Source: Bacteroidota bacterium (GTDB lineage Bacteria > Chloroflexota > Anaerolineae > Aggregatilineales > Phototrophicaceae). Taken from it: a stretch of DNA of 35,026 nt. Shown piece by piece: positions 1 through 35,026 of this stretch. The DNA lies in assembly GCA_027492915.1 (NCBI GenBank), contig JAPUDW010000427.1, positions 1 to 35,026 on the forward strand. The letters are read 5' to 3'. The translations under genes and the position numbers were made by a program. How positions within the stretch are numbered: position 1 is the stretch's first letter; each line of letters opens with the position of its first letter. The notes below the pieces were generated by a model that did no database searches, was not told the origin of the DNA, and was given only the letters and a program-made list of their open reading frames with translations.

Positions 1-214
1 ACAGTACACAACCGTTTACAGCCAGAAGGTTGGGCGTCCGTTGTGGTATGGTTGGGGTTCGGATAGTAACGCGGGAATGCTGCGCGAGTTTGTCGATGCC
101 GTGGGTGGAAAACGCACCCCCGCCGTTACAGGGGAAGATGGCGTAAAAGCGGCTGAGATCGTCACCGCTGCCTATGAGTCCGCTGCCACTGGTCAGCCCG
201 TTAAACTGAATTAA
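1..214 (+). CDS. Gfo/Idh/MocA-family dehydrogenase, C-terminal fragment
   Basis: This is an open frame running in from the left edge (reading frame starts at base 2) to a TAA at 212-214, giving about 70 codons. The translated tail contains YGWGSDSNAGMLREFVDAV followed by RTPAVTGEDGVKAAEIV and an AYESAATGQPV end. That TGEDG-x-KAAEIV-x-AAYESA pattern is typical of the C-terminus of NAD(P)-dependent sugar or inositol dehydrogenases of the Gfo/Idh/MocA family. The Rossmann half lies outside the window, so neither cofactor nor substrate can be read. It is convergent with the flavoenzyme gene at 259-1209 and ends just before a terminator hairpin. The family call rests on the tail pattern only. Confidence 0.65.
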   Translation, partial: QYTTVYSQKVGRPLWYGWGSDSNAGMLREFVDAVGGKRTPAVTGEDGVKAAEIVTAAYESAATGQPVKLN

Positions 215-236
215 CGGATCGTTTTTAGATTCGAGA

Positions 237-260
237 AGCGGGGAGAAATCTCCGCTTTTT
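237..260 (+). terminator. Rho-independent terminator of the Gfo/Idh/MocA gene
   Basis: AGC, a two-G bulge, GGAG, loop AAAT, CTCC and GCT are followed directly by TTTTT. It sits 22 bases after the stop of the partial dehydrogenase. It overlaps the stop codon of the convergent gene on the other strand, where no T-run follows, so it should work only for the plus strand. Confidence 0.6.
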
Positions 261-1209
261 ATTGGGTTGTCACTTGCTCTGCGAGTATGACCACATCGGC
301 TGCACAGCCCCATGATAGGGTGTAGCCGATGCCACCGTGACCATAATTGTGAATGATGGTGCAATCTTCGGTGAGTTGTTCGCGTTCCAGCCGGACTTCA
401 TGACGACCGGGGCGCAGGCCGACGAATTCCGCGATAATGGGTGCTGAGCTAATTTCAGGCTGCGCGGCTTCACAGCGGCGCAGGATATCGACTGAATCCT
501 CTGCGTTGATCTCTAAATTCCAATTGTCTTTTTGGGAGATGCCACCGAGTATTACACCGTCTTTGCGCGGCAGAATGTAGGTGAAGGCATCGTCATCGTT
601 GAAGGCGGTGGTAATATGCGGCGCGGTGATTTTGATGACCTGCCCACGTACCGGATAGACTTGCGCATCATGGGCGACATGCCGAGCATAAACACCGGAA
701 CAGTTGACGATGAGCGGATGTTCAGGCACGAGTTCTTGTAGGTCTGTAATCGTGCGCTGCTGAATTTGACCGCCACCTTGCTTAAAGCGCTCAACGAGAT
801 AGTTCAGGTAGTGGGGTGTTTCGACAATCGGGATTTCGATCCAATAGCCGTCGGCGTATCCAACAGGCAGTTGTGATCGGGGAACACGCGCATAGAACGG
901 CAGCAGGTCTTTGTACCACGGTTCATCTACGGGTGAACCAAATACCTCTAACATGCGGAAGGTGGATACGCCGCAATAGTCGCCACTGGCGAGGCGCAGA
1001 TATTCTGCCAGCGAAATGGATGACCAGCGGTGACGTGATGAGTGGGTAGCCAGTTCGCCGCCGTACCAGTACGCCCCTGCTACCGCCGAGGTGAGGTTGG
1101 GCGGAAGGTCACGGGTGATGATGGTGACGTTAAAGCCGTGTTCTTGCAGGCGAATGGCCGAAGTAAGACCGATGACACCGCAGCCAACAACCGTGACAGA
1201 TTGAGACAT
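259..1209 (-). CDS. D-amino-acid oxidase-like FAD-dependent oxidoreductase
   Basis: 316 aa, close to the usual length of D-amino-acid oxidases. The N-terminus has the FAD-binding dinucleotide fold VVGCGVIG (GxGxxG, residues 9-14). Later come a YILPRKDGVILGG strand (from Y211), GLRPGR (264-269) followed by EVRLERE, and the C-terminal HNYGHGGIGYTLSWG (287-301). These match the DAO family, where the Arg in the RPxR stretch and a Tyr in YIxP bind the substrate carboxylate. Expected reaction: D-amino acid + O2 + H2O to 2-oxo acid, ammonia and peroxide. A D-aspartate or glycine oxidase-like specificity is not excluded. No signal peptide, so cytoplasmic. It starts one base after the stop of the permease gene (1211-2263), so it is the last gene of an ABC-transporter operon. 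The ATG at 1209 has an upstream GGATGAAG. Confidence 0.85.
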   Translation of the reverse strand: MSQSVTVVGCGVIGLTSAIRLQEHGFNVTIITRDLPPNLTSAVAGAYWYGGELATHSSRHRWSSISLAEYLRLASGDYCGVSTFRMLEVFGSPVDEPWYKDLLPFYARVPRSQLPVGYADGYWIEIPIVETPHYLNYLVERFKQGGGQIQQRTITDLQELVPEHPLIVNCSGVYARHVAHDAQVYPVRGQVIKITAPHITTAFNDDDAFTYILPRKDGVILGGISQKDNWNLEINAEDSVDILRRCEAAQPEISSAPIIAEFVGLRPGRHEVRLEREQLTEDCTIIHNYGHGGIGYTLSWGCAADVVILAEQVTTQ

Positions 1210-1210
1210 G

Positions 1211-2263
1211 TTACTTCATCCCTGTAGTGGCGATACCCGTCGTAATATAACGCTGGAGAAAAGCAAATGCGATGGTGACAGGCAGCAGGGTTAGGACGGT
1301 CATTGCTAGAACGAGATCCCACTGCGTATTAAACTCGCCTTGAAACGAGTTGAGGCCGACTTGCAGCGTAAACAGGTTGTTGCGGCTGAGTACGATCAGC
1401 GGCCAGAGGAAATCATTCCAGCGCCACATGACCGAGAATATAGCGAGTACGGCGAGGGCAGGGCCAGCCAGCGGCAGTACGATTTGCCAGTAAATGCGCC
1501 ACTCGCTCGCGCCGTCAATTCGTGCCGAGTCCAGCAGTTCGTCGGGGATGGTGAGCATGTACTGCCGCAGCAGGAAAACACCCGTCGGTGTGGCAGCGGC
1601 GGGAACAATGACACCGAGCAGGTTATTCGTCCAACCGATTTCGCTGATAACTAAAAACACCGGAATAAGAATAACTGACAGCGGAATCATCAAGGTGCTG
1701 ATGATGATTATGAAGATCAGGTTACGGCCTTTGAATTGATATTTGCTGAGGCCGAAGGCAGCCATGCTGTTGACGAGGAGGGTGAGGATGGTGGCGAAGA
1801 TTGTAACGCCGAGCGTGTTGCGGAAATACGTCCAAAAGTCGAAGGCTTGCATACCGCGCGTGTAATTATCGAACCCAAATGCAAGGGACTCAATTGGCTC
1901 ACGCTGGTCAAGTTTGACCTTGACGATGGTGTCTGGTGCGGCGGGGTCTACCATTTGCGCTTCGAGGCCGATGCGCGAGACTTGTGCGAGCTGGCGCACC
2001 GTGCCATCTTCCATCGTGACGTTAAAGAGTTCAAGCGGCTTTTCGTATCCAGCGACAGTGACAGTTTGCTGTTGATAGGGCAGCAGCGTAGGCGGGAAAC
2101 GTACCAACTGCGACTGCGGCTTGAATGATGAGAGTACCAGCCAGATGAGCGGCCCTGCCATAACGACCGTACCGAGCGATAAATAGATGTAGGTGGCTAG
2201 ATCGCTGCGGGTAAGGCCAAATTGATTTCTTGTTTGGGTGAGGAAGTTGTAGACGGTTCTCAC
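1211..2263 (-). CDS. CUT1-type ABC transporter permease (MalG-like) with extra extracytoplasmic segment
   Basis: 350 aa inner-membrane permease. The first membrane segment (about residues 23-45) ends in SSFKPQ, as in MalG-type proteins. The cytoplasmic EAA loop is present near the C-terminus (ELLDSARIDGASEWRIYW then IVLPL), the coupling site for the ATPase. The protein is about 65-70 aa longer than common CUT1 permeases. The excess lies between FPPTLLP (about 56-62) and FDNYTRG (about 131-137), so it would form an extracytoplasmic insert after the first membrane segment. The start is a GTG with GAGGAA five bases upstream. The GTGA overlaps the stop of the upstream permease by four bases, showing tight coupling. 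Downstream the DAO-like gene follows after one base. The substrate is unknown: CUT1 members mostly carry sugars, but the DAO neighbour leaves this open. Confidence 0.88.
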   Translation of the reverse strand: MRTVYNFLTQTRNQFGLTRSDLATYIYLSLGTVVMAGPLIWLVLSSFKPQSQLVRFPPTLLPYQQQTVTVAGYEKPLELFNVTMEDGTVRQLAQVSRIGLEAQMVDPAAPDTIVKVKLDQREPIESLAFGFDNYTRGMQAFDFWTYFRNTLGVTIFATILTLLVNSMAAFGLSKYQFKGRNLIFIIIISTLMIPLSVILIPVFLVISEIGWTNNLLGVIVPAAATPTGVFLLRQYMLTIPDELLDSARIDGASEWRIYWQIVLPLAGPALAVLAIFSVMWRWNDFLWPLIVLSRNNLFTLQVGLNSFQGEFNTQWDLVLAMTVLTLLPVTIAFAFLQRYITTGIATTGMK

Positions 2264-3291
2264 GTGTTTTCCTCGGTTCGCCGCCCAAGGCGCAGCTGCG
2301 TAAGCGTGAGGATCATCAGCGCCGCAGCCAGCACGACCGAAGCAGCAGCGGCTAAACCTGCCTGACGGCTGGGGCTGGTGAAGCCCGTGTTATAGATGTA
2401 CTGCACGATATAGGTGGTGGCTGTGCCGGGGCCGCCGCCTGTGAGCGCGAAGGACTGGTCGAATACCTGCACGGCGCGGATGAGCGACAGCACCAGCACG
2501 ACGAGCATGGTGGGCATGAGCAGCGGCAGGGTGATATAGCGGAAGCTGTTGCGGTTGGAAGCACCGTCAATTTGCGCCGCTTCGTAATATTCGGGTGGGA
2601 TGGCTTGTAAACCAGCTAATAGGATGAGGGTGTAGAAACCCATTTGCGCCCAGATGCTGACGATGATGACCCAAATCCGCGCCCATTCGGGGTTGAGCAG
2701 AAAGGGTACACGCTCCCCGCCTAGGGCAACGATGATCGCATTCAGCACGCCGTCACGCTGCAAAATCCATTTCCAGATGAGTGCGACGACGACCGGCGAT
2801 AGGAGCACGGGATAAAAGAAGATGCTGCGGAAGAAACCCCGCGCTTTGATGCGTTGGTTCAGGGCAACGGCGGTGACGAGTGAAATGAGGACAATGCCCC
2901 CAACCTCGAACACCACATAGACACCGGTATTCCAAACGGCTCGCCAGAAAATATCCTGTTCGCAGGTGACAGGCTGGAGGAAGTTTTCGCAGGTGAGAAG
3001 CGTTGTGAAATTATTGGTGCCGACGAAAGGACGATCTTGCGGGAAGAAGTTGGTGCTGCCAGTGAAAGCATAATAGAAGTTCAGCAGCATGGGCAGCATG
3101 ATAAAAATGGCGAAGATGATGAGGTTCGGGAGGACGAAGAACCAGGCCATCTTTTGGGTGCCGAAGCGCCGCTGAATAGGTACAAATACCAATTCAACGG
3201 GGTGCATGATCCAGTCCAGCACTTCAGTCAACCAGTCAGGTCGGCGGCGGCGGTAAGCGGTTGAACTTTTCGTGACAGGGACACTTGCCAT
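2260..3291 (-). CDS. CUT1-type ABC transporter permease (MalF/UgpA-like)
   Basis: 343 aa with about six hydrophobic segments and the EAA coupling loop EYYEAAQIDGASNRNSFRY followed by ITLPLLMPT. A possible TTG start lies at 3309 (adding MSEECL). The GAGGAA ribosome-binding site, however, falls inside that extension and seven bases before the ATG at 3291, so I start the gene at 3291. It has a basic, partly amphipathic N-terminus of about 45 residues before the first membrane segment. It lies between the solute-binding-protein gene (stop at 3366) and the MalG-like partner, whose GTG overlaps this stop. No ATP-binding subunit is encoded nearby. Confidence 0.88.
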   Translation of the reverse strand: MASVPVTKSSTAYRRRRPDWLTEVLDWIMHPVELVFVPIQRRFGTQKMAWFFVLPNLIIFAIFIMLPMLLNFYYAFTGSTNFFPQDRPFVGTNNFTTLLTCENFLQPVTCEQDIFWRAVWNTGVYVVFEVGGIVLISLVTAVALNQRIKARGFFRSIFFYPVLLSPVVVALIWKWILQRDGVLNAIIVALGGERVPFLLNPEWARIWVIIVSIWAQMGFYTLILLAGLQAIPPEYYEAAQIDGASNRNSFRYITLPLLMPTMLVVLVLSLIRAVQVFDQSFALTGGGPGTATTYIVQYIYNTGFTSPSRQAGLAAAASVVLAAALMILTLTQLRLGRRTEENT

Positions 3292-3318
3292 CAGGCATTC
3301 CTCGGACAATTAGTTATC

Positions 3319-3351
3319 GGGGAGCGGTCATCCTATTAGAAGCCGCACCCC
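3319..3351 (-). other. Intercistronic stem-loop between solute-binding-protein and permease genes
   Basis: GGGG-A-GCGG and CCGC-A-CCCC pair as 4+4 bp around an A/A mismatch with a 15-base loop. No T-run follows, so it is not a classical terminator. Its position right after the binding-protein gene suggests a 3' mRNA-stabilising or partial-termination element that lowers permease expression (inference). Confidence 0.45.
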
Positions 3352-3365
3352 TAAACAAGAGCTAG

Positions 3366-4652
3366 TTAGCCAGCTTCGGTGGCGGCAATCGCGTCGTCCA
3401 CATCTTTTTGGATGGCGATGATGGCATCATCCAAGGAGAGTTCACCCGCGATGACCTGTGCCAACCGACCATCAATCGGGCGGTTGTAGGTGAAGGCGTA
3501 CTTGCTGTATTGCAGCTTGTAAGCCTGTTCGTCGATCTTGGGGATTTCCAGTGAAAGCTGGTTCAGGATTTCAGCGTTATCGGCGTATTCCAAACCTGCT
3601 TCTGCGAGTCCCAAATGACCGGGGAGGAACGAGGACTTCACGCTGAATTCAGCAAGCACATCTTCTTGGGTCAAGAAGTCCAAGAGGTTGGCGACTTCTT
3701 GCGGGTGCTGGGTTCCAGCGAAACCGACCAAGAGTGAACCACCGGGGCTGCCCGTGCTGCCACCGGGGCCGCTGGGGTTGGGAACGGCTGACCAGTCAAA
3801 AGTGTCGCCGATGCCGGTTGCTAAACCACCGACCGCAAAGCTGCCGCTGTAGAGAAATACGACCTGACCATTAATGAACTGTTCGCGCGCTAGACGTGGG
3901 CCATCGGGCAAGTTCGCCCAAATGGCGGGATCGCTGATGCCGTTCTGGTGCCAGTCGATGATGGATTGCGCGGCGGTGCGGAAGCCAGCGGAATCGACCG
4001 TGAAAGCACCGTCTGCATTAAACCACTCGCCACCTTCTGAAATGGAAAAGCCCCAGAAGCGGTGACCACGCGGTTCGTAGGCGATGGCGAAGGGTGTGCC
4101 GGTTGCATCCGCGACCTGCTTGGAAACGTCAGCCCATTCTTGCCATGTCACATCTTCTTTAGTGTCGCTGGGTATTTCGATACCTGCCTGTTCGAACAGG
4201 GTGCGGTTGACGAAGGGTGCGGTGATGGTGAAGCCGAGGGGGAAGCCGTAGATGCCGGTATCGTTTGCATCGACTCGCAGCGAGTTCAATACATCATTAC
4301 TAAAACTTTCTGTCCAGTAAGCGGCATCCTTGACCAGCGGTGTGATGTCGAGGTAGGTGCCAGCGAAACGGAAGCCATCGTTGACGCGGGCGAGGTCGGG
4401 CGGCGAACCGGACTCGACCTGTGCTTGAATGGTGGAGTGGTAAACGTTCGGGTCTGCATAACCCACATCATCGACAATGACCGTGACACCGGGGTTGGCG
4501 GCTTCAAATGCGTCGAGCGCAGTACGCAGCGCTTCGCCTTCCGTACCATCGTTATACCATGTGATGCGCAGTTCGACCGGCTCTTGACCGTTGACCGCGA
4601 CCACGCTGAGCAGCAGCAGTGCTACTGTTAATAAAATACCTAATTTCCTCAT
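3366..4652 (-). CDS. ABC transporter solute-binding protein, family 1 (CUT1 type)
   Basis: 428 aa secreted binding protein. It has a signal peptide MRKLGILLTVALLLLSVVAV with probable cleavage near NGQ and no lipobox Cys. The mature part begins with VELRITWYNDGTEGEAL. It then shows the family-1 pattern of a helix ending in AFEAANPGVTV and SGSPPDLARVNDGF. Later GGSLLVGFAGTQHPQEVANLLDFLT matches the second-lobe hinge region of sugar-binding proteins. It is first in an operon with two permeases and the DAO-like flavoenzyme. The ATG at 4652 has AAGGAG nine bases upstream. A promoter lies about 95-125 bases upstream. The ligand cannot be deduced; the operon partner makes an amino-group-bearing ligand possible. 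Confidence 0.88.
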   Translation of the reverse strand: MRKLGILLTVALLLLSVVAVNGQEPVELRITWYNDGTEGEALRTALDAFEAANPGVTVIVDDVGYADPNVYHSTIQAQVESGSPPDLARVNDGFRFAGTYLDITPLVKDAAYWTESFSNDVLNSLRVDANDTGIYGFPLGFTITAPFVNRTLFEQAGIEIPSDTKEDVTWQEWADVSKQVADATGTPFAIAYEPRGHRFWGFSISEGGEWFNADGAFTVDSAGFRTAAQSIIDWHQNGISDPAIWANLPDGPRLAREQFINGQVVFLYSGSFAVGGLATGIGDTFDWSAVPNPSGPGGSTGSPGGSLLVGFAGTQHPQEVANLLDFLTQEDVLAEFSVKSSFLPGHLGLAEAGLEYADNAEILNQLSLEIPKIDEQAYKLQYSKYAFTYNRPIDGRLAQVIAGELSLDDAIIAIQKDVDDAIAATEAG

Positions 4653-4734
4653 CTAAAAGTCTCCTTGAGCTAATTACAAAAGTGGGTCAGCAGCTTCAAC
4701 GACTGCCCATAACCACGTTACTATCCATAAGGTA

Positions 4735-4759
4735 ATAAGCGTCCAAAATTATCGCTTAT
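4735..4759. promoter_or_regulatory. Inverted repeat over the -10 region, candidate operator
   Basis: ATAAGCG and CGCTTAT are separated by 11 bases. The repeat covers the -10 box and predicted start of the minus-strand promoter at 4748-4776, the placement expected for a repressor site. No second copy was found in the window. Confidence 0.35.
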
Positions 4760-4776
4760 GCCCCTATTGATTGCAA
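4748..4776 (-). promoter_or_regulatory. Sigma70-like promoter of the binding-protein/permease/DAO operon
   Basis: On the minus strand TTGCAA (-35, at 4771-4776) and GATAAT (-10, at 4748-4753) are separated by exactly 17 bases. Predicted transcription start is about 4741, leaving a leader of about 90 bases before the ATG at 4652. Confidence 0.5.
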
Positions 4777-5200
4777 ACAGACATGGTATGCAGCAGGTTC
4801 GAGCAGGGTATTCACTAATCGTTGTAACACGATCCCCGCATATTGGACACACCCATTTAACCAGACGTTACACAACCGTTAACCCGATTTTGGAAAGCAG
4901 TCGTTTGGGGGTATTTTATGCAACCTTCGCAGTTCCACATTGTGCCCCTCGTTTGTCTATACATGCCAAAGCTTAACAGAGCACGTTGTACAGTTTTTGC
5001 CGTTTAATATCTTAATAATTGTGTAAACTCATCATAATTTGAGATGTCGATAAAATGAGGCGATATGCTGGATAAAGCCGAGCAAACAGGTTAAAGTATT
5101 AGGAACCACAGGTCGTCTGGCAAACGAGATGGCGCTGGGTAATAACCCCAACGAAAAGTGCCTGTTGGTTTACCTATAAAATGAGTCATTGAGGTAAGCC

Positions 5201-6115
5201 ATGAAACTTTGGAACCATTACCATACACCGCATACGGTTGATGAAGCCCTCCAACTGCTGAGTGATTATGAGGGACGAGCGCGGATCGTCGCTGGCGGAA
5301 CCGATTTGCTGGTAGATGCCCGCGCCGAAATTGCATTTGAACCCCATGAAGCCTTAATCGACATCACACATATCCCCGAACTGCTCAACATCCGCAAGGA
5401 AGGTGACCATATTTCGATTGGCGCAGGGGTGACACACACCACTATTGTGAAGTCACAGGCGATTGCTGACGGCGCGACGTGCCTTGTCGAAAGCTGCGGC
5501 GTGGTGGGTGGGCCGCAGGTGCGGAATGTAGCAACGCTCGGCGGTAATGTCGCCCACGCACTACCAGCCGGCGACGGGACAACCTCGCTGGTGGCGCTGG
5601 CTGCCGAAGTCGAAGTTTTCCATGAAGGGCAGCGTAAATGGCTGCCGGTGTGCGATGTTTTCTTAGGGCCGGGAAGGTCGCTTCTAGAAATCGGACGCGA
5701 CCTACTGCTTGGCTTCCGTTTCAAGCAAACAGGACGGGGTGAAGCGACTGCTTTTAAACGCATTATGCGCCCGCAAGGCGTAGCGCTACCGATTATGGGC
5801 TGTGCCGTTTGGGTCAAGCTTGACCCCATGTCAGCCAATTACGAGGCGGCGCGAATTAGTATCGCGCCGATTGGGCCGAAGCCGGGACGCGCAAGTGAAG
5901 TGGAGGCAGAACTCGTCGGTAAAGCTGTAAATGGTGATACCATAGAGTCAGTCGCGGCCTTCGCACAAACCGTTTTGCATCCACGTACTAGTAAATACCG
6001 CGCGACCGAAGATTACCGGAGTGAAATGATTAGTGTGCTGCTGCGGCGCACCCTCACGCTGGCGACCGAACGGGCGCGCACAGGTACGGCAGTTCCTGAA
6101 GGTGTAGGGGTTTAG
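5201..6115 (+). CDS. Molybdenum hydroxylase FAD-binding subunit (CoxM/XdhB-like)
   Basis: 304 aa, the usual size for the medium FAD subunit of the xanthine dehydrogenase/CO dehydrogenase superfamily. Residues 28-36 RIVAGGTDL and 107-116 VRNVATLGGN are the two FAD-pyrophosphate loops of this family. HALPAGDG follows where many members have NASPAAD. The C-terminal part (about 190-300) matches the CO-dehydrogenase flavoprotein C-terminal domain, ending in RATEDYRSEMISVLLRRTL. The subunit would pass electrons from the Fe-S clusters of the next gene product to NAD+ or another acceptor. GAGG precedes the ATG, and the fused Fe-S/molybdopterin gene starts ten bases after the stop, so the two are cotranscribed. 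The substrate cannot be read from this subunit. Confidence 0.9.
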   Translation: MKLWNHYHTPHTVDEALQLLSDYEGRARIVAGGTDLLVDARAEIAFEPHEALIDITHIPELLNIRKEGDHISIGAGVTHTTIVKSQAIADGATCLVESCGVVGGPQVRNVATLGGNVAHALPAGDGTTSLVALAAEVEVFHEGQRKWLPVCDVFLGPGRSLLEIGRDLLLGFRFKQTGRGEATAFKRIMRPQGVALPIMGCAVWVKLDPMSANYEAARISIAPIGPKPGRASEVEAELVGKAVNGDTIESVAAFAQTVLHPRTSKYRATEDYRSEMISVLLRRTLTLATERARTGTAVPEGVGV

Positions 6116-6125
6116 GAGTTTACCA

Positions 6126-8936
6126 ATGGGCCAACTGAACGTTACCGTAAATGGTCAACCGTATGATATAGAAGTTGCCGATTCACGCACTCTCGCCCAT
6201 TTTCTACGTCTTGACTTGGGGCTGACGGGTACAAAGATTGGTTGCGAGGAAGCCGAATGCGGCATCTGCACGGTGCTGGTCGATGGCTTGCCCGTCGACT
6301 CGTGCATTTATCCGGCGTTCAAGGCGCAGGGACGCAGCATTACCACCATTGAAGGTTTAGCCGACGGCGAGACACTTCATCCTTTGCAATCCAACTTTAT
6401 TAAGCACGGCGCGGTACAGTGCGGTTACTGCACCCCCGGTTTGATTATGACCTCCGCAGCGCTCATCGACGAGAAGCCCGAACCTAGTGAGCATGATATT
6501 AAGGTGGCGCTCAAGGATACCTACTGCCGCTGTACGGGTTACACCAGCGTCATGCAGGCCATACAATCCGCTGCGCGTGAGAAGCGTGGGTTGTCGCCGC
6601 TGCCCGTAAACGAGCCAGTTGTGGATGAACCGATGAACGTCATCAGCCGTTCGGTACCGCCGCAAGATGTGACCGAAAAGGTCACCGGTGCTGCGAAGTA
6701 TACGGACGACTACATGTTCCCTGATATGTTGTTCGCGCGGACGCTGCGTTCGCCGCATCCTCATGCGAAAGTGTTGAGCATCCACACTGAGAAGGCGAAG
6801 GCGCTGGCGGGTGTCAAGGCGGTGCTGACTTATAAAGATGTACCCGGCGAAAATTTGCATGGCCTCGTGTATCGCGATTGGCCGGTGCTGTGCGGCGATG
6901 TGGTGCGTTATACAGGCGATGCGGTAGCAATTGTTGCGGCGGAAACCGAGGAGATTGCGTCCGAAGCGCTAAAGCTTATTGAGGTTGCATATGAGCCGCT
7001 GCCGGTGGTGGGCGACCCTGAATATGCCCATAAGCCAGAAGCGCCCGTGCTGCACCCGAACCACCCGACCGGAAATTTGCTCAAGCACATTAAGGTGCGA
7101 CATGGTGATGTCGAGCAGGGTTTCGCGGAAGCGGATGTTATTGTCGAGCATGAGTACCGCACACCGACCACCGAACACGCCTTCCTTGAGCCAGAATGCG
7201 CGATTGGTGTGCCAAACGGCTACACTGATCATAAGAAACTCACCGTGTATGTGGGTTCGCAAATTCCCTATCAAGACCGCGACCAGATTGGATTAGCGAT
7301 GGGTATTCCAGCCACCGATGTGCGCGTCATCGGTACGTTGATCGGCGGTGGATTTGGCGGTAAAGAAGACATCGCGGGGCAAATTCATGTCGCGATGCTG
7401 GCGACAGTCACGGGCAAGCCAGTGAAGATGCTGTACTCGCGGCAGGAGTCGTTGATATTTCACCCCAAGCGCCACGCGACTATTATCCGCATCAAGACCG
7501 GCGCGACGAAGGACGGCAAATTGATCGCGGTACAGGCCGAATTATATGGTGACGGCGGGGCGTATGCTTCCCTTTCCGACAAGGTGATGACCCGTGCGAC
7601 CACCCATGCTACCGGCCCATATGAAGTGCCGAACGCCAAGATCGACTGCTACGCTATGTACACCAACAATGTGCCATCCGGCGCGTTCCGCGGCTTCGGT
7701 GTCACGCAGTCAGCGTTTGCCGTCGAGCAGAATATGGACATGCTGGCGGAGAAGTTGAACATCGACCCGATTGAGTTCCGGCGGATGAACGCCCAAAAAG
7801 TTGGGGTAACTACTGCGACCGGACAACTGCTGCGCGAGTCGGTGGGTTTGCTGGAAACGATTGACGATGTGAAGGGCGATATGGTCGCCAAGTCGAATGG
7901 GCATGGCTTCCAATGGAAGTGGCGTGAGGGGCATAAAGCTTATGCGTGGGGTGTCGCCTGTGCTTATAAGAATACGGGGTTGGGCGGCGGCGCACCGGAT
8001 AAATCCGAAGCAGAGATCGAGGCGTTTGAGGACGGCACGATTGAAGTGCGGACGGCTGCTGCTGATATGGGGCAGGGTATCGCCCATGTGGTTGCCCAAT
8101 GCGCAGCGGAAGAAATGCACATCGCTTATGAAAATGTGAAGGTTCTGCTGTGCGACACTGATCTGACACCCAATGGTGGTCCAACGACTGCATCTCGCCA
8201 GACGTTCATGACAGGTAATGCCGCACGGTTGGCAGCAGTCGCGCTGCGCGAAGCCATTACTAATTCGGCAGCCGAGATGCTGGATGTGCCGCCGGAAAAG
8301 ATTTACTATGAAGAAGGCTTGCTACGAAGTAACGGCCATTCCGTGCCGATGGGCAAAGTGGTGACGTGGATGAAGGAAAGCGGCCTTTCACCCAAGACGC
8401 GCCATGAGTATTGGGGGCCCAAAACCCAGCCGCTCGGTACGGGTGGCGATATGCACTTCGCCTTCAGCTACGCCACACAAGCCGCGCTGGTCGAGGTGGA
8501 TACCGACACGGGTGAAGTGCATGTGCTGAAAATTCTGTCGAGTACCGATATTGGCCGCGCCATTAACCCGTTGATGCTGCAAGGCCAAATTGAGGGCGGT
8601 ATCATCATGGCGATGGGCAACTGCATGAGCGAAGCCTTTATCCTCGAAGATGGTGTGCCATGGTCGCGGTTGCTTTCGCGCTATAAGATGCCGAGCATCA
8701 AACACACGCCAGAGATTATCTCCCGCTTGGTTGAGCATCGTTCGTCTGATGGGCCATACGGCGCGAAAGGCGTGGGCGAAATTCCGTCGATCAACACGAC
8801 TCCAGCCATTTGTAACGCTATATACAATGCGACCGGCGTTCGCATCTTCAAAATTCCGGTTGACCAAGATGCGCTGCTGCTAGCGATGAAGCGTGGTCAA
8901 ACTGAAGTTCACCGTGCGTGGCAGGATGTGAAGTAG
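6126..8936 (+). CDS. Fused [2Fe-2S] and molybdopterin subunit of a xanthine dehydrogenase-family hydroxylase
   Basis: 936 aa. Residues 1-150 form the small Fe-S subunit: a plant-type cluster with C40, C45, C48, C60, and a second cluster with C99, C102, C134, C136 (CGYCTPG, CRCTGY). After a linker (about 150-170) the large subunit follows: the a/b hammerhead (TGAAKYTDDY), GGGFGGKED (407-415), SGAFRGFG (518-525), a Gln-loop GQGIAH and GAKGVGE (879-885), whose E885 matches the family's catalytic Glu. CO dehydrogenase is unlikely because its AYxCSFR loop is absent. FRGFG resembles purine, nicotinate or aldehyde hydroxylases. Fusion of the two subunits, with FAD on a separate chain, differs from the three-gene layout. 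Expected to be cytoplasmic and to need a molybdopterin cofactor. AGGAG precedes the ATG. Confidence 0.9.
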   Translation: MGQLNVTVNGQPYDIEVADSRTLAHFLRLDLGLTGTKIGCEEAECGICTVLVDGLPVDSCIYPAFKAQGRSITTIEGLADGETLHPLQSNFIKHGAVQCGYCTPGLIMTSAALIDEKPEPSEHDIKVALKDTYCRCTGYTSVMQAIQSAAREKRGLSPLPVNEPVVDEPMNVISRSVPPQDVTEKVTGAAKYTDDYMFPDMLFARTLRSPHPHAKVLSIHTEKAKALAGVKAVLTYKDVPGENLHGLVYRDWPVLCGDVVRYTGDAVAIVAAETEEIASEALKLIEVAYEPLPVVGDPEYAHKPEAPVLHPNHPTGNLLKHIKVRHGDVEQGFAEADVIVEHEYRTPTTEHAFLEPECAIGVPNGYTDHKKLTVYVGSQIPYQDRDQIGLAMGIPATDVRVIGTLIGGGFGGKEDIAGQIHVAMLATVTGKPVKMLYSRQESLIFHPKRHATIIRIKTGATKDGKLIAVQAELYGDGGAYASLSDKVMTRATTHATGPYEVPNAKIDCYAMYTNNVPSGAFRGFGVTQSAFAVEQNMDMLAEKLNIDPIEFRRMNAQKVGVTTATGQLLRESVGLLETIDDVKGDMVAKSNGHGFQWKWREGHKAYAWGVACAYKNTGLGGGAPDKSEAEIEAFEDGTIEVRTAAADMGQGIAHVVAQCAAEEMHIAYENVKVLLCDTDLTPNGGPTTASRQTFMTGNAARLAAVALREAITNSAAEMLDVPPEKIYYEEGLLRSNGHSVPMGKVVTWMKESGLSPKTRHEYWGPKTQPLGTGGDMHFAFSYATQAALVEVDTDTGEVHVLKILSSTDIGRAINPLMLQGQIEGGIIMAMGNCMSEAFILEDGVPWSRLLSRYKMPSIKHTPEIISRLVEHRSSDGPYGAKGVGEIPSINTTPAICNAIYNATGVRIFKIPVDQDALLLAMKRGQTEVHRAWQDVK

Positions 8937-8976
8937 TGAGTAGTCTCAAGCGACAAGTTTCAAGTATAAATTCAGG

Positions 8977-9003
8977 AAGAGGTGCGAAAGCGCCTCTTTT
9001 TAT
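8977..9003 (+). terminator. Rho-independent terminator of the molybdenum hydroxylase operon
   Basis: AAGAGGTGC and GCGCCTCTT pair over nine bases (one G-T wobble) around a GAAA tetraloop, followed by a T-rich tract. It lies about 40 bases after the stop at 8936. Confidence 0.85.
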
Positions 9004-9074
9004 TCTACTTGACTAATTTATCTTTTGTGACCTACTATGAACTGTAGAAACCTTATTTAGCGATAGGATAATTT

Positions 9075-9875
9075 ATGCCAGATGTGCTGCTCGATTTGTC
9101 CAAAAGTGATTTGCCACGCCGCATACAGGGAAATTTGATTGCGTATATGGATTTGTTCGCGGGGCTGCCCGATATGGTCACTGTTGATGGTGATGTATAT
9201 TGGTTTGCCAGTAAGAAGCTTACTCCGGGTAATATGATCCTCCGTGTCAACTGGCCTTCAGAAAACCTTGACGAACGTATTGATGCGCTATTCGAGGAAA
9301 TCGGCCAAGAGGTTGATGAAATCGACTGGATGATTTTCCCTCCTGACCAACCTGTCGAACTTGGGCAGCGTTTAGCGGCACGGGGAATGCCGGAAGGGCG
9401 GGCTGGCAATTGGTTGTGGACTGACCTGAATACCCTCACGACCGAGCCGAGCGTACCGCGTAATTTCCGCATCGAACAGGTGCGTAATGACGCGATGATG
9501 GCGGAGTGGTTGCAAGTTTCGGAGGCGGGGTTTGGTGAAGAATTCGCATGGTTCTACGATGCTTATGCACGGCATGGGTATGGGGCGGATGCATTCTCGC
9601 TGCATTACACAGGTTACGTGGATGATATACCCGTTACATCCGCAACGTTGTTAGATGCTGGCGGCGGAGCTTCTATCTATGATGTTTCAACACCAACTGC
9701 TTTCCGCGGTCAGGGATTTGGTGGGTTCATAACCTATGCACTCATGAAAGAAATCCGTGAGCGAGGCTATACTGAAACGTGGATTTGGGCTTCAAACATG
9801 GCACAGAGTTTGTACCGTAAACTTGGTTTTATCGACGCTGATTTTGGTATTCGTGAACACTCATGGCATAAGTGA
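9075..9875 (+). CDS. GNAT-family N-acetyltransferase with unassigned N-terminal half
   Basis: 266 aa. The C-terminal half carries the acetyl-CoA signature: ASIYDVSTPTAFRGQGFGG (R/Q-x-x-G-x-G/A pattern) followed by an amphipathic helix (ITYALMKEIRERGY). NMAQSLYRKLGF is the usual motif-B ending. The first 130 or so residues (acidic, with EEIGQEVDEIDWMIFPPDQP) look like a degenerate or companion GNAT-like domain rather than anything I can name. The substrate is unknown and the protein has no signal peptide. It stands alone between a terminator and the convergent gdx gene. AGGA lies shortly before the ATG. The fold assignment is firm; any more specific name would be a guess. Confidence 0.8.
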   Translation: MPDVLLDLSKSDLPRRIQGNLIAYMDLFAGLPDMVTVDGDVYWFASKKLTPGNMILRVNWPSENLDERIDALFEEIGQEVDEIDWMIFPPDQPVELGQRLAARGMPEGRAGNWLWTDLNTLTTEPSVPRNFRIEQVRNDAMMAEWLQVSEAGFGEEFAWFYDAYARHGYGADAFSLHYTGYVDDIPVTSATLLDAGGGASIYDVSTPTAFRGQGFGGFITYALMKEIRERGYTETWIWASNMAQSLYRKLGFIDADFGIREHSWHK

Positions 9876-9975
9876 GGCTGTTTATCGAACTTATATAATC
9901 GAACTTGGTCGTGTCAGAATCCATATATGAAGCGTAAGAATTAGGGCGATGATCCTTACGCCTCGTCTATAATTG

Positions 9976-10296
9976 CTAATGAGCGCTCGTTAGGCGCAGC
10001 CCGATGATGCCGCCGACCAGCATGAGTAGGGATAGCAGTTTCAGTATCTCCCGAGATTCGCCCAACCAGATCATGCCCACTATGGCGGTACCCAGCGCGC
10101 CAATACCCGTCCATACGGCATACGCCGTGCCAACAGGCAGTGACTTGATAGCCTGTGCTAGTAGAAACATGCTGAGACATAAGCTAATGAGGAAAGCCAC
10201 GGTCGGCGCAGGTTTGGTAAACCCTTCCGACTGCTTGAGCATGAGCGCCCAAACGACTTCGAGAAGACCAGCAATAACAAGGATTACCCACGGCAT
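9976..10296 (-). CDS. gdx: Guanidinium exporter of the SMR family (Gdx/SugE type)
   Basis: 106 aa with four membrane helices, the standard SMR size. Helix 1 is WVILVIAGLLEVVWALMLK with the essential Glu at E13. Then come LPVGTAYAVWTGIGALGTA in helix 3 and GIIGLRLT at the end of helix 4. This is the SugE/Gdx subtype pattern, not the EmrE multidrug subtype. Gdx proteins exchange guanidinium for protons as dual-topology dimers. The frame stays open upstream to 10368, but that stretch is the riboswitch. The ATG at 10296 is the only start matching the family's N-terminus, and AAAGAGAA lies just upstream. The riboswitch at 10317-10360 independently supports the exporter role. It is transcribed alone, convergent with the GNAT gene. 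Confidence 0.95.
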   Translation of the reverse strand: MPWVILVIAGLLEVVWALMLKQSEGFTKPAPTVAFLISLCLSMFLLAQAIKSLPVGTAYAVWTGIGALGTAIVGMIWLGESREILKLLSLLMLVGGIIGLRLTSAH

Positions 10297-10316
10297 ACGA
10301 TGTTCTCTTTCGCTAA

Positions 10317-10360
10317 TGGGGTCGTCCCCAGAAAACATAGCATGCACCGGGTCGTCCCGG
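10317..10360 (-). promoter_or_regulatory. Guanidine-II riboswitch (mini-ykkC)
   Basis: Read on the minus strand, two short hairpins share the same loop: CCGGG-ACGA-CCCGG (10347-10360) and TGGGG-ACGA-CCCCA (10317-10330), separated by 16 bases. Two GC-rich 5-bp stems with ACGR loops just upstream of a start codon are the defining structure of the guanidine-II class, in which guanidinium stabilises the loop-loop contact. The second hairpin ends 20 bases before the gdx ATG and only a few bases before its ribosome site, so ligand binding would be expected to expose that site and turn translation on. The downstream gene is exactly the expected one. Confidence 0.95.
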
Positions 10361-10382
10361 AACAGCATCCACTAATTTGTGA

Positions 10383-10410
10383 ATAATACTAGTTTATCAC
10401 TGTTTGTGAA
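10383..10410 (-). promoter_or_regulatory. Promoter of the riboswitch-gdx transcript
   Basis: On the minus strand TTCACA (10405-10410) and TATTAT (10383-10388) are spaced by 16 bases, each one base off consensus. The predicted start is near 10376, some 16 bases before the first riboswitch hairpin, which leaves a compact leader. Confidence 0.6.
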
Positions 10411-10423
10411 ATTTGTCACCTGT

Positions 10424-10454
10424 AAATAAAAAGGGCTTGCCAGCGGCAAGCCCC
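10424..10454 (-). terminator. Rho-independent terminator of the long peptide/amine operon
   Basis: On the minus strand GGGCTTGCC, loop GCT and GGCAAGCCC form a perfect nine-base stem followed by TTTTTATTT. It lies 24 bases after the stop of the M20 peptidase gene and just upstream of the gdx promoter. Confidence 0.92.
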
Positions 10455-10477
10455 AACGATTGCGGATAACCGTTTGC

Positions 10478-11857
10478 TTATTGGGTCGTTTTGGCGAGGT
10501 TGTGGTACATGCGGATGCCCGCTTCAATCGCTTGGAAGAAGCTGTCCACAACCACGTATTCATTCGGCGAATGGATGTTTTCGCCCTCGCCGTAACCGTA
10601 ACCCGTCATCGGCACACCGGTCAGGCGGTTGAACATGCCGAGGATCGGAATAGACCCACCGGTGCGAACCAGCTTGGCACGCTTGCCGATGGTGGCTTCC
10701 AGCGCATCCTGCACCGCGTCGAGGTACTGGCCTTCGGTTTGCATCGCGAAAGGCCACGCTTCTTCACCGATTTCTACCGTAACCGTCACGGTCGGGGTGG
10801 CAAAGCTTTCGATGTAAGCCTTCATCGCCTTGGCGATTTCATGTGGATTCTGATCCGGCACGAGGCGCATGGTGAACTTGAATCCTGCTTCGGCAGGCAG
10901 CACCGTCTTGGTTCCCGGCCCTTGGTAGCCCCCCCACATGCCGTTGATTTCGACGGTCGGCAGCACGGTACCGCGCTCCGCATCGGGCGCAATGCTGCGA
11001 CCCCACGTCAGCGGCACACCCGCATCTTTTTCCATGCGTTCCGGCTGCCAGCCGTCATGAATGCGTTGGCGTTCAGCATCATCCAAATTGGCGACTGTGT
11101 CGTAATAACCGGGGATGGTGATACGCCCGTTATCGTCATGGAACGAGCCGATGATTTTACCGGCAACATGCAGCGGATTTTGCACGATGCCGCCGAATCC
11201 GCCGGAGTGCAAATCAACCTTCGGCCCCTTCAGCTTAACTTCGCCGCTGATGATACCGCGTCCGGCATAGGACATGGTGGGATCTTTAGGTTCAAAGTCG
11301 CCGTCGCAGTTCAGCATCACATCGGCGGTGAACAGGTCTTTGTACTTTTCGAGGAATGGTCCCATGCTGGGGGAGCCGGATTCTTCTTCGCCTTCGAACA
11401 AGATTTTGATGTTTACGGGCAGCGTTCCATCGGTAGCAAGCATTGACTCGAACGCCATCAAGTTGCCCCATACACCGGCTTTGTTATCGACTGCGCCGCG
11501 TGCGTACAGTTTGCCTTCACGGATTTCCGAGCCGAAGGGTTCTGACTGCCACAGATGCAGCGGATCAACCGGCTGTACATCGTAGTGGTCATACACCAGC
11601 ACGGTTGGCTTATCGTCGCCAGCCTTCAACCAGTCGGCATATACGACCGGATGCCCCTCGGTGGGGATAGTGCGGACGTTCTCGAAGCCGATGCGCTTGA
11701 GTTCGCCCACGATCCAATCAGCACAAGCCTTAATGTCATTTTTGTAGGCAGGGTCAGCGCTAATCGACGGGAAGCTCAGCAGCTTAATAAAGCCTTCCAG
11801 CGCTTCCTCTTTGTGGTGGTGCGAATAGGTGATGGCGGATTGAATGCTATCAGTCAT
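10478..11857 (-). CDS. M20-family dipeptidase/peptidase
   Basis: 459 aa zinc-dependent peptidase. The metal ligands are visible in order: H91 and D93 in YDHYDVQP, bridging D124 in ARGAVDNKAG, the catalytic/ligand Glu pair at E158-E159 in EGEEESGS, and a late H429 in NIHSPNEY. The dimerisation domain lies between (about 205-330). Length and the YDVQP form fit the dipeptidase branch (carnosinase/PepV-like) rather than DapE or ArgE. It hydrolyses dipeptides or related amides in the cytoplasm. It is the last gene of the long minus-strand array, 71 bases after a second, shorter M20 gene. AAGGGGAA precedes the ATG. In this context it could release glutamate from a gamma-glutamyl product (inference). 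Confidence 0.87.
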   Translation of the reverse strand: MTDSIQSAITYSHHHKEEALEGFIKLLSFPSISADPAYKNDIKACADWIVGELKRIGFENVRTIPTEGHPVVYADWLKAGDDKPTVLVYDHYDVQPVDPLHLWQSEPFGSEIREGKLYARGAVDNKAGVWGNLMAFESMLATDGTLPVNIKILFEGEEESGSPSMGPFLEKYKDLFTADVMLNCDGDFEPKDPTMSYAGRGIISGEVKLKGPKVDLHSGGFGGIVQNPLHVAGKIIGSFHDDNGRITIPGYYDTVANLDDAERQRIHDGWQPERMEKDAGVPLTWGRSIAPDAERGTVLPTVEINGMWGGYQGPGTKTVLPAEAGFKFTMRLVPDQNPHEIAKAMKAYIESFATPTVTVTVEIGEEAWPFAMQTEGQYLDAVQDALEATIGKRAKLVRTGGSIPILGMFNRLTGVPMTGYGYGEGENIHSPNEYVVVDSFFQAIEAGIRMYHNLAKTTQ

Positions 11858-11928
11858 GTGTAGAATTCCCCTTGGACTAACTTAAACGCCGCTTCACGAC
11901 GATCTTGCGCGAATTTGGGTCAACAATA

Positions 11929-13086
11929 CTACGAAGTCTCACCTTTGACGATAGCCATCACCAGCCGCGCCAGCAGGGCGGTACGCGGGATGATGCTGCT
12001 GACGAGGATATATTCGTCAGGGCTGTGGTCGAGGCCACCGACTGGCCCCAGCCCATCCAGCACCGGCACACCCTCATCCGCCGCGAAAGCTGCGTCTGCT
12101 GCGCCGCCCGTACTTGCGCCCTTAACCTCGAAGCCGAGTTCATTGGCAAGGCGCTTGGTTACGGCTTCCAGTGTTTCGATGGCGGCTGTGCGCGGCATCG
12201 GCGGGTGAACATCTTCATAGCTGATTTTAAAGATTACGTCATTCAGTGGTTGGGCAAACAGCGCGAGGATGGCTTCCGTCGTGGCGTTGAGGTGCGTGTA
12301 GTCATAAGCCCGCGCCTCGAACTTGATGCTGGCGTGGTCAGCAACAATGTTCCGCGCTCGTCCGCCTTCGGTTACACCCACATTGACCGAAACACCATTC
12401 GTGTAGTCATTGAGATGGTGCAGGGCGATCACTTGATGGGCGAGGGCGAGAATGGCGCTGCGGCCTTTCTCCGGCTCGACACCCGAATGCGCTGCTTTCC
12501 CGAACGCTTCCACCACAAACGAGCGCACACCCTTCCGCGCGGTCACAATGTCGCCATTGGCGCGGGCGGCTTCCAACGTCAGTACAGCATCTTTACCACG
12601 GCTGGCGCTGCGGATAAGCGGCACCGAGTAGCGCTCATCAATTTCCTCGTCGGACACGATCAAGAAGCTGATTTCTTCATAGTCGGTGAATCCGATGCTG
12701 TCGAGTGCTTCTACCGCGTAGATGCCCGTGAGTAGTCCTGCTTTCATATCGCAGGTGCCGGGGCCTAGCAGGGTATCGCCGTTGATGGTGACTGGGCGCT
12801 GGGTGGCTGTTCCGCGCGGGAACACCGTATCGCTGTGACCGACGAGCAGCACACGCCCTTTGCCTGTGCCTTTGCGGGTCGCCAGCAGGTTATCGCCTGC
12901 CACCGTTTCGACATGCCGTTCAATCGTAAAGTCGAGTTTTGTCAGCCGGTCTTGCAGCCAATCAACAACGTGGTTCACATCCTCGCGGTCGTGGGAGTAC
13001 GAGTCCATGCCGGAGAGGGTAGTGAGTTCAGCGATATATCTGTCGAGCCGGGACGTAAGGTAGGTGAGTATGGGGTTAGTAGTCAT
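11929..13086 (-). CDS. M20-family metallopeptidase (carboxypeptidase G2/ArgE-like)
   Basis: 385 aa. Metal-site motifs: H84 and D86 in LVGHSDTVFP, D113 in GPGTCDMKAG, E147-E148 in VSDEEID and a late His in GGLDHSPDEY. HSDTVFPRGTA and GTCDMKAG are closest to the glutamate carboxypeptidase (CPG2) branch of M20, whose members remove C-terminal glutamate or hydrolyse N-acyl amino acids. It is a distant paralogue of its downstream neighbour and differs in length and motif detail, so the two probably act on different bonds. A terminator-like hairpin lies just upstream of the gene and only a weak GAGA ribosome site is visible, so expression may be lower than that of upstream genes. Confidence 0.86.
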   Translation of the reverse strand: MTTNPILTYLTSRLDRYIAELTTLSGMDSYSHDREDVNHVVDWLQDRLTKLDFTIERHVETVAGDNLLATRKGTGKGRVLLVGHSDTVFPRGTATQRPVTINGDTLLGPGTCDMKAGLLTGIYAVEALDSIGFTDYEEISFLIVSDEEIDERYSVPLIRSASRGKDAVLTLEAARANGDIVTARKGVRSFVVEAFGKAAHSGVEPEKGRSAILALAHQVIALHHLNDYTNGVSVNVGVTEGGRARNIVADHASIKFEARAYDYTHLNATTEAILALFAQPLNDVIFKISYEDVHPPMPRTAAIETLEAVTKRLANELGFEVKGASTGGAADAAFAADEGVPVLDGLGPVGGLDHSPDEYILVSSIIPRTALLARLVMAIVKGETS

Positions 13087-13100
13087 GGTCAGTCTCGTAT

Positions 13101-13132
13101 AAAAAGAAAAAGGCGAGACTTCTGCCTCGCCC
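13101..13132 (-). terminator. Internal terminator-like hairpin after the aldehyde dehydrogenase gene
   Basis: On the minus strand GGCGAG, an eight-base loop and CTCGCC are followed by TTTTTCTTTTT. It lies 17 bases after the ALDH stop and 15 bases before the next start codon, so it may reduce rather than end transcription into the two peptidase genes. Confidence 0.75.
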
Positions 13133-13148
13133 TTAATCTAAAATGTGT

Positions 13149-14606
13149 TTAGTCGTTGGCGATGAACACTGACTTGAGTTCGCTGTAATGTTCCAGCGCC
13201 GTCATGCCTTGTTCGCGCCCGATACCGCTTTGCTTCATACCACCGAATGGGGCTTCGATGTGGACGCTGCTGCTGCTGTTGATCGACAGCATCCCTGTTT
13301 CGACCGCACGGGCAACTCGCAGCGCTCGTCCGATGTCGCGTGTCCATAGCGAACCGGACAGGCCGTAGGGCGAGTCGTTGGCGAAGCGGATGGCCTCATC
13401 CTCGCCGTCGAAGGGCATAATGCCGACGACCGGCCCGAATACTTCTTCCTGCATAATTCGCATGTTGGTCGTTACATCGCTGTAAACGGCGGGCATCAGG
13501 TAATTACCATTTGCCAGCACACCATTTGGGATGTCGCCGCCGCACAAGCGTTTCGCGCCTTCTTCGTCACCGATGTTAATGTAGTTGACGACACTCTCAC
13601 GGTGGGAGGCCGTAATCAGCGGTCCCATTTCGGTGCTTTCGTCCGTCAGCAAACCCACCTTGATACCTTTGGTGACGTTCACAAACTTCTCGACAAATTC
13701 ATCATAAACAGGCCGCTCGACCAGAATACGGCTGCGAGAACAGCAGTCCTGTCCGGCATTGTCATACACTGACCACAGCGACGAGGCGACACACGCATCC
13801 AACCGCGCATCCGCAAATACGATGTTCGCCGACTTGCCACCGAGTTCCAGCGACACGCGCTTGATGCCATCCGCCGCCTGCTTCATCACACCTGCGCCAA
13901 CTTCAGTCGAGCCGGTGAAGGAGATTTTGCGCACGAGGGGATGGGTTGCCAGTGCGCTGCCGACCACGCTGCCCGAACCCGTAACGACGTTAAACACGCC
14001 TTCTGGTAGCCCAGCTTCGAGCGCTAGATCAGCCAGTGCTAACGCGCTTAATGGGGTGGCGCTGGCGGGTTTCACCACAACGGTGTTACCCATCGCCAGC
14101 GCGGGGGCAACCTTCCAGCCCGTAATGACCAGCGGGAAGTTCCACGGAATGATGAGCGCACACACGCCCAGTGGTTCGCGGAAGGTCATGTGCGTGCCGT
14201 TGGCATTCACCGGAATCGTCTGCCCGTGAATTTTGTTGACTGCACCCGCGTAATACTCGAATGTGTTGGCGACCGCGCCGATTTCGCCCCTTGCTGCGCT
14301 GATTGGCTTACCGCCGTCTGCCGACTCGATTTGTGCCAAGAACTCCACCCGTTCGCGGATCAGGTTAGCGATACGATGCAAAATTTGCCCACGTTCGCGT
14401 GTGTGCATATCGTGCCAGCGGCCTGTGCTAAATGTGGTGTGCGCGGTTTTAACGGCGCTGTCCACATCGGCGGCGTTGGCCTGTGCCACCTGTGCAATAG
14501 TTTCGCCCGTCGATGGGTTGGTGGTTGGGGCGGTGCGTCCATCGCTGGCGGCAATACGCTTGCCACCAATGGCTAATCCTTCAAATGCTGCTTGTATTGC
14601 AACCAT
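13149..14606 (-). CDS. NAD(P)-dependent aldehyde dehydrogenase (PuuC/betaine-aldehyde type)
   Basis: 485 aa, standard length. Catalytic residues are in place: N156 in IPWNFP, K179 in VVKPAS, general base E254 in LELGGKS and nucleophile C288 in AGQDCCSR. The NAD loop FTGSTEVG starts near residue 230. The GQDCC context is unlike housekeeping glycolytic enzymes and like ALDHs found beside gamma-glutamyl ligases or amine pathways. It would oxidise an amine-derived or gamma-glutamyl-amino aldehyde to the acid. It lies downstream of an SDR and a glutamine-synthetase-like ligase on the same strand, in line with a ligase-dehydrogenase-ALDH route. GAGGT lies about nine bases before the ATG. Exact substrate not determinable. 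Confidence 0.92.
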   Translation of the reverse strand: MVAIQAAFEGLAIGGKRIAASDGRTAPTTNPSTGETIAQVAQANAADVDSAVKTAHTTFSTGRWHDMHTRERGQILHRIANLIRERVEFLAQIESADGGKPISAARGEIGAVANTFEYYAGAVNKIHGQTIPVNANGTHMTFREPLGVCALIIPWNFPLVITGWKVAPALAMGNTVVVKPASATPLSALALADLALEAGLPEGVFNVVTGSGSVVGSALATHPLVRKISFTGSTEVGAGVMKQAADGIKRVSLELGGKSANIVFADARLDACVASSLWSVYDNAGQDCCSRSRILVERPVYDEFVEKFVNVTKGIKVGLLTDESTEMGPLITASHRESVVNYINIGDEEGAKRLCGGDIPNGVLANGNYLMPAVYSDVTTNMRIMQEEVFGPVVGIMPFDGEDEAIRFANDSPYGLSGSLWTRDIGRALRVARAVETGMLSINSSSSVHIEAPFGGMKQSGIGREQGMTALEHYSELKSVFIAND

Positions 14607-14641
14607 TTATGATATACCTCATGAACTCTTTGCATTAAACT

Positions 14642-14669
14642 CCCCTTTCCCTGTTTGCGGGGAAAGGGG
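14642..14669. repeat. C-rich/G-rich intergenic inverted repeat
   Basis: CCCCTTTCCC and GGGAAAGGGG form a perfect ten-base stem with an eight-base loop, followed by further G-runs up to 14683. It lies between the SDR and ALDH genes. The composition resembles REP-like intergenic elements; a related purine-rich stretch occurs near 34050-34090. It has no T-run and is not a simple terminator. Confidence 0.6.
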
Positions 14670-14687
14670 GCGGGGGATAGGGGTTTC

Positions 14688-15461
14688 TTACTCCGGTGTC
14701 ACATAGGCGGCGGTGATGCCACCATCAACCAAAAATTCGGTGCCGGTCACAAACGATGACTCGTCGGAAGCCAGATACAAAGCGCCATAAGCGATTTCCT
14801 TGGCCTCGCCGAAGCGCCCCATCGGGATATGCACCAAACGGCGCTGTTTCTTTTCCTCGGTGTTCAGGTACTTCATCAGCAGTTCGGTACGCAGTGGGCC
14901 GGGGCATAGCGCATTGACGCGGATGTTCTGGCGCGCGTGGATCATCGCCAGTTCGCGGCTCATGGAAAGTACCGCACCCTTGCTGGCGGTGTAGGCTAAC
15001 TGGGGGGTCGCCGCGCCGAGGATGGCTACGAACGAAGCGGTGTTGATGATCGAGCCGCCACCTGCCCGTTGCAGCGCAGGAATGCCGAACTTGCAGCCGA
15101 GGAACACGCCTTTGACGTTGATCTCCATCGTCAAGTCCCACACTGATTCTTCGGTGGTCACGGCGTTGTCGTCATCCGCGTGGGAGATACCGGCGTTGTT
15201 GAACAGGATATTCAGCTTGCCGTAAGTTTGCTCGGCAACCTTGACCATATTTTCGCAGTCAGCCGCCTTGGATACATCCGCGTGAGCATAAACCGCCTTG
15301 CCACCTGTCGCTTCAATTTCAGCGACCACTTTTTTACCCGCGTCATCGTTCACATCCACAACCACTACAGCAGCGCCTTCCGACGCAAACAGCAGTGCGG
15401 TTTCGCGGCCAATACCACTGCCGCCGCCCGTAATCAATGCAACTTTATCTTTCAAACGCAT
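14688..15461 (-). CDS. Short-chain dehydrogenase/reductase (SDR)
   Basis: 257 aa classical SDR. The cofactor loop TGGGSGIG is at 11-18, with an acidic D36 after the second strand (VVVVDVND) that favours NAD over NADP. NNAG is at 88-91, and the catalytic triad is S143, Y157 and K161 (YTASK). The C-terminus ends in the usual FLVDGG motif. It would oxidise an alcohol (or reduce a ketone). Between a gamma-glutamyl-type ligase and an ALDH, oxidation of an alcohol to an aldehyde is the simplest role. CAGGAG lies seven bases before the ATG. SDR substrate cannot be predicted from sequence alone. Confidence 0.92.
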   Translation of the reverse strand: MRLKDKVALITGGGSGIGRETALLFASEGAAVVVVDVNDDAGKKVVAEIEATGGKAVYAHADVSKAADCENMVKVAEQTYGKLNILFNNAGISHADDDNAVTTEESVWDLTMEINVKGVFLGCKFGIPALQRAGGGSIINTASFVAILGAATPQLAYTASKGAVLSMSRELAMIHARQNIRVNALCPGPLRTELLMKYLNTEEKKQRRLVHIPMGRFGEAKEIAYGALYLASDESSFVTGTEFLVDGGITAAYVTPE

Positions 15462-15539
15462 GTCAAAACTCCTGAAATTTGCTTAGGGCAACCCTAAATA
15501 TGGACGTTATGCAGTTCGTCCGTTAAATAAATGACCACA

Positions 15540-16931
15540 TCAAATTTGCTCAAAGTAGCGGGCGCGTTCCCATGTGGTAACGGCTTTATCATACGCCGCC
15601 TGCTCGGTGTTGTAGAAGTGCAAGTAATGCTCGATAACCTCGTCGCCAAACGCCTCACGGGCAAAAGCGCTGCGTTCCATTGCGCTGATGGCTTCGCGCA
15701 GGGTGCGCGGGACTTGCGGCAGGTTCTTGGCTGCGTACACATCGCCCTTAAAGATTTCTGGTGGCTCGATCTTATTGCGTATACCATCCAAGCCGGAAGC
15801 CAATGCCGCAGCGTAGGCTAGATATGGGTTCACATCCGCGCCGGGGATACGTGACTCGATGCGTAATGACTTGCCATGCCCGACCGCGCGGAAGCCTGCT
15901 GTCCGGTTGTCAAAGCTCCACGCGAGGCTGGTGGGTGCCCACGAGCCGGATTGGTAGCGTTTATACGAGTTAATCGTCGGCGCGTAAAAAGGCATCAGTT
16001 CACGGGTGTGGGCTATCCAGCCCCCCAAGAACCAACGAAACTCGTCCGATCCGTGTATCGGGCCGATTTCTTTCTCGCCATCAAAAATATTGTTGCGCCC
16101 GTTCAAGTCCCACAGGCTCAGGTGAATATGGCTGCTCGACCCTGCATAACGGTCATCGGGTTTCGCCATAAATGTCACCGATAGGTCAAGCTGATGTGCC
16201 ACTTCTTTGAACACCTGCTTATAGATGCTGTGGTGGTCAGCCATCGTCAGCGCTTCGGCATACCGGATGTTCAGTTCATGCTGCCCCGGCCCCCATTCAC
16301 CTTTGCTGAATTCAACGGGGATACCGCTGTTCATCAACTGCTTGCGCACAACCGCGTTCAGTACTTCCTCGCGTGTGCCTTGTAGAATGTGGTAATCCTC
16401 GATGTACGACCCGAAGTATTCCAGCTTTGTATAATCTTTGTCACGCGCCGTTTTATAAGTTTCGTTGAAAATAAAGTACTCGAGTTCAGAGGCTCCCTGT
16501 GCCATATACCCCGCATTGGCGGCTTCCGCCACCTGCTTGCTAAGGATGCTGCGCGGTGCAACTGATACAGGGGCGTTGGTTTTTTCGTCGTAGACATCAC
16601 AGATGACCATCGCCGACTTATCCAGCCATGAGGCCATCCGCAGTGTTTTCAGGTCAGGGACACAGTGGAAGTCACCATAACCCAGTTCCCAACTGGCGTA
16701 CTTGTAACCGGGGATTGGCTCCATCGGCATATCGACCGTCAGCAGGTAATCGCATGCGTGCATACCCGACTCAGCCGTCTGTGCCACAAAGAACTCGCCA
16801 GTGACACGTTTACCCAAGAAACGACCGTATAAATCGGTAAACACCGCCACGACCGTTTCAATCTCGCCTTTTTCGACCTTCTGCCGCAGTTCATCCAGCG
16901 TCAACATGCCGCGCGCAGAGACATCAGCCAT
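15540..16931 (-). CDS. Glutamine-synthetase-family ligase (gamma-glutamyl-amine synthetase-like)
   Basis: 463 aa. Glutamine-synthetase signatures are present: ELEYFIF (metal Glu), GQHELNIRYAEAL with ADHHSIYKQ, GSSSHIHLSLWD (ATP/glutamate site), the NSYKRY...WAPTSL loop, NRTAGFR and RIPGADVNPYLAYAA. It ends in WERARYFEQI, a tail common in PuuA/GlnT-type catabolic paralogues, and I see no adenylylation-loop motif of housekeeping GlnA. Such enzymes ligate glutamate to an amine (putrescine, ethanolamine, isopropylamine, anilines) using ATP. The N-terminal domain (VVAVFTDLYGRFLGKRV) is the usual beta-grasp. Neighbours (amidase, peptidase, SDR, ALDH, M20) make nitrogen assimilation by this copy unlikely. 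AAGGGGGG lies just before the ATG. The amine substrate is open. Confidence 0.88.
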   Translation of the reverse strand: MADVSARGMLTLDELRQKVEKGEIETVVAVFTDLYGRFLGKRVTGEFFVAQTAESGMHACDYLLTVDMPMEPIPGYKYASWELGYGDFHCVPDLKTLRMASWLDKSAMVICDVYDEKTNAPVSVAPRSILSKQVAEAANAGYMAQGASELEYFIFNETYKTARDKDYTKLEYFGSYIEDYHILQGTREEVLNAVVRKQLMNSGIPVEFSKGEWGPGQHELNIRYAEALTMADHHSIYKQVFKEVAHQLDLSVTFMAKPDDRYAGSSSHIHLSLWDLNGRNNIFDGEKEIGPIHGSDEFRWFLGGWIAHTRELMPFYAPTINSYKRYQSGSWAPTSLAWSFDNRTAGFRAVGHGKSLRIESRIPGADVNPYLAYAAALASGLDGIRNKIEPPEIFKGDVYAAKNLPQVPRTLREAISAMERSAFAREAFGDEVIEHYLHFYNTEQAAYDKAVTTWERARYFEQI

Positions 16932-16954
16932 AAATCCCCCCTTAGGTAACGAAA

Positions 16955-16979
16955 CCCGCAGATCAAAGCGACCTGCGGG
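16955..16979 (-). other. Stem-loop between acetamidase and ligase genes
   Basis: On the minus strand CCCGCAG and CTGCGGG pair over seven bases with an 11-base loop, followed by TTTC only. It could be a weak terminator of the acetamidase gene or a leader structure of the ligase gene, about 25 bases before its start. Confidence 0.4.
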
Positions 16980-17038
16980 GTAAGACGAATGGTGGTTAGA
17001 AATGAAATCGAGCCGATCTTAACATTGATTTAATGTTT

Positions 17039-17905
17039 TTAGAAGTCTGGTACAACCGCCATGACAATGGCTGTTGCGGGGCCGCCGAGCCGCATGTCAA
17101 CCACAGCGCTGGCGAAGGCGTAAGCATCGAACGGCTCTAGTCCACGCTCATTGATGAGTAGGCTGTAGGCTTCATCAAGCGCGGCTTGGTGCGCTTTTTC
17201 CAGTGTATCGCCTATGCCGAGGCAGTAGGTACTGCTGCCGATGCGTAAACGGGGGAATTTCAATTTCATATTCTTCTCAACACTGATCGTCAATGTGGCG
17301 TTACCTGCCGCTTCAAGGCTCACCCATGTAGGTTCAGCCACGCCCATCGCCGCGTGTAGGTCGCCCATTGCTAGCAGCGCACCATCCACCTGAACGGGCA
17401 AGTACAATGTCGCGCCTGCTGACATCTCGCGCAAGTCCATGTTGCCACCGTAGGGGTAAGCAGGCATAAAGGTCGAGCCTTTGCCTGCCGCCGGGGCAAC
17501 GCCAATACAGCCGATCATGGGTTTAATCTCGACGCTCAGACGGTTGCTAATATAAGCCCGTTCATTCTTGAGCAAAATCGGCTTCACACCCACTTCTTTT
17601 GTGTGCTTGCCCAAACCGCCGAAGTCCGGCAGCCACACCGACCACGCGCGTGTGACCTGAATATCGTTGATCTCAATTTTGAGCGCGTCCCCTGCTTCTG
17701 CGCCGCGCACCCGCACAGGGCCGGTAACCGCGTTGAAATTCTCTAGCCCAATCGCTTCGACGGTTTCCCCTTTGGACAGCCGTTCATAGGCCGCGTCACC
17801 CGTTTCAAAGGTCACTGTATCCCCACTGTCAATTTCAAGGACAGGTGGAATACTGGCATCAAACGCAAACGCTTTTTGGTCTTTTGGAATCGTAAAATTG
17901 CTCAT
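17039..17905 (-). CDS. Acetamidase/formamidase family protein
   Basis: 288 aa, about the length of the short FmdA/AmdA-family members. Recognisable blocks: NFNAVTGPVRVRGAEAGDALKIEI (family: N-x-x-TGPVxVxGAEPGD), MIGCIGVAPAAG, YGGNMD, and GDLHAAMGVAE in place of the commoner GDxHAxQGDGE. Known members hydrolyse formamide or acetamide to ammonia and the acid, but many have no tested substrate. No signal peptide, so cytoplasmic. It sits between a proline-iminopeptidase-like hydrolase and the ligase, consistent with amide-bond processing of an imported compound. AAGGAG lies about eight bases before the ATG. The MGVAE variant in the conserved acid-rich block may signal altered specificity. Confidence 0.88.
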   Translation of the reverse strand: MSNFTIPKDQKAFAFDASIPPVLEIDSGDTVTFETGDAAYERLSKGETVEAIGLENFNAVTGPVRVRGAEAGDALKIEINDIQVTRAWSVWLPDFGGLGKHTKEVGVKPILLKNERAYISNRLSVEIKPMIGCIGVAPAAGKGSTFMPAYPYGGNMDLREMSAGATLYLPVQVDGALLAMGDLHAAMGVAEPTWVSLEAAGNATLTISVEKNMKLKFPRLRIGSSTYCLGIGDTLEKAHQAALDEAYSLLINERGLEPFDAYAFASAVVDMRLGGPATAIVMAVVPDF

Positions 17906-17943
17906 ATTGGCGTACTCCTTACATCAACCGCGCAAAAAGGGTT

Positions 17944-18840
17944 CTACGGCTCGTGTCGGGCGATGAACGCGCTTAATATTTGTAGGTAGCGATCAGCTTC
18001 TTCGACATGCGCCATATGCGAACTGTTCTCAAATAATACCCATTCTGAGCCGGGAATGCCGTTATGAACTGTTTCAGCGATCAAAGGTGTCGCTTCGTCG
18101 TATCGGCCAGAAGTCACCAGCGTCGGTGCGTTGATCTTGCCCAACTGCGGGATTACGTCCCAAGTTTTGAGGGTGCCGACTACATGGAACTCGCTCGGTC
18201 CGTTCATCGTGTTATAAACTTCGGGGTTTTCGCCCAACTTCGCAAAGCTACGCTGTACATATTCGGGGTTCGGTACGACGCGGCACACATGGCGGTTATA
18301 AAACTCAGTCATCGCCGCCACATATTCGGGGTCGGTAGTTGTGCCATCCGCTTCGTGTTTGAGTAGTGTGGCATTGATTTCGGGTGGCAGTTCTTCGCGC
18401 AGCTTGTTGGCTTCTTCTACCCACTGAATCATGCTGGCAGGTGAACTGGCAATCGTCACACTGGCAACGCCCTTGGGTTGGCGAATCATATATTCCATCG
18501 CCAACATACCGCCCCATGACTGGCCGAGCAGGTGAATTTTGTCGAGGCCGAGTGCCTTTCGCACCGCGTCAACTTCTTCAACGTACAGGTCAACCGTCCA
18601 CATCTCCGGCTTCGACTCGCCAATTTGTGACAAGCCACAGCCAATTTGGTCGTAAAAGATCACCCGTCGTCCGGTCTCCGCCATCGCCGCCAGTGACCAC
18701 AGGTAGTCATGGCAAGCGCCGGGACCACCGTGCAGTAGCAGCAGGGGCAGTTTACCCGGTTCTTCTTTCTCGCCGACAATTTTGTACCACGTCTTATACC
18801 CCTTAAACGGGATATAGCCTTCAGTCGTAGGTTGGGTCAT
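17944..18840 (-). CDS. Proline iminopeptidase-family alpha/beta hydrolase
   Basis: 298 aa from the ATG at 18840. The frame is open to 18906, but that would overlap the permease gene. The AAAGGAA ribosome site fits 18840 (seven-base spacing) and is too close to the in-frame ATG at 18846. Motifs: LLHGGPGACHDY (oxyanion hole), GQSWGGM (nucleophile Ser), GRYDEATP (acid) and SSHMAHVEE (His). HGGPG and GQSWGG define the S33 proline-iminopeptidase/tricorn-factor F1 subfamily, which removes N-terminal proline or other residues from short peptides. Some relatives are amino-acid amidases. Cytoplasmic. Directly after two Dpp-like permeases it is well placed to process imported peptides. Confidence 0.9.
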   Translation of the reverse strand: MTQPTTEGYIPFKGYKTWYKIVGEKEEPGKLPLLLLHGGPGACHDYLWSLAAMAETGRRVIFYDQIGCGLSQIGESKPEMWTVDLYVEEVDAVRKALGLDKIHLLGQSWGGMLAMEYMIRQPKGVASVTIASSPASMIQWVEEANKLREELPPEINATLLKHEADGTTTDPEYVAAMTEFYNRHVCRVVPNPEYVQRSFAKLGENPEVYNTMNGPSEFHVVGTLKTWDVIPQLGKINAPTLVTSGRYDEATPLIAETVHNGIPGSEWVLFENSSHMAHVEEADRYLQILSAFIARHEP

Positions 18841-18856
18841 GGTCATGTTCCTTTCG

Positions 18857-19741
18857 TTATTGGCGCTGCGATGTGCGTGGGTCAAGTGCATCACGCACAG
18901 CGTCACCCAGCAGGTTAAATCCGAGGGTCGTAATGAGGATAGCCAAGGATGGGACGATAATCATCCACGGGGCGATACGGTATCGGCTTTGCCCCTCGTT
19001 AATCATATTGCCCCAGCTTGCGGCTGGTAGTTGAATACCCACACCGAGGAAGCTTAGCGCCGCCTCAACCAGAATGGTATTCGCGAAGCTCAGGGTTGCC
19101 CAGACCACAGTCACTGTGACTGTATGCGGCAGGATATGGTGAAAAATGATGTACCAATCCGTCGCGCCCAGCGCCCGCGCACTTTCCACGAATACGCGCT
19201 CACGGACGCTCAATACTTGGCTGCGAACCAAACGCACCAGCGCTGGAAAGGTAACGATGGTCAAAATGGCAATCACCGTTGTAAAACTTTTTTCCCACAC
19301 CGCGCCGATGCCTAATGCTAATAAAATGGCAGGGAATGCCAATATCACATCGACAAACCGCATGATGATCCAATCGCTTGTGCCGGAGTAATACCCTGCC
19401 CATAAGCCGAGGAACGTGCCCAGAAGAGCAGCCGTGACGTTCGCAACCACGCTCACCGTAAGTGATACCCGTGCGCCGTATAGCATTCGGCTCAGGATAT
19501 CGCGTCCCAAATTGTCACTGCCGAGCGGGAAACGTGCATCAGGCGCTAAGGGGGTGCCTGTCGGTGAAAGGCCATCGCGGAATTGTTTAAGCGGATCGGC
19601 AGGTGAGATAATCGGCGCGAAGATTGCTGCTAATGCCACCAGTAACACTAGAGTTGCACCAATCCAAGCACGGGGCAAGCGCCGGAGTTGTACCCAGAAG
19701 CCCCGCTCAATAGGTTTTTGTTGAAGATCAATTGTGGTCAT
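18857..19741 (-). CDS. Peptide/nickel-type ABC transporter permease (DppC-like)
   Basis: 294 aa inner-membrane permease. The N-terminal cytoplasmic stretch leads into the first membrane helix (about 28-50). The extracytoplasmic loop has the DppC hallmark PLGSDNLGRDILSRMLYGARVSL, the EAA loop reads FVESARALGATDWYIIFHHILP, and the end is GDAVRDALDPR. GAGGAC precedes the ATG, seven bases after the DppB-like stop. It pairs with the DppB-like gene upstream. No DppD/DppF ATPase genes follow; instead hydrolase genes do. Substrates of this family are oligopeptides, dipeptides, nickel or other small ligands; the downstream peptidases favour peptides or amides. Confidence 0.93.
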   Translation of the reverse strand: MTTIDLQQKPIERGFWVQLRRLPRAWIGATLVLLVALAAIFAPIISPADPLKQFRDGLSPTGTPLAPDARFPLGSDNLGRDILSRMLYGARVSLTVSVVANVTAALLGTFLGLWAGYYSGTSDWIIMRFVDVILAFPAILLALGIGAVWEKSFTTVIAILTIVTFPALVRLVRSQVLSVRERVFVESARALGATDWYIIFHHILPHTVTVTVVWATLSFANTILVEAALSFLGVGIQLPAASWGNMINEGQSRYRIAPWMIIVPSLAILITTLGFNLLGDAVRDALDPRTSQRQ

Positions 19742-19748
19742 GATGTCC

Positions 19749-20669
19749 TCATGTTAGGCGAACGCGTGGGTCAATGGCGATATAAAGGACATCAACAAAT
19801 AAGTTGAGGAATACGACCGCTACCGAGGCGAACAGTACGGTTCCCATAATCATCGGTGTGTCTTGGTTGCGGATAGCCGTCCACGCTTGCAAACCGATAC
19901 CCGGCCAGCCAAATACCGCCTCAATCACCACAACACCCCCCAATAGCAGGGCTAGATCAAGTCCTGCCAGCGTGACAACCGGCATCAGGGCGTTACGCAA
20001 GATGTGGCGTGAAAGAACCGTGCGTGGCGATAAACCTTTGGCGCGTGCAGTGCGGACATAATCTTCGCCCGATACTTCTAAAATGCTGTTGCGCAGCACC
20101 CGCGAATAAAAAGCCGTACCACCGACACCCAGCACCAAGGCCGGCAAGACGAGGTGCAGCGGCGTGCCGTAGCCTCCGAGCGGAAAGATCGGTATTAAGA
20201 ATCCAAATACATACAGCGCCACCAACCCCAAAGCAAACTGTGGTATCGAAACACCGACCAGCGCGACAATCGTGGCAAGTTGGTCGATCCATGAGCCGGG
20301 GCGCGTCGCCGCGAGGATACCCAGCGGAATACCTACGAGCAGCTCAACAAACAAACCAGCTACGGCTAATTGGATGGTCGCAGGTAAGCGTTCGAACACC
20401 GCTTGCAGCACCGGGCGTTTATCACGGGTGGATTGTCCGAGGTCGCCCTGTATCGCCCGACCCATGTAGCGAATGTACTGCACCGGCAGCGGTTGGTCTA
20501 AACCCCACAACACTCGGATACGTTGCACCGTTTCTTCCGGTGCGCGGGGTCCCGCATACATGCGGGCGGCATCACCGGGCATTAGGAACACAAGCAGGAA
20601 TGAAATGGAGGCGACGCCAAAAATCACGCCAAAAGCACCCAACAGACGACGAATGATATATGCGATCAC
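19749..20669 (-). CDS. Peptide/nickel-type ABC transporter permease (DppB-like)
   Basis: 306 aa. It starts MIAYIIRRLLGAFGVIFGVASISFLLVFLMPGD, the standard DppB N-terminus, then has LGLDQPLPVQYIRY-like spacing and GDLGQSTRDKRPV. The EAA loop is EDYVRTARAKGLSPRTVLSRH and the end is DVLYIAIDPRVRL. The start codon is GTG with AGGTAA six bases upstream; an overlapping ATG two bases earlier reads ATGTGA and is out of frame. It lies 74 bases after the binding-protein gene, with a long stem-loop in the gap, and is followed closely by its DppC-like partner. Confidence 0.93.
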   Translation of the reverse strand: MIAYIIRRLLGAFGVIFGVASISFLLVFLMPGDAARMYAGPRAPEETVQRIRVLWGLDQPLPVQYIRYMGRAIQGDLGQSTRDKRPVLQAVFERLPATIQLAVAGLFVELLVGIPLGILAATRPGSWIDQLATIVALVGVSIPQFALGLVALYVFGFLIPIFPLGGYGTPLHLVLPALVLGVGGTAFYSRVLRNSILEVSGEDYVRTARAKGLSPRTVLSRHILRNALMPVVTLAGLDLALLLGGVVVIEAVFGWPGIGLQAWTAIRNQDTPMIMGTVLFASVAVVFLNLFVDVLYIAIDPRVRLT

Positions 20670-20688
20670 ATTGTTACCTGAATAAACC

Positions 20689-20719
20689 GTATAGGGACAT
20701 GATTGCCATGTCCCTATAC
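20689..20719. other. Perfect 13-bp stem-loop between binding-protein and DppB-like genes
   Basis: GTATAGGGACATG and CATGTCCCTATAC are exact complements with a five-base loop. No T-run follows on the transcribed strand, so a role in 3' end protection of the upstream binding-protein message, or partial termination, is more likely than a full stop. It is the same arrangement as at the other two transporter operons here. Confidence 0.75.
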
Positions 20720-20743
20720 TTAATTAGACGATTCAGAGGTGAA

Positions 20744-22306
20744 TTATTTGAGCGTGGCCTCGGCAAAGCGCAGCAGCACTGCCGGGTCAGTTTGGATATT
20801 CAAACGGCTGCTGGAGAAGTAGTAGTCAACGGCTTGGATCAAGGGAATGTTGGGCAGTTGTTCAGCAACTGCGCCTTCAAATGCCGAGAATGCCGCCCAG
20901 CGTTCCTCACCCAACGGAATCTTGGTGGCTTCGTTGAAAATCGCTTCAAGGTCTTCGTTGCAGTAGTTGCCCCAGTTGTATGAGCCGCCGCATTGCAGCA
21001 AAGGCTCCCAGTTGTTCGACGGATCTTGGTAGTCCATGTACCAGTTGGTCATGATCAAGCTCAGATCGTCTGTTTTCTGATTGACTACATCAAGGAACTG
21101 CGCTGTGTCGATGGATTCAAGATCGACAGTTACGCCAATCGCCGAAAGATCACCGACAACTGCTTGCGCAAATGCCACATCATCGGGGAACAGTGTCGAG
21201 AGCATATTGGTGGTGAAGCCATCTGGGTAACCCGCTTCTGCCAACAGTGCCTTCGCACCTTCGGGGTCATAGGCTGGTGCAATAACATCGGGATTGTGCC
21301 CAACCACGCTGGCCGGCAGGAAGCCGCCAATCGGCGTACCGCGACCGTTCTTGATCTGGACGAGGCGTTCACGGTCAACCGCCATGCTCAATGCTTGGCG
21401 CACACGCACATCACTGAACGGTTCTTTGTTATTGTTCATGATGACGTAACCGGTGTTTGGGAAGCCTTCGGAGGCGATCAGTTGCGGTGATAGCACTGTG
21501 TCCGCCGCCAAGCGTGGGTAGTCTGAGCTGGATACGAAGTCCAGCGCAATGTCAGCTTCACCATTTTCAATCTTCAGGATTTCAACCGATGCTTCGACAC
21601 CCAACTGCATATCAAAACCGTCAAATGCCGGTTGGCCGGGTTCAAAGTAGTACGGGTTTTTCTTGCCGACGATCATCACGCCGCTTTCCCAGCTTTCGAT
21701 CATGAAGGGACCAGCACCCAACGGCTTACGACCGAAGTCATCACCCGCTGCCTCAACCCCTTCTTGTGAAACGATAAAACCGGGGGGCAGGGCAAAACGC
21801 TGCATCATCGTCCACACAGGAGCGGTAGTCGTGAATTCAATTGTCAGCGGGTCAATAACCTTGATACCCGCCACATCATCAGCCGTGCCAGCCAAAAAGT
21901 CCGACGCGCCCACCAGCGGCTCGAACATGAATGAGGTCGGCGAGGCGGTTGCGGGGTTCAGCAGGCGCAAGAAGCTCCACCTGACTTCTTCAGCGGTCAG
22001 CGGGCTTCCGTTTGAGAACTTTAGGTCAGGGCGCAGCTTGAAGGTGTAAACGGTACCGTCATCGCTGATCGTCCATGATTCAGCCAAAGCAGGGATTGGA
22101 GTGCCGGGATCGGCGAGTTTCACCAACCCGACGTAAAACAAGGAGGCAGTCGGCCATGTTTCAGTTTCATAGGCGATATGCGGGTCAGATGTACGCATAT
22201 CCTGATTAAAAAGGATATGGAGGGTGTTGTCCTGCGCGCCAACGGTTGCCAGCGACAGTACAAATGTCAAAAGTAGAACGACAATGCCTGCACGAAAAGT
22301 CCGCAT
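20744..22306 (-). CDS. ABC transporter solute-binding protein, family 5 (DppA/OppA-like)
   Basis: 520 aa secreted protein. A signal peptide MRTFRAGIVVLLLTFVLSLA ends near VGAQD, without a lipobox. Family-5 features: DMRTSDPHIAYETETW at the start, AESWTISDDGTVYTFKLRPDLKFSNGSPLTAEEVRWSF-type region, and AEAGYPDGF plus SMAVDRE blocks later. The frame begins with a GTG at 22312. The AAGGGAG site overlaps that GTG and suits the ATG at 22306 instead. It is the first gene of the long peptide/amine array and is preceded by a promoter and inverted repeat. Ligands of this family are usually oligopeptides, but nickel, opines and glycosides also occur. Confidence 0.92.
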   Translation of the reverse strand: MRTFRAGIVVLLLTFVLSLATVGAQDNTLHILFNQDMRTSDPHIAYETETWPTASLFYVGLVKLADPGTPIPALAESWTISDDGTVYTFKLRPDLKFSNGSPLTAEEVRWSFLRLLNPATASPTSFMFEPLVGASDFLAGTADDVAGIKVIDPLTIEFTTTAPVWTMMQRFALPPGFIVSQEGVEAAGDDFGRKPLGAGPFMIESWESGVMIVGKKNPYYFEPGQPAFDGFDMQLGVEASVEILKIENGEADIALDFVSSSDYPRLAADTVLSPQLIASEGFPNTGYVIMNNNKEPFSDVRVRQALSMAVDRERLVQIKNGRGTPIGGFLPASVVGHNPDVIAPAYDPEGAKALLAEAGYPDGFTTNMLSTLFPDDVAFAQAVVGDLSAIGVTVDLESIDTAQFLDVVNQKTDDLSLIMTNWYMDYQDPSNNWEPLLQCGGSYNWGNYCNEDLEAIFNEATKIPLGEERWAAFSAFEGAVAEQLPNIPLIQAVDYYFSSSRLNIQTDPAVLLRFAEATLK

Positions 22307-22366
22307 ATGCACTCCCTTGTAAAAACTATCTGTAGATTTAGTTGATAATGTTTCTAAATCCGGTCA

Positions 22367-22395
22367 AATCTAACAAATTCGTGCCAACTCGTCAA
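22367..22395 (-). promoter_or_regulatory. Sigma70-like promoter of the peptide/amine operon
   Basis: On the minus strand TTGACG (22390-22395) and TAGATT (22367-22372) are exactly 17 bases apart. The predicted start is about 22360, giving a leader of some 55 bases before the ATG at 22306. Confidence 0.55.
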
Positions 22396-22405
22396 AGACG
22401 AATTT
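22375..22405. promoter_or_regulatory. Inverted repeat overlapping the -35 box, candidate operator
   Basis: AAATTCGT and ACGAATTT are perfect eight-base arms 15 bases apart. They bracket the -35 and spacer of the promoter above, so half-sites would lie on the same DNA face about two turns apart. The regulator is not identifiable. Confidence 0.45.
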
Positions 22406-22407
22406 CA

Positions 22408-22449
22408 CCTGCGTTTTTTGGCATAATTACATGTTGCCGAGAACGCAGG
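22408..22449. other. Two-tier stem-loop downstream of the alpha-mannosidase gene
   Basis: An outer stem CCTGCGTT/AACGCAGG encloses an inner stem GGCA/TGCC. It lies 37 bases beyond the mannosidase stop. There is no clear T-run after it on the minus strand, so it may be a weak or Rho-assisted terminator. Confidence 0.4.
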
Positions 22450-22485
22450 CTCATTTTGGTTGTAGTAGCTAAAAATGTCAGAGGT

Positions 22486-25400
22486 TTATTGTGCAGGTAT
22501 CAACCTTAATGTCACGATTTCATACGGCTTCATGAACAAACTCAGTTGGTTGCCATCAACGATCACTTGCTCTTGGTCATCCTCGATCAAGTTGGTGCGC
22601 CACGCCTCGCCAATGTTGAACCGGCAGTTCAAGCTAATCGTCCCACGCTGCCGCCGGTATTCGTAAAAGCGTACGATCAGCCCGTTACCATCCTCGGCTC
22701 GTTTGATCGTTTCAATCATGATGTTATCGTTCGCTGTGGCAATCAGGCTGCCCAGTTCCATGCCCTCGCTGCGTGTGGTTTCGGGCGCATAGCCAATCAA
22801 CGGATCATTCAGCGCATAAGCCTCGCGGGCTGTAGTCTCATCCCATGCGCCTACATGCGGCAGTAAGCTGTAAGCGAAACGGTGTTCACCTTCGTCGGCA
22901 TGTTTGTCGGGGAAGGTTGGGCTGCGTAGCAGTGTTAATCGGATAATATTGTTTTGAATATCATGACCATACTTGCAGTCATTGAGCAAACTGACACCGT
23001 AATCACCTTCGCTCAGGTCAACCCACTTTTGTGCGCACGTCTCAAAACGCGCCCAATCCCAACTGCTGTTCCGGTGGGTCGAGCGTTCCACATTCCCCCA
23101 CTGGATTTCAAAGGTCGCAACCGGTGAGAAAATATCGACAGGGAAAGCTGCTTTGAGCAAGATATGCTTTTCCTGCCAGTCAATGTGCGTGTCGAAGTCC
23201 AAGCGTGGGCTGTCATGCACCAATGATACCCGCTGCGTGTAACTGCTGTTCAGCACCCGCCGCTGGATTTCCAATGTCGCGCGTAGCGGGCCGCTTTCCA
23301 CCACCGTGATTGATGTTGCGGGGTCAGCCAACCACATTTTGTCATCATAAAAAATGTCGATGTCCCATGCGTCAAAGTCCATCGGGCGGTCTTCGAACAC
23401 CTGCCACTGGTTGGCAATTGCGCCGGAAGGCATCACGTCGCGCTGGTTGGCCTTGTCATAAATGCGCGTGATGTCGCCGTCGCCGTTTAGTTCCACTCGC
23501 ACGTAGGCGTTTTCCAGCAGCGAAGGGGTAGCCGTAAGTGTGCTTTCTTGCTCAACTTCAGCCTCATTGATGTAACGCAGTGGCGTAATGCTCAAGGGTG
23601 CCAGCTTGCCAGCGTTAATTAAGAGTTTGCCATCGTCAGTTATTTGGGTTTCGACTGGCGTACCATCAATCCGTTGCAGTGAACCGCCTGCTTGAATGCC
23701 TTCCACTGTCACGAGGTCATAACGGTCAAAAGCTGACGGATTAGCGATAATTACATCCCCACCACTGTAGCTGGCGAGGCTGTTGAGCGCGGCTTGCTTC
23801 ACCCCTTCGCCCATCTCGCGGATCTGTGCATACTGCTGCTGCGACTCCACGTAGGCTTCTTCGATACTGCTGCCGGGGATAATGTCATGGAATTGGTTAA
23901 GGCAGATCAACTCCCACGCTTTATGCAGGGTATCAGCAGGATAAGCATATCCGTTGTCGAGCAGCGCCGCATAGCTGGCGAGGAACTCGGCGTCATGCAG
24001 CAAAAATTCGCTCTTGCGGTTGCCTCGTTTGTTTCGGCTCTGTGTCGTGTAGGTGCCGCGATGATATTCCAGATACAGTTCACCGTTCCATGTCGGTAGG
24101 TAATCACCGAGCTTCGCTAACCGTTGGAAGAACTCATGGGCGCTGTCCTGTACCATGCGTGGCGTACCGGGGAACGCCTTCAACTCGCGCAGGTTTTCAA
24201 GCATCTCGCGCGTTGGCCCACCACCGCCGTCACCCCAACCGAACGACATCAGCGAAGGAGGCGTTTCCACTGTGCCGCGTAGGTCTTTCTGCCGGAAGTT
24301 TGTCCATGTCCCCATGACTTGCTCAGGTGACACCGCCGCGTTGTAGGTGCTGGCAAAGTTCGGGTTGCTCATATCTGGCGTCGGGCTGAAGTGTGTCAGT
24401 ACCTTCGTGCCATCTAAACCCTGCCACCAAAAGCTGTCGTAGGGCAGGCGGTTGTACTGGCTCCACCCGATCTTGATCGTAAAGAAATATTCTAACCCTG
24501 CTTGCTTAATAAGTTGTGGTAAATTCCATGCATAACCGAACACATCTGGCAGCCACAGAATCGGCGATTCGACACCAAAATGCTCGCGGAAAAAGGTTCG
24601 CCCCAGTAAGAACTGCCGTGCCAGCGACTCGTTACCCGTTAGGTTGCAGTCGGCTTCCACCCACATCCCGCCAATCGTTTCCCATCGTCCTTCAGCAACT
24701 TTTGCCTTAATGTCCTCGAATAATTCGGGATAATCTTGCCGCACATAGTCATAAAGTTGTGGCTGACTCTGTGTAAAGTGGTAATCAGGGAATTGTTCCA
24801 TCAGCCGCAAGACCGTATGGAATGTGCGTCCCGCTTTCCGCCGCACTTGCCCCAGCGTCCACAACCACACCACATCAATATGCGCGTGTCCGGTGGCGAA
24901 GATGTCCACATCCATTGGCCCACCAATCGTTGCCAATCCCTCACGAAGATAGGTTGTTGCCTTCGGAACGCTGTTGTAAAAGTTGTCACCAAACGGTTCA
25001 CGAAGGTCAAGTAATTTGAAGGCTTCATCCAGCAGCGTCAGCAGCCGTGCTTGCTGGGGTTGATCCTCGTCGATCACATTTGCAATGCCCAACGTCACCC
25101 GCGCCACCGCGATAAAGTCGCGTGTCGGCTGGTCAAGCTGTACCAACTCACTGGTTTCGGCGAATAGGCGTGTATCGGGTTGTCCGCTTCCCCAGCCGCC
25201 CAAGCCTGTCCATCCGTGTAGCGCGATCAAGTGCGATTGCCCATCACGCAGACGGTCGGGCAGTAGGATTTCATAATGGTGGCGGTCACACGCCGCGTAA
25301 GGAACACCATCAATATAGGTCAGTGCTTCGGGGTGCGAGAAATCATTCGAAACGCCCAACCGGAAGCGTATGGCAACCGGAATATTTGTGTCCCAATCTG

Positions 25401-25644
25401 TCGGAATTTGAATGTCATTCCGCAGGATGAAGTTGGTTAGCCATCCCGCCCAATAGGTGTTGGGGTGCAGGCGTTCCCATTGGCTGTCATCCACGTCAGC
25501 GCCGACGGGTGGCGCATCCTCAGGCAGCGGAATAGTCTGGTATCGGAAAGGGGCTAACGCCACCGCTTTCCGGTACACCAGCGGCTCGATGAGTGCTAAA
25601 CGTTGTGCTAATTTTTTTGCAGTCCAATAAACACTGTGGGTCAT
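22486..25644 (-). CDS. GH38 alpha-mannosidase
   Basis: 1052 aa, typical of bacterial and class-II GH38 enzymes. The zinc/catalytic block ATGHAHIDVVWLW has H255 and D257. WLPDVFGYAWNLPQ holds the expected nucleophile D367. Also present are IGGMWVEADCNLTGNESLARQ and FHDIIPGSSIEEAY (zinc His-Asp region). The mid domain and beta-rich C-terminal GH38 domains follow (DTHIDWQEKHILLKAAFPV; RFYEYRRQRG). It has no signal peptide, so it acts on imported manno-oligosaccharides in the cytoplasm. It starts 13 bases after nagA stops and is surely cotranscribed. AAGG lies before the ATG. Linkage preference cannot be told from sequence. Confidence 0.94.
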   Translation of the reverse strand: MTHSVYWTAKKLAQRLALIEPLVYRKAVALAPFRYQTIPLPEDAPPVGADVDDSQWERLHPNTYWAGWLTNFILRNDIQIPTDWDTNIPVAIRFRLGVSNDFSHPEALTYIDGVPYAACDRHHYEILLPDRLRDGQSHLIALHGWTGLGGWGSGQPDTRLFAETSELVQLDQPTRDFIAVARVTLGIANVIDEDQPQQARLLTLLDEAFKLLDLREPFGDNFYNSVPKATTYLREGLATIGGPMDVDIFATGHAHIDVVWLWTLGQVRRKAGRTFHTVLRLMEQFPDYHFTQSQPQLYDYVRQDYPELFEDIKAKVAEGRWETIGGMWVEADCNLTGNESLARQFLLGRTFFREHFGVESPILWLPDVFGYAWNLPQLIKQAGLEYFFTIKIGWSQYNRLPYDSFWWQGLDGTKVLTHFSPTPDMSNPNFASTYNAAVSPEQVMGTWTNFRQKDLRGTVETPPSLMSFGWGDGGGGPTREMLENLRELKAFPGTPRMVQDSAHEFFQRLAKLGDYLPTWNGELYLEYHRGTYTTQSRNKRGNRKSEFLLHDAEFLASYAALLDNGYAYPADTLHKAWELICLNQFHDIIPGSSIEEAYVESQQQYAQIREMGEGVKQAALNSLASYSGGDVIIANPSAFDRYDLVTVEGIQAGGSLQRIDGTPVETQITDDGKLLINAGKLAPLSITPLRYINEAEVEQESTLTATPSLLENAYVRVELNGDGDITRIYDKANQRDVMPSGAIANQWQVFEDRPMDFDAWDIDIFYDDKMWLADPATSITVVESGPLRATLEIQRRVLNSSYTQRVSLVHDSPRLDFDTHIDWQEKHILLKAAFPVDIFSPVATFEIQWGNVERSTHRNSSWDWARFETCAQKWVDLSEGDYGVSLLNDCKYGHDIQNNIIRLTLLRSPTFPDKHADEGEHRFAYSLLPHVGAWDETTAREAYALNDPLIGYAPETTRSEGMELGSLIATANDNIMIETIKRAEDGNGLIVRFYEYRRQRGTISLNCRFNIGEAWRTNLIEDDQEQVIVDGNQLSLFMKPYEIVTLRLIPAQ

Positions 25645-25657
25645 TTTATCGCCTTAT

Positions 25658-26812
25658 TCAATTAAACGTTTCTGCGCGGTAAACCACGTTACCACCAACA
25701 ATCGTCATCATCACGTCGAGTTCGCGGTTCAGCAGTACCACATCCGCGTCACACCCTACTTGTAACTTACCTTTGTGTGGCAGTCGCATGGCTCGTGCCG
25801 CTACCGTTGAAGCCATACCAATAATTTTTTGCAGCGGCAGGTCAGTAAATTTCACCATGTTCCGCACCGCTTGATCCATTGTCAATGTGCTGCCTGCTAA
25901 TGCGCCGCTGGCGATACGGGCGATGCCGTCCTTTACCGTCACCTGCTGCCCACCGAGGCTGTACTCACCATCACTCAATCCTGCTGCTTGGATCGCATCC
26001 GTGATCAGCATGACATGCTCTGCGCCCTTTGCTCGCACCAATAGCCGTATCATGCCCGGATGCACATGGATGCCATCTGCAATCAATTGAGCGTCCACAC
26101 GATCATCTGTTAGGATGGCCGCCAATGCTCCTGGTTCACGATGGTGCAAGCCGACCATGCCGTTGAATACATGCGTGACTTGCCGTACGCCGGCGTTAAA
26201 ACTTTTCACAGCTTCATCATAGGTCGCCGCGCTGTGACCAATCGCGAACTCTACCCCCAGCGCCGTCAATTCCTCCACCATCGCCATACCGCCTTCAACT
26301 TCCGGCGCTATAGTGATCAGTTTGCACACCCCTGTTTCCAACCACTGTCCATATTCAGCAGAGGCGGGTGGTCGGAAATATTCGGGCGGTTGTGCGCCCT
26401 TGTAAGCGAGGTTCAGATACGGCCCTTCGACATGCACTCCAAGATGCTGCGCCCCGTTCGTCGGCTGGGGGCAGTGTTCAACATTTTCCAACGCGGCCTG
26501 AATTGCTGTCGCTGGCATCGTCATCGTCGTCGGATAATAACTGGTAACACCGTGCTTGGCGTAGAAGGTCGCCATACCGTGGATCGCTTCTGGGGTTGCA
26601 TCCATCGTGTCATGCCCGACCGCCCCGTGGACGTGTACATCAATGAAACCCGGTATGACATAGCACCCCTGTGCGTTAATCACCGTACCGGAGTAGGTCG
26701 CATTTCCACTGTGCTGTATTGCTTCAATTGTCTTATCATTGAGGATGAGTGTGTGGTCTCGTAGCAGCTCCTGCGGGGTAATGATGATGCCATTTTGAAT
26801 AGATGTGTGCAT
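25658..26812 (-). CDS. nagA: N-acetylglucosamine-6-phosphate deacetylase
   Basis: 384 aa from the ATG at 26812. The frame extends to 26890, but AAGGAG sits about 11 bases before 26812 and the extra N-terminal residues look non-native. Amidohydrolase features: FIDVHVHG (H60, H62), HVEGPYLN (metal Glu E129), IGHSAATYDEA (H193), THVFNGMVGLHHREPG (H214), DGIHVHPG, ITDAIQAAG (catalytic D272) and AGSTLTMDQAVRNM. It converts GlcNAc-6-phosphate to glucosamine-6-phosphate and acetate. It is first in an operon with the GH38 mannosidase and divergent from the LacI regulator, with an operator-like palindrome upstream. Together they suggest scavenging of GlcNAc- and mannose-containing glycans. Confidence 0.95.
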   Translation of the reverse strand: MHTSIQNGIIITPQELLRDHTLILNDKTIEAIQHSGNATYSGTVINAQGCYVIPGFIDVHVHGAVGHDTMDATPEAIHGMATFYAKHGVTSYYPTTMTMPATAIQAALENVEHCPQPTNGAQHLGVHVEGPYLNLAYKGAQPPEYFRPPASAEYGQWLETGVCKLITIAPEVEGGMAMVEELTALGVEFAIGHSAATYDEAVKSFNAGVRQVTHVFNGMVGLHHREPGALAAILTDDRVDAQLIADGIHVHPGMIRLLVRAKGAEHVMLITDAIQAAGLSDGEYSLGGQQVTVKDGIARIASGALAGSTLTMDQAVRNMVKFTDLPLQKIIGMASTVAARAMRLPHKGKLQVGCDADVVLLNRELDVMMTIVGGNVVYRAETFN

Positions 26813-26946
26813 CGTGCTTTTCTCTCCTTGTGTGGCATACCGGAGTGTAATCGGTGGCAACCACCACACAAATCGTACCCTGACTTCCACCTCTCCACAA
26901 CTACCATCACCAATTTCTTGACAGCCTTAACAATAAATGTTAGATT

Positions 26947-26970
26947 GTTTTTGCAAGCGTTTGCAAAAAC
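26947..26970. promoter_or_regulatory. LacI-type operator O1 (nagA side)
   Basis: A near-perfect 24-base palindrome with core TTGCAAGCGTTTGCAA and the central CG typical of LacI/GalR-family sites. It overlaps a possible minus-strand -35 (TTGCAA at 26961-26966, with TAACAT at 26937-26942, 18-base spacing), so binding would block nagA transcription. Confidence 0.85.
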
Positions 26971-27066
26971 GTTTGATGGGCAATTCGTGCAAAATAGCAC
27001 AATGTTTTTGAAATTTTCTGTTTATATGCGAATTCCGGCTTTTTTACATATATTTTTTCACTAGTG

Positions 27067-27082
27067 TTGCAAACGCTTGCAA
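27067..27082. promoter_or_regulatory. LacI-type operator O2 (regulator side)
   Basis: TTGCAAACGCTTGCAA is the exact reverse complement of the O1 core. It ends seven bases before the regulator's start codon, so it lies in the leader or promoter of that gene and implies autoregulation. The two operator centres are 116 bp apart. Confidence 0.85.
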
Positions 27083-27089
27083 AAACATC

Positions 27090-28118
27090 ATGACTGAAAA
27101 TGGCAATAACCCTGTAAAAGCTATCACCATTATCGATGTCGCCCGTGAATGTGGTGTGTCGTATTCAACCGTTTCGCGTGTTTTAAACGGTTACGAGTTC
27201 GTCAAAGAATCCACCCGTAAGCGCGTCATGGATGCCGCAAATAAACTAGGCTATGTTGCCAACTTGCAAGCGCGCAGCTTAGCAGGCGGGCGTTCACAGA
27301 TCATCGGCTTGCTTGTCCCCGGCTTGGATAACGGCTATATCGGCGAAATTGTTCGTGGTGTCGATGAAGAACTGAAACGCGCCAACTATGACCTGATGTT
27401 GTACACGACCCATCGTCATCGGGGTAAAGAGTCCGTTTATGTCAACCAGATCGCTAACGGTCTGACTGATGGTCTTCTACTCATCGTGCCGCTGGTTGCC
27501 TCGGCCTACTTGGATGCCCTTCGTCAGCGCAATTTCCCGTATGTACTCATCGACCAATGGGATGCTGCCGACAAAAGCTCGGTGGTTGATGCCACCAATT
27601 GGCAGGGTGCCTATGATGCTACTCGCTACTTACTCGAATCCGGTCATCGGCGCATCGCCTTTGTTACCGGCCTCATGGAACTGAGTAGTGCGGTTGACCG
27701 TTTAGAAGGTTATAAAGCCGCCCTTGCCGATCATGATGTGCCATATCTTGACGAATTGGTGATCGAAGGTGATTTCTGGCAATCCACTGCTATCACTGCC
27801 GCCAAGCACTTGCTATCACTCTCGCAGCGCCCGACCGCCATTTTTGCCGCTAACGATCTTTCCGCCTATGGGGTGATGGAAGCCATTCGAGATGCCGGTT
27901 TGCGCATCCCCGACGATATTTCCGTTATCGGTTTTGATGACATTCCTCAATCGTCCATCGTTTACCCCAAACTCACGACCATGCATCAGCCGCTTGCCCA
28001 GATGGGGCGTGTTGCTGTCAAAATGCTGCTCGAACAAATTGAAAATCCTGACCGTCCAGCGAGAAGGGTTACGCTGGCTACGCATCTTGTTGTTCGCGAT
28101 TCGTGCCGATCGATTTAA
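27090..28118 (+). CDS. LacI/GalR-family transcriptional regulator
   Basis: 342 aa. The N-terminal helix-turn-helix and hinge helix are clear: TIIDVARECGVSYSTVSRVL, then RKRVMDAANKLGYVANLQARSL. A periplasmic-binding-protein-like effector domain follows (IIGLLVPGLDNGYIGEIVRGVDEEL; IFAANDLSAYGVMEAIRDAGLRIPDDISVIGFDDIP). No Shine-Dalgarno sequence is visible before the ATG; the space is taken by operator O2, so translation may be weak or leaderless. It probably represses nagA-mannosidase and itself through O1 and O2, and may also affect the transporter genes downstream by cotranscription. The effector is unknown, with an amino sugar or glycan breakdown product likely. Confidence 0.94.
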   Translation: MTENGNNPVKAITIIDVARECGVSYSTVSRVLNGYEFVKESTRKRVMDAANKLGYVANLQARSLAGGRSQIIGLLVPGLDNGYIGEIVRGVDEELKRANYDLMLYTTHRHRGKESVYVNQIANGLTDGLLLIVPLVASAYLDALRQRNFPYVLIDQWDAADKSSVVDATNWQGAYDATRYLLESGHRRIAFVTGLMELSSAVDRLEGYKAALADHDVPYLDELVIEGDFWQSTAITAAKHLLSLSQRPTAIFAANDLSAYGVMEAIRDAGLRIPDDISVIGFDDIPQSSIVYPKLTTMHQPLAQMGRVAVKMLLEQIENPDRPARRVTLATHLVVRDSCRSI

Positions 28119-28230
28119 TGTTTTTATCCAGTTCCTAATATCCCATGAAAGGGGGTGATGTCGACCAGATCATAACCGGACATTCTAAAAATACCGATTG
28201 ATAGAAAAGCTATTTGTAAGGAGTCCATGA

Positions 28231-29520
28231 ATGCGATCCCATAAACGTTTAGTTTTACTGACTTTAGTCTTTACGCTCCTCGCCGCATCCTTGAGTGGTG
28301 TCGCCGCTCAGGATAAAACCGTCATCCATTGGTGGCACATCGACACGGCTGAAAATTCAGCAGCTCTCAACCAGAGTATTGCTGATGCTTTCGTCGCAGC
28401 CAATCCCGATGTGTCGATTGAAATTACCGTTCTTGAAAATGAAGCTTTCAAAGCCAAGCTCACCACAGTCATGCAATCGGGCAGCCCGCCGGACTTGTTC
28501 CAAAGTTGGGGTGGTGGTGTGCTTGCCAACTTCGCATCAGCCGGTTTGCTGCGCGATGTTACGCCTGAAATGACCGCTAATGATAATGAATGGCGTGACT
28601 CATTCTCAACTCAGGGTGCGTTGAACCTCTACACTCACGATGGCAAATACTACGGCGTTCCCTACAGCTTCGGTGCGGTCGGTTTCTGGTACAACAAAGA
28701 CCTGTTTGCGCAGGCCGGTATCGAATCTACCCCCACCACTTGGGACGAACTTCTCGCCGCCGTTCAGAAGTTGAAGGATGCAGGCATCACCCCAATTTCC
28801 ATCGGTCAAAAAGATAAATGGCCGGGGCATTTCTGGTGGGCTTCATTGGCCGTTCGCGCCGGTGGTCAGGCTGCCTTCGATGCCGCCTACAACCGTACCG
28901 GCTCATTTGCCGATGCTCCCTTTGTAAAGGCTGGCGAATTGTTCAAGCAGTTGGTTGACTTGAATGCCTTTCAAGATGGTTTCTTGGGCGAAGGTTACAC
29001 CGAAGAAGCCGCTCACATGGGTAATGGTGAAGCCGCGATGGAATTAATGGGACAGTGGGCTCCCGCTGTCATGAGGGACAGCAGCGCCGATAAAGAAGGC
29101 TTGCCAGAAGGTACCCTCGGCTGGTTCCCGTTCCCGTCAGTTCCCGATCAACTGGGCGATTCGTCGGATGTGTTCGGCGGTGGTGACGGCTACGCTTTTG
29201 GTAAAGATGCGCCGGATGCCACGATTGACTTTGCTAAGTTCATCATGAGCCGCGAAAACCTCGCCGCTGCGGTTGAAACCAAGGGTATCCTCCCGACCAT
29301 CGTTGGGATGAACGATCTCGTCACCGATCCGCTGCTGGTCGATGTGTTAGCTGCGCGTGATAACGCCGGTTACTACCAACTCTACTACGATCAATTCCTG
29401 CCGCCGCCCGTTGCACAGGCTGTCTTGGACGCGGTTCAAGGTCTAACTGCCGGTCAGTTAACCCCTGAACAAACCGCACAGGCTGTCGAAGAAGTGGCCG
29501 CTATGGAATTAGCGCCTTAA
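28231..29520 (+). CDS. ABC transporter solute-binding protein, family 1 (CUT1 type)
   Basis: 429 aa. The signal peptide MRSHKRLVLLTLVFTLLAAS ends near GVAAQD, with no lipobox. Mature features: VIHWWHIDT, AFVAANPDVSIEITV, SGSPPDLFQSWGGGVLANF, GVPYSFGAVGFWYNKDLFAQAGI and the PTTWDELL hinge, all typical of oligosaccharide-binding proteins of CUT1 systems. The start is the ATG at 28231 with AAGGAG seven bases upstream. An overlapping ATG at 28227 encodes only MNAIP and stops. It is followed by two permeases and a GH3 beta-glycosidase, so the ligand is probably a short beta-linked oligosaccharide (inference). Confidence 0.93.
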   Translation: MRSHKRLVLLTLVFTLLAASLSGVAAQDKTVIHWWHIDTAENSAALNQSIADAFVAANPDVSIEITVLENEAFKAKLTTVMQSGSPPDLFQSWGGGVLANFASAGLLRDVTPEMTANDNEWRDSFSTQGALNLYTHDGKYYGVPYSFGAVGFWYNKDLFAQAGIESTPTTWDELLAAVQKLKDAGITPISIGQKDKWPGHFWWASLAVRAGGQAAFDAAYNRTGSFADAPFVKAGELFKQLVDLNAFQDGFLGEGYTEEAAHMGNGEAAMELMGQWAPAVMRDSSADKEGLPEGTLGWFPFPSVPDQLGDSSDVFGGGDGYAFGKDAPDATIDFAKFIMSRENLAAAVETKGILPTIVGMNDLVTDPLLVDVLAARDNAGYYQLYYDQFLPPPVAQAVLDAVQGLTAGQLTPEQTAQAVEEVAAMELAP

Positions 29521-29530
29521 AAACGAAATA

Positions 29531-29596
29531 GGTTAGCTGGTGTGGAGATGGTTAGCATTGGGCAATGACTTCTCCAATCTCCACACCTCACTAACC
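29531..29596 (+). other. Long intercistronic stem-loop after the solute-binding-protein gene
   Basis: GGTTAG plus GGTGTGGAGA pair with TCTCCACACC plus CTAACC: 6 and 10 bp with a small internal loop (2 versus 3 bases), apical loop of 29 bases. It begins ten bases after the stop codon. No T-run follows, so it may protect the 3' end of the binding-protein mRNA while allowing read-through to the permeases. Confidence 0.75.
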
Positions 29597-29678
29597 CACA
29601 TTAAAGATACTCATACTCGTTGTCTACTACAAGCTGCCAACCAGTCTAGTTTATGCTTGGCAGAGTGAGGGCTTTATT

Positions 29679-30626
29679 TTGGGTGCAATTCGAACGCGCG
29701 TCTTGCCACGCGCACAAAGCCAGACACAGCAGCGCCAGCGGCAGAGCCTAAAACAATGGTTCATCATTGCCGGTTTCGTTCTGCCCGGCGCAATCATATA
29801 TATTCTGTTTTTGATTTTTCCGATGATTCAAGCTTTTTACTATAGTTTGTTTAAGTGGAATGGTCTCGGCCCCGCCACGGATTTTCGGGGGTTGGATAAT
29901 TACGGCGCGGTGCTAAACCATAGCGTGTTCCAGCTTGCGCTTCAGCACAGCCTTGTGATCGTCGTACTGTCCTTGCTTATCCAGCTTCCTAGCGCCTTGC
30001 TGTTGGCGATTGCAGTGGGTCGCAAGCTCAAAGGCCGCATGTTCTTCCGCACGATCTTCTTTCTACCCTACGTCTTTTCTGAGATCATTACCGCCATTAT
30101 CTGGACATACGTCTACCATAAGAATGGTCTCGTCAACATCATTTTGTCCGCGTTGGTTCCCAACTACCAGCCCGCGACCTTATTGGCCGATACCAACACC
30201 GTATTGTTCGCTGTATTTGCAGTCATCACATGGAAATATTTTGGCTTGCAAATGATTCTTTATATGGCGGGCTTGCAGCAGGTCTCGACCGAAATCGAAG
30301 ACGCGAGTCGGATTGATGGCGCCAGTGAATGGGGTGTGCTGCGTTACATCACCATCCCCATGATGGCTCCTACCATCCGTCTGACCATATTCCTCTCGAT
30401 CTTAGGCTCACTCAACCAATTTGCCATCACTTGGGTGCTGACCAATGGTGGGCCGGTGAACGCCAGCGAACTTGCCGCTACCTATATGTATAAGTTCGGC
30501 ATTGTACGCTTCAACTTGGGCTATGGCTCGACTGTGGCCGTCATCCTATTTGTCATCTCGCTGATTTTCTCCGTCGGCTACCAACGTACGCTGCTGCGCC
30601 GCGATTATGCGGGGCGAGTCAGCTAA
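29679..30626 (+). CDS. CUT1-type ABC transporter permease (MalF/UgpA-like)
   Basis: 315 aa with about six membrane segments, starting near residue 27 (WFIIAGFVLPGAIIYILFLIF) after a basic, Gln/Arg-rich tail. The EAA coupling loop is EIEDASRIDGASEWGVLRY followed by ITIPMMAPT. The start is a TTG at 29679: GTGAGG lies eight bases upstream and no other in-frame start precedes the first membrane helix. It is followed 15 bases later by its MalG-like partner. Its separation from the binding-protein gene by 158 bases and a large stem-loop suggests lower expression than that gene. Confidence 0.9.
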   Translation: MGAIRTRVLPRAQSQTQQRQRQSLKQWFIIAGFVLPGAIIYILFLIFPMIQAFYYSLFKWNGLGPATDFRGLDNYGAVLNHSVFQLALQHSLVIVVLSLLIQLPSALLLAIAVGRKLKGRMFFRTIFFLPYVFSEIITAIIWTYVYHKNGLVNIILSALVPNYQPATLLADTNTVLFAVFAVITWKYFGLQMILYMAGLQQVSTEIEDASRIDGASEWGVLRYITIPMMAPTIRLTIFLSILGSLNQFAITWVLTNGGPVNASELAATYMYKFGIVRFNLGYGSTVAVILFVISLIFSVGYQRTLLRRDYAGRVS

Positions 30627-30641
30627 ATAAGGAGAAACATA

Positions 30642-31508
30642 ATGTCCGCTGTATCGTCGCGTACAACAAAGCCCACATTGAACCTAAACGATCTGGTGTG
30701 GGGTGTTCTTAAATATGGTGTCTTATTGCTATTGTCGTTTGTGGTTCTCGCACCCGTAATTACTGCTGTTTTGGGCGGGTTTAAGAACACGGGTGAACTA
30801 TTCCAGTCGCCCTTTGGCCTTCCGCAGGTGTTCCGCTGGGAAAACTACACCGACATCCTCATCAATTCGAGTTTCTGGCAGCAGCTTGCCAATAGCAGCA
30901 TCATTGTCGCTGGCGACACGCTGCTCACCGTAACATTTTCCAGTCTGCTGGCCTTCATTTTCAGCCGCCTCGACTTTCCCGGTCGTGATTTACTCTTTAA
31001 CTTTTTCACCCTCGGCTTGTTGTTCCCCATCACCATCGCTTTCTTGCCCGTGTACATTACCGTCCGCCAGCTTGGCTTGCTCGATAGCTACTTCGGTGTC
31101 ATCTTGCCACTGGTCGCTTTTGGTATCCCTGGCGCGACCCTCATTTTGCGCGGCTTCTTCCGCGCCATTCCGATTGAACTTGAAGATGCAGCTTATATTG
31201 ATGGCTGTGATACGCTTGGCTTCTTCTGGTATATCCTGCTGCCCTTGGCGCGTCCTGCCCTCGGCGCAATTTTTGTGCTGGAAACCATCAAAGCGTGGAA
31301 TGAATATTTCCTGCCACTGCTCGTGTTCAATGACGAGAAAAAATGGCCGCTCACCCTCGGCATCATGCAGTTTCAAGGGCAGTATGCCACCGACTGGGGG
31401 CGTGTCATGGCGTTTATCAGTTTGCTCATCGTTCCCGCTGTGGCTTTCTACCTGCTGACCCAGCGTTACATTGTTACCGGCCTTACAGGCGGTGAAATCA
31501 AAGGCTAA
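30642..31508 (+). CDS. CUT1-type ABC transporter permease (MalG-like)
   Basis: 288 aa, the standard length for this family and so without the insert seen in the other MalG-like permease of the window. The first membrane segment (about 22-45) is followed by GGFKNTGELFQSPFGLP. The EAA loop reads ELEDAAYIDGCDTLGFFWYI followed by LLPLARPA, and the C-terminus is LTQRYIVTGLTGGEIKG. AAGGAG lies before the ATG. The GH3 gene begins 13 bases after its stop, completing a regulator/importer/glycosidase unit. Confidence 0.93.
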   Translation: MSAVSSRTTKPTLNLNDLVWGVLKYGVLLLLSFVVLAPVITAVLGGFKNTGELFQSPFGLPQVFRWENYTDILINSSFWQQLANSSIIVAGDTLLTVTFSSLLAFIFSRLDFPGRDLLFNFFTLGLLFPITIAFLPVYITVRQLGLLDSYFGVILPLVAFGIPGATLILRGFFRAIPIELEDAAYIDGCDTLGFFWYILLPLARPALGAIFVLETIKAWNEYFLPLLVFNDEKKWPLTLGIMQFQGQYATDWGRVMAFISLLIVPAVAFYLLTQRYIVTGLTGGEIKG

Positions 31509-31521
31509 TGAAGGTTCATAC

Positions 31522-33891
31522 ATGACCACTACACATGCTTACCACGATCACACTCTGTCCCTCGACGAGCGTGTCCGTCACTTACTTGCGGAAATGACCA
31601 TCGAGGAAAAAGTCGCTCAACTTTGGGGGATCTGGGTCAACGAGATTATCGAGACCGAACATGCCGAGCGCCAGTTTTCGCCCGAAAAAGCCCGTCAGAA
31701 TATCCCCAATGGAGTAGGGCATATCTCCCGTGTCGGCGGCGGGGCGCTGCTCCCTCCCGCGAAAAGTGCCCACCTCGCCAACAGTATTCAGCATTTTCTG
31801 GTCGAGCAAACCCGCTTGGGTATTCCCGCCATCGTCCACGAGGAAAGTTGTGCTGGCTACTTGGGTCGCGAGGCCACCACCTTCCCGCAAGCCATCGGCC
31901 TTGGTGCCACATGGGAGCCGGATTTAGTTCGCCAGATGGCGGATGTCATTCGCCAGCAGATGCGGGCAGTCGGTGCGCATAACACCCTTGCCCCTGTCTT
32001 TGATGTGGTGCGTGACGCGCGTTGGGGGCGTAACGAAGAAACTTATGGCGAAGACCCTTTCCTAATAAGTGCGATGGGTACTGCCTATGTACAGGGTATT
32101 CAAACTGATGATTGGACGCAGGGCATCTCCGCCACCGCCAAGCACTTTCTCGGTCATTCCTTTTCCGAAGGCGGCATGAATTGGGCACCCACCCACATCC
32201 CCGACCGCGAACTGCGCGAAGTTTTTCTTACACCCTTCAAAGCGGCACTCTATGGTGCCAATATTGCTACCTTTATGAACGCCTATCATGAGCACGATGG
32301 TGTCCCTGTAGGCAGTTCCCGCACCCTCATGGTTGATCTGCTGCGTGGTGAATTAGGCTTCGATGGTGTAGTAGCCTCCGACTATTTCACAGTAAACATG
32401 TTCGCCCAGTATCATAAAATCGCCGCCAACAAGCAGGAAGCTGCCATCTTTGGCTTACAAGCTGGTATTGATGTTGAACTCCCCGGTGTTGATTGTTACG
32501 GGCAGCCGTTGCTGGACGCACTTGCGGCAGGTCAAATCGATACCGCCTTGATTGATGCCTCTGTTCAACGGGTCTTAAAACTCAAATTCCAGTTGGGTTT
32601 GTTCGAAAATCCCTATGTCAACGCCGATAAAGCCATCGAGATTTTCAACACGCCTGCTCAACTTGACCTGTCCCGTACCCTTGCGCAAAAGTCGATTGTT
32701 CTGCTCAAGAATGAGGGCGCGTTGCTTCCGCTCAAGCCGTCTATCAAATCATTAGCCGTCATCGGCCCTAGCGCTGATAGCATACGCTTGCTACAGGGCG
32801 AATATCACTACCCCGCCCATCTTGAGGGTAATTTTGACCCTGATGTGAGCCTCGGCGCACCCACCCCGCCCGAAAAGTCGAGAGTGTTCGACTGGTCGGA
32901 TCATTTCCCAGAGTCAACCACTGTATTAGCTGGCATTCGTGCCGCCGTATCGCCCGAAACCCAATTGCACTACGCACAGGGATGCACTACCTCCGGCAGC
33001 GCAACATCCAGTTTCGCCGACGCGGTGGAAGCCGCTCGTAAAAGCGAAGTTGCGGTTGTCGTCGTGGGTGATAAATCTGGTTTGGCTCGCGGTTGCACCT
33101 GTGGCGAGTCACACGATAGCGCTACCCTCACTCTCCCCGGTGTTCAGCAGCAGTTGGTCGAAGCAGTAGTCGCAACCGGTACACCCACCATTGTTGTCTT
33201 GTTGACAGGACGCCCTTACGCTGTCGAATGGATTGCTTCCAATGCTTCCGCGCTCCTCGAAGCGTGGTTGCCTGCTCAAGAAGGCGGCGCTGCCATCGCC
33301 GATGTTCTGTTTGGCGCTGTAAATCCCGGTGGCAAATTGCCGGTGTCCTTCCCGCGTCATGTGGGGCAGGTACCTCTTTACTACAATCATAAGCCTTCAG
33401 GTGGTCGCAGCCATTGGCAGGGGACTTATGAAGACATGACCACCAAACCCCTCTTTGCCTTTGGTCATGGCCTCAGCTATACCAACTTTGAGTATACCAA
33501 CCTTCAACTGAGCGCATCTCAGGTCACCGCCGCCGATACACTAACGATCCGTGCCACCGTCAAAAACTGTGGTGCAGTCGCGGGTGATGAAGTGGTTCAA
33601 CTCTACCTCAACGACCCTGTAGCCTCGGTTACGCGGCCTGTGCAGGAGTTGAAAGGCTTTAAGCGCATTTCTTTGCAACCAAATGAGCAGCAAACCGTTT
33701 GCTTTGATCTCGACGTGCGCCACTTGGCCTTCTATGATCGCCAGATGAAGTATGTAGTCGAAACCGGTGCGATCTCGGTCATGGTCGGCAGCGCTTCAGA
33801 CGACATCCGTTTGCACGGCTCATTCACCATTACCGGCGAAACCACTCCCGTCGAACAGGTCTACTTCACCCCCGTAACCGTCGAGCACTAA
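31522..33891 (+). CDS. GH3 family beta-glycosidase (beta-glucosidase/beta-xylosidase-like)
   Basis: 789 aa from the ATG at 31522, with GAAGG about eight bases upstream; the frame opens at 31471 inside the permease gene. Domain order: GH3 N-terminal barrel with NTLAPVFDVVRDARWGRNEETYGEDP, AKHFLGHS, and nucleophile D287 in VVASDYF. Then the GH3 C-terminal sandwich follows, with VLLKNEGALLPL and the acid/base loop CGESHDSATLTLPG. A C-terminal fibronectin-III-like domain comes last (VQLYLNDPVASVTRPVQELKGFKRI). No signal peptide, so it cleaves imported oligosaccharides in the cytoplasm. It lacks the KHFPGHG-type motif of NagZ enzymes. Beta-glucosidase and beta-xylosidase cannot be separated from sequence. 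Confidence 0.93.
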   Translation: MTTTHAYHDHTLSLDERVRHLLAEMTIEEKVAQLWGIWVNEIIETEHAERQFSPEKARQNIPNGVGHISRVGGGALLPPAKSAHLANSIQHFLVEQTRLGIPAIVHEESCAGYLGREATTFPQAIGLGATWEPDLVRQMADVIRQQMRAVGAHNTLAPVFDVVRDARWGRNEETYGEDPFLISAMGTAYVQGIQTDDWTQGISATAKHFLGHSFSEGGMNWAPTHIPDRELREVFLTPFKAALYGANIATFMNAYHEHDGVPVGSSRTLMVDLLRGELGFDGVVASDYFTVNMFAQYHKIAANKQEAAIFGLQAGIDVELPGVDCYGQPLLDALAAGQIDTALIDASVQRVLKLKFQLGLFENPYVNADKAIEIFNTPAQLDLSRTLAQKSIVLLKNEGALLPLKPSIKSLAVIGPSADSIRLLQGEYHYPAHLEGNFDPDVSLGAPTPPEKSRVFDWSDHFPESTTVLAGIRAAVSPETQLHYAQGCTTSGSATSSFADAVEAARKSEVAVVVVGDKSGLARGCTCGESHDSATLTLPGVQQQLVEAVVATGTPTIVVLLTGRPYAVEWIASNASALLEAWLPAQEGGAAIADVLFGAVNPGGKLPVSFPRHVGQVPLYYNHKPSGGRSHWQGTYEDMTTKPLFAFGHGLSYTNFEYTNLQLSASQVTAADTLTIRATVKNCGAVAGDEVVQLYLNDPVASVTRPVQELKGFKRISLQPNEQQTVCFDLDVRHLAFYDRQMKYVVETGAISVMVGSASDDIRLHGSFTITGETTPVEQVYFTPVTVEH

Positions 33892-33919
33892 TCTCAACTA
33901 CCCCATCTACCATCTCTCG

Positions 33920-33950
33920 TAGGGAACGGTCTCAGATCGTTCCCTATTTT
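33920..33950 (+). terminator. Rho-independent terminator of the importer/GH3 operon
   Basis: TAGGGAACG and CGTTCCCTA form a perfect nine-base stem with a nine-base loop, followed by TTTT. It lies 28 bases after the GH3 stop. Confidence 0.85.
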
Positions 33951-33975
33951 CAAACCTTATTAGTTTACGCACTTT

Positions 33976-34017
33976 CCTCCATCGCTTGCGGGGGAGGTGT
34001 CGCGTCAGCGACGGAGG
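33976..34017. repeat. C-rich/G-rich intergenic inverted repeat
   Basis: Arms CCTCC-x-TCGCT and AGCGA-x-GGAGG pair over ten bases around one mismatch, with a 20-base loop rich in G. It resembles dispersed REP-like elements and is similar in composition to the repeat at 14642-14669. Confidence 0.5.
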
Positions 34018-34251
34018 GGGTTTACCGCTTCAGTTTGTACTCAGCAAATTGGAGAGGGCTGCGAACGACATGAGGGAGTGGAGGGGTGAGGTTAAGCGAA
34101 AACGCCCAAAATTGTTAGAAAGTGAACCTTTTGCTATGGGTGAGAAGGTATAGGGATGAGGGGGCTGCCTTCCTAAACCTTAGAAAACGGTTTGTCGTTT
34201 CATACCGCACCTTCACAAATAGGGGTCACAATGGATCTTTCAGCCTGTTAT

Positions 34252-34275
34252 TGCCTGTAAAACAGGCACCTTTTT
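34252..34275 (+). terminator. Orphan terminator-like hairpin
   Basis: TGCCTGT, loop AAA and ACAGGCA are followed by CC and TTTTT. No annotated gene ends just upstream: the nearest plus-strand stop is 360 bases away and already has its own terminator. It could end a small RNA. Confidence 0.55.
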
Positions 34276-34319
34276 CATCTTCGCTTGAACCTATCTCCGT
34301 GCCTCTGTGCCATTGAGAC

Positions 34320-34373
34320 TTTGTGTTAAAAATCTTTGCACCTTTGCCTCTTCGCGCCTTTGCGTTAAAAATC
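34320..34373. repeat. Low-complexity repeat with two TTTGYGTTAAAAATC copies
   Basis: TTTGTGTTAAAAATC (34320-34334) and TTTGCGTTAAAAATC (34359-34373) lie 39 bases apart within a run of CTTTGC/CCTCTTCGCG-like words that starts near 34295. Similar CTTTGCG-TTAAAAA intergenic sequences occur in several bacterial phyla (from memory); function unknown. Confidence 0.5.
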
Positions 34374-34447
34374 CTTCCTCATCTTGGCGTTTTGATGTCT
34401 CAATGTCATAATCAAATTACACTGATATAAATCGACTTTGAGGTTAT

Positions 34448-35026
34448 ATGCCCCCACAGAAAATCATCATTGATACCGACCCCGGCATTGACGACTCGAT
34501 GGCAATTTTCCTCGCTCTCAACTCACCGGAACTCGAAGTAATCGGCCTCACCACCGTTTTCGGTAACGTTCACGTCAACCTAGCGGTGACCAACGCCCTA
34601 CGCTTGCTCGAAATCGCTGGTCGCACCGATATTCCAGTCGCAAAAGGTGCCGCCAATCCTTTAGCCGGTAATTTCGATAATCCCCCCGCTTTCATTCATG
34701 GTGATGACGGTCAAGGTAATATTCATCTGCCGCCACCTACCACAACCGCCATCAACCAACCGTCGGCTCAATTCATCGTTGAGCAAATAATGAACGCCCC
34801 CGGTGAAGTTACACTGGTTCCCATCGGCCCATTGACCAACATCGCTTTAGCCTTACGCCTCGAACCGCGTATCGCTCAAAATGTGAAACAGGTCGTTTTA
34901 ATGGGTGGTAATGCCCTCGTTCCCGGCAATGCAACGCCCGCTGCCGAAGCCAATATTCACGACGATCCCGAAGCTGCTGATGTGGTGTTTGGTGCTAATT
35001 GGCCGGTAACGATGGTCGGTTTGGAT
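34448..35026 (+). CDS. Nucleoside hydrolase (IunH family), N-terminal part
   Basis: 193 codons to the window edge, still open. The calcium/catalytic signature IIIDTDPGIDDSMAI is at residues 6-20. HGDDGQG matches the conserved HGxDGLG, and VLMGGNA and ANIHDDPEAADVVF correspond to the MGG and EFNIxxDPEAA blocks of the family. Members cleave the N-glycosidic bond of ribonucleosides to base and ribose. The EAN in place of the common EFN suggests a divergent specificity subgroup. GAGG lies six bases before the ATG, and TATAAA at about 34425 may be part of its promoter. It starts after a long intergenic region, so it is probably its own unit. Confidence 0.92.
   Translation, partial: MPPQKIIIDTDPGIDDSMAIFLALNSPELEVIGLTTVFGNVHVNLAVTNALRLLEIAGRTDIPVAKGAANPLAGNFDNPPAFIHGDDGQGNIHLPPPTTTAINQPSAQFIVEQIMNAPGEVTLVPIGPLTNIALALRLEPRIAQNVKQVVLMGGNALVPGNATPAAEANIHDDPEAADVVFGANWPVTMVGLD

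Follow-up and report, generated by a model that had tools for sequence, protein, structure and literature searches.

A predicted guanidine-II riboswitch upstream of a gdx exporter gene in Chloroflexota and the proposed pairing of its linker with the ribosome-binding site

Guanidine is a toxic compound that is sensed by the guanidine-II (mini-ykkC) riboswitch. Members of this class carry hairpins with ACGR loops joined by a linker of 7-40 nt (PMC7544219, PMC5486947), and a 2025 review, with 611 examples, finds them mostly in Proteobacteria (PMC12186494). The crystallised guanidine-II RNA is that of the cyanobacterium Gloeobacter violaceus, for which a helix overlapping P2 and the ribosome-binding site (RBS) was suggested (PMC5486947). 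For the E. coli RNA, the anti-Shine-Dalgarno (anti-SD) model that is considered below, in which the linker pairs with the Shine-Dalgarno region, was proposed and termed putative (PMC9094411, PMC7544219). The model itself is thus already published; the comparative support for it comes from the present analysis.

The locus described here lies on the minus strand of a 35,026-nt stretch of DNA that was analysed as a whole (hereafter the window). Two 5-bp hairpins with identical ACGA loops, CCGGG-ACGA-CCCGG and TGGGG-ACGA-CCCCA, stand 16 bases apart at 10360-10317 on either side of the spacer TGCATGCTATGTTTTC, exactly as an earlier note on this DNA had read them. The covariance-model check proposed in that note returned a match of Rfam RF01068 (Guanidine-II, mini-ykkC) to minus-strand positions 10317-10363 at 43.5 bits, against a cut-off of 32 bits, over the full model (1-48 of 48; E = 1.3e-5 for the whole window); it is the single RF01068 match in the entire 6.86-Mb genome. 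A mechanical search of both strands of the window for pairs of ACGR hairpins 4-50 nt apart yielded one pair, at this locus, and the guanidine-I, -III and -IV riboswitches found no match in the window or in the loci scanned. With two GC-rich hairpins, ACGR tetraloops, 5-bp stems, a 16-nt linker and a guanidine-related gene whose RBS follows shortly downstream, the locus has every trait by which the guanidine-II class is recognised at the sequence level. The features, from the aptamer to the candidate promoter, are the following.

10317..10363, minus strand: predicted guanidine-II aptamer, whole RF01068 match (43.5 bits, model 1-48/48)
10347..10360, minus strand: P1 hairpin CCGGG-ACGA-CCCGG (sequence, RF01068 match, P1 pairs kept with two-sided changes in relatives)
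10331..10346, minus strand: 16-nt linker between P1 and P2, TGCATGCTATGTTTTC (sequence)
10330..10338, minus strand: predicted anti-Shine-Dalgarno AUGUUUUCU, the last eight linker bases and the first P2 base (nine contiguous pairs with 10300-10308)
10317..10330, minus strand: P2 hairpin UGGGG-ACGA-CCCCA (sequence; four G-C pairs invariant in 12 Chloroflexota sequences)
10300..10308, minus strand: Shine-Dalgarno region AGAGAACAU, predicted anti-SD partner (MFE fold, comparative pairing counts)
10293..10298, minus strand: GUAUGC, start codon and neighbours, whose predicted OFF-fold partner is GCAUGC at 10340-10345 on the P1/linker border (MFE fold)
9976..10296, minus strand: gdx (sugE), predicted 106-aa SMR-family guanidinium exporter (NF008512, Gdx-Clo 6wk5)
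10383..10410, minus strand: sigma-70-like promoter candidate TTCACA-16-TATTAT (consensus scan 10/12; weak against shuffles)

Across 12 Chloroflexota sequences, 94.7% of the P1 and P2 cells are paired and three P1 pairs have changed on both sides; the four G-C pairs of P2 are invariant and therefore uninformative on paired changes. The relatives keep both loops, and the loss of ACGR loops from homologous upstream regions, which the earlier note had named as evidence against a riboswitch, was not seen.

The ATG at 10296, 20 nt downstream of P2, opens the reading frame of a 106-aa SMR protein that is matched by the NCBI SugE model NF008512 (129.4 bits against a cut-off of 126) and whose most similar solved structure is Gdx-Clo (6wk5, E 4.2e-30). 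Residues E13, W16, S42, Y59 and W62 and the Gly-Ile-Gly fulcrum, all named as functional in PMC9574504, are present in the window exporter at the same numbers as in Gdx-Clo, several of the substrate-site residues being common to Qac-type SMRs and not decisive for Gdx by themselves. These two matches bear out the Gdx/SugE-type exporter that had been proposed behind the aptamer and, together with the RF01068 match, the proposed pairing of riboswitch class and target. It had also been claimed that gene callers would choose a start at 10368 and hide the riboswitch within the coding frame. This is borne out in part: the mechanical open reading frame does begin there and traverses the aptamer, the 10368 start being one seen in a mechanical ORF list. 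We reject 10368 as the start of the gene, its frame not being conserved in relatives. In four of 11 relatives the frame ahead of the gdx ATG is closed at a distance of 1-12 codons, and the P1-to-ATG distance ranges from 66 to 77 nt among relatives, out of phase, making 10296 the likely start of gdx. As to the "good promoter" noted just upstream, TTCACA-16-TATTAT (10410-10383) does agree with the consensus at 10 of 12 positions, but the claim is weak, the count of promoter-like sites being two versus 0.7 +/- 0.8 for shuffles. A terminator-like hairpin with a T run (10432-10454, minus strand) directly follows the M20 dipeptidase gene upstream, so that gdx probably has a transcript to itself.

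Folding of the leader brings the linker and the RBS together. In the MFE fold, linker segment AUGUUUUCU (10338-10330) pairs around P2 with the Shine-Dalgarno region AGAGAACAU (10308-10300), and GUAUGC (10298-10293), the stretch containing the start codon, is paired with GCAUGC (10345-10340). This unconstrained fold corresponds to the OFF state (-34.6 kcal/mol, z -2.74), with P1 mostly lost; in the free ensemble the probability of P1 is 0.11 and that of an unpaired AUG 0.0. P2 is compatible with the anti-SD helix, direct competition with the extended helix being confined to P1. When the fold is constrained to contain P1, P2 and a free linker, the Shine-Dalgarno region goes from a mean unpaired probability of 0.25 to one of 0.87. 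The window linker-RBS duplex reaches -14.1 kcal/mol versus a shuffled-linker value of -6.9 (p 0.004), and pairing of this quality is reached by 0.18% of random stretches of the window. Modelling favours the free ensemble of the window over the linker-free state by about 13 kcal/mol, the kissing contact lying outside the energy model (means of 12.3 kcal/mol for other loci and 12.8 for the Chloroflexota set). Such a gap implies either that ligand action has to precede transcription of the RBS or that the helix is made too stable by the energy model. Folding and the covariation described below fit a predicted OFF state in which the RBS is masked.

We interpret this guanidine-II riboswitch, with a probability of about 0.92, as an ON switch that acts on translation of Gdx, the guanidinium exporter. 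What we observe in its favour is the RNA family match, the identity of the gene, an RNA-gdx pair that is conserved in the lineage and compensating changes in the linker-RBS helix. Published work on other members supplies the rest, namely the binding of guanidinium, the kissing and the direction in which the switch works. In the absence of guanidine, the 3' half of the linker would pair with the Shine-Dalgarno region, and the region of the start codon, GUAUGC, would be taken up by GCAUGC from the P1/linker border, leaving translation blocked and P1 largely undone. Upon accumulation of guanidinium, P1 and P2 would form and kiss via their ACGA loops, each binding one guanidinium, and kissing would keep the linker off the ribosome site such that Gdx is made and exports guanidinium, taking up protons in exchange. 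The gap of about 13 kcal/mol speaks against this reading unless the choice between the two states falls while the RNA is still being transcribed, ahead of the RBS.

The element is not confined to the window genome. In the genus it is present in three of 17 genomes, those with a Gdx at least 78% identical to that of the window, both genus mates with such a Gdx carrying it; a further member (G408) has a 54% Gdx relative and no Rfam match nearby. The family counts 10 of 98 genomes with the element and the order 11 of 154; in the class sample four of 396 genomes exceeded the cut-off, one of them a false positive, and the phylum sample yielded two of 400. In the flanks of 12 relatives (L005, L006, L129, L134-L139, L140 from another family of the order, L131 from another family of the class and L002 from another class) the element precedes a Gdx-type gene by 15-27 nt in all 12, most of them without further DNA similarity to the window. 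In L132, from another family of the same class, a guanidine-II match that stays below the threshold (31.2 bits) lies near an SMR gene belonging to a different clade and may represent a second, independent association. The expectation that the locus would widen the range of the class is less firmly supported, the class being already known outside Proteobacteria from Gloeobacter violaceus and from L018, a near-threshold acidobacterial example before gdx. Our literature search found no report of guanidine-II in Chloroflexota; the Rfam species list was outside that search, and no claim to a first can be made. The element is an established and apparently inherited feature of part of the Chloroflexota.

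A double hairpin arising by chance, or a coding sequence caught by a small model, deserves consideration given that such matches do occur: one at L130:1501-1557 scores 36.2 bits, over the cut-off, inside a xanthine-dehydrogenase-like reading frame and was rejected as a false positive, and L003 (31.5 bits) and L004 (28.8 bits) both lie within reading frames that look coding. With L133 in a long open frame as well, not every RF01068 match in the phylum is to be taken as real. The window element, in contrast, scores 43.5 bits, is intergenic, lies 20 nt from gdx and is kept before gdx in the 12 relatives despite their mostly lacking further DNA similarity, by which this explanation is refuted, its residual probability being negligible. 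A contaminating contig, or a proteobacterial locus recently transferred into a Chloroflexota bin, might be suspected from the state of the assembly (445 contigs, 5.3% estimated contamination) and from the patchy distribution in the family. As to the host, the rpoB of the window genome and that of a named Anaerolineaceae bacterium (66% identity) share a clade with full support, adjoined by a genome from a different class of the phylum; by this tree the host phylum is Chloroflexota, in agreement with what had been thought probable, and the class probably Anaerolineae. The contig, however, is no stray, since genus mate G414 has the same arrangement in a 1.74-Mb contig, at 79-85% DNA identity over about 16 kb on both flanks. 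Furthermore, in a tree of 63 proteins the Chloroflexota riboswitch-linked exporters fall into one 15-member group (SH-aLRT 98) apart from proteobacterial Gdx, a split that is supported, unlike the details within it, in a tree of few columns; the group also takes in a "Bacillota" MAG (L007) and a long-branched row whose place is unsure (L074). This single clade argues against recent transfer from Proteobacteria, and together with the G414 contig it makes contamination or transfer very improbable. The Gdx of the Bacillota MAG (ZC3RG07; L007:3001-3318), inside the Chloroflexota exporter clade and 70% identical to that of the window, is the nearest relative outside the phylum; upstream of it no guanidine riboswitch of any class was found at E 0.5, and a transfer of the gene without its switch is possible.

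A third alternative accepts the aptamer as genuine and dispenses with a linker anti-SD, control being exerted by P1-P2 kissing beside the ribosome site or by a different helix that overlaps both P2 and the RBS, along the lines proposed for Gloeobacter (PMC5486947). Here the comparative evidence on the helix cuts both ways. Across the 12 sequences, 76.4% of helix cells are paired versus 71.5% when shuffled (3/500) and 46-57% when slid. In the six best-matching sequences, a set picked after the helices were seen and whose counts are therefore optimistic, the 11-pair helix is 90.9% paired, four of its pairs have changed on both sides (3/500) and its covariation score is 0.352 (1/500); of the two-sided changes, one is A-U to G-C, two are U-A to C-G, and the fourth, C-G to U-A, falls at the Shine-Dalgarno. 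A strong helix is present in five of 12 Chloroflexota sequences (p 0.012 or less) versus none of 28 other, mostly proteobacterial loci, kinship being ignored in these counts. In the latter 28, linker-RBS pairing averages -7.5 kcal/mol versus -8.2 when shuffled, no excess, and we accordingly rejected complementarity as a general guanidine-II trait. Among the Chloroflexota, pairing in L134, L136, L137 and L002 is likewise not above shuffles; own versus swapped linkers over all 12 sequences give p 0.017, which is modest because the sequences are related and four are without a strong helix. These shuffled-level loci favour control without a linker anti-SD. The strong and covarying helix of the window and its close relatives is not predicted by such models, which we consider unlikely. 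Returning to the translational ON switch with an anti-SD linker, we put forward, tentatively and at a little under even odds, that this lineage has a distinct guanidine-II expression platform, a linker-RBS helix of about 11 pairs, kept by compensating changes, that in the window and in L005 takes in the start codon too. If true, this would lend comparative support to the model of a linker anti-SD, for which the sampled proteobacterial loci offer short complementarity not above shuffles.

Other genes of the window were noted in passing. A minus-strand cluster at 13149-22312 (aldehyde dehydrogenase, SDR, glutamine-synthetase-like protein, acetamidase/formamidase, alpha/beta hydrolase and peptide-type ABC importer) has the look of an operon for amine or amide catabolism, in which no guanidine-specific gene was recognised. 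On the plus strand at 5201-8936 lies a xanthine-dehydrogenase-like pair, an FAD subunit followed by a fused 2Fe-2S and molybdopterin subunit (936 aa), that scores near, but under, the cut-off of the selenium-dependent XDH model.

The presence of a mainly proteobacterial riboswitch class in part of the Chloroflexota implies guanidine stress in these bacteria. The strong, covarying anti-Shine-Dalgarno helix renders the still putative switching step of guanidine-II RNAs directly testable, and the Chloroflexota RNA is perhaps a better model than that of E. coli.

Compared with known systems, the window element shares its ligand and similar target genes with the guanidine-I, -III and -IV riboswitches, whose folds are different. 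Its exporter can be aligned with Gdx-Clo (PDB 6WK5/6WK8/6WK9) over residues 1-104, with key residues at the same numbers, and differs from it in much of helices 2 and 4, this likeness being one of sequence. Like the guanidine-II RNAs of E. coli gdx/sugE and Gloeobacter violaceus, the element has two GC-rich ACGR hairpins, here with a 16-nt linker, next to the RBS of a Gdx-type exporter gene and upstream of it, and a proposed linker anti-SD. It differs from them in its host phylum, in a much longer linker-RBS stretch (nine contiguous pairs for the window and 11-12 for L006 and L129) and in a linker pairing that extends, for the window and L005, as far as the start codon. By its sequence the locus belongs to a known class, set apart by its host phylum and by the predicted strength and reach of its linker-RBS helix, which is possibly clade-specific.
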